Positions 1-44,565 of a DNA stretch of 44,565 nucleotides are shown piece after piece. The notes beneath the pieces were generated by a model, which was not told the DNA's origin, did no database searches, and saw nothing but the letters and a program-made list of their open reading frames with translations. Position numbers and translations under genes: made by a program. The number at the start of each line of letters is the position of its first letter. The first letter of the stretch is position 1. This stretch comes from Candidatus Altimarinota bacterium (GTDB lineage Bacteria; Patescibacteriota; Gracilibacteria; JANQMV01): positions 1 to 44,565 of the forward strand of contig JANQMV010000029.1 in assembly GCA_028279865.1 (NCBI GenBank), given 5' to 3'.

Positions 1-3000
1 ATCCGGATCAACCTCCAGAAGGACACTGCCAGAATCAACACTGAGCTGGAGAGACTGTTGGACATCAATGTTAAGCTTGACCTGTTGATAAACCTCTTCC
101 AGGATAATCGTCCCGGTTCCTTGTTCAATCAAGCCACCGAAATCATTATAAATTTTGATTGGTAATAAATAAGAACCAGTCACTGAAGGATGATGAATCC
201 TCAAATTGTTAATCTCCAACTCCAACATGTCATTACTAACGACACTACCTGAAGAAATAACGGAAGTAATCATCTTATTAACCCTATCAATCGAATCACT
301 TGATCCGGTTATCCCGCCACCTTGATCATTTAGTTCAATATCGTCCTCAGTCATCCAAGGAGAAAAAATAAAATTATCGTCAAAGTCCACTGTAATGTAA
401 CCATTCGTTGGAACCGCTAAAGTGTTTGGGTAATAAATTTTATAATCTGAATTATTATTTACTCCTGGATCAGAGGCATAGATAGAGCCTTCTTGTCCGT
501 TGACCGTGTCATAGGTGAAGGTGATCGCATCGGTTTTTTCTTCATTCCCCGCTAAATCTGTCGCTCTACTACGGATAGTATAAGCATGACCTTCTTCCCA
601 AATCTGTGCATCGTAGTACCATCTTGTAGAAGTTGCATCATCATTACGAGCTGTTGTCATAAGCCAAGTTTCACCTGTCTCTGTAAAACCTGTTCCATTA
701 TAATAAAGTCCCGTTGAGGTATCTTTAATACTGATCCTGGTAAAATCAACTCCGCTCGAATCAGTGGATTTTCCGATAATGCGATTAACTTTTTTCAAAT
801 CTGCTTTGTTTTGAGGATAGAGAATTTTGGAAACGGGTAGTGATACGTCTACTGTAAATGCAGGCATAAGCCTTGGTCAGAACATTCTTAAAACTTTCCA
901 AGCACCTTCTGCTCCGGAATCATCAATCGCTCTAACTCTCAAGTAATAAGAAGCACTTTCCAGAGGTGGAGAAGTAAACTCAACTCCGGAACGTGGAGCA
1001 GCAGAGTATGCAGCTTCTGTAAAATCCACTTCCGGTGAAGAAAAGTCAGCATTATTATCAATTTTAATTTGGTACTTGATCAGATCTCCTCCATCAGGAT
1101 CAGATAAGTCAAAAGTTACCGTTGGCGTGTTGTGGCTTATTATGCCCAGTTCCGTGACTACACTTGTTGGTAAATCGGGCGCAGAATTATCAACACTGAT
1201 TGGCGAAGAAATATCGTAAGTTGTAATTCCCAGATTATTCGTAGCTCCGACACGTACAGAGTATTCCACTCCCATATCACTCGGCAAAGTCCAGGTATAA
1301 CTACCATCATTCATTTCCCCTGTAGCTATCGAAGTCCAAGTATTATTTTTACCAAGTTCGAAAGTGTAAACAGCTCCGGCGTTAGAAGTCACCGCGTCTT
1401 CTCGAGATGCCCCAACAATGACTCTATTTCCGTCAAGAGTAACAGAGGAGCCAAAGCTGTCACCTTCTTCTACATCATTAGATTGAAATTTCTGAACTTG
1501 ATTCCAAGCAGTACCATTATGTTCAAAATAATAGGCTGCTCCCGAATTATTTGCTGTGGTATCCCCATTATGGGCGCCAACTAAAGCACGCTTCCCGTCC
1601 ACAGCAACAGAAAATCCAAAATTGTCACTTCCTTCAATATCACTAGATTGAAACTTTTGGCTTTGTATCCAGCTACTCCCATTCCATTCAAATGCGTAAA
1701 CAGATCCGGCATTATTTGCTGCTTCACTCTCACGCATAGCGCCAACAAGGGCTCGCTTACCATCTAACGCTACCGAACGACCAAAAAAATCAGTGGCCTC
1801 CGCATCACTAGATTGAAACTTTTGGATTTGCACCCAACTGCTCCCATTCCATTCAAATGCGTAAACAGATCCGGCCATATTTGCTGCGGTACTCTCACGC
1901 ATAGCACCAACCAAGGCAGAATTTCCGTCAATCGCAACAGACATACCAAAAAAATCAGCCTCTTCTACATCATCAGATTGAAATTTCTGCACCTGATTCC
2001 AAGCAGTACCATTATGTTCAAAATAATAAACTACTCACGCATTACTTGCTGGCGTATCTTCTCCAAATGCTCCCACTAAAGCCTTGTTACCATCTAAGGA
2101 AACTGATACACCAAACCGATCTCATTCCTCTGCATCATCTGCATAGAGCTTGTCAATTTCATACCATTTGGTACCATCCCATTTGAGGTAATACACAGCC
2201 CCGGCATCCAAAAATTCATCATCATCACCACTAGCTCCTACCAAGGCATAATTACCATCTATCGAGACAGAATATCCAAAAAGATCACTTGCTTTTAAAG
2301 CATTTGGATGATATTTGTTTAATTCTTCGATCACAAGCGTTCCTGTCGAATAATCAATTTCTATACCTGCCACACCAGAAACACTGTCTGCGGCATTCCA
2401 AGTAATTTCTTTTGTTTCTCCTGCAGCCCAAGTGGTTTCGCTGTTGGGCAAAGTGAGTTCAATCTCCGGAACAGGCACATCAATTTGAAAAGTGTTGTCA
2501 GAAATATCATACGCAGAATTTCCGGCTAAGTCTGAAGCACTGACTCGTAAGCTGTAATTTGCACTACCACTAGTCGGAGTTGTCCAAGTATATGTTCCAT
2601 CATTTGCTTCACCTGAAGCGATGCTTGTCCAAGCAACATTTCCACCAAGTTTATAATATTTAAAAGACCCTGCGTCTGTTAGTGTACTATCATCGCCTCC
2701 CGATCCGAATATAAACTCATCACCTTCCTTTGACAGTGCATAAGCCTGTTCCATATTGTTAGCACATCCGTCAGGCACAATTACTCCTGTTTGACTCCAA
2801 GCACTTCCGCTGTATTCAAAAATGTATATATTCCCTGTATTATAGCAGGCTGGATTATATTTATTACTTCTAGTAGTGATGTAAGCAATATCTCCTTCTA
2901 GTTCAGCAGCTAAACCCAAATTACCATTATTTCCCGGTGGAGTTGGATCAATAATTTTTGATGTTTCTAACCAACTACTCCCGTTCCATTCAAAATGATA

Positions 3001-3840
3001 AAATGCACCATTGTTATTACCAGCACTGTCTTCATGTGGAGCTGATATAATAGCTCTATTTCCTTCCATAACTACAGAAAGACCGAATGAGTCACCTTCT
3101 TCAGGATCACTTTGGGTCAAAACTTGTACTTCATTCCAGTTGTTTCCGTCATATTCAAAATAATGTACCGCACCTGCTCATGTACCGCTGGCAACACTAT
3201 GCGTTGAACCTACAAAAGCGCGATTACCTTCTAAAGCAACAGCAAAACCTGTTGATCCAAATCTACCAATTTCATTCCAGTTGTTACCATCCCATTCATA
3301 ATGATGCATTTTCCCACCGTCTTTGCTAGAGCCAATTAAAGCACGATTCCCATCTAAGTCTACAGATAAACCAAACAAATAATTATCCGTAATATCATTT
3401 GGTTGAAATTTACCGATTTGCTGCCATGTACTTCAGTTCCATTGATAATGATAGACTGCTCCAGTCTCCGCACCATTGAAATCTTCTCGAAATGCACTTA
3501 CAAGCAGGTTCTCTCCACTCCTCGCGACAGCCTTACCAAACTTGGCACCTGCCTCAGGTGAACTTAATTCAAATTTCTCCATTTCATCCCATGAATCAAG
3601 GGGTTCTGTCGTATAGTCTAAACTAATCGCATCAATTCCCGAGCCTGTATCCGACGCACTCCAAGTGATCTCATGCATTTCATTGGCATAAAATGTTTCT
3701 CAGCCGTTCGGACTCGTCAAAGTAACCGTCGGCGGAGTTATATCCGCCGCATGGGCTTGAGAAATAAAATCTGTCGGGAGAAATTGAAACATTAAAGCTA
3801 AGGTGATTCAATAGCTTAAAGGTTTTTTGGCAAATTGCAT
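1..3840 (-). CDS. Secreted FG-GAP / Ig-like repeat surface protein (partial, C-terminus beyond window)
   Basis: At least 1280 aa read continuously once seven in-frame UGAs (877, 2035, 2122, 3178, 3433, 3700, 3808) are taken as Gly. The start MQFAKKPLSYG leads a hydrophobic signal peptide ending near AHAADI. Two modules follow. Each begins with a PNGGETF- or PNSETTW-type Ig-like segment ending in EITW, continues with FG-GAP-like repeats (pattern FG.SV.LDGN.ALVGA...G.VY.FEWNG..W; about ten in all) and closes with an NDGTYTW strand-rich domain. The last ~300 visible residues are further Ig-like domains. FG-GAP repeats form integrin-type beta-propellers, so an extracellular adhesin is likely. UGA falls on the conserved Gly of PNGGET and of EEGD. 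The gene has its own promoter just upstream. The ligand is unknown. Confidence 0.85.
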
Positions 3841-3909
3841 GGCATTTTGTTTTTAAAAAATAATTTTATTTTTATTGAGTAAATTTTATTTAAAGACTTT
3901 CACCCTCAC

Positions 3910-3937
3910 ATTATAGCACATAAATAAGTTTTGTCAA
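3910..3937 (-). promoter_or_regulatory. Consensus sigma-70 promoter of the FG-GAP gene
   Basis: On the minus strand TTGACA (3937-3932) is followed after 16 bp by a perfect TATAAT (3915-3910), preceded by TGC (extended -10). The predicted transcript starts about 60 nt before the ATG at 3840, with an AT-rich leader and no Shine-Dalgarno sequence. This separates the FG-GAP gene from the upstream PKD gene as its own transcription unit. Confidence 0.75.
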
Positions 3938-3941
3938 AAGG

Positions 3942-6176
3942 CTATTCAACAACGATCACACTCTGAAAACTACTCGAATTATTCTTTTCATCAATTAATT
4001 CAAGCGAAACAGTATACTCTCCTTTTTGTTTAAAAGTATGCGTCGGAGAATGACTTGTTGAAATAAAGCCGTCCCCAAAGTCCCACTTCCATTTCGCCAC
4101 TTCTCCCTGAGAACAGCTGGAATCAAATTCTGCAGTAAAAGGAGCGGAGCCTGTTTTGGGAGAATGAGAAAAACAAGCTTGCAACTTTAAAGCGCGCACA
4201 AAAATATCACGACTCGTCTCAGCTGTTTTACCGTCATCCGTAATTACTTTTAGCTTAACAGTATAACGCCCCTCTCTATCATAAATTTGCGTCCTCTGAG
4301 CATCTCCGTACTCAGCCCCTCCTTTATTGCCAAAATCCCACTCATAAGTCACAATCTCTCCTTTTTTATAAACAGATGTTGAAGCATCAAAATTAACCTT
4401 CAAGGGCACAGAACCACTCAAAGGTTCTGCCAATAAAATCGCTTGTAGTTCTCTTGTTTTTGTTTCAATCAGCATACTCGCTTGACCTAATTGTTCGTCA
4501 CTATCCACCACATTTAAAGTAACATTAAACTGACCTTCTGTTTCAAAAACATGATCAATCTTTTGACCATACTCATCTGCCTCTCCATCTCCATCAAAAT
4601 CCCATGAATATTCCACAATATTATCATCACTATCCTCAGACTGACTGGCATCAAAATGTACGGCAAAAGGTACCACCCCTTCTAAGCTTTTTTTACCCGG
4701 AACCAAAGCAGGATTTGTCACAATTTTTGCAACAGGCGCCGAAAGATCTTCCTGCACTTCAATTTTTACTGAATCACGATTTGTACGTCGATTTTGATCA
4801 TAAACAGTTAAAGTGGCATCGTAAGTTCCGGCATTTTTATAAGTATAAGAAACAACTCTCCCGTATTGTAAACCGGAATTATCGCCAAAATCCCATTCAT
4901 AGTCTCGAATCTCTCCGTCCAATGAAGTCGAATCAACTCCGCTAAAAGTTACTTTAAAAGGTGTCACACCTTTATCCGTGGGAGAGACTTTAATCCTTGC
5001 TTTCAACTGTGTTTCTGTGTTTTGAACAACTTCAATTTTTTTGGAATAAGTCCGAAAATTGTTGTGAATATCCACAATCCTGAGACCAACATTATAAACA
5101 CCAATTTGTTCAAAAGTATATTCTGCAGTTGAGATTGTTTCTTTCTGATCATACTGACCATCACCATCAAAATCCCATTCAAAACTGGCGGCAGGCGCAT
5201 TGCTTCTTTCCAAGCGTGCAGCATCAAAACGCACCTGTAAAGGTGCCGCCCCGCTTTCAGGAGTGGCGGAAAATTCAGCACTTGTAATTTCAATAAATTT
5301 TGAAAATTTTCGTTCCTGACCATCTGCCGATTTCACTAACAGTCCGACATTAACATTACCTTCTTGTTCAAAGCGATGTTTAATAGTGGTTTCATCCGTC
5401 TCAAATTCATAGTCGTCATCCGCATCAAAATCCCATGCGACTGTCTCAGGACGATAACCTCTGGCAAATAGAGCCTCTACAATGGAAGTAGCGTCAAAAT
5501 CAATTTCAACCGGAGCAACCAAACCTTTCACATTACTTGGATTAGTCTGAATTTCCAGTTGGTTAAGCGGAATGTTTAGCTTGATTCCATTCACAATTCG
5601 CCAAGTTCCAAACCAAATCACCAGAATAAAAACCAAGAAACCCAAAGAAATAAAAAGTTGCTTAAAAACACTTTTCCTTTTCTCTTTCTCCTCTTTTTTA
5701 AGCAAGCTGACTCGAAAAACGCTAGTGACAAAAATGATCAGAATAATAAAAGCAACTAAGCCGAAACTACCATTTACAATAAACAATAAAATTTCCTTCA
5801 ATTGCGCTTCATCAATCCCGAAATTAATAAGCAGTGCGCTATTGTCTCCACCCATTGCAATTACTCCAACCATCAAAACAATAAACACCAGAAAGAGCAA
5901 AGCCACTCCTCCCAAAATACCTAGAATAGGCACACCTTTTTTAGGTTTTTGATCTTTGGATGCAGCTGACTGCTTCTTTTGATTTGGCTGAATAAATTGC
6001 CTGAAAACCGAATTGGTTTGATTTTTTTGATCGTACTTTGCTCTTTTTTCCTGAATTTGGGTTAAAAAAACACTACCATGTTCTGCATGCTTTGCGATAT
6101 TTTCACTGTCTTTTTGATTCTTAGCAGACTTCTGAGAAAACTGTTCCGAATTATTTTTGTTTTTATTTTCTTCCAT
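3942..6176 (-). CDS. Membrane-anchored protein with six PKD domains
   Basis: 744 aa. Residues 1-80 are polar and basic (cytoplasmic). Three hydrophobic helices follow at about 82-108, 129-155 and 171-195, which places the C-terminus outside. Residues ~205-744 hold six PKD domains, recognised by WDFD or WDFG cores (for example YSWDFDGDGEAD, YEWDFGDNSG, WKWDFGDG). PKD domains are Ig-like modules common in surface proteins. The stop is UAG. Unlike its neighbours it contains no UGA codon at all. It has its own promoter 60-90 bp upstream. Probable role is a surface stalk or adhesin anchored by a helical bundle; no enzymatic motif is seen. Confidence 0.85.
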   Translation of the reverse strand: MEENKNKNNSEQFSQKSAKNQKDSENIAKHAEHGSVFLTQIQEKRAKYDQKNQTNSVFRQFIQPNQKKQSAASKDQKPKKGVPILGILGGVALLFLVFIVLMVGVIAMGGDNSALLINFGIDEAQLKEILLFIVNGSFGLVAFIILIIFVTSVFRVSLLKKEEKEKRKSVFKQLFISLGFLVFILVIWFGTWRIVNGIKLNIPLNQLEIQTNPSNVKGLVAPVEIDFDATSIVEALFARGYRPETVAWDFDADDDYEFETDETTIKHRFEQEGNVNVGLLVKSADGQERKFSKFIEITSAEFSATPESGAAPLQVRFDAARLERSNAPAASFEWDFDGDGQYDQKETISTAEYTFEQIGVYNVGLRIVDIHNNFRTYSKKIEVVQNTETQLKARIKVSPTDKGVTPFKVTFSGVDSTSLDGEIRDYEWDFGDNSGLQYGRVVSYTYKNAGTYDATLTVYDQNRRTNRDSVKIEVQEDLSAPVAKIVTNPALVPGKKSLEGVVPFAVHFDASQSEDSDDNIVEYSWDFDGDGEADEYGQKIDHVFETEGQFNVTLNVVDSDEQLGQASMLIETKTRELQAILLAEPLSGSVPLKVNFDASTSVYKKGEIVTYEWDFGNKGGAEYGDAQRTQIYDREGRYTVKLKVITDDGKTAETSRDIFVRALKLQACFSHSPKTGSAPFTAEFDSSCSQGEVAKWKWDFGDGFISTSHSPTHTFKQKGEYTVSLELIDEKNNSSSFQSVIVVE

Positions 6177-6238
6177 CTTTTTAGAATTTAATTTTTTTAT
6201 TTTTTTGTGAAAATTAAGCTAGTAATTTCACAATACAT

Positions 6239-6267
6239 ATTTTAATTTTTAGAAATCATAAAGTCAA
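6239..6267 (-). promoter_or_regulatory. Promoter of the 744-aa PKD gene
   Basis: Minus-strand TTGACT (6267-6262), 17 bp, TAAAAT (6244-6239). The leader to the ATG at 6176 is about 55 nt, AT-rich and without a Shine-Dalgarno sequence. It lies just beyond the stop of the 1098-aa gene. Confidence 0.6.
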
Positions 6268-6278
6268 TTTTTGTCAAC

Positions 6279-9200
6279 CTATTTCAACCATTCTGGAATA
6301 TCCTTATCTTCTTGTTTTTTAGAATTATTTTCCTCTCGAGGAATTTCCTTAAACTCTGTTTTTGGCAGACTCTTGTCCTGTTTTTTGCTTACCTCGGCTT
6401 GACGGCTTTGATCCTCTCATTTTTTTTGCAATTCCTTTTTATCTTGCTTTTTAGCAGCACTCTTCTCTCCTCAGCCGGTATTTTGACGAATTGGAGATGG
6501 TGCGGGTTTTTGGATTTTTTGTTTTGCCTTATCCGAATCTTTTTTTTGTGATTCGGATTTCACCTTTTTAGGCGCATTCGCATCATTTTTCAGAAGCTTA
6601 GGACCTGCTCAAGTTTTATTTTGAATCGATTTTTTCTCGGAATGATTCTTTTGCTCAACTGTTTTTACAATTTGCTTATTTTTCTCCTGATCATTTTTTG
6701 CCTGCTCTTGCTTTTGGTGAGATGGCTGTTTTTGAACTTTTTTATCTCAAGCTTCTTTTTGAGGCTGAGCCTTAGGCTGCTGCTTCTGTATTTGTTTTGA
6801 TCAAGCGGATTTCGGTTTGTCTTCTTTTAACCAATCCGGAATGTTACCAGAATTTTGCTCCGCCGTACTTTGCTTAGGAGTTTTCACTTTAGGAGAACTT
6901 GTTTGATCTTTTAATTGTTTGGTTAAATTCTTTTCTTCAGTTTTCTCCTCTAGAACCTCCTTTTTCTGATTATTTTTCAAAGTATTTTCATTTTGTAAAA
7001 CAGGTTTTGGTTCATTTTCAGCCCTTCATTTTTGCTGCTGAAGATCTTGTTTAAGCGGTTTAGGAGAAACCTTGGATTCAGGGGTTACTTGATTTTGTCT
7101 TTTTTGCTTCACTCCTCCTGCTCATTCCGATTTTTGAGAAATATTTTTCAACTGAGCAGCTTGTTTCGACTCTGTCACAGCAGAAGGTGACGCAGGTTGC
7201 TTTTCAGAAACCTGACTCTGACTTTGTTTGTCAAAAATAGGCGTTTTTTCTTTTTGCTTAGCTTGTTCACCTGCTGGTTCGGCAGAGCTAGGCTGAATCG
7301 TAGTTTTCTCCTGTTTTAATTGACTTATCGCTGCCTTATTTTGGGGAGAAGGTGTAACTTCTGCTTTTTCGACCTTTGGTTTGTTTAGTTCTGTTTTTTG
7401 TTCAGTAGAATCTCACGGGGAGGACTTTTCTTCTTTCTTTCCTACTACTTGATCCTTCTCTGTACCAGAACTTTGAGTTTGAGCCGGCGTTTTTTGTTGA
7501 GCTTGCCTTAACCAAGCAGGCACTTCTTCTGCTTCAGCTTTATCTTTAACTGCTGAACTTGAAGCAGTTTGTGTTTCTTTTTGAGGAATCGTTTGAGCGG
7601 AAACATCGGCTTGTTTGGTTTCTGTCTGTGTTTTACTTGGCTGAGGCTGAGGAGGTACTTTGGAAGATTCCGGCTGATAAGCATTTTCTCCACCACCTTC
7701 TCCAAAAAGCTTATGCTTTTCCTCTTCAATAAGCTCAGCGAAAGTAAAATCCGGATGCTGGATTTTTAAGTAAATTAAATATCCTCATAAGCCAAAAAGA
7801 ATTAAAGCGATCAGTCCGCCAATCAAATAAATAAAAATACTCATAACTCCCCAAATCAAAGCACCCATTCCTCACTCTTCTGTAATCTGCTCAGGTGGGG
7901 TTTCGTCAACAATAACTGCTCATGTAGAATCAATGACATTTGTACCTGTGCTAACCACCGGTTCTTGAATTTCCAGTGTTTCAATTAAAATTTTATCTTG
8001 TTTTTGATTACTCCTACCAACACTGTCTGTCACTTTTAGGGTCACATTATATTCTGCAAGTTCGGGAAAAATATGTTCGGGTGACTGCTCTGTGCTGGAT
8101 GTACCATCACCAAAATCCCATTCACTCCGATAATCTTTATTTTGTAAATTCGGATCAACGGCAGTCTTGTTTACAAAGACAACCTTCGCTCAATTTATCA
8201 TATACTCAAAACCTACCAAAGGCTGCTTTGTTTCGAATTTATCATCTTCTCACTGAGCTTCTTTGACAACAATTTTTTGAGTTCTTTGCAGTGTTTCCTC
8301 TGTTGAATTTGTTATTTGTAACGTGACTAAATAAGTACCGATTGTATCAAATTTTTGCGTAACTTGTTGTTCTTTTGAATCAAGATCAATCTTACTATCA
8401 CCATCAAAATCCCATTGATATGTTTCATCCTGTTTTCATTTTCTAATTGAAAAATTAACACTCTCATTTACGAAAATCTCCGTCTTGTCCGCCCATATCT
8501 CTGCCTCAATCGAAGGTATTTTTCAAGCGTCATCACCATCAAAAACTATTTCTCTCTGCACAAGACTGCCTTGTCAACTTTGCGTCACAACGGTTAGTTG
8601 GGCAGCAATTTTACCCCAAGCTTTTTCATAGTCAGTTTCAAAATTCTCTCCTGTAGAAAAAGAGGGATGATTGATATTATCAATATCGTTAGCAGGATTT
8701 CAGTCTCCATTTGAATCAAAGTAAATATTCTTATCAATTCTGTATTCTATAATCTCGCCCGTGGACAAGTTACTCAAAAATGTGACGTTTGCCCTTTCTC
8801 AAGCAAGATGAATCTTTTGATCTTCTGGGTTTTGACGTGGCAAATTCAATAATTTTGCTTCCAGAGGACCGGTGACAGTCTCTTTATCAGAGAACATTAT
8901 CTCATATTCTACAGAGTTTTTCTCTCCGGCTTGATTAACAACAGTTAGCTGAACAGCAATTTCTCACCAACTTTTTTGATATTCTGTTGACCATGCAGAG
9001 CCAACCAAGCTGGAAATATCATCCTTGTTGTCAACATCATCTGCAGGATCTCAATTACCATCTGAGTCATAATAAATATTTGCATCAATTTGATACTCTT
9101 TTATTTCACCAACAGAGGAAGCCGACATAAATGTAACCGCCGCCGACTCACCCGAAAGGTAAATCTTCCCATCTTCACTGACCGGAGGCAAAGTTTCCAA

Positions 9201-9575
9201 AACTGCTTTTAAATTTTCAGTTTCATCATCCTCTTCATTGTTACTTACTAAACTTGGCATAATATAGCTTGTACCAACCAATATTTTTACCTTTGAATCA
9301 ATAATTTTATCTTGTTCGACTAAATTCAAAAGCAGGTCATACTCTCATGCTTTTGCAAAAACATATTCAAAATTACGCCCTGTTTGAGTTTCCAAGATTT
9401 CTTCATCTTGCTTAAGTACCCACTTTAGACTACCTTGATTTTTTGAATTTTCCGTGATGCGCACAATTTCACCAATTTTGGCATGTATCAAACCGCTCGC
9501 CTGCACAGGCAGAGCTGCTTTTCAAATGATAAAAAGTGTAAATATTCCAATGATAAATGTTAGTTTTTTGAGCAT
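6279..9575 (-). CDS. PKD/calcium-loop ectodomain protein with one TM and long Gln/Lys-rich cytoplasmic tail
   Basis: 1098 aa when 22 in-frame UGAs are read as Gly; I checked the frame for UAA/UAG along its length and found only the terminal UAG. Residues 1-22 form a signal sequence. The ectodomain contains PKD-like parts (AGEYDLLL, YQWDFDGDS, SEWDFGDGTSS) and two homologous ~90-aa domains with DSDGNGDPADD and DSNGDGNPAND loops resembling calcium sites. One TM segment lies at ~565-600. The remaining ~490 residues are Q/K/P/S-rich and presumably cytoplasmic and disordered. This tail carries three copies of a short motif: VPAWLR (~683), IPDWLK (~911) and IPEWLK at the very C-terminus. The ATG follows the upstream stop by 1 nt, so the two genes are probably translationally coupled. 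Confidence 0.88.
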
Positions 9576-9576
9576 T

Positions 9577-12500
9577 TTACCTTACATTAAAAGATAATCT
9601 TTCCACAAGCGGTCAGCCTGAAATTAAAGGCACTGTCACCTCGACAATAATTAAACCCGGTGCATCTGCTTTAAATGTTGAAATTGCAAGACCTTCCCTT
9701 GCCCTCACTTCACCGGGAATAAAATTACCCGAACCTTCTATGATTTTATAGAAAACAGTTTCATTATAAACTTCACCATTCGCTTGTAGAATCTTAGCCT
9801 TAATATCAACTGTATCATCTTTTTCAATCAGTCGATCTGGCATTGACAGGCTCAGACTACTCATTAAGTTCGCCGAAGTAATGGAAAGAGATTCTTTCTC
9901 TCTAACAATTGAATTTGGCTGATTCAAATTACCGACACGCACAACCCTCTCAACCACATCAGTCGTTGAGAGCTTATCCTTAATCGTTAAGCGTACCTTA
10001 TATTCTCCCGGCTCAGGATAAATATAAACAGGGTCAATTGTATTGTCTTGGTCATCATCATTATTAATGCCGTTCCCGTCATGATCTTCAGTGATATCAA
10101 AATCCCATGAATACCATAAAGTAGTGTCATCCAACGATTCATCAAAACGTGAATTACCTGCATCGAAAGAAACCGTTTGATCATTTACCTCAAAAACAAA
10201 AGCTGCTTCAGGAAAATTGTTTAACCTTTTGACATAAACTTTTTTTACCTTACTGGTACTCAATCAATTTAAATCTACTTTCAAGCGAACATCATATTCA
10301 CCGGGAATGTTATAACGTCGACTAACTTGCTCTCCGGAAGAAACATCATCAAATTTTCCATCTCCGTCAAAATCCCACTTGTATGCATTATTTGGGATAC
10401 TTTCTCCTTGAGGATCAGAAACATTAGCATTGAAATTTATAGAATCTCCGACATAAATCAATGTTTTATCAACAGAAAAATCAACAATCGGTGAAACATT
10501 TTTACCATTTTCAATTTCAAAAGGAACATCGCTGTCAAAAAGTTCTGTACTATTAATGACTCAATTATTGTCATCAGTCATTTCGACCACAAAGTAATAA
10601 TTGTTTTTTTGTCCGGGTAAACCATCTCCCACCACAGTCATTTCCGTAAAATGATTCGAGGTTGTCTGTACTCACCTTTCTCTACTGTCTCCTTCACGGT
10701 AATACCACCAACGATACTTAATCACTTTTCCATCATTATCAGCAACACCTCTTGCGTTAAGTTTAAAAGTCACAGGAGTAATTAGCTCCCCTGAAGGAAT
10801 TATCTCCAAAAAGTTGAGAGTTGGTAAATGATTCACCACTTTTAAATAAAGCTTCTCGCTTTTTGCTGTTTTTAAGGTTTTTAAGTCTTTTACAGTCAAG
10901 GTTATTTCCAAACACTTATTTTTGGTTAGTTCCGTATAATAATGATTTGCCACTTTTTGACTGCTATAAACACCATCACCAAAATCCCAACTATATTCCA
11001 AATTTTTTGCCTCTCCCGCACTATCAACAGACTTATTTGCATCGAAAGTAACTTTGCTACTACGATAAATAGATAAACCTGGCTGATCAACTCCGCAAAG
11101 ATTTTCCGTAAGGCTCAATCACTTGTTATTAACCATGTAATCAATAACAGCAATAGGGCTGTCAGCATAACCAACGTGAATTTTATGTACCTTGGAATTA
11201 AAATTATTTTCGCTATCAAAAATTTTTAACGTTACAGGGAAAATTCCTGCCTGCTTAAAAGCATAAGTTATTTCTTTTTCCTCTGTTTGGAAAATAACAC
11301 CGTCACCAAAATCCCAATAATATACAACCGCCTTATTGGAATTTGCAGTAAAAGTAATCTCTTCATTCTGAGAAACTGCATAACTACTGGCTGAATAATC
11401 AACATTCAAGGTCGATTCAATTTCTATCTCTTTCTCTAAAACATCCTCATTACCAAAAGAATCTACCACCTTTAATCGAGTTCGATATTGACCTTTTTCA
11501 GGAAATACATAAGTTATTGAAAAATCACTCAAGTCTGTCTCTTCGTAGTTTCCATCTCCATCAAAATCCCAATTATATGTTAGTTGCTCGCCATCAGGAT
11601 CATAGCTATCAAAAGCATTGAAAGAAACTCGGTTAGGTCTTGCAATTTCCTCAATTTCCCAATTAAATTTTGCATGAGGTTTTCTGGAATCAACTTTTAA
11701 GTCTATTCTGGAAACATCTGCCTCGCCATAAGCATTATTCACAGTCAGTTCAGCAGTATAGAGCCCCGGATTATTAAACTCATGTTCAAAAACCCTCTCA
11801 TCGGATTCTAAAACAACACTTCCCGAATCATCCAAAATTCTCCACAAATATTCGACAATTTTATCAGTACCGGGCTTTGATTTGGTTGCATCAAATCTAA
11901 ATCTGGTATCAATTTCTCCCGTCTCAGGAATAATGGATGGCTTAGCTACAACACCACTGATATAGAGTTTAAATTTCTTGATATGTTCCTCTTTAAAATC
12001 ATCAACCAGTGTAAGCTTTACAGTATATTCACGGTTTGATCCATAAGAGTGTGTAAATGGATCGCCATCAAACCTCTCGTCTGTTTTACCATCTCCAAAA
12101 TTCCAAAGATATCTTTCAAACTCTCTTCCCGGAGGTGCTTCTGCTTGACTAAGGTCAAAAAGCACTCCTTGTTTTGCAGAAGTTAAATCTACCTTATAAA
12201 AAGTCTCCACTTCATCTCCATTAATTTTAAGATTAAACTGAGTTGATTCCGGATAAACTGTAATTTTTATTGACGCTTGACCATCTAAGACTGTTTTTTG
12301 TCCTGCACTGTTTTTATTATCAGTCACCGTTCTTAAATTGACAATATAGCTTCCCGGCTCATCAAACTCCACTGTCACAACAGGCTTACGGTCAAGTTTT
12401 ATTTCGCTTCCGCTACTATTCACATAACTCCAATAGTAATTATTATCCGGAATGGTCGTATTACTTGGATCTGTTGTCCTCAAAGCATCTAGCGTTACAT

Positions 12501-13329
12501 TCAGAGGTGCATTACCGGAATTCGGACTGGCATTGATCACAGCTTCAATCATCGGCATTTGTGATAAATCATCCCAAAAATCACGATAAGCATCATAAAA
12601 ATCCTTCCAATTTTCATCAGTTGGATTCCTTAAGTATCTGTTAAAAAGATTTTTTAAATTCGTAATATCCAAGCTATAATCTCCAAAATCATTTTGCAAA
12701 TCCCCTAATATATTTTCAATGTTTGTGATAACTGTGTCACCCTCATCACTATCAGCAGGGTTCTCGGAAGGAATATTTTCGTCATCTATGTTTTGGTAAT
12801 AATTATTTATGTAATAATTGTTCGTATAGGTAGTTCCTCCTCCTGATGAAGATGAAGATGAGGAGGATGAGCTTGAACTGCTTGAACTTGAACTACCGGA
12901 ACCTCCACCACCAGCGCCTCCTCCCGAACCTATCACCCAATTCACAATTGCATAAGAGAGAAGGATAATCACTATCCCAATAACAACATAGCCAATTCCC
13001 TGTTTACCTTTGGAAAATTGGTCATCATTTCCCATCGCTGTCACCATCAAAAAGCCACTATAAATAATTGCAATCACAGCAACTAAACCTAAAAAACTCA
13101 GCAGATAATTTACTATTTTTAAAGCTTGCGTTCTTAAATCTCTTTCTTTAATCGTCTCATCAACATACTCCTCATTCGGAGCAACTAAACCATCTCCACA
13201 AGGAATATTATCTCTGATTAATTCTGGTGTACATTTCAGAGCCTGAGCTTCTGGAGAAAACTGTACAATTGATAAGCATGTAAACATGCTAAAAATTAAT
13301 AAAATTAATCACCTTCTAAATTTTGCCAT
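9577..13329 (-). CDS. VirB2/TrbC-like TM hairpin fused to poly-Ser linker and about nine PKD domains
   Basis: 1250 aa with six in-frame UGAs as Gly (13309, 11119, 10672, 10561, 10264, 9613), ending in UAA. Signal peptide MAKFRRGLILLIFSMF...AQA; an in-frame ATG at 13356 is an alternative start. Two TM helices at ~72-99 and ~112-133 separated by a short polar loop resemble the VirB2/TrbC pilin-like hairpin common in CPR genomes. A Gly/Ser linker (~134-166, including a run of about 18 Ser) and an Asn/Tyr-rich stretch follow. About nine PKD domains come next (YNWDFDGDGNYEE, YYWDFGDGV, YSWDFGDGVYSS, YKWDFDGDGKFDD), then a C-terminal invasin-like Ig domain. It follows the small pilin-like gene by 54 nt. 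A surface fibre or stalk is likely. Confidence 0.88.
12838..12921 (-). repeat. Low-complexity poly-Ser/Gly-encoding tract
   Basis: Runs of serine codons (mixed AGT, AGC, TCA, TCC, TCT types) bordered by glycine codons encode a flexible linker between the TM hairpin and the first PKD domain. Because the codons are mixed, the tract looks kept at the protein level more than produced by simple slippage. Confidence 0.8.
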
Positions 13330-13383
13330 ATCTTTAATGTTAATTGAGATCTTCATACCTTATTCTAAATTTTAAAATGGATT

Positions 13384-13794
13384 TTACCCTGTTGGACTTA
13401 CAAAAGTGCTCACTATCGCATAAGCCATAAATATAACTATCAAGCCGATAATAGACCACATTAAAATACTTTTGGCTTTGCCCACGTTCTCTTCATTAGC
13501 AAAACCTGTCACATACAAGAAACCTGCATAAATAATCCCCACAAAAGCAAGCAAAGCAGCATAAGGCAAGAAAAAAGAAACCCAACCTAAAATCAACAGA
13601 ATTAAATTATCTGTTCTCGCTACGCCGTCAACATTATCTCTCACATCTTCCTCCAAAACCTGTTTCATTTCTTTACCACAGAAAACCGTATCACAATCAT
13701 TATCTAAATAAGCTATGTTTGGAAAAGACAAAAAAGCCCCGCAAAAGGAGAAGAAGATTCAAGCAAGTAGAGTTATTTTTTGTATTTTTATCAT
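13384..13794 (-). CDS. Small VirB2/TrbC pilin-like membrane protein
   Basis: 136 aa with a UGA-Gly at 13759 inside the signal peptide (MIKIQKITLLAGIFFSFCGAF); a standard-code caller would start at a downstream TTG. After an acidic ~45-residue segment containing two Cys (CDTVFC), two TM helices (~75-100 and ~107-131) flank the loop TGFANEENVGKAKS. This is the typical layout of TrbC/VirB2 pilin-like proteins. First gene of the surface cluster, directly behind a good promoter and 54 nt before the PKD fusion with the same hairpin. A pilin or pore-like subunit is plausible; no VirB4-type ATPase is in the window. Confidence 0.8.
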
Positions 13795-13828
13795 TTTTAT
13801 TTGTGTTAGTTTTTTTAATTTTCTATGA

Positions 13829-13857
13829 ATTTTAGCATTTTTAACAAAAAAAAGCAA
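13829..13857 (-). promoter_or_regulatory. Promoter of the pilin-like / PKD operon
   Basis: Minus-strand TTGCTT (13857-13852), 17 bp, TAAAAT (13834-13829) with TGC directly before the -10. The leader to the ATG at 13794 is about 28 nt. It likely drives the 136-aa, 1250-aa and 1098-aa genes together. Confidence 0.65.
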
Positions 13858-13959
13858 CCATTTTATTATAAGCAACAAGAGAAATAAATCTTTTAAAAAT
13901 CATTTAATTTTTCTCAAATTCTGCTCTAAACTACAGAGTAGTGAAATAAACCCTCCGCT

Positions 13960-14364
13960 TTGAAAAATTTTCCCATAGAAATTCCCGAAAATTACTTAAA
14001 GAAAGCTGAGAAGCTAAGTATCCGGTTAGATAAAATTGAAGAATCTTTTATTCATGGTAGCGGTCCTGGCGGTCAAAAAATCAATAAAACCGCAAACTGT
14101 GTCAGGCTACGATATAAACCGCTGGAAATCGAAGTGAAATGTCAAAAGCACCGTGAAAGAAACAAAAACAGGTTATCTGCCTATAAACTTTTGATTAACA
14201 AAATTGAAGATAAAGTCTTAGGCAAAAAATCCGAACGCGCTCAAAAGATTTTTAAACTACGTAAGCAAAAAAAACGCAGGAGTAAAAAAGCTAAAGAGAA
14301 GATATTGAAAGAGAAGCACCATAGAAGTGAAATTAAAGAAACAAGAAAGAAGATTGATATTTAA
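13960..14364 (+). CDS. Release-factor-like GGQ protein (ribosome-rescue type)
   Basis: 134 aa. The segment HGSGPGGQKINKTANCV is the peptidyl-tRNA hydrolysing loop of class I release factors, with GGQ intact. The C-terminus is a Lys/Arg-rich tail, as in ArfB/YaeJ and the mitochondrial C12orf65 family, which enter the empty mRNA channel of stalled ribosomes. The codon-recognition domain of RF1/RF2 is absent, so a rescue or accessory role is more likely than termination. The start appears to be TTG; the frame upstream meets UAG at 13939. It is divergent from the surface operon. Confidence 0.8.
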   Translation: MKNFPIEIPENYLKKAEKLSIRLDKIEESFIHGSGPGGQKINKTANCVRLRYKPLEIEVKCQKHRERNKNRLSAYKLLINKIEDKVLGKKSERAQKIFKLRKQKKRRSKKAKEKILKEKHHRSEIKETRKKIDI

Positions 14365-14370
14365 ATCACC

Positions 14371-14400
14371 TGTCATTACTGCGAAGGCAGGAATCTCTCG
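14371..14400 (+). repeat. Dispersed palindromic intergenic repeat, copy 1
   Basis: GTCATTACTGCGAAGGCAGG followed by AATCTCTCG. The core ATTACTGC-GAAG-GCAGGAAT folds into a hairpin with one mismatch. Two other copies lie at 15367-15396 (inverted) and 30833-30862. They resemble the REP-like GTCATTCCCGCGAAGGCGGG elements seen between genes in many bacteria. Confidence 0.75.
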
Positions 14401-14465
14401 AAGGAATAGTGTAAAGAACAACCGCACAATTTTTAAAAAATTTTATACTAAATAATCTTTTAATT

Positions 14466-15365
14466 ATGCCTTTATTTTCAAGCAAAAAAAACTACATCAC
14501 GCAATTGAAGAAAGAAAATTTTAGTAATGAAAAGGAATTACAAACATTTGTGGAACAAAATATGGAAGAACTTTTTGGTATACGTTTTTTAGCTTCTGAG
14601 TTCACAACATCAAAACAACATGGAGGCAGAATTGATTCTTTAGGAATTGATGAAAATAATTCTCCTGTAATCATTGAGTATAAATGGGGAGAAAAAGATA
14701 ATATTATTAATCAAGGTCTTTTTTACCTTGATTGGCTCATAGATCACACAGGAGACTTTCAGTTATTAGTCCAAAATAAGCTTGGAAAAAATATTAAAGT
14801 TGATTTTGGATCTCCTCGTGTTTTATTGATAGCTCAAACTTTCAATAAATATGATCAATACGCAATCAACAGAATGGCGGAAAACATTGAGCTTTGGGGA
14901 TATTCTCGATATGAAAACAATCTTTTTGAATTAAAACTTATTGCCAGTTCACATGCTCAAAAAACAGTAAACGCAAAAAAGCAAATTTCTAAAGTTAAAT
15001 ATGATGATTACTCTCTTGATCATCATTTAAAAAATAAAAGCCAACATATACAAGAGCTTTTTATTGCACTCCAGAAAGAAATATTTGCTTTAGAGTCCGA
15101 TCAAAGCATCGAAGAAAAACCACGCAAAGATTACATCGCATATCGAACTAGTAAAAATTTTGTTGAACTGAAAATTCAATCTAAGGATATAAAGATTTGG
15201 ATAGACATGAAGAAGGAAAATATTAACGACCCTAAGGAAATTATTAGAGATGTTTCAAGCGTTGGTCATCACGGAACCGGGAGTTCTGAAATTGCTTTTA
15301 AAAGTTTAGATGAATTGGATTATGTAGTGAGCTTAATAAAGCAGAGCTATTTACAATCTATGTAG
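14466..15365 (+). CDS. PD-(D/E)XK nuclease-like protein with DUF5655 C-terminal domain
   Basis: 299 aa. The N-terminal part has the order expected of a PD-(D/E)XK fold: FVEQNMEELF helix, GGRID with Asp57, then VIIEYK with Glu71 and Lys73, as in NucS/DUF91-type endonucleases. The C-terminal part (IAYRTSKNFVELKI, KIWIDMKK) matches DUF5655 (COG3586), a family often misnamed as a transport protein. The stop is UAG; no UGA. The gene sits alone between two inverted copies of the palindromic repeat and next to a MazF-like toxin, suggesting a small accessory or defence island. Substrate unknown. Confidence 0.7.
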   Translation: MPLFSSKKNYITQLKKENFSNEKELQTFVEQNMEELFGIRFLASEFTTSKQHGGRIDSLGIDENNSPVIIEYKWGEKDNIINQGLFYLDWLIDHTGDFQLLVQNKLGKNIKVDFGSPRVLLIAQTFNKYDQYAINRMAENIELWGYSRYENNLFELKLIASSHAQKTVNAKKQISKVKYDDYSLDHHLKNKSQHIQELFIALQKEIFALESDQSIEEKPRKDYIAYRTSKNFVELKIQSKDIKIWIDMKKENINDPKEIIRDVSSVGHHGTGSSEIAFKSLDELDYVVSLIKQSYLQSM

Positions 15366-15366
15366 A

Positions 15367-15396
15367 ACTAGATTCCTGCCTCCGCAGGAATAACAG
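15367..15396 (-). repeat. Dispersed palindromic intergenic repeat, copy 2 (inverted)
   Basis: Reads as the reverse complement of copy 1. The hairpin ATTCCTGC (15372-15379), loop CTCC, GCAGGAAT (15384-15391) is perfect. It lies immediately after the DUF5655 gene, so this gene is flanked on both sides by the element in opposite orientations. Confidence 0.75.
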
Positions 15397-15440
15397 TTCT
15401 AAAGTTTCTAAACTCTAAAATACAAGTATTACTCAAAAAA

Positions 15441-15851
15441 ATGACATTACAGCTTTTTGATCAATGGAATGAAAAAAAGAAAATCACGCACCAAAGTGAT
15501 AATATTCCTGCATTTCGCATTAGAGATATTTGGTGGGTACAATTAGGAAAGAATATTTTTTCCGAATCTCTCGGAAAAGGAGAAGATTTTCTCCGTCCCG
15601 TTATTATTCTACAGAAGCTCTATGGGCACTCTGCCCTGGTAATTCCTTTAACCAGTCAAAGCAAAAAAGGAAGCTATTATTTTTCTTTTACTGACTCGGT
15701 TGAAACACTACAAACTGCGGTATTATCTCAAATACGGTATATCGATGGTAGACGATTACGACGAAAGATTGCCACGATTAAGCCAAAAGATTTTGAAAAA
15801 ATGCAAAATCAGCTTTTCGCTTTAATAAAAAATAACCCCCAATCCAGCTAA
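15441..15851 (+). CDS. PemK/MazF-family toxin-like protein
   Basis: 136 aa. RIRDIWWVQLGKNIF, then LRPVIILQK, VIPLTSQ and TAVLSQIRYIDGRRL follow the PemK/MazF pattern (GDI.WVDLG...RP.VIL...P.TS...S.L...Q.R..D..RL). Members are endoribonucleases normally neutralised by a small antitoxin encoded just upstream. No antitoxin ORF is visible on either side, so this copy is an orphan or regulated in another way. It has an N-terminal extension of about 20 aa relative to compact MazF. The stop lies inside a GC-rich hairpin. Confidence 0.8.
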   Translation: MTLQLFDQWNEKKKITHQSDNIPAFRIRDIWWVQLGKNIFSESLGKGEDFLRPVIILQKLYGHSALVIPLTSQSKKGSYYFSFTDSVETLQTAVLSQIRYIDGRRLRRKIATIKPKDFEKMQNQLFALIKNNPQSS

Positions 15852-15887
15852 GCCGGACGGGGGATCTTAAACTCCGATAAATCGGAG
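15835..15887 (+). terminator. Two consecutive hairpins after the MazF-like gene
   Basis: CCCCC...TCC.GC-taa-GC.GGA.GGGGG overlaps the end of the gene, followed by a perfect CTCCGAT-AA-ATCGGAG (15872-15887). Neither is followed by a strong T-run, so they may act as attenuator or mRNA-end structures more than as a textbook terminator. Confidence 0.5.
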
Positions 15888-15988
15888 CAAGAACAAAGTA
15901 TCCTTATTTTAAGCATAAAAACTGAAAAAGTCAATAAAAGCTTATGGTAAAATTTTTTATTTTTAATTCATAATTTTCAATTTCCACA

Positions 15989-18196
15989 GTGAAACATATC
16001 CTCGAAAACCTCAACGATCCCCAACGTGACGCCGTCACGACATTAAGCGAACCACTCTTAATCCTCGCCGGAGCAGGCAGTGGAAAAACCCGCGCACTCA
16101 CACATCGCATCGCCTACGCCATGGAACAAGGCATCCCTCATTGGCAAATTTTAGCTGTCACGTTCACCAACAAAGCCGCCAAAGAAATGCTCAATCGTGT
16201 GGTCAAACTCCTGCAAATTGACGAAGAAATAGAAATAAACCCACAAAACCAAGCACAATTAAAATTGCCTTTAATCGGCACATTTCACTCAATTTGTGTC
16301 CGTATTTTACGTAGAGAAATAGACAAATTAGGCATGGAAAAAGATTTTGTAATCTATGACTCCATTGACCAATTGGGATTGATGAAACAAATCTTCAAAG
16401 AACTGCACATCAACGACAAACAATGGAATCCGCGCGCCATGCTCGGACAAATCTCCAAAGCAAAAAACGAATTAATCACCGTCCCAAAATATCTTGAACA
16501 CGCTCGTAATTCATTTACTAAACAAGTCGGAGAAATATACAGCCATTACCAAAAATTTTTACGCGAAAACAACGCCGTAGATTTTGACGACCTCATCATG
16601 CACACCGTCAGCATTTTCCAAAGATTCCCCGAAGTACTCGAAACTTATCAGGAAAAATGGCGCTACATCTCCGTAGACGAATACCAAGACACCAACCACG
16701 CACAATACACACTAACAAAATTACTTTCCGAAAAATACAGAAATATCTGCGTCATCGGAGACTCGGATCAATCTATTTACGCTTTCCGCGGAGCGAATAT
16801 CAAAAACATTCTGGACTTTGAAAAAGACTACCCTGAAGCCAAAATCATCAAACTTGAGCAAAATTATAGAAGCACACAAATCATTTTAGATGCTGCCAAT
16901 GACATCATCAGCCAAAACACCGATCGCGTACACAAAGATATGTGGACAGAAAGCAAAGAAGGCGAACTGATTGATCTCTGGGAAGCTCAAAATGAGCTCA
17001 TGGAAGGAGAAATGGTTGCTCAGGAAATTAAAAAGTTAACCGACGATATTTTGGAGGGAGTGGAGTATCGAGATTGTGTTGTTTTATACAGAACCAACGC
17101 CCAATCACGCGTGCTGGAAGAAGCCATGCTTAAAGCCGCTATTCCATACAAAATCATCGGCGGACTCAAGTTTTACGCCCGCAAAGAAATTAAAGATATT
17201 TTGGCTTATCTGCGTACAGTCGTATATCCTCAAGACACCGTATCTCTGCTCAGAATTATCAATGTACCCGCCAGAAAAATCGGAAGCGGAACGATTGCGA
17301 AACTACAAAATTTCGCACAACTCAGGTCACTGCAAATCAATGAAGTACTCAATCATATTGAAATGGTTGATGAGCTTAATGCTACCGCGAAAAATGCTCT
17401 GCTAAGATTTGCAACAATTCTGGAAAGTTTAAGAGGCAAAAGACTGCAATTAAAAGCATCTGAATTTATCAAAGAGCTTTTGAAAGAAACCGGCTATGAA
17501 AAGTACCTTTTAGACGGAAGCATTGAAGGAGAGACACGTTATGAAAACATTCAGGAGCTTATTTCCGTTGCACAAAAATATGACCACCTTGATCCGCACG
17601 ACGCCATTCCGGCTTTTTTGGAAGAAGTTTCTCTTGTCGCTGACACAGATTCTCTTGATATTGAGAATGAAAATGTGGTTACTCTGATGACGCTACACTC
17701 AGCCAAAGGACTTGAATTTCCGTATGTATTTATGATCGGCTGTGAAGAAAATATCTTCCCTCACTCACGCAGCATGCTTGACAAAGATGAATTGGAAGAA
17801 GAGCGTCGCCTCATGTATGTCGGAGTTACTCGAGCTCGTAGAAAACTTTATCTCCTCTGTGCGCGTCAACGTATGCTGTACGGAGATTTTCAGATGAATC
17901 CACCTTCACGCTTTTTGACTGAAATCCAAACCAAGCTAATTGCAAAACCCCTTCAATCTGTCAAAAGAATTGATGAGCATGATTTTGAACCGGAACCGGA
18001 TTTTGATGACGAAAATATTTATCAGGAAATTGAAAACAGAAGCATCTTGCAAGACGGTGACAGAGTCACACATCCCACTTTCGGCAAAGGTTATATTATT
18101 GATAAACAGGGAGGTGTCTTAACCGTAAAATTTGATAATATCGCTTTTGGCACTAAGAAGTTTGCTGAGAGCATCGCCCCACTGGATAAAATCTAG
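15989..18196 (+). CDS. UvrD/PcrA/Rep superfamily I DNA helicase
   Basis: 735 aa, full length for the family. Q-motif LNDPQRDAV, Walker A GAGSGKT (28-34), motif Ia TFTNKAAKEM, motif II VDEYQDTN, motif III GDSDQSIYAFRGA, motif IV QNYRSTQ, motif V TLHSAKGLEF, motif VI RLMYVGVTRAR. The C-terminus has the Tudor-like PcrA/UvrD tail (DGDRVTHPTFGKG). ATP-dependent 3'-5' unwinding in repair and replication restart. The start is GTG, as no ATG precedes the Q-motif. A TGGTAAAAT extended -10 lies at 15945-15953. Ends in UAG; none of its glycine codons is UGA. Confidence 0.95.
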   Translation: MKHILENLNDPQRDAVTTLSEPLLILAGAGSGKTRALTHRIAYAMEQGIPHWQILAVTFTNKAAKEMLNRVVKLLQIDEEIEINPQNQAQLKLPLIGTFHSICVRILRREIDKLGMEKDFVIYDSIDQLGLMKQIFKELHINDKQWNPRAMLGQISKAKNELITVPKYLEHARNSFTKQVGEIYSHYQKFLRENNAVDFDDLIMHTVSIFQRFPEVLETYQEKWRYISVDEYQDTNHAQYTLTKLLSEKYRNICVIGDSDQSIYAFRGANIKNILDFEKDYPEAKIIKLEQNYRSTQIILDAANDIISQNTDRVHKDMWTESKEGELIDLWEAQNELMEGEMVAQEIKKLTDDILEGVEYRDCVVLYRTNAQSRVLEEAMLKAAIPYKIIGGLKFYARKEIKDILAYLRTVVYPQDTVSLLRIINVPARKIGSGTIAKLQNFAQLRSLQINEVLNHIEMVDELNATAKNALLRFATILESLRGKRLQLKASEFIKELLKETGYEKYLLDGSIEGETRYENIQELISVAQKYDHLDPHDAIPAFLEEVSLVADTDSLDIENENVVTLMTLHSAKGLEFPYVFMIGCEENIFPHSRSMLDKDELEEERRLMYVGVTRARRKLYLLCARQRMLYGDFQMNPPSRFLTEIQTKLIAKPLQSVKRIDEHDFEPEPDFDDENIYQEIENRSILQDGDRVTHPTFGKGYIIDKQGGVLTVKFDNIAFGTKKFAESIAPLDKI

Positions 18197-18200
18197 TTTT

Positions 18201-18230
18201 TTGACCAATTAATGTACTTGATGCTAAAAT
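18201..18230 (+). promoter_or_regulatory. Promoter of the PF04020 gene
   Basis: TTGACC (18201-18206), 18 bp, TAAAAT (18225-18230), with TGC before the -10. It lies right after the helicase stop and about 25 nt before the preferred ATG at 18262. Confidence 0.6.
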
Positions 18231-18261
18231 CTTGACGATCAGACTTGCTAATTTTCAAATT

Positions 18262-18633
18262 ATGATTAGACGCCTTATTTTATCAATTATTGCGAACGCT
18301 GGAGCGCTTTATTTTTTGACCTATCTTTTTGAAGAAATTTCTCTGACAGGAGGAATAAAAGCCTTTGTAATTGCGGGGCTTTTATTCGGTTTTTTAAATT
18401 CACTTGTGAAACCTATTCTAAAATTAGTTTCTCTACCCTTTGTTTTCCTCACTGCAGGTCTTTTCATCTTTGTGATTAATTCACTTATGCTCTGGATTCT
18501 CAAATTTTCTTTGAGTATTTTAGCCTTTGAAGGAATTGAGCTTATTATTACGGGCGGTCTTTTGACCTACCTTTACGCCTCAATCGTACTTGCGATAGTT
18601 AACACGATAACCCATTGGCTAATTAAAAAATAA
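18262..18633 (+). CDS. Phage-holin-4 superfamily (PF04020/YvlD-type) membrane protein
   Basis: 123 aa with four TM helices. The pattern FEEISLTGGIKAFVIAGLLFGFLNSLVKPIL, then LPFVFLTAGLFIFVINSLMLWI is that of the conserved YvlD-like family, whose function is not established. I chose ATG 18262 (MIRRLILSII) over an in-frame TTG at 18232 because a promoter -10 ends at 18230. Its UAA stop abuts the UAA of the convergent methyltransferase gene with no spacer. Confidence 0.8.
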   Translation: MIRRLILSIIANAGALYFLTYLFEEISLTGGIKAFVIAGLLFGFLNSLVKPILKLVSLPFVFLTAGLFIFVINSLMLWILKFSLSILAFEGIELIITGGLLTYLYASIVLAIVNTITHWLIKK

Positions 18634-19323
18634 TTAAATCTTCCGCACTAAGGTAAGACCATCCGCCATAGGTAGCAAACTCACATCGACCCTAACGTCT
18701 CGTTTGATCTTTTTATTGAGAGTTTGCATTGCCAGAATATCAGCGTCAGAAATTCGTGCTTTTAAGTCCGCATTTAGAGTGCTTCGATCAACTACAGAGC
18801 CAAAAAGCAAGACATTGTCTATCACAATAATTCCTCCCGGACGCAATAATTCCAGAGCTTTTTCGTAGTATCGGTCATAATTAATTTTATCCGCATCTAT
18901 AAAGACAAAATCGAAGGAAGACTCTTGTCCGTCTTTGAGCAAGTTGTTCAAAGAATCCAAAGCCAAACCAATCCGTAAATCTATTTTACTTTCTACTCCA
19001 GCTTTTTGCCAAAAACGCTGCCCCAAACTTGCCCAATCAGGGTTAAGATCACACGTGATCACTCTCCCGTTTTTAGGCAAAGCCAAAGCAAAACACAATG
19101 TACTATAGCCAGTATAAGTACCAATTTCTAAAACCTTTTTAGCTCCAAGCATTTTAACGATCAATGCCATAAACTGACCTTGTTCCGGAGGAATTTGCAT
19201 GATTGCATTTGGATCTTTTCCCGTCTCTTCACGTAATTCTTCCAAAACCTTATCTTCGCGCAATGAAACTGAAAGAATATATTCATACAGATCTTTTGAC
19301 ATCTTGATTTCACTTTTTTTCAT
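18634..19323 (-). CDS. SAM-dependent O-methyltransferase (family 3, COG4122)
   Basis: 229 aa. The SAM-binding motif VLEIGTYTGYSTLCFA, acidic loop VITCDLNP, metal-site FVFIDADKINYDRYYE and VIDNVLLFGSV are those of catechol/caffeoyl-CoA O-methyltransferase-like bacterial enzymes. The conserved Asp residues of the FIDADK and IDNVL motifs that bind the divalent metal are present. Substrate unknown. It converges on the PF04020 gene with directly adjacent stops. Confidence 0.9.
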   Translation of the reverse strand: MKKSEIKMSKDLYEYILSVSLREDKVLEELREETGKDPNAIMQIPPEQGQFMALIVKMLGAKKVLEIGTYTGYSTLCFALALPKNGRVITCDLNPDWASLGQRFWQKAGVESKIDLRIGLALDSLNNLLKDGQESSFDFVFIDADKINYDRYYEKALELLRPGGIIVIDNVLLFGSVVDRSTLNADLKARISDADILAMQTLNKKIKRDVRVDVSLLPMADGLTLVRKI

Positions 19324-19500
19324 TGAAAAAATTGATTATTAATACACCTTTAAAAATTAACCCAAAGATCTCTTGCAATCAACCTAAGCTTTTCTCCCGA
19401 CAGTTTTAAAATATATTTTGACCTACCGGCTTTACATAAAAAATCGTTTAAAAAGCCACTAGAAAAGCTAGTGGCTTGAATTTTTACTAAAAAATCATTC
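19324..19500. other. Intergenic region between the PilB-like and methyltransferase genes
   Basis: 177 bp without a coding frame. It holds the terminator at 19453-19477 and otherwise AT-rich DNA; a weak TTGATT-17-TAATTT on the minus strand could serve the methyltransferase gene. Confidence 0.5.
19453..19477 (-). terminator. Rho-independent terminator after the PilB-like gene
   Basis: Perfect 10-bp stem AAGCCACTAG / CTAGTGGCTT with a 5-nt loop. On the minus strand it is followed by a T-rich tract, 24 nt after the PilB-like stop. T residues also follow on the plus strand, so it may act in both directions. Confidence 0.8.
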
Positions 19501-20739
19501 TTACTGTCCAAAATCAAACATCGCCTGAATCACTTCTTCCAAAGCGATCTCTCCTCTCTGCCCCTTTTTTATATATTGGCTTGTAAACTCCTGCATCCCT
19601 TCTTCAATTGCCTGTTTCCGGATTTCCAAAGTTGAAGCATCATTGAAAATCATTTGTTTCACTTTTTCACTAGCAGTTAGAACCTCAAAAATACCTACTC
19701 TACCGACAATGGAAGTATGATTACACGTTTCACAGCCCGGTCCATACGTGTAATAAGTCCCCACCCCTTTTAAAGTATTAGCAAGATCAGGGTCTACGTT
19801 AAATTTTTGAAACATAGAAGCTGGAGCGTCAACTTTTTGTTTACAGTCAGGACAAAGCCTCTTAGCTAAACGCTGAGCAATAACACCATTGAAAGCAGAG
19901 GCAAGTAGATATGTCTCCACTCACATACTTTTGAGACGTGAAATCACATCATCAGATTGTATCGCGTGGATTGTTGTTAAAATCAAATGACCTGTCAAAG
20001 CTGCCTGCAAAGTCACTTCTGCCGTTTTACCCTCACGAATCTCACCTAACATGATGACATCTGCGTCTTGCCTGAGGCATGTTTTTATCCCGTCAGCGAA
20101 CGTAAAATTATTTTCTTCAGATTTACCACGCATTATTTTTACTTGGCTCTGCTGTACTCCTGGTAAATGCCTTTCAATAGGATCTTCCACAGTAATAATT
20201 TTTTTATCAGAACGATTTAGTCAATTTAACAAAGAATAAAGAGTCGTAGTTTTACCGGCACCAGTCGGACCAACTACAAAAATAATTCCATGGGATTTCT
20301 TACTCATCCGAATAATGTTTCCATAATCGTGTTTTTCAAAACCGAGATGTTCAAGGTCATTATTGGCTGTACCAATAAATAAACGTAAAACGATGTTTTC
20401 GCCAAAAGCAGTCGGAGAAGTTGCTACGCGAAACTCAATTCTACTGCCATCATTGTTATCAAAATAAAAATTACCATCTTGAGGCTTGCGCTTATTGGTA
20501 ATATCAAGCTCAGCCAAAACTTTTATAATAGAGTTAATTTCCGAGCGCAGCTTAGGATTAATTTGAGCTTTTTCATATAAAGAGCCATGCGTACGAAAAC
20601 GTACTCTAAACATGTCATCTTCGGATTCAAAATGAACATCTGAAACTTTTTCATTAATTGCATCAAGCAAAATTTTATCCAAAATCTCTTCCGGATTTCA
20701 GTCTAACTTTTGCGTTTTGTCATTGTTGAAAGTAGGCAT
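19501..20739 (-). CDS. PilB/GspE-type secretion ATPase (UGA-containing)
   Basis: 412 aa read through three UGAs (codons 14, 173 and 273). Secretion ATPase core: Walker A GPTGAGKT (157-164), Asp box TVEDPIE (183-189), Walker B region VIMLGEIR (228-235), His box TGHLILTTIH. The zinc-binding pairs Cys296/Cys299 and Cys336/Cys339 are present. UGA at 273 is the Gly of the strongly conserved MGVE(P) motif, strong support for code 25. The N-terminal N1/GspE-N domain is missing, so the protein is shorter than typical PilB. Likely drives type IV pilus extension at the cytoplasmic membrane. It has its own promoter; no pilin, PilM, PilN or PilO genes are nearby. Confidence 0.92.
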
Positions 20740-20781
20740 AATTATTTTGAAAATAAACAAATTAAATTTTTAAATCTCTTA

Positions 20782-20810
20782 ATTATACCAAAACCTAACT
20801 AAAAAAACAA
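20782..20810 (-). promoter_or_regulatory. Promoter of the PilB-like gene
   Basis: Minus-strand TTGTTT (20810-20805), 17 bp, consensus TATAAT (20787-20782) preceded by TGG. The leader to the ATG at 20739 is about 36 nt. Confidence 0.6.
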
Positions 20811-20863
20811 CCAAAAACCTCTTGGAATCAAATAACCCCAACTACAAAGTTAGAGAATTATTG

Positions 20864-22321
20864 CTAATAGTTTAACGCATAAAACAAAACGGAAAACACG
20901 CCGATGCAGAACAAAAACAACGTTCCAAAAAAACTTTGCCTGAAAAGTCTAACTTTTAGAAGAATCAGGAAGTGAAAAATAAAAAAACTAAAAAGAAGGA
21001 TCAGTAAAAAATCCGATGAAAGTGTTTTATAAAAAAACGTCTGCAAAAAAGGCAGATTTTTCTGTAAGACAAGACCTCCGAAATAAAAATAAATTAAGTA
21101 AAAACACAAAAACCAACCAATAAAATTGTTAATCTCCAGAAAAACTTTTTGATAGTCTTTTTTTGCTGAATCAACTTTTTTTCGACTCAAAAAAGAAGCA
21201 AAAAAATTACCCTTTTCTTTTTCGGAGTTTTCTTTTTTTCTCTTTCTAAGATAAACTTTTAGTAAAATTTTCGAATTCAAAAAAGCCGTCTTCCTGCTAA
21301 CACTTGGTTTTAACTGAAAACTGAAAATTGCTTTTAAGTTCTCCTTCAAACTATTTTTCAAATCTTCCGTATTTTTTTCAATTAAATCAACCTCATTAAG
21401 AAGATTATTACTAATCTGCATTTGTTTCTCCAGACTTTTATCAAGCTTGGTTTTCTGATCCTTTTGCAGGTTAGGACCTAGGTTAATAAAATATTTTTTG
21501 AATAAACTTGAAGCTTTTGTTAACGCACCTGAGATACCTTTTATTTCAACAGCCTCTTTATATTGCATTTGCTGTAACCGATCCAAATCAAAAGATTTGA
21601 GACCTTTTTTTTGCTTTATTACAACACTGTACTCTTCTTTATTCTTAAATAAAGATTCTGCAATTTCAAGAATACGTTCAGCAACACTACGTATGTGCTT
21701 AATGTTGTTACTCATTTTTATACGCTCCAGCTCTCCCATCAATGTTTTTATTTGTGCAAGCCCCTCTTTTTTGTCCGGCTCATCTTTAACTTTACTTAAG
21801 ACAGATTTAATTTGCGCAAGCATTACATCAATTTGATTACGCAATACATTCAATTTTTCAATATTTGCTTTCTCTAGTTCTTCTAACTTGTTGTTTTCTT
21901 TTTTATCTACCTCCTCTTCTTCCGCTAGCCCGGAAAGTTCATATTTTTTTTGTAGTTCACTTGCAAGATTTTGCTTTTGTTTTTCCTTTTCAATTTCATT
22001 TGCCTCCAGATCAAAAATATACTTGACTTCAAAGAAGAACTCTTTTTTTAATCTGATATATGCTCTCAAAGCGTCTTTATCATCAATTGTTCCGACAATT
22101 TCTTTGCCTTTTTTATCAACACCTTTAAACTCAAAAGAAGCATAATCTTTCTTTGTTTTTTTGGGTGTTGCTTTTGCTTCATCACCTTTTCTTTCATTAA
22201 TCGCCAGTACGGTCAGACTCATACCATGCAACCTTTTCCTCGCAGAAACCAAATCTTCAGCGGAGATCTCTCCCTCAATTTTTTTATTGCTCTTATTTAA
22301 AGCAATATAATCAAAAATCAT
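20864..22321 (-). CDS. Protein with two PilC N-terminus-like repeats, coiled coil and C-terminal TM helices
   Basis: 485 aa. Residues 1-45 (MIFDYIALNKSNKKIEGEIS, then ARKRLHGMSLTVLAI) match the short N-terminal motif of PilC/GspF (F.Y.A....GK...G.I.A.....AR..L...GL). A second copy at ~60-105 reads FEFKGVDKKGKEIVGTID. However, the helical T2SSF domains that define PilC are absent. Instead there is a long Lys/Glu-rich coiled-coil region (~110-370) and three hydrophobic helices in the last ~100 residues. Its position upstream of the PilB-like gene suggests a pilus or secretion platform role; this is inference. UAG stop, no UGA. Confidence 0.65.
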   Translation of the reverse strand: MIFDYIALNKSNKKIEGEISAEDLVSARKRLHGMSLTVLAINERKGDEAKATPKKTKKDYASFEFKGVDKKGKEIVGTIDDKDALRAYIRLKKEFFFEVKYIFDLEANEIEKEKQKQNLASELQKKYELSGLAEEEEVDKKENNKLEELEKANIEKLNVLRNQIDVMLAQIKSVLSKVKDEPDKKEGLAQIKTLMGELERIKMSNNIKHIRSVAERILEIAESLFKNKEEYSVVIKQKKGLKSFDLDRLQQMQYKEAVEIKGISGALTKASSLFKKYFINLGPNLQKDQKTKLDKSLEKQMQISNNLLNEVDLIEKNTEDLKNSLKENLKAIFSFQLKPSVSRKTAFLNSKILLKVYLRKRKKENSEKEKGNFFASFLSRKKVDSAKKDYQKVFLEINNFIGWFLCFYLIYFYFGGLVLQKNLPFLQTFFYKTLSSDFLLILLFSFFIFHFLILLKVRLFRQSFFGTLFLFCIGVFSVLFYALNY

Positions 22322-22385
22322 CAGGCTTTTTAGTTATATTTTTGTTAGAGACCAGAAACACCCAAAAGACTATCATAAAATAAGG

Positions 22386-22414
22386 TTGGCGACAAATTTG
22401 TTTTGAGCTAAAAT
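22386..22414 (+). promoter_or_regulatory. Promoter of the TPR-Wzz-ftsX operon
   Basis: TTGGCG (22386-22391), 17 bp, TAAAAT (22409-22414). The leader to the ATG at 22474 is about 53 nt, with no Shine-Dalgarno sequence. It lies in the divergent gap to the PilC-like gene. Confidence 0.55.
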
Positions 22415-22473
22415 TTCGCTAGAAAACTATTAAACTCGACAGATTCAAACTTGCTTTTTAAAATTATTTTTTT

Positions 22474-23883
22474 ATGTCAAAAATCATCAAAATTCTTCTG
22501 GGAATTTTTATTATCTTAGTTCTTGTGCTAGGCTATTTAATTCTCAACACAGATTTTTTAACTAACTTGCAAAACACAAAAACAGAAGAAACTCTTCCCC
22601 CTCTCGCAGAGAAAGATCCCCCCAAAGAGGTTTATTATACTTATGAAGAACGTATGGAAAGAGGTTATTATTATGCCAATAATGCATTCTTGTCTTTAGC
22701 AATCAATGAATTCACAAAAGCAAGTCAGATTCACCCGGAATTTGCTGAGCCATATTTTGAACTGGGAAAAAATCATATATTTCTTAAAAATTTCGAAAAA
22801 GCTCAGCTAAACATTGAAAAAGCCTTAGAAATCCAACCTCAAAATGAGGAATTTTTGATTTATTTGGCAAAGAACCACATTAAACAATCCGAATTTGAAA
22901 AAGCCAAAGCACTGTTTTTAGAAAATAACTCAGTCAATCCTGAAATAAACTATTATTTAGCGTTATTTGATCTACTGGCAAATGATAACGAATCCGCCAA
23001 AAATAAATTTAAACAAGTTTCTGATTCTACAGATGATGCAAAGCTCAAAGAGAAAACTGCAAACCTGCTTAACAGTTATGATGAATTTAGTTTGTTTAAG
23101 GGAGGTAAAGCAATACACCTAAGAACATTACTTGCCAAAAGCTTGAACCAAGTTGAAGAATATGAAATTTCTTTGGCAATTTTAAAGGAAATTTTAAAAG
23201 AAAAAAATGATTATCGGGATGCTTGGATTTTAGCGGGATATGCTTATTTAAGCCTTGAAAGCTATGAATTTGCCTTGGATTCTTTTCGTAAAGCTTATGA
23301 TCTTGACTCGGAAAAACCCGAAACACAGTATTTTTTGGGTTTAACATACCTTGAAATCGGACAAACTGAAGACGCACTAACCTATCTAAATATCGCTTTA
23401 AAAAATGGATTTGAACCACAAATTCAGATAAAACAAAAGTTAGGGGATCTTTATTTAGCCAAAAAAGACTACAACAAAGCTGTCCAAATGCTGGAAGAAG
23501 TTTTGCAGCTAAATGACCAAAACGTCAACACCTTTATCAGACCGATTTGGATTTATTTAGACTTTTTAAATGATCCTGACAAAGCGCTTGAACTCTCTCA
23601 AAAAGCTTACAAAGCTCACCCTAACAATGCGATGGCCTTTAATTTATTAGCGTGGTCTCACTTAGGTAAAAATGAATATCTCAAAGCCGAAGAATATTTA
23701 CAAAAAGCAACTTCTCTTGATCCCAACCTACAAGCAGCGTGGTATAATCTGGGTAGAGTGTATGAAGGTCTTGCACAAAAAGAAAAAGCGTTGGAGCATT
23801 ACCAAAAAGCCTATGAAATGGGCAAAGATTCTCCAATTGGAAACATAGCGGCAAAAGCTTACAATGAACTTTATAGTGAATAA
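22474..23883 (+). CDS. Membrane-anchored TPR protein
   Basis: 469 aa. An N-terminal signal anchor (residues ~5-30, IIKILLGIFIILVLVLGYLI) precedes a proline- and acid-rich spacer and about ten tetratricopeptide repeats (for example AEPYFELGKNHIFLKNFEKA, PETQYFLGLTYLEIGQTEDA, AAWYNLGRVYEGLAQKEKA). TPRs are protein-protein scaffolds; this one faces the cell exterior or envelope. First gene of a tight plus-strand group; the Wzz-like gene begins 40 nt later. Partner unknown. Confidence 0.85.
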   Translation: MSKIIKILLGIFIILVLVLGYLILNTDFLTNLQNTKTEETLPPLAEKDPPKEVYYTYEERMERGYYYANNAFLSLAINEFTKASQIHPEFAEPYFELGKNHIFLKNFEKAQLNIEKALEIQPQNEEFLIYLAKNHIKQSEFEKAKALFLENNSVNPEINYYLALFDLLANDNESAKNKFKQVSDSTDDAKLKEKTANLLNSYDEFSLFKGGKAIHLRTLLAKSLNQVEEYEISLAILKEILKEKNDYRDAWILAGYAYLSLESYEFALDSFRKAYDLDSEKPETQYFLGLTYLEIGQTEDALTYLNIALKNGFEPQIQIKQKLGDLYLAKKDYNKAVQMLEEVLQLNDQNVNTFIRPIWIYLDFLNDPDKALELSQKAYKAHPNNAMAFNLLAWSHLGKNEYLKAEEYLQKATSLDPNLQAAWYNLGRVYEGLAQKEKALEHYQKAYEMGKDSPIGNIAAKAYNELYSE

Positions 23884-23923
23884 AAAAGTAAAATTTGAAA
23901 ATTAATTTTTAATAAACTCAATA

Positions 23924-25045
23924 ATGCTGTCCCTCATCAAACGAAATTTACTCATTTTTATTATAGCCTTGCTCATTGCATTAGCGGGGAGCTTGTACTG
24001 GTCAAACAACAAGCAATCATCATTTCACACAACAATTTTTACAACCATTGCCAACCAATCCGACTCTAGTTCACAAGAAAACGAACAAGCATCTACCTAT
24101 TTTGGAGAAACACTCATGGGCTGGTTTCGCAATCCGGCATTTTTAGAAAAAATTTATACTGCAGCAAATTCGCACGGAAGCTTGTCCGCTCACAAACAGG
24201 AAAGACAAAATTTAATCATTGAAATTGATGCAGCCTCAGAGTCGACCAATCACAAACTTGCCGAAGCAGCCTTAGCCATCTTGGAGACAGAAATTGAAAA
24301 CTTTAATCAAAAAACCGAAAATAAATTTACCCTACTCAATTTAGGCACAACAACATACCAAAATCCTATTAAAAATACCTTATTTATCTTTGCATCTATT
24401 TTAGGAGTTTTACTGGTTACTTTGTTTGGGATTATCATTCTTGAAGCTCTGCAGGGAAAAATTTCTTTACCGATACAAGTAAATAGTATATTTAAAAAAC
24501 ATACCTATCTAGACCTTAATCTTAAGCAAAAAGTTGACTTTGAATACCTTGCGACACTCTGCTTGAAATCAAAAAAAACACTATTTTTTGCAGGTGTTGA
24601 TTTTGACCATAGTGACTTAACGGTTCAAACAGCTCTTAAAGCAAGTGCTATCGACAAAAACATCATTTTAATTGACGGAGATCTGAAAGAAAAAAAGCTG
24701 CACCACAGCTTGGGTCTGTCAGAAATGATGAAAAATTTGAAAGGGCTTACCAATAGAATAAAAAAAGAAGAAAATTTAAATCAATTTATTCATAAAGCCG
24801 TTGATGGAAATTTAAATTTCCTTGCAGCCGGAAGTGGTGCGGAGGTTATTTTAGACGATATTTCTGAGCAGCTGGAAGCGCATAAAACAATCATGATTCA
24901 CACAATCCTTCCGCAAAATTTCCCAATATTAAGCTTGGAGGACTTTGAGCTATTTCTTTTTGTCAGGCTAGGGAAGTCCAAAATCAAAACATTAGAACAA
25001 ATTAATGCACTAGATTTAAAGAATTTAAAAATTTTTATTGTCTAA
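23924..25045 (+). CDS. Wzz/chain-length-determinant-like protein with degenerate BY-kinase domain
   Basis: 373 aa. TM helices at ~8-26 and ~152-174 flank an extracytoplasmic domain, the Wzz/CapA layout. The C-terminal cytoplasmic domain resembles the bacterial tyrosine kinase/ParA fold: IILIDGDLKEKKLHHSLGLS matches the Walker A' segment (LLIDADLRRP..H..FGL) of CpsD/Wzc. Where Walker A (GEGKST) should be, the sequence reads GVDFDHSDL, so nucleotide binding is probably lost. The C-terminal Tyr cluster is also absent. May regulate polysaccharide length or surface assembly as a pseudo-kinase. The next gene starts 2 nt after its stop. Confidence 0.65.
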   Translation: MLSLIKRNLLIFIIALLIALAGSLYWSNNKQSSFHTTIFTTIANQSDSSSQENEQASTYFGETLMGWFRNPAFLEKIYTAANSHGSLSAHKQERQNLIIEIDAASESTNHKLAEAALAILETEIENFNQKTENKFTLLNLGTTTYQNPIKNTLFIFASILGVLLVTLFGIIILEALQGKISLPIQVNSIFKKHTYLDLNLKQKVDFEYLATLCLKSKKTLFFAGVDFDHSDLTVQTALKASAIDKNIILIDGDLKEKKLHHSLGLSEMMKNLKGLTNRIKKEENLNQFIHKAVDGNLNFLAAGSGAEVILDDISEQLEAHKTIMIHTILPQNFPILSLEDFELFLFVRLGKSKIKTLEQINALDLKNLKIFIV

Positions 25046-25047
25046 AA

Positions 25048-25461
25048 ATGCCCGAGCATAAAAGTAAAAAAACAGTAATGCTCTTTGGCACATTTGACGG
25101 TCTACACAAAGGACACCTACATTTTATCAAAAAATCAACCAAACTTGGAACAAAAGCGATAATCGTAATTGCCAGAGATCAAAATGTTTTTAAAATTAAA
25201 AACAAACAAACACAAAATAATGAAAGACAGCGCTTGAAATCTGTGCAAAAAAACTTTCCTTCTGCTAAGGTGATTTTAGGAGATTTGTTAGATTTTTATA
25301 AACCAATTGCACATTTTTCACCGGAAATAATCACACTAGGTTACGATCAAAAAGCGAATATCGCAGAAATTCAAAAAAAATTTCCAAAAATACAAATTTT
25401 GCGAATTTCCTCATTTGAACCAAATAAATACAAATCTTCCTTACTTAATCATCAAAAATAA
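25048..25461 (+). CDS. Cytidylyltransferase-like nucleotidyltransferase
   Basis: 137 aa, a minimal HIGH-superfamily nucleotidyltransferase: FGTFDGLHKGHLHFI carries the H..H signature (HKGH), with VIARD and ERQRLKSVQ downstream and ITLGYDQK near the C-terminus. Closest in layout to glycerol-3-phosphate cytidylyltransferase and archaeal FAD synthase (RibL). The C-terminus lacks the usual ISTT/ISSS..R signature in clear form (ISSFEPNKYKSS may be its remnant). Substrate is not decidable. Its stop overlaps the ftsX ATG by one nucleotide. Confidence 0.75.
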   Translation: MPEHKSKKTVMLFGTFDGLHKGHLHFIKKSTKLGTKAIIVIARDQNVFKIKNKQTQNNERQRLKSVQKNFPSAKVILGDLLDFYKPIAHFSPEIITLGYDQKANIAEIQKKFPKIQILRISSFEPNKYKSSLLNHQK

Positions 25462-26573
25462 TGCAAAACTTCAAAAATAAATTCACCGAACTGATCAGAA
25501 AATCCCAACAGCTCATTAAAATCTCTCTATACAAAACCTCTAATTTAGCCAAAAGCTTACATCCTAAAAACTTTCGTAAAAGCAATATTTTGGAACTCTC
25601 TAAAAAAGAGTTCTATGTCTCCAAAGCACTTTTTTGGAAAAGGATTTTAAGTATGACCTGGCAAGGCATCAAAAGAAACAAGCTCCTTTCGCTTGCAACC
25701 GTTTTTGTGTTGAGCTTAATCGTACTGGTTTTTAATATAACATTTGCGGTAAATTATCTGAGCAATCAGAGTATTAAGCAAGTTAGTCAAAAAATTGATA
25801 TCGTTGTCTGGATCAAAGATAATGCAAACGAGTTTGAAATTGAAGCAATGAAAAATGATTTAAACAATCTCCCTGAAACCAAAGAGGTCGTCTATACTTC
25901 AAAAGAAGAAGCACTCGCAAACTTTCAGAAAGACAACCCTGAAGTTTATACCTTTATCAAACAATATCGCCTGAACAATCCTCTACCTTCGAGCTTAGGC
26001 ATTGTTGCCAGAAACATAGAAGACAATTTCCTCATCTTGGATTTTCTAAAAAAGGAACGCTATAAAGATATTATTAACACTGATGAAATCAAAAATAATG
26101 TGGAAGAGCGTCAGAGAACTGAAAAGGTTGTTAGTATTACACGCTTCATTTATCAATCCGGACAATACCTCGTTGGGCTGTTTTTCTTGGTCTTTGTGTT
26201 TATTACCTTAAATACAGTCAACATGATCATCAATAGACGCGCTCGAGAAATTTTGATTATGCGCCTTGTAGGAGCAAAATATTCATTCATCAGACTTCCT
26301 TTTATTTTAGAAGGCATGTTCTATGCAATCTCCGCTTTCGTGTTTGGCTTATTTCTTATGTACATATTTGCCATACAATTCAAGCAAAAAATTACGGCAG
26401 CCTTTCTGGATGATTCGCTAATGAGTGGCTTTGAGAATGCAATCGATTTATTCTTAAAGCATTTTTACAGTATTCTTTTTTACGAGATTCTTATCGCAAT
26501 CATAATCGGAGTAATGAGTAGTTACCTTGCGATTGAGTGGTATTTGAGAAAGAAAAACCTCCTGATTGACTAG
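25461..26573 (+). CDS. ftsX: Cell division protein FtsX
   Basis: 370 aa. A ~60-aa basic cytoplasmic N-terminus precedes TM1 (~78-100). An extracellular domain has the FtsX signature (DIVVWIKDNANEFEIEAMKN, then LPETKEVVYTSKEEAL, NPLPSSLGI). The FtsX permease core has three TM helices, with NMIINRRAREILIMRLVGAK and FILEGMFYAI. FtsX with FtsE controls peptidoglycan hydrolases at division. No ftsE lies alongside, so it is encoded elsewhere. Coupled to the upstream nucleotidyltransferase by a 1-nt overlap. UAG stop, no UGA. Confidence 0.9.
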   Translation: MQNFKNKFTELIRKSQQLIKISLYKTSNLAKSLHPKNFRKSNILELSKKEFYVSKALFWKRILSMTWQGIKRNKLLSLATVFVLSLIVLVFNITFAVNYLSNQSIKQVSQKIDIVVWIKDNANEFEIEAMKNDLNNLPETKEVVYTSKEEALANFQKDNPEVYTFIKQYRLNNPLPSSLGIVARNIEDNFLILDFLKKERYKDIINTDEIKNNVEERQRTEKVVSITRFIYQSGQYLVGLFFLVFVFITLNTVNMIINRRAREILIMRLVGAKYSFIRLPFILEGMFYAISAFVFGLFLMYIFAIQFKQKITAAFLDDSLMSGFENAIDLFLKHFYSILFYEILIAIIIGVMSSYLAIEWYLRKKNLLID

Positions 26574-26594
26574 GATAATCAACTTTTTAAAATA

Positions 26595-26606
26595 TGCCAT
26601 ACGGCA
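26595..26606 (-). terminator. Weak hairpin between convergent ftsX and TPR genes
   Basis: TGCC-ATAC-GGCA stem with A/T-rich flanks on both sides, in the 75-bp convergent gap. The short stem makes this a low-confidence terminator. Confidence 0.3.
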
Positions 26607-26648
26607 AAAAAGCATTAAGAAAAATTACTCCTAAAATATCTAAGTCCA

Positions 26649-27287
26649 TTATTCTTCAGCAGAGAGTTTTTTGACAACTTCCTCAGCTACCTTAATCATC
26701 TCTTTTGCTCGCTTATTGTTAGGCTCAACCTCTACCGCCCTTGCAAAAATATCTAAAGCTTTATCAAAATACTTCAGCTCAAAATAACACACACCCAAAT
26801 CACATAAAGCAATTGAATCCTCCGGAGCCATAGTCAAGACTCTCTCCAAAAGAATAATTCCTTTGGTACATTTGCCTTTTTTAAATAAATTCCAACCAAG
26901 GCAACGTAAGATTTCCGGATTGTTTGGTAAAACTTCATCAGCTTTTTTGAGATGGAAGTAAGACTCGTCCCATTTAGAGGATTTCAATTTTATAAAACCT
27001 AGAACATAATGCGCAATATAACTCGCCGAATCAAGACTGAGGGCAAACTCAGCAGCTTTTTGTGCTTTGAGATCTTGGTTTAAAATAAGATAATTATCCG
27101 CAATTTGCTCGTAGGCGACCAAACATTCAGGCTCTTCACAAAGCACTATTTGAATAATTTTAATTGCTTCTTTATGCTCTCCTGCTATTTTGAGAGCCTC
27201 TGCCTCACTCAATAAGTCCAGAAGATGATCAGGTAAAATTTGTTCGTTGTTTTGTAAGTGAGAAATTTGAGTTGTAATATTTGTCAT
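26649..27287 (-). CDS. Cytoplasmic TPR-repeat protein
   Basis: 212 aa with about five tetratricopeptide repeats (AEALKIAGEHKEAIKIIQIV, AYEQIADNYLILNQDLKAQK, ALCDLGVCYFELKYFDKALD) and no signal or TM segment. A protein-interaction scaffold; partner unknown. It has its own promoter. Confidence 0.85.
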   Translation of the reverse strand: MTNITTQISHLQNNEQILPDHLLDLLSEAEALKIAGEHKEAIKIIQIVLCEEPECLVAYEQIADNYLILNQDLKAQKAAEFALSLDSASYIAHYVLGFIKLKSSKWDESYFHLKKADEVLPNNPEILRCLGWNLFKKGKCTKGIILLERVLTMAPEDSIALCDLGVCYFELKYFDKALDIFARAVEVEPNNKRAKEMIKVAEEVVKKLSAEE

Positions 27288-27310
27288 CTTGTTTGTTTTA
27301 AATTCATACC

Positions 27311-27339
27311 ATTCTAATCTTTTTTTTGAAATAAATCAA
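27311..27339 (-). promoter_or_regulatory. Promoter of the TPR gene
   Basis: Minus-strand TTGATT (27339-27334), 17 bp, TAGAAT (27316-27311). The leader to the ATG at 27287 is under 20 nt, too short for much regulation. Confidence 0.5.
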
Positions 27340-27377
27340 GAAAAAATCCTTATTTATCGCTTTGCTTCAAAATCAAA

Positions 27378-28247
27378 TTAAGATTTAATAATAGTTTTTA
27401 AATACTCGCGCAAGTCAGGTTCCAAGTCTTTTCTCTGCATCGCAAAATCAATCGTTGCCTTGATAAAACCAAGTTTGTCTCCCGTGTCATAACGCTTACC
27501 TTCAAAAACATAGCCGTATAAAGCTTGTCGCTCTTTTAAGAGTTCAAAACCGTCAATTAATCGTATTTCACCATCTTTTCCACACTTAACCTTTTCTAAG
27601 GCACTAAAAATTTCAGGAGTACAGATATATTTACCAACTACGGCTAAATTGGAAGGTGCCTCTTTTGGCTGAGGCTTCTCAATCAAACTCTTTATTTTAA
27701 ATAAATTCTTTTTACAATTTTCCGGATCAATTACTCCGTAACTTGCAACTTTTTCTTTAGGAACCTCTTGCAAAGCCATCACTGAAGCTTTTTTTTCATT
27801 GAAAATATTTATCAGCTGCTTTGTTGCAGGAATTTTCGAGTCCACAATATCATCACCAAAAAGTACTGCAAAAGGTTCATTGCCAACAACATGCTTGGCA
27901 CACAAGATCGCATGTCCGTCACCTAAAGGTTTATTTTGACGCACGTAGGTTAATTTGGCTAGATTCTCCAGTTTTTTTAAATCCTTGAGAATTTCTGTTT
28001 TACCACGCTCTTTCAGAGTGTGTTCCAACTCAAAAGAACGATCAAAATGATCCTCAATAGAACGTTTTCCCTGCCCTGTAATAATGATTATTTCTTCAAT
28101 TCCACTTTCTACCGCTTCCTCAACCAGATATTGAATTACCGGTTTATCCACAATCGGCAGCATTTCTTTTGGTTGCGCTTTAGTCGCAGGTAAAAAACGG
28201 GTACCAAGCCCCGCAGCAGGAAAGACTGCTTTCTTAATTCTTTGCAT
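27378..28247 (-). CDS. galU: UTP-glucose-1-phosphate uridylyltransferase
   Basis: 289 aa, normal length. FPAAGLGTRFLPATKAQPKE and MLPIVDKPVIQYLVEEA form the nucleotide-binding signature; also VRQNKPLGDGHAILCA, FAVLFGDDIV, IEKP and GKRYDTGDKLGFIKA. Makes UDP-glucose for surface glycans and glycolipids. It starts 3 nt after the hsp20 stop and is almost certainly co-transcribed with it. UAA stop, no UGA. Confidence 0.95.
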   Translation of the reverse strand: MQRIKKAVFPAAGLGTRFLPATKAQPKEMLPIVDKPVIQYLVEEAVESGIEEIIIITGQGKRSIEDHFDRSFELEHTLKERGKTEILKDLKKLENLAKLTYVRQNKPLGDGHAILCAKHVVGNEPFAVLFGDDIVDSKIPATKQLINIFNEKKASVMALQEVPKEKVASYGVIDPENCKKNLFKIKSLIEKPQPKEAPSNLAVVGKYICTPEIFSALEKVKCGKDGEIRLIDGFELLKERQALYGYVFEGKRYDTGDKLGFIKATIDFAMQRKDLEPDLREYLKTIIKS

Positions 28248-28250
28248 ATT

Positions 28251-28682
28251 CTATTTACTCTTAATTTTGATAATTTGCATTTTCACTTTATTTGCTTTTG
28301 GGATCTGAACTTTTAAAATACCGTCTTTAAAAGAAGCATCTATTTTAGCTGTATTTACAGCTGTAGGCAGTACAATCGAACGAGTAAATTCTCCCCAAAA
28401 GCACTCACGTGCATAATAGTTATTTTGAGGAATATCTAAGTCAAGGGAGCGAATCCCGCGAATTGTCAAAACATCTTCCTGAACAACAACCTCCACATCT
28501 TCTACCTTAATCCCTGCCACAGGTGCCAAAACAACAATGTCATCCTCTGTCTGAAAAACATCAACAGCAAGCTGCCCTCGTGCCTTTGCCCTAGAAAAAT
28601 CCTTCATACCCGTCTTTTGATTTTTTCTCCAAAAATCGCCACTGAAGATGCTGGAAATCGGTGTGTTTAAAAAGCTAGGCAT
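28251..28682 (-). CDS. Small heat-shock protein (Hsp20/alpha-crystallin)
   Basis: 143 aa. The alpha-crystallin domain covers ~45-143: DDIVVLAPVAGIKVEDVEV, VLTIRGIR, and the signature FTRSIVLPTAV...ASFKDGILKVQIPKA. The N-terminal arm is ~35 residues. An ATP-independent holdase chaperone. First gene of the hsp20-galU pair; its promoter region is shared with the divergent hydrolase gene. UAG stop. Confidence 0.92.
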   Translation of the reverse strand: MPSFLNTPISSIFSGDFWRKNQKTGMKDFSRAKARGQLAVDVFQTEDDIVVLAPVAGIKVEDVEVVVQEDVLTIRGIRSLDLDIPQNNYYARECFWGEFTRSIVLPTAVNTAKIDASFKDGILKVQIPKANKVKMQIIKIKSK

Positions 28683-28714
28683 TTTGTTTTTAAATAAAAT
28701 TTAAAAGCCAATTC

Positions 28715-28743
28715 AGGATATAAGCTAGATAAGAGATTGTCAA
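28715..28743 (-). promoter_or_regulatory. hsp20-galU promoter, part of a divergent pair
   Basis: Minus-strand TTGACA (28743-28738), 17 bp, TATCCT (28720-28715; 4 of 6 matches). Its -35 lies within the left arm of the inverted repeat TTGTCAAAC / GTTTGACAA (28737-28745 and 28761-28769). Confidence 0.5.
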
Positions 28744-28762
28744 ACATTCCTAAAGCAAGCGT

Positions 28763-28791
28763 TTGACAAAAATAAAGACGTTTATTATGAT
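28763..28791 (+). promoter_or_regulatory. Promoter of the isochorismatase-like gene
   Basis: TTGACA (28763-28768), 17 bp, TATGAT (28786-28791): near-consensus. The leader to the ATG at 28831 is about 33 nt. Its -35 is embedded in the right arm of the inverted repeat shared with the hsp20 promoter. Confidence 0.7.
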
Positions 28792-28830
28792 TTATCCCTT
28801 TTACTTAGGGAACAAATTGTATTTATAATT

Positions 28831-29463
28831 ATGAAAAAAATAATACTAGAAGAAAAAGGAGATTCGCTTTGGATTATTGATTGTCAGGCAAAGTTTTTTG
28901 AAGAAGATTGCACTACACCGCAATTAAAAGAAGCTAAAACTCAAATGATAGAAAATATCGTTTGTGAAGCTAGGTACGCAATAGATAAAAATATTCCTAT
29001 TATTATAGTTCGTCTGGGGATGAAAGAAACCCTATCCCTCCCCGAAGGCATTGATCCGGAAATGATTGCTTTTGTGAATGAAGCACTTCAAAGACAGAAA
29101 AAAAACAAAAAAAATAACCAAAAGCTAGATCCCTCAATACAAACATTACTAAATGAAACAAGGAAAAAAAGAGGTAAGATAAAACTGAAAAGTATGATTA
29201 AGATAGGTAGCGGACTGTTTGATGAAACAGAGGATGCAAGCAGTACCTTAAAAATATGTAAACAATTTCGGATAAAAAGTCCTGTACTAGTGGGACTTAA
29301 TCAAGGTTGTTGTATATTAAAAAGCTGCAGTGAATTTATTAAACAAAAGATTATTCCTATAGTTCCTATGCATCTCTCAATGGATACAGACTTAAAAGCA
29401 GAAGAAGTCAGAGATTTATACAATAAGACTTTTCCAGAAAATCCTTCTATCCTTATGGATTAA
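28831..29463 (+). CDS. Isochorismatase-like cysteine hydrolase family protein
   Basis: 210 aa. The family triad can be placed: Asp in LWIIDCQAKFF, Lys in SMIKIGSGLFD and Cys in VLVGLNQGCCILKSC. These line up with D/K/C of nicotinamidase/isochorismatase enzymes (LLVIDMQ..F, K....F, V.G....CV). The central ~45 residues are Lys/Asn-rich and diverged, so the substrate cannot be named. Divergent from hsp20. Confidence 0.55.
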   Translation: MKKIILEEKGDSLWIIDCQAKFFEEDCTTPQLKEAKTQMIENIVCEARYAIDKNIPIIIVRLGMKETLSLPEGIDPEMIAFVNEALQRQKKNKKNNQKLDPSIQTLLNETRKKRGKIKLKSMIKIGSGLFDETEDASSTLKICKQFRIKSPVLVGLNQGCCILKSCSEFIKQKIIPIVPMHLSMDTDLKAEEVRDLYNKTFPENPSILMD

Positions 29464-29492
29464 AAAGCAAACTCTCTATTAAACTCAACAAA

Positions 29493-30764
29493 TTACTTCC
29501 GCAAAGCCATAATCGGATCCAATCTTGCAGCTTTACGTGCAGGATAAAGACCAAACAAAAGCCCCGTAAAAACAGAAAAAACAATCGCAACCACAAAAGC
29601 CTTAAAAGGAATAATAAAATCCCAATCCAGCCCGGCATAGTTCGCACCAAAAGCAATTAAGTAAGAAACACCAGCCCCAATAATCACACCCACAAAAGCA
29701 CTCAAAAGCGTCACCATCACAGACTCGGTTAAAAATTGAAACATAATATCGGAATACTTTGCACCAACGGCTTTACGTAAACCAATTTCAGCCGTTCTCT
29801 CACTAACAACCACATACATAATATTCATCACCCCCACACCTCAAACAATCAAAGAAATAATCACAATAGCTAAAAGCAGCAAAGTCAAAGCTCCCGTAAC
29901 CACATCCAAAGTATCCATCATTTCCTGCATAGTTACTGTACGAAAATCATCCTTACCAAAACCATCCTCCTCCGTAACCTCCAAATCATGGTTGTCACGT
30001 AAAATCACACGTGCCTGTTCCGCGGTTTCCTCAGCAAAATCAATATCATGCAATCTATGTACCATGTAAGTCACATGATCAATTCCCAGCAATCTTTTTT
30101 GTAAAGTTCGAATTGGAATATAAACATAATCATCAAAATCCATCGTCATCACAGCACCTCTCTCCTCTACTACACCAATCACACGAAATTTGGATTTTTT
30201 GATTTTAATAGATTTACCAATCGCCTCTGAATCACCAAAAAGCTTATCTTTCATCTTTGATCAAAGCACGGCAACACGTGCCAAATTTCGATCCTCTTCA
30301 TCCGAAAAAAAGCGTCCAAATTCAATCTCGCTTTTATCAATATCAATATAAGCTGCATTTGTCCCGAATAAAAAACCTTTGCGCAGTTCATTACCGTAAC
30401 TAATTTGCTCTTGCCCCATAATACCCGCATAACCATCTCTCACATTAGGAAGATCAATTATATCCTCCATATCGTTCAAAGTCAGCGTTGTAATTTGGGC
30501 ACCCATTGCAATCGCTTGAGCTCCTTCTGTATCCATGTTACTACTTGTTTTTTTGTTCGCAGGAGCTTTAATTTCTGTAGAAATAATATCTGTACCAAAA
30601 GATTCAATTTGTCCCAAAACAAGCGACTGAATCCCTGCACCTGCCGAAAAAACAATTACCACGCTCGCCACACCAATCATCATCCCCAAAACTGTCAATA
30701 AAGTTCGGATACGATTACGCTTCATCGCAATTAAAGCCGTTTTGATGATTGAGAAAAATTTCAT
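29493..30764 (-). CDS. MacB-type ABC transporter permease (second copy)
   Basis: 423 aa read through UGAs at codons 168 and 308. The MacB periplasmic-core/FtsX architecture is complete: N-terminal TM (RIRTLLTVLGMMIGVASVVIVFSAGAGIQ), a large extracytoplasmic domain, then three TM helices with MNIMYVVVSERTAEIGLRKAVGA and YPARKAARLDPIMALRK at the end. Both UGAs match GGN codons in the paralogous permease at 32775-34025 (VAVL-G and V-G-GxGxMN). No ATPase gene adjoins it; it may share the one at 34046-34762. Confidence 0.9.
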
Positions 30765-30777
30765 ATAAATACTAGCT

Positions 30778-30805
30778 GTGAGCCACGAGCCTTGAGTTAC
30801 GAGCT
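30778..30805. repeat. Four degenerate 7-bp tandem units
   Basis: GTGAGCC, ACGAGCC, TTGAGTT, ACGAGCT follow each other without gaps in the intergenic region ahead of the second permease gene. Function unknown. Confidence 0.5.
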
Positions 30806-30832
30806 TTTTTAAATTTAAAAATTATTATTTTT

Positions 30833-30862
30833 GTCATTCCCGCGAAGGCGGGAATCTATCGG
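30833..30862 (+). repeat. Dispersed palindromic intergenic repeat, copy 3
   Basis: GTCATTCCCGCGAAGGCGGG then AATCTATCGG. The stem ATTCCCGC/GCGGGAAT with a GAAG loop is perfect. Same family as the copies near 14.4 and 15.4 kb. Confidence 0.8.
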
Positions 30863-30906
30863 AGAATTAGTTTGAAACAAAATCAATTGACCTATTTTTT
30901 GTTGAC

Positions 30907-31275
30907 CTAAATTCCTATTTCCACATATTCCCCTGATTCAATATCTCGTAAAACCAATTTAATATTTTTTTCTAAAAATTGCTTAAAGGCAGTGTTTTGC
31001 ATACTCATATTTTCACCGATCTTTTTATCTTTCTTTAAACGCAAAACTAATGGCACAACATCCCCTTCTGCCAGAAGGATCAAAAAACAAACTCTCCCTG
31101 CAGGCTTTCCTGTTAAATAAATCTTAACAACATGCGAATTTTCCACCGTAGCAGGCAAAACTTCCCCTAACCCATTCTTCGCTTTTAATGCAGCTTTTTT
31201 AATTGCTTGAATGTCAAAATATTTCTCAAGAGGTTTGAGTTCTTTTTCCTGAATTGATTTACAAATAATTATCAT
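30907..31275 (-). CDS. Probable toxin partner of the adjacent RHH antitoxin
   Basis: 122 aa, not assigned to a named toxin family. An alpha/beta pattern with a buried strand run (KIYLTGKPAGRVCFLILLAE, VVPLVLRLKK) and a C-terminal LVLRDIESGEYVEIGI segment of RelE-like size. It follows the ribbon-helix-helix gene by 8 nt in the same orientation, the usual antitoxin-toxin order. UAG stop. No homology-based proof of toxicity is available from the sequence alone. Confidence 0.55.
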   Translation of the reverse strand: MIIICKSIQEKELKPLEKYFDIQAIKKAALKAKNGLGEVLPATVENSHVVKIYLTGKPAGRVCFLILLAEGDVVPLVLRLKKDKKIGENMSMQNTAFKQFLEKNIKLVLRDIESGEYVEIGI

Positions 31276-31283
31276 ACAAAAGA

Positions 31284-31541
31284 CTATTTATTTCTTTTCT
31301 TTTTTAGTAAATTTGCAATTTTTTTCATATCCTTTTGCATCTCCGGTGTTACATCCAAGACTTCAACTTCAGGTTCAGGTTCATTCTGATAATTCAGGTT
31401 AAAAGAAATTTTTCCCTGAATATAATCTTCAGTAAAAAAAGTATAAAGTGCTTTCAGCGTAACTCCTTGAGAACGAGCCTTTTTCAAGGCTTTTTCTTTT
31501 AATTGTCGAGGCATTTTAAATGTGACTTGAGATTGATACAT
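31284..31541 (-). CDS. Ribbon-helix-helix antitoxin-like regulator
   Basis: 85 aa. The N-terminus YQSQVTFKMPRQLKEKALKKA reads as an RHH beta-strand plus helix (MetJ/Arc, RelB/ParD type), and the second helix SQGVTLKALYTFF follows. The acidic middle (EPEPEVEVLDVTPEM) is typical of a toxin-neutralising tail. Such antitoxins bind operators near their own promoter. Confidence 0.7.
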   Translation of the reverse strand: MYQSQVTFKMPRQLKEKALKKARSQGVTLKALYTFFTEDYIQGKISFNLNYQNEPEPEVEVLDVTPEMQKDMKKIANLLKKKRNK

Positions 31542-31561
31542 ATTTTTTAAGTTAAATTAAA

Positions 31562-31598
31562 CTATATAAAGTATATCTGAAAAATTGTTAATTATCAA
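31562..31598 (-). promoter_or_regulatory. Toxin-antitoxin promoter with operator-like AT palindrome
   Basis: Minus-strand TTGATA (31598-31593), 17 bp, TATACT (31575-31570). The -10 overlaps an alternating TATAT/ATATA imperfect inverted repeat (31562-31577), a natural site for RHH autoregulation. The operator role is inferred. Confidence 0.55.
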
Positions 31599-31676
31599 CA
31601 AAATTCAATATTTTCAACGGCTGAAATAAACTTATTGGTTCAAACTGCAAGGGGTGAACCAGCCATGTTTTCATAA

Positions 31677-32753
31677 TTAAGAAACTGCAGACATTAATTC
31701 TTTTGCCTTTATTCACATGTTAACGTATGCATCTTTAATATCGCCTATTCAGCTTTCACCAAGTTCATCAATTATTTTCCACGCAAACACTTCAAGTTCC
31801 TCAAAGTTTCATTGCACTGAGTATTGATATTCTTTGTGGTCAATAATTTTTTGTTTTAGTTCAGGATTTATTTTTGCAATTTCTTCTAATAAAAATAACT
31901 CTGAAAACTCATAACCTCATTTTACCCTCCATTGATAAGCCATAATATGTTCAAGAATTCTGTGTAATTCAGTTTCTGGCAATAAAGAAAAAGAAGAAAC
32001 ATCAGATAAAAATTCTTTTGCAGCACTAGGATCATCTATCCTTGGGTCTAAATCTTTCCAGTTAACTTTTTTTATTTTTTCTTCATTAATATTTTGTATT
32101 ACATGGCTAGATTCATTAAGGTACCATGCCTTAAGGTATGTTTCATAGTCTAAATTAGGAATGCGCTTTTTTAGCTTTTTAAACTGCTCTCGCACTGCAA
32201 ACAAGTTAATAAAAGCATAATTTGTGTCAGGAAAAGTAAGTCCCATTGAATCGACTGAAGAAGAATTAATTATGTATAAAGCTACTTTCTCTGGCAAAAA
32301 ACCTGCTGGGTAAACTTCGGTTAGAGTAGATTCCTCTGGTTTAAACTCTCTCGGCTTTCGCTCTTCTAAAGGTATAATTTTATAGCCGTAGTAGTAAAAA
32401 TATCCTAAACCAAGAAAATAATCTCTTAACAAACTTCGAACTTGAGAATTAGGCAATCAATCTAAACTCTTGCCTAGATTATTAAGTAAATAATTCTCTC
32501 TTAATAATAAGGCATTTTTTCTCTCTTTTCTTTCAACCATACTCAGGCACTCCTCATTTTGCTGTATAAAGGGAATAAGCTTTTCAGAATCCTTAACTAA
32601 ATTTTCGTCAATCTGCTTTTTAAAATCAGCTATTTCAGCTCTGACATAGCTAAGTAACTCATCATTCTTACAAGCAAGAGCAGCAAAGTCAATTTGCCTT
32701 CTTTTAATTTGTTTAGGAGTTTCCTGTTTTGTTTTACCTGCTATTTCTCACAT
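31677..32753 (-). CDS. Unknown 358-aa protein inside the ABC-export cluster
   Basis: Read through six UGAs (32748, 32457, 31917, 31809, 31749 and 31713), giving MGEIAGKTKQ...KAKELMSAVS and a UAA stop. Soluble, mixed charge, largely helical N-terminus (~1-110), then an aromatic centre (DYFLGLGYFYYYGYKIIPLE) and a NESSHVIQ segment that superficially recalls a metalloprotease helix but lacks HExxH. I recognise no family. It starts 21 nt after the first permease's stop, so it may be co-transcribed with the export genes, and is followed by the toxin-antitoxin pair. The standard code would leave only a 179-aa fragment. Confidence 0.75.
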
Positions 32754-32774
32754 AATAAGTAATAAAATTCGATT

Positions 32775-34025
32775 TTATTCATACTGAAGTGCCGTAATCG
32801 GCTCCAACTTACTTGCCTTATTTGCAGGATAAATCCCAAAAATCAAGCCAATTAACATTGAAACACCTGCAGCCACAAAAATTGAAGTCAAAGAAATTAC
32901 CAATTCCCAATTATACCCCAGAGCATTTGCAACAACTGAAACTAAAATAGCAATCAGGGAACCACCGATAATTCCAACAATTCCTCACAAAAGCGTAATC
33001 GTCACCGTTTCAATTAAGAACTGAGCTAAAATATTGGTATTTGTCGCTCATACAGCCTTGCGCAAACCGATTTCATGAGTACGCTCTGAGACACTCACCA
33101 GCATAATATTCATAATTCCAATCCCCCCCACAACTAAAGACAGCGCTGCCATTGCCGCCAAAAAGAAACGCAAAGAATCAGTAATCGTAGTAATAATTTC
33201 CAAAGCATCTGCAGCACTATTCACCGTAAAGTCATCGACCTTACCCGTCATATCCTCAATATCATGTTGCTCTCGAAGAGTCATACGTATATCTTCCATA
33301 GCCTGACCGATATTTTCCTCTGAATCAATTTTGACACGAATAAAAGAAACATGATCTATTCCTAGAATCAATTTCTGCAATGAACGAATCGGCACAAACA
33401 ATTCTTTGTCTAAATCCTGAAAAGCTACAACTCATTTCTCTTTCATCACTCCAATAACTTTGAAAGATGTTTTTTTGATCTTAATTCGCTGACCAATCGC
33501 ATCAGAATCACCAAAAAGCTCTTGCTTCACTGCACTCCCCAAAACAGCAACCTTAGAAAGGTTACTCTCTTCCTCTTCAGTAAAAAACCGCCCCTCCTCG
33601 ACTTCTGCCTTAGAAATATCCAGATGACCTGTCGTAGTTCAGCTTAAATTCGCAACATACTCGTTGGAGCGCCAGCTCGTATTGGCGATTCATTTGGAAT
33701 AAGCTGCCACAGCTTTCACATTTGGCACATTTTTTGTTTCTTTCAATGCAAGAGCATCATCATATTTTAATGTTGTAATCACAATCCCCATAGCAGAGGC
33801 AGGCGGACCATCTTCAGACTTACCGGGAAGTATTGCAATCAAATCAGTTCCCAGTGTTTTTACCTGATCGACAATCAAACTCTGTGCCCCGGCTCAAACA
33901 GAAACAATCAAAACAACCGAACCAACACCGATAATAATCCCCAGCATCGTTAAAAAACTCCTCACTTTATTAGCTAAAAGTGACTTTAAAGAGGTAGTCG
34001 TAAATTGTTTGTATGCTTGAAACAT
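32775..34025 (-). CDS. MacB-type ABC transporter permease (first copy)
   Basis: 416 aa with six UGAs (codons 44, 112, 129, 198, 326, 347). N-terminal TM (SFLTMLGIIIGVGSVVLIV), a MacB-type extracytoplasmic domain, then three TMs with GGIGIMNIMLVSVSERTHEI and YPANKASKLEPITAL. UGA 326 is the Gly of LRKAVGA, which the paralogue at 29493-30764 writes as GGT; UGA 44 falls in the conserved SVGAGAQ motif. Preceded by adaptor and ATPase genes in MacA-MacB order. Probable export of peptides or lipids across the single membrane, powered by the ATPase. Confidence 0.92.
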
Positions 34026-34045
34026 TATCTTAAAAACTTATATTC

Positions 34046-34762
34046 TTATTTCATCAAGCCATCTTGATCTTTCGCCAAACGTTTTTTTGCAACCTTCTCA
34101 TCACTTACGATCAAGCCATCATGAATCCGAATTATACGATCAGCATGCTCCGCTGTTTGCGTCTCATGTGTCACTAAAATAATCGTATTACCAGCCTCAT
34201 TGAGATTCTGCAAAATTTCCATAACCTGAATTCCCGACTTGGAATCCAAGTTTCCCGTCGGCTCATCAGCAAAAATAACAGACGGACTGTTTACCAAAGC
34301 TCTCGCAATAGCAACTCTCTGCTTTTCTCCCCCTGAAATTTGATTTGTATAGAAATTCAAACGATGACTCAAACCGACATCATCCAAAACTTCCTTGGCT
34401 CTTTTTACAAAATCAATTTTTTTGCTTGAATACGTTAAAGGCAACAAAACATTTTCAAAAACCGTTGTTTTTGGTAATAAATGAAAAGCCTGAAAAACAA
34501 AACCAATTTCTTCGTTTCGCAATCTTGCGAGTTCGTCATCATCCAATTTTGTCACATCTTTATTTTCAAAATTATACCCTCCCTCCGTTAAGCGATCCAG
34601 CAATCCGATGATATGCATCAGCGTTGATTTTCCAGACCCCGAAGGTCCCATAATTGCCACAAATTCCCCCTTCTCAATTCAAAAAGAAACACCATGCAAA
34701 ACCTTCGTAGTCACCTCACCGGTCACAAATTCTTTCTTTAGGTTGTTTATTTCAATTAACAT
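34046..34762 (-). CDS. MacB/LolD-type ABC transporter ATPase
   Basis: 238 aa. Start ATG at 34762 (MLIEINNLKKEFVTGEVTTK) requires one UGA-Gly in VSFGIEKGEF; the standard code would begin 34 residues late, directly before Walker A. GPSGSGKST (Walker A), Q-loop FVFQAFHLL, signature ISGGEKQRVAIARAL, Walker B VIFADEPTG, D-loop NLDSKSG, His switch ILVTHE are all intact. Ends 20 nt before the first permease gene. Confidence 0.93.
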
Positions 34763-34853
34763 TTTTCTTTAGGATTATAAATTATTAGCTTTTTCCTTCG
34801 TAAAGACAGAATAAATCTCCACTCTACCAAAACTCTCAACTATCCGGCACAAA

Positions 34854-36743
34854 CTACTTCTTCTTCACAAAAGTCACAACTTCCGTACCTTCTGCAAGAT
34901 CAGAAACAACTTCAATCACACCATCATCCCCCCTTAAGCCTACTTCTACTTTTTCTTCTTTTAAAACACCATTTTCCAAAATTCTAATAACTTTACCATC
35001 GCCATTACGATCCAAAATAGAACGTGAAGGGACAAGCATCGCATCATACTTTTCTTCTGTTGTTATAATTACATTGGCCGTCATCCCCGGTTTTACTTGA
35101 GTCAAGTATTGCTCTGGAAAATCAATATTAGTTTTTACCTTATAGTATATAACATCCTGAATAATGGTTTCAGCAGGCTCAATCTCTAATACTTTTCCAT
35201 AAAACTTAAGATCGTCTGTAAAAGCATCAAGAGTCGTTTCCACTTTATCACCAAGTTCAATCTTACTAATATCTGTTTCTGAAATATCCACTTCAATTTC
35301 AAGATCATAGCTATTTAGAATGGAAATAATCGGTTTTGTCGAAACCATTTCGCCGATTTCGTATTCTATTTTTGTGATGATGCCGTCGATCGGAGCCTTG
35401 AGAATACTTTTTTCAATGTTATTTTCTGCCACTGCCAGCATTGCTTTGGCTTGTTTGAGTTGTGCTTTTTGTAAAGATACGTCTTGACTCCTTGCAGGTG
35501 CTTTTATTTGTGACAATTGCGCCTCGGCGATATTAAGCAATTCCTTTGTGTTGCTTACTCGAGATTCTGCGGTTGTAATTTTTTGCTTCACCAAGACCTC
35601 AACTACATCCAATTGATTTCTTGCTGAAGTAATTGCATCACTCAAATTAGCATTGGCTTGCTTCAGGTTTTCTTCAGCAGTATTTACTTTTGTCGTATAA
35701 GCAATCTGCGCATCATTTAAATTTTGTTCAGCTGTTTGTACAGAATTAACAGCGTTACTAACTGTTGTAATCTGCGTATTTACACTTAGCTTTTTTGCAT
35801 CTAAGTCATTTTGAGGCAAATGAATTGTTGTCACACTATTTTCCAGAACAGTATAAAACTCATTCAAGGCACTAAATGTTTTATCCAGTAATTCTTTATC
35901 CTTCTGAATGAGTATTCCCAATTCCTGCGTTCCATTTTGGTAGTTTTTAAAACAATCATTTGCTTCATCTCTTAATTCGATTCCATCTGCATAAAGCTCT
36001 TTTGACTTGGTTAAAGAGGCAGAATCTTTGAGTCCCAGACCGCTTTTAATAATATCATCTGTCAGCATTGTATTTATGATATCCAATGCATAAGTTGCAA
36101 CAGAAATATTTGATTCCGCTATTTGAAAAGTAGAATCCTTGCGATGATCTAAAATTTGGCCATAGGTCGATTTCGCATTTTGCAAATTTGTTTCCGCCAG
36201 AGCAACAGCTTGCTCCTGAGCAGTTAAATCTTCCGGTGTTTTAGAGATAAAATCTTGAAGTTTATTTTGAGCTTGCTTAAGATTTTCATTTTCAGTTCTA
36301 CGTGTATCTTCAAGCTCTTTAATTGCATTTTGGTAGTTTGTCTGCGCCTGATTTACGTTAGCTTGCACAACAGCAATTTCATGCCTAGTCGCGCCGGCAA
36401 GCAGTTTATTGTAAGAAGCTTGTGCAATTTCTACATTTGCCTGTGCCTCATTTTTTTTAATAGTTAAATCACTAAAATCTAGTTCTGCTAAAGTATCCCC
36501 CGCTTGGACTTTATCTCAGAGAGAAACATTAATTTTAGCAACTTTCCCCGTATTTAAAAAATTGAGATCAATTTCATCAGTAGCCTTCAAAGTACCTGTC
36601 TCGCTTACTGTTTGAATTAATTTCCCCCTCTCTGCCAAAGCAGTGGTATACTCTTCAGCAGGTCATTTATCTCAAAATACAAAATAAATTCATCCTCACA
36701 TAAGAGTCAAAGCAAGCGCACTAAATATATATTTTTTCTTCAT
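34854..36743 (-). CDS. HlyD/MacA-family membrane-fusion (adaptor) protein
   Basis: 629 aa with five UGAs (codons 16, 18, 24, 27, 76). A single N-terminal TM, then the lipoyl half-motif KVAKINVSLGDKVQAGDTLAELD, in which UGA 76 is the near-invariant Gly before Asp. A long alpha-helical hairpin (~95-400) is followed by the second lipoyl half (KAPIDGIITKIEYEIGEMVS), a beta-barrel and a MacA-like C-terminal domain. The hairpin is longer than in typical MacA. In a lineage thought to lack an outer membrane it would reach through cell wall or surface layer. First gene of the export operon; the standard code would miss 125 residues. Confidence 0.92.
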
Positions 36744-36751
36744 GGCAAATT

Positions 36752-36768
36752 ATCTTAAAAATTAAGAT
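36752..36768. promoter_or_regulatory. Perfect palindrome in the leader of the export operon
   Basis: ATCTTAA-AAA-TTAAGAT lies between the predicted transcription start (~36774) and the ATG at 36743. Could be an operator or a 5' mRNA hairpin. Confidence 0.4.
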
Positions 36769-36780
36769 TTGTTACTAAAT

Positions 36781-36809
36781 ATTTTAGCAAAAAAACTTTG
36801 TTTTTACAA
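36781..36809 (-). promoter_or_regulatory. Promoter of the MacAB-like export operon
   Basis: Minus-strand TTGTAA (36809-36804), 17 bp, TAAAAT (36786-36781) preceded by TGC. The leader is about 31 nt. Confidence 0.6.
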
Positions 36810-36847
36810 TATAAAAACACACGCACTGTTGCAGAAATCGGAGGCTA

Positions 36848-37255
36848 CTATTTTAAGTTTCTGGAATAAAAGAGTATTTTGAGAATATTTTTCAAACTTT
36901 CTTCCGATTGAACTCCTCGCATAATTTTTATTCTTTGTTTGATTTGACCGTTCAGGTTTTCTAATAATTTTGAAGTTGAAGGAATTGATCCTTGGTAACT
37001 TAAATTTAGAATTGCTGCTTGCAGATTCTTAAAGAACCAATTCAAGACTTTCTTATACTTTTTTGTTTGTCAGCGTCCTTAAGTTATGTATTCCTTTCTC
37101 TAACTTTTCTAAACTACTAGATTTCAGAATATATTTCATTCGCAAATACATTACTTTGAGCTTTTTAGGAATACTTTGATATTTGAAAACTCGAATTTTT
37201 TCCAAGCTAAATTTTGTTTTTACTCTTCTAAAAATACTGCTGCGTCATTTTTATT
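36848..37255 (-). pseudogene. Decayed transposase, C-terminal part
   Basis: The last ~65 codons (ILNLSYQGSIPSTSKLLENL, then NGQIKQRIKIMRGV) match the C-terminal pattern of DDE/MULE-type transposases (PsTtN.LE..N..IK.R....RG). Upstream homologous-looking residues (FRRVKTKFSLEKIRVFKY, then IHNLRTLTNKK) lie in a different frame, and two stops precede them. So at least one frameshift and an N-terminal truncation have occurred. UAG end at 36848. A remnant of an insertion sequence. Confidence 0.6.
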
Positions 37256-37331
37256 AACCTCTTTACATTTCTAAGAAAAATCATTTTTAACGAAATTGTT
37301 TTGCAAAATTGGGGACAATTTAGAAATCATA

Positions 37332-37452
37332 TATCTATTTAGTTTTATAGGCTCAAGATCTTCCTGTGCAACAAGCTAAAGCATTTTGTTCACTGAACAG
37401 ATTGCTTTAGCTGTCTGCCTTACGCCATTCAGCCTATAAACCTAAATAGATA
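37332..37452. mobile_element. MITE-like element with 22-bp terminal inverted repeats
   Basis: TATCTATTTAGTTTTATAGG... (37332-37353) and its inverse (37431-37452) match at 21 of 22 positions. GAAATCA occurs just outside both ends (37323-37329 and 37454-37460), like a target-site duplication. Inside is a second palindrome, AGCTAAAGCA / TGCTTTAGCT (37374-37383, 37403-37412), whose loop holds a third, TGTTCA-C-TGAACA. No ORF. It lies next to the transposase remnant. A structured RNA gene is the alternative reading. Confidence 0.6.
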
Positions 37453-37464
37453 CGAAATCACAAC

Positions 37465-37492
37465 TTGACAAATAGTTAAATAAGGCTATTAT
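37465..37492 (+). promoter_or_regulatory. Promoter of the 545-aa gene
   Basis: TTGACA (37465-37470), 16 bp, TATTAT (37487-37492), about 29 nt before the ATG at 37528's transcript start region. It begins 12 bp after the MITE-like element. Confidence 0.65.
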
Positions 37493-37527
37493 AGCAAACA
37501 ATTTATACACACATACTTAACTTATTC

Positions 37528-39165
37528 ATGTATCAAGGTTACGCAATAGAAGAACCTTTCTCACTTCAAACAGTTGAATCTGGTAATCATGTCGATAGTC
37601 AGATGGAAATTTTTCACCATAAGCTTACAACAGCAGATCAAATTCCCCCCCCCCTTGAATTAGATGAATTCTCAGAAGTTCACCAAATTTTTAGCAAAGA
37701 GGTTCGAGCTTTACAATGTAAAAATATCCCCAAATCGCCAGAAAGAATCGTAACCTCACCTGTTGTTGTGATTGATGAGAAAGAATGGTTTCGAGAAGAG
37801 TTTAAAAATCCTTGGTTTTTAATCTATACTCTTGAAGAATTAGCAAAAGAATCCCATTTAAAAATTAAGACAAATGTAACCTCAGAAGTACCTCAAGATA
37901 ATTTTAAGCTAATTGAAAAGATCATGCTCATAAAAAGGAGCTGTGATTTTAGAAAAATCAAAGAACCGAGACAATTGAAAGAAGCTGAAAATGACTTCAA
38001 TAATTTTTTATTATTAAAAATAAAATCAATCCTTGATTTTTTTATCGATAATTATGGTAAATACACTCTCGTTATTAAGGATATTAGTTTTTCTCGTTTT
38101 TTGAATGGATGCATCAAAACATTACCTAACTGGTATCACAAAGCTTTGCAAAATGCTCAAATTATCATTGAACCACATACTTTAGACATGGTTGGTGCCC
38201 ATTATCACAATGAGCCAACTGAACATAACAAACTAGCTCCTCAGGCGGATATTTTTTACTTTAAAAATAGGGATACAGACGTAATCAAGCCTTTTTTAGA
38301 GAAAATTAGAACAGGTGATATTGCTCAAATAAGCCTTGAAGAAGGAGAAACAAAAATAGAATCAGTCAAGCTAATGTTAAAAAAAATTAGCCCCTCTTAC
38401 TTGCCTGATTTTCCAGAAATTGTTCCACAAATTATTGAAAAATATCAAAATCTTTTGCATTTTTTTCAAAGTATCAAACCTATACAAACTCAAACAAAGC
38501 AAAAGATACAAAAAATCTTATTGGCACTGACCATTGAAAGGGCGCGAATTGATACATTCAGCTGTCTCTATGAAAACTCTATTTCTTCAGAACACGACAT
38601 ACACGCTGCTTTAAAAGAAAAAATCGGCTACTTAGACTTGTTTAGCTACCATGAACAATCTTTAGATATAAGAGGACTAAATTTTGCAAAAAGTAATCCC
38701 AAAAAATCTTTTATAAGTGTTGGTTGTGAGTTTGCACCTGGAGGCAGAATCAAAAAGCAGGGAAACAGTAAGGTTTTTTTGCTAAATTATGAAGCTTTAG
38801 CTTTTCTAGAAAGAATTCCTGATGATTACGTTGAAGTAATCAATATAGATGTTCTGCTTGGAACTGAAAAATGTTCCTCAAATAAACTCATTCAAAGTGT
38901 TTATAGAACTCTTGCTCAAAAGGGAGTGGCTTCTTTTTATGTAGATCATACTAAAACAACACAACAAGATATTACAAAACAATTAAAATCAATTGGCTTT
39001 GATCATGTTGTTTTTCCTCCAATCAAAAGAAATGATTGCGATTATTTACACAGAAGAGGTCATCTAAAGAGTCATGAAATAAGAGTTGTTGCTGTAAAAG
39101 CAAAAAACAATGCAGATTATGAAAAAATATTAAGAGACTATTTTCAATATGAAGAAAATTGTTAA
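37528..39165 (+). CDS. Unknown 545-aa soluble protein, possible C-terminal methyltransferase-like fold
   Basis: No signal or TM segment and no family recognised with confidence. The N-terminal ~340 residues are charged and mostly helical. The C-terminal ~190 residues (SFISVGCEFAPGG, YVEVINIDVLL, SVYRTLAQKGVASFYVD, LKSIGFDHVVF) have the strand-helix spacing of a Rossmann SAM-methyltransferase: a motif-I-like strand, a central acidic strand, then a RTLAQKG segment like the usual RvLkpGG. The G-x-G of motif I is not canonical, so activity is doubtful. A run of ten C lies at codons 40-43. No UGA; ends in UAA followed by a terminator. Confidence 0.75.
   Translation: MYQGYAIEEPFSLQTVESGNHVDSQMEIFHHKLTTADQIPPPLELDEFSEVHQIFSKEVRALQCKNIPKSPERIVTSPVVVIDEKEWFREEFKNPWFLIYTLEELAKESHLKIKTNVTSEVPQDNFKLIEKIMLIKRSCDFRKIKEPRQLKEAENDFNNFLLLKIKSILDFFIDNYGKYTLVIKDISFSRFLNGCIKTLPNWYHKALQNAQIIIEPHTLDMVGAHYHNEPTEHNKLAPQADIFYFKNRDTDVIKPFLEKIRTGDIAQISLEEGETKIESVKLMLKKISPSYLPDFPEIVPQIIEKYQNLLHFFQSIKPIQTQTKQKIQKILLALTIERARIDTFSCLYENSISSEHDIHAALKEKIGYLDLFSYHEQSLDIRGLNFAKSNPKKSFISVGCEFAPGGRIKKQGNSKVFLLNYEALAFLERIPDDYVEVINIDVLLGTEKCSSNKLIQSVYRTLAQKGVASFYVDHTKTTQQDITKQLKSIGFDHVVFPPIKRNDCDYLHRRGHLKSHEIRVVAVKAKNNADYEKILRDYFQYEENC
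37645..37654 (+). repeat. C10 homopolymer within the start of the 545-aa ORF
   Basis: Ten consecutive C encode part of IPPPLEL. In an AT-rich coding sequence this is conspicuous, and any 1- or 2-bp length change would switch the gene off. Confidence 0.9.
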
Positions 39166-39178
39166 GTTTAAAGAAAGA

Positions 39179-39222
39179 TTTTTCACTTTTTTAGCAACAA
39201 AATAGTGAAAAACAACCTTTTT
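39179..39222 (+). terminator. AT-rich terminator hairpin after the 545-aa gene
   Basis: TTTTTCACT (39179-39187) pairs with AGTGAAAAA (39204-39212), with extra T/A pairs inside, followed by a T6 tract. It sits in the convergent gap to typA and may serve both genes. Confidence 0.6.
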
Positions 39223-39257
39223 TAACCACACTTTCACGGCTTTGATTCAATTTATAA

Positions 39258-41051
39258 TTACTTCTTCACTCTCCCCAACCTCACCCGATCACTCTCCGTC
39301 AAATGCTGCTTACGCAATCGAATACTTTCCGGCGTGATTTCCAAATATTCATCCTCACTCATAATACTCATCCCACGTTCAAGCGTCATCTCCTGCGGAG
39401 GAGTCAGGCGAATCGCCTCATCCGAACCGGAAGCACGCACATTGGTCAGCTGTTTCCCCTTCGTCGGATTCACCACCATGTCATTCCCCTTCGCCACATT
39501 ACCCACGACCATTCCTTCATAAACATCAATATTTGGTCCGATGTATAAAGTTCCACGATCCTGCAAATTGAACAAAGAAAAGCCCAAAACTTTTCCGGTC
39601 GCCATTGAAACCATCGAACCAACATCATGTTTCTCAATTTCCCCCGCATGCGGTTTAAAACCAATCACACGAGTATACATAATCCCCTCGCCACGCGTAT
39701 CCACCACAAAATCATTACGATATCCCAGCAGTCCACGTGTCGGAATTTCAAAAACCAATTTTACATTCCCATGCTCCGGAGTCATTTCCGTCATATTTCC
39801 TTTCCGTTTGGAAAGCTTTTCAATCACCACACCAGTCATCTCATCCGGCACCGTAATCGTCACCTCTTCAAAAGGTTCCACTTTCACTCCATCTTCTTCT
39901 TTGATAATTACATGCGGCTGGGAAATCTGCATTTCATAACCTTCCCGTCGCATATTTTCCAGCAAAATCGCAATATGCATTTCACCTCTTCCGTACACTT
40001 TATAAAAATCCGTTGAATCAAAATCAATCTTCAAACCAACATTAATTTCCAGCTCTTTCTCCAGCCTTTCTTTAATCTGACGACTCGTTACAAATTTTCC
40101 TTCCCTACCTGCAAACGGGGAATTATTCACCAAAAAATTCAAAGAGATCGTTGGCTCGTCAATATTAATCGCTGGCAAAGGCTCTTGCTCTTCATCTTCA
40201 CAAATTGTTTCGCCAATATAAATATTCGGCAAACCAGCCACCATCACAATATCTCCCGCATAAGCTTCCTCCACTTCCTTGCGATTCAAACCTTCAAAAG
40301 TAAACAGTTTGGAAATTTTTCCTGTCCTAGTTTCTCCTTCCGGAGTTTTAATCACAACATTGGCATTCTTTTTCAAAGCACCTTCATAAATCCTTCCCAC
40401 CGCCAAACGTCCCAAGAAATTATCATAACCAAGGTTGAATGGTTGTACACGTAAAGCTTGCTCACTGGCAACATTACTGGAAGCTACGGGTACTTCTTTT
40501 AAAACAACATCCAGAAGTGGCATCAAATCTTTTGAATCATCCTCCATATTTGTTTTCGCAATTCCCTGCTTCGCAATAGCGTACACTGTCGTAAAATCAA
40601 GCTGTTCGTCTGTTGCTCCCAAATCTAAAAACAATTCAAAAACCATTTCATGTACATCATCGACACGTGCCGCGGGTTTATCAATTTTATTAATAACCAC
40701 AATCGGCTTAAGCCCCAAATCCAAAGATTTTTTCAAAACGAATTTTGTCTGTGGCATCGGTCCTTCTTGCGCATCTACAAGCAAAAGTACCGAGTCAATC
40801 GAGCGCAAAACACGTTCAACTTCCGAACCAAAATCAGCATGTCCCGGAGTATCTACAATATTGATTTTGGTATCTTTATAATTTACAGATGTATTTTTCG
40901 CATAGATCGTAATCCCCCGCTCTTGTTCCAAGTCATTACTATCCATGCTCACACTTTCATCAGACATTCCCGTCTGCACCATCAGAGCATCAGTCAGAGT
41001 TGTTTTACCGTGATCCACGTGAGCGATAATTGCAATATTTCTAATTTCCAT
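39258..41051 (-). CDS. typA: Translational GTPase TypA/BipA
   Basis: 597 aa, full length. GTPase motifs [10 protein letters not shown] (G1), RGITI (G2), DTPGHADFG (G3), NKID (G4). EF-G-like domains II, III and V follow, then the BipA-specific C-terminus ([20 protein letters not shown], then [20 protein letters not shown]). Ribosome-binding GTPase involved in assembly and stress adaptation. All 47 glycines use GGN codons, none UGA. UAA stop; its own promoter lies 27-55 bp upstream. Confidence 0.97.
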
Positions 41052-41077
41052 GTTCTTTAATTATTTAAATGCACGAC

Positions 41078-41106
41078 ATTTAACTATTCTCAAGTAAAAA
41101 AGTCAA
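41078..41106 (-). promoter_or_regulatory. typA promoter
   Basis: Minus-strand TTGACT (41106-41101), 17 bp, TTAAAT (41083-41078). The leader is about 20 nt. Confidence 0.5.
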
Positions 41107-41178
41107 TCCCGAATCTTCTTTTACCAAAAAAGACAGCACACTAACTTGCCATCTTTTATGAATCAATTTGTTAATTTC

Positions 41179-44151
41179 TTAAGCAGCTTGATCAAACTCA
41201 ACTTGTTTTACATCTGAAGTTGGTGAATCACTTAAATTAAACACAGAATAACCTATTCTCTTCCTAGCTTCTCGAGAAATTTCCTGGGGGTTTTGCTGAT
41301 TCGGCAAAGCTGTCAATTTTTCATACAAAACCTGACCAGGCACATTTAGAGTTTCTGAATTATGAACTTGACGTATTTCATCTATTGCTTGCTTAGACTT
41401 GCCTTCTGAGAGGCTGATTAATTTACTTCTCACAACTTTCAAGTTTTCAACCAAAGCAGAATAATCCTTGCCATCAAACATTTTCACTTCAAAACGCTCT
41501 ATATATTTATCCAAAACATCTGCAACACTCAAACCCGGATTGTTTACCAGACCCGCTGCAATCATTTTGATAAATCTTTTACTTGAATCTGCATTGATTT
41601 TATTTTTGCTCTTGGCTAAAAGATTTTTTAGAAGACTTAAATCCCCCCGATGTTCCAGCACAATCTTCATATTGGCGGGCGTTTTTTTAAAAGACGTGCC
41701 TTTTACAAATTCTACTGCTGTTACATCCTTAGGCTTGTTTTTTTCATAAAGTTCTTGCAACTTAAGCAAACTGGTTTGTTTCTGAAACTCCGTCATTTGT
41801 TGATGAAGTTCGCGTGCTGCAGATTTTCGCTTTAGAGCCTTAATCGTCGCTTTATGAAAGCCAATTTGCTCAAACCAACCAAAGATAGTAAGCTCCGGAT
41901 TTTTCTTTTTGGCATACATAAATCTTTTTAAATAGCCCATTTTAATAACCTTGCTCTTATGTTTTTTGTCAAAAATTCGATTACCCATCTGATATTTTAC
42001 TTCTTCCAAAACAGATTTTTCTGCTTGGGTTAGATTTACTGAAGCTAACTTTGTCGTTGCCAATTTCCTTTCAACCTTATTAATTTTTGAATGAACCTCA
42101 ATCGCATTTGCCAAGACTAAATTTGCAATCACAGAAGGGTTAAAAATAACGGGGCTATTAATTTCTCTGATTGATTTTATATAGTCGATCTTTGCCTGAG
42201 CAATTTGTTCCTTCATTTGTACATCACCCAATCCCAAAGCTTTAATTTGCTCAATTTTTGTTAAATATGCCGCATAAGCATCTTCAAGTTCATCAAATTT
42301 CAGATTGTTATAAATCTCAGGAAGTTGATTTCCCAAAACCTTTTTTAAAGACCTCACCGCACTATCGGCATAAGTTCTCTGCATTTGTTTTGGTCCCCAA
42401 GACATACCTCCATCAGAAGGAAAAAACATCTTAGGATCATTAAAATTTCCACTGTTTTCCGAAGCCAAAACTTTAAATAAATAATTGTTTACAGATTCCT
42501 TGCCGGGTATTACTTTTGCTTTTTCTGCAACTTTAGGCTCCAGCTGAACTTGGTCTGTAAAATTTTGAATCTTACGATACATTTTAAACATAATGCTTGC
42601 CATCTTTTTTTTGTGCTGAGCGGTCAACTCTTTTGTATGATCAATTTTTGGGAAATAACCAAGCGCAAGATCTCGAGCTAAATTCTCATTCTTTTCAAGA
42701 AAAGTTAAAAACATTCCTTGGGAAGGTTTCTCTGTTAATAAACTAGGCTGCGCGGCAGGATTTTCTGCATTTGTAATTTCAGAAAAAATCATCTGCATTA
42801 AATCCTGAAGTTCTGCTTCGCTTGCAATAGTTTGTGCTTTATCTGGTACAGGAGGAAACTCTTCTGTAATCGTCAAAATAGGCTGAATAGGCTGAAGACC
42901 TGATTTTTTTTGTTGCGGTGAAACATGCGTTTGGTCAGTCGAAACTCCCTGCTTTTTTTTATCAACAGAAAGTAATTGCCTTCTTTCTGCTAAATTCGTT
43001 TGCTCAACTTTCTCTAAAGAAACTTTTTGCCAATCTTGAGGAGTAATTTTAAACCTTGTCAGCTTACCTTTATAATTTGCCTGAAGATGTAGGTTACCAT
43101 CTTTTACCGAAATAATGTCACATTCCAAGGCCTCTGCTCCCTCCGGCTTAAAAATATATTTATCTCCAATCTTGAATTGATTTAAATAAGCCTGAAATTT
43201 TTCAAATAAAGCAGTTACAACCTTCGCATCAGGTAGTCCGTACAGCCTCCCCGTATCAATCTTCCGATCATCAGCAAAAGTTTTTTTAGCACTAAAGATA
43301 ATATTTTTTTGCCATTTTTCTAAGCCAAGAGCCTTCGCAATTTCAGTGGCATTCATCCCAAAAGTCGCCACATATGATTGCAGAGAAGAAATAATCTCCT
43401 GTGCATAAGCTGGTTTTACTTTAGAAGCTTCTTCCTCCTGAACTTTGATAAAAGGTGAACCTTCAGGAGCCTGAATATCTTTAAGCACCAAAAAGCCCGG
43501 CTGTACATTTTTTACAAAATAGTAGTTACCCTGATAACTTACAAAAGAACCTCGCGTATATTCAGAAAAATCAGCTCTTTTTAGGTTTTCTGACTTTACA
43601 ACAGGTTTCGTCATGGTAGCTTCATCAGCTACAGCTGTGACTAAAGGAGTTGGCAAATCATTATTAGTTGCTTCAGGAACAGTCTCTTTAGTAGCCATTC
43701 TCTGTACCACATTTTGTTCTATCAATGGAGCTTCTTGTTCTTTTTTTACTTTTTCCTTTTCAATTGAAGTCGCATCCACAGTCGGTCTCTTTACCTCTTT
43801 TTCAGTTTGCTTAAATTTTTTGTCAGTCGCTCGAATTGCCGCCAAATCTGCTCTCAATTGCTCTACCTTTATCATACTCGGATCAGATTTTGCAACTGGT
43901 ACTTGTGGCAAATCACTAGAAAGATTGTTCATAAGCTGGGGATCTTGGTCACCCGTATAAGTCGGTGCCAAAACCGCTGCAGCAATTACGGTTCCTTTTG
44001 TCAAAGCCTTACTAGGACTCTCAAAAACATTCTTTATACAAGAACGGACTCCTCTCGTAATACGCTTAAAAATACCTGATTTTTGTTCTGGCGTCTTATC
44101 AAAAGCAAAAGGATGATTTCCTAATTGTTCAGCAAGTGTCATAGAAGCCAT
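41179..44151 (-). CDS. Large unknown protein with a lysozyme/transglycosylase-like motif
   Basis: 990 aa, no UGA. The basic N-terminus has one short hydrophobic stretch (GTVIAAAVLAPTY, ~53-65), perhaps a membrane anchor. It is followed by a Pro/Lys/Glu linker and two small SH3-like beta segments (GSFVSYQGNYYFVKNVQPGF ~190-210; IGDKYIFKPEGAEALECDI ~325-345). At ~560-595, VLASENSGNFNDPKMFF and GGMSWGPKQMQ resemble the SLT/lysozyme pattern (Glu in E.SG.., then G..Q). Glu565 would be the catalytic residue. The rest is helical and Lys-rich. Could be a cell-wall-acting or cargo-like protein; confident only that it is a real gene. Confidence 0.75.
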   Translation of the reverse strand: MASMTLAEQLGNHPFAFDKTPEQKSGIFKRITRGVRSCIKNVFESPSKALTKGTVIAAAVLAPTYTGDQDPQLMNNLSSDLPQVPVAKSDPSMIKVEQLRADLAAIRATDKKFKQTEKEVKRPTVDATSIEKEKVKKEQEAPLIEQNVVQRMATKETVPEATNNDLPTPLVTAVADEATMTKPVVKSENLKRADFSEYTRGSFVSYQGNYYFVKNVQPGFLVLKDIQAPEGSPFIKVQEEEASKVKPAYAQEIISSLQSYVATFGMNATEIAKALGLEKWQKNIIFSAKKTFADDRKIDTGRLYGLPDAKVVTALFEKFQAYLNQFKIGDKYIFKPEGAEALECDIISVKDGNLHLQANYKGKLTRFKITPQDWQKVSLEKVEQTNLAERRQLLSVDKKKQGVSTDQTHVSPQQKKSGLQPIQPILTITEEFPPVPDKAQTIASEAELQDLMQMIFSEITNAENPAAQPSLLTEKPSQGMFLTFLEKNENLARDLALGYFPKIDHTKELTAQHKKKMASIMFKMYRKIQNFTDQVQLEPKVAEKAKVIPGKESVNNYLFKVLASENSGNFNDPKMFFPSDGGMSWGPKQMQRTYADSAVRSLKKVLGNQLPEIYNNLKFDELEDAYAAYLTKIEQIKALGLGDVQMKEQIAQAKIDYIKSIREINSPVIFNPSVIANLVLANAIEVHSKINKVERKLATTKLASVNLTQAEKSVLEEVKYQMGNRIFDKKHKSKVIKMGYLKRFMYAKKKNPELTIFGWFEQIGFHKATIKALKRKSAARELHQQMTEFQKQTSLLKLQELYEKNKPKDVTAVEFVKGTSFKKTPANMKIVLEHRGDLSLLKNLLAKSKNKINADSSKRFIKMIAAGLVNNPGLSVADVLDKYIERFEVKMFDGKDYSALVENLKVVRSKLISLSEGKSKQAIDEIRQVHNSETLNVPGQVLYEKLTALPNQQNPQEISREARKRIGYSVFNLSDSPTSDVKQVEFDQAA

Positions 44152-44206
44152 AGAAAAGAAGATAAATAAATTTAAAAAATTTTATACTTTTTTAACCCAG
44201 CTTCTT

Positions 44207-44235
44207 ATTTTAAAACTTTTTACCTTATTTGTCAA
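44207..44235 (-). promoter_or_regulatory. Promoter of the 990-aa gene
   Basis: Minus-strand consensus TTGACA (44235-44230), 17 bp, TAAAAT (44212-44207). The leader to the ATG at 44151 is about 49 nt with no Shine-Dalgarno sequence. Confidence 0.7.
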
Positions 44236-44283
44236 GCAATTATTAATTAGTTTATTGTTAGTTTTTTTTGTCTATTTAATCAC

Positions 44284-44376
44284 AAAAAAGTCCCTTTTGT
44301 CATTTTTTGCAGAGAGAAGTCATGTAGTTGCCAGCAGCAACCTTAGAACTTTCCGAAAAAACAGCCAAAAGGGACC
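44284..44376 (-). ncRNA. Candidate structured small RNA ending in a U-run
   Basis: On the minus strand GTCCCTTTTG (from 44375-44366 in complement) pairs perfectly over 10 bp with its partner at 44299-44290. Inside are nested AAGT/ACTT and GTTGC-loop-GCAAC helices (44327-44341). Directly after the outer stem comes TTTTTT, as in an intrinsic terminator. It lies upstream of, and outside, the transcript of the 990-aa gene, so it is either an independent RNA or the structured end of a transcript from beyond the window. I do not recognise an Rfam class. Confidence 0.45.
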
Positions 44377-44565
44377 GGTCAAACTCAGCCTGAACCAAAG
44401 CTCAAACCAAGCTAACATGCAAATCTTGTTTTTCTTTGGTTTTTTGTTTTAAAAAAAGAAAAGGTCAAACAAAATTTACGGACTTGGGAATTTGAATGAA
44501 GTTCAAACGTAGCAAAGCAAATGCCAAAGCGATTTTAAATAAATAAAACCAATTCGGAAGCATAA
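44377..44565. other. End of window, no confident gene
   Basis: AT-rich. A short plus-strand frame, open if UGA is Gly, ends in MKFKRSKANAKAILNK and a UAA near 44543, but it is too short to call. Nothing else is recognisable. Confidence 0.3.

Follow-up and report, generated by a model that had tools for sequence, protein, structure and literature searches.

Enzymes that open the cell wall have been proposed, but little tested, in ultrasmall episymbiotic and predatory bacteria (PMC11665869, PMC8080830). A lytic murein transglycosylase and other wall hydrolases are described for the predator Vampirococcus lugosii (PMC8080830), two proteins of Gracilibacteria are annotated as transglycosylase (PMC11452946), and such enzymes have been proposed to compromise the host envelope (PMC11665869). 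The protein considered here, P0001, resembles the wall-attacking proteins of V. lugosii in its proposed role and in coming from related candidate phyla (PMC8080830). Among the papers listed on wall enzymes of Gracilibacteria, Absconditabacteria, Patescibacteria and the candidate phyla radiation, a literature in which sequence is unsearchable, no title or abstract opening describes this protein family.

P0001 is encoded by an open reading frame without interruption on the minus strand (Table 1), at the place where a sequence-only reading of this DNA had put a 990-aa protein, and the plus strand across the same interval contains stops throughout. The window, which is the whole stretch analysed, is an entire contig of 44,565 bp from a draft genome of 1.48 Mb (completeness 95.8%) in which P0001 is present in one copy. 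The contig ends 414 bp upstream of the gene, and typA/bipA (39258-41051) lies 127 bp downstream on the same strand. Several neighbouring genes are readable only with TGA as glycine. In-frame TGA codons number two in 29493-30764 and six each in 32775-34025 and 31677-32753; in 29493-30764 and 32775-34025, which look by eye like MacB-type permeases, they seem to lie at conserved glycines. These genes indicate code 25 of Gracilibacteria/Absconditabacteria, and the coding sequence of P0001 contains zero TGA codons.

Other genes of the window were also surveyed. A 1259-aa protein (9577-13356, minus strand) combines an N-terminal T4SS/TrbC-like pilin domain (PF18895, 2.4e-7) with PKD repeats, an unusual-looking pilin-PKD stalk fusion, and adjoins a separate 177-aa T4SS-type pilin (13384-13917, minus strand). 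In a PKD protein of 1098 aa (6279-9575, minus strand), 22 TGA codons lie in frame and the tail is long and rich in K/Q/E/P. Of ten window proteins scanned, three had no Pfam match at E<=0.01, namely 20864-22321 (minus strand, 485 aa), 31677-32753 (minus strand, 358 aa) and 37528-39165 (plus strand, 545 aa).

The sigma-70-type promoter-like site upstream of P0001 is separated from its ATG by 55 nt. Sites with at least 11 of 12 matches are expected at a mean of 0.005 per 400-nt random sequence with the upstream composition, and this rarity supports the earlier proposal that a promoter drives the gene. The window holds four such sites, at 28763 and 37465 on the plus strand and at 44235 and 3937 on the minus strand, each just upstream of an open reading frame and on the correct strand. 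Since all four sites of 11 or 12 matches precede open reading frames, plain promoters of the sigma-70 type are apparently in use in this lineage. Counting against the promoter, sites with at least 9 of 12 matches were not enriched in the stretch upstream of P0001 (6 versus 8.7 in shuffles).

Table 1. Features of the P0001 gene and of its upstream region, in window coordinates.
Feature	Coordinates	Strand	Basis
P0001 open reading frame	41179..44151	-	ATG at 44151, stop TAA; single match in own genome
Sigma-70-type promoter-like site, TTGACA-17-TAAAAT	44207..44235	-	11/12 positions
Residues 49-67, weakly hydrophobic, after basic N-terminus; possible signal or anchor	43951..44007	-	mean hydropathy 1.48 (15 residues), 1.01 (19)
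Residues ~195-245, small beta-like module (by eye), resembles that of the homolog	43417..43569	-	score 33; 29 of 2000 shuffles reach it
Residues ~540-735, proposed expanded lysozyme-like core	41947..42534	-	alignments, SLT profile registers, two-block ranking
Glu565 codon, proposed catalytic residue	42457..42459	-	SLT profile registers and two-block ranking
DGGMSWGPKQMQ, residues 580-591, proposed GxxQ loop	42379..42414	-	motif search and two-block ranking
YQMG, residues 720-723, candidate counterpart of SLT YNxG	41983..41994	-	picked by eye, weaker

The only homolog found is P0002, a 722-aa protein of Candidatus Gracilibacteria isolate McD1.9 (JAOARU010000022.1; genome G001, loci L007/L017). 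The two proteins are identical at 35 of 187 aligned residues (19%; BLASTP E=1e-5 for the single comparison), with a local score of 86 against 46.8 (sd 6.0, maximum 78) in 500 shuffles. They have in common, in the same order, a basic N-terminus, a hydrophobic stretch, a beta-like module and the motifs E[SN]x?G and GG[LM]SxGxx[QH]MQ, and in both a YxxG stretch lies downstream (YQMG at 720 in P0001, YRYG at 497 in P0002). The best 15-residue hydropathy mean is 1.48 in P0001 and 2.43 in P0002. A second beta-looking stretch of P0001 (323-385) was rejected as a further copy of the module, being similar neither to residues ~195-245 nor to the module of the homolog. Each motif occurs once per protein, at 565 and 581 in P0001 and at 354 and 387 in P0002. 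GG[LM]SxGxx[QH]MQ appeared in 0 of 20000 shuffles of P0001, yet it recurs in P0002; E[SN]x?G appeared in 9941 of 20000 and is thus meaningless by itself. In P0001 the first motif is ENSGN, beginning at Glu565, and SWGPKQMQ begins at 584, so that both elements named in the sequence-only reading were located.

The two proteins also differ. P0002 is 268 residues shorter, its Glu-to-loop spacing is 17 residues longer, and its loop has His (G-I-G-H-M) where P0001 has Gln (G-P-K-Q-M). In the alignments E565 of P0001 and E354 of P0002 stand in different columns; conservation of Glu565, a check proposed with the earlier reading, thus holds in motif context and fails for the alignment column. Within the short flanks compared, the two loci share no gene neighbour.

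Beyond this pair, searches for relatives returned chance matches or none. That the rest of the protein is unique, as had been claimed, agrees with the lack of a family match in Pfam, PHROGs, NCBIfam and PDB sequences. Pfam gave three names for P0001 at E<=10, each below its own cut-off and none of them SLT or lysozyme, and no family for four separate pieces of the protein; PHROGs gave only two weak rows, NCBIfam 0 matches and PDB sequences 0 at E<=1. PADLOC gave nothing for P0001 and one weak BrxA row for P0002. A protein search of 353 class genomes matched four, the own genome and three chance rows. Among the weak hits that reading showed to be chance, those in G018 and G331 (P0001 residues 417-561) lie inside uvrA genes and that in G044 is an unrelated 704-aa protein. 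Among 84,980 species, 60 pattern stretches included no confirmed relative. A protein search of viral contigs found no relative, and phages gave eight records, all at E=9.

When P0001 residues 480-732 served as query, seven of 341 genomes matched at E<=5, and the true homolog (E=0.0106) did not outscore a chance row in G280 (0.0101). The rows read were those of G001, G280 and G066, the last two in or beside unrelated genes; G310, G179 and G351 were left out of the reading. P0002 as query matched two of 59 genomes, its own and G002, whose row (E=0.03) contains two internal stops and was rejected; viral contigs gave none. A profile of the two proteins matched six of 341 genomes; two of these are the pair's own, and the remaining four rows, with E 0.05-0.11, were left unread. 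Against PDB sequences the pair gave three rows (E 0.17-1.5), no lysozyme among them. The motif as a DNA pattern was found at 11 loci in the 84,980-species collection; judged by translation, the sole relative was McD1.9, and the other ten loci were unrelated proteins or broken frames. The same pattern matched seven of 329 class genomes (the own genome, G001 and five chance places) and was found 0 times in viral contigs.

The motif order was compared with the active sites of the SLT family (PF01464). Of 60 class genomes, counting the own one, 24 have a PF01464 match at E<=0.001 and 23 one above the cut-off, with 34 places listed. The own genome has no match at E<=10 (0/1), P0001 lies below the SLT membership cut-off, and P0002 matches no SLT or lysozyme profile in Pfam. 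A class SLT model was built from 31 domain stretches (20 + 11 loci), which cover 29 of the 34 places because L073 and L074 repeat L058 and L055; the model omits L064 and four places that have no locus. Eleven SLT proteins were read over their whole length or as far as the contig runs. Both hhalign and hmmsearch placed the catalytic Glu of this model on Glu565, at non-significant scores. For P0002, hmmsearch placed the SLT AYNxG stretch on AYRYG (1.5 bits) and hhalign gave a wrong register. Shuffles reached the full score of the SLT profile in 16 of 300 cases for P0001 and 5 of 300 for P0002, and the best-domain score in 42 of 300 and 5 of 300. P0001 residues 796-866 scored -1.7 bits against the profile, near the -1.5 bits of the Glu565 stretch.

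A two-block model of 29 class SLT sites ranked E565/Q589 first of all P0001 pairs with a score of 7.08, which narrowly tops the 23 other window open reading frames tested (6.73). Glu552, another catalytic candidate, ranked fifth. In P0002 the pair E354/H395 came second, behind by 0.03. The P0001 rank is partly circular, since Glu565 was originally picked for its SLT resemblance; that of P0002 is less so, the site having been found by homology. Shuffles reached the two-block score in 30 of 300 cases for P0001 and 283 of 300 for P0002. Placement and order thus agree with SLT, and strength does not. The SLT/lysozyme active site proposed at the outset has moderate support, from the recurrence of the motif in one homolog, the first rank of Glu565/Gln589 and the profile Glu falling on Glu565, with non-significant scores throughout. 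It is a doubtful but serious possibility that the resemblance is coincidental and that the C-terminal ~450 residues form an unrelated, non-enzymatic fold. SLT-model scores within the shuffle range and the failure to match either a profile or a fold suit such a coincidence; the recurrence of E..GG[LM]SxGxx[QH]MQ in the homolog, and the ranking of precisely these sites as first in P0001 and second in P0002, argue against it.

Spacing gave a further comparison. From Glu to Gln the 31 class stretches span 18-24 residues, and P0001, with 24 (E565-Q589), has its GxxQ loop at the class distance; P0002, with 41 (to His), does not, and also falls outside the 17-26 allowed when class sites were located. 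From Glu to Tyr the distance is 155 in P0001 and 143 in P0002. Of the 31 class stretches, 28 have a YN/HN-type motif that could be placed, at a distance of 63-97 and most commonly 69 (the YN motif being preferred where there were two), with 136 in L065. If this reading is right, an insertion of ~50-80 residues would separate the GxxQ loop from the YxxG motif. L065, a class SLT protein of 1205 aa, resembles P0001 in its Glu-to-Gln distance of 24 and in a similar expansion before Tyr; it is over the Pfam SLT cut-off with neighbouring pieces counted (22.6 bits). Class SLT proteins such as L065 and L074 (405 aa) have Glu followed by the GxxQ loop and are often large multi-part proteins, as P0001 is, but the Pfam SLT profile recognises these two and not P0001. 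The SLT/lysozyme-like island first described as ~40 residues is longer (about 545-735) and better read as an expanded core of ~190 residues containing Glu565, Gln589 and Tyr720.

The pair was also aligned directly with the 11 class SLT proteins. For the P0001 region only L066 scored above all 300 shuffles, and for P0002 the score of L069 was reached by 9 of 300 shuffles; these were the two alignments inspected, and both lie outside the active-site register. When a 38-residue island of P0001 was slid gap-free over the 11 proteins, the top position was the catalytic Glu in L065 and L073 and tied with it in L066, and it was elsewhere in the other eight; the island was chosen for resemblance, so this result is partly circular. 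In the converse test the L065 island placed residue 565 of P0001 second (14), behind residue 64 (17). By eye, five of the 11 SLT proteins (L066, L067, L068, L071 and L074) share an N-terminal module in which an IGxG-like stretch precedes Y(I/M/L)(P/E)I..G, perhaps a class-specific targeting part; P0001 is without this module.

Fold prediction, another check proposed with the sequence-only reading, was run with AlphaFold and gave models too weak for a fold: pLDDT was 41.6 for P0001 499-791 with a two-row alignment and 56.8 for P0002 318-545 alone. In each of these low-pLDDT models the Glu marks the end of a helix (554-564 before E565 in P0001; 343-354 in P0002, with E354 last). The view that the remainder of P0001 is helical is not demonstrated at this pLDDT for 499-791, and residues ~195-245 look beta-like by eye. 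Foldseek returned nothing at E<=0.001 for either model. VIA-align of the P0002 model ranked E. coli MltE first (6ghy; Z 4.4, rmsd 3.8, 88 aligned) and third (6ghz; Z 4.4, rmsd 4.1, 91 aligned) and the cod goose-type lysozyme 3gxk sixth (Z 4.2, rmsd 3.2, 80 aligned). These rows may be read as a hint: their Z is at noise level, they cover model residues 119-212 and leave E354 uncovered, and unrelated helical proteins appear at similar Z. Neither MltE nor the cod lysozyme was matched by sequence. For the P0001 model no lysozyme was among the 50 rows listed, which at pLDDT 41.6 excludes nothing.

Overall, P0001 is probably a strongly diverged envelope protein of the lysozyme superfamily and not a member of Pfam SLT. 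The fuller reading, on which our judgement is evenly balanced, is a lineage-restricted, fast-evolving envelope protein in which residues ~540-735 would be an expanded, diverged lysozyme-superfamily core. Its basic-then-hydrophobic N-terminus fits export or anchoring, and most likely P0001 is an envelope-bound or exported predicted murein-cleaving enzyme. The GxxQ and YNxG motifs of lytic transglycosylases line the glycan groove. The open reading frame, the promoter-like site and the homolog with matching motif order are observed, whereas the fold, catalysis, location and target of P0001 are inferred. In the mechanism proposed, the N-terminus would take the protein into or across the membrane, and the long linker and beta-like module would span or bind the wall. 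Placed at a helix end, Glu565 would donate a proton to the MurNAc-GlcNAc glycosidic bond, and the groove would be lined by the SWGPKQM loop together with the YQMG stretch further along. Such an enzyme would cleave murein locally, either in the wall of its own cell or in the wall of the cell lived on.

It is unlikely that P0001 is instead a structural protein of the surface or envelope whose lysozyme-like core is a remnant, so that murein is bound and not cut and the protein serves as wall anchor or spacer. This would account for the strong divergence, the unequal Glu-to-loop distances (24 versus 41), the His replacing Gln in the P0002 loop and the failure of the two Glu to share an alignment column, but both proteins have kept E[SN]x?G and a near-identical loop motif, a conservation that binding by itself would not require. 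Phage tails contain large proteins that carry lysozyme islands, yet a chromosomal leftover of a tail-type or other phage-derived lysin is very improbable for P0001, given PHROGs rows that are weak or absent, viral contigs without a relative, phage records that all stand at E=9, and typA/bipA as the neighbouring gene.

For the diverged murein-cleaving enzyme, the reading preferred here, the key claim hangs on a single homolog and is held with moderate confidence. The murein genes of the own genome include those for two PF00912 transglycosylase domains and for three M23 peptidases, with no PF01464 match, and the presence of PF00912 and M23 genes suggests that the source bacterium probably makes and remodels murein. 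More tentatively, P0001 and its McD1.9 relative may form a separate family of the lysozyme superfamily, with 50-80 extra, probably helical residues between GxxQ and YxxG, in fast-evolving envelope proteins of 700-1000 aa that would cut the wall of a host or prey. Glu565 offers one testable residue. P0001 was missed by the profile libraries used, which suggests that counts of wall enzymes in such genomes may be too low.
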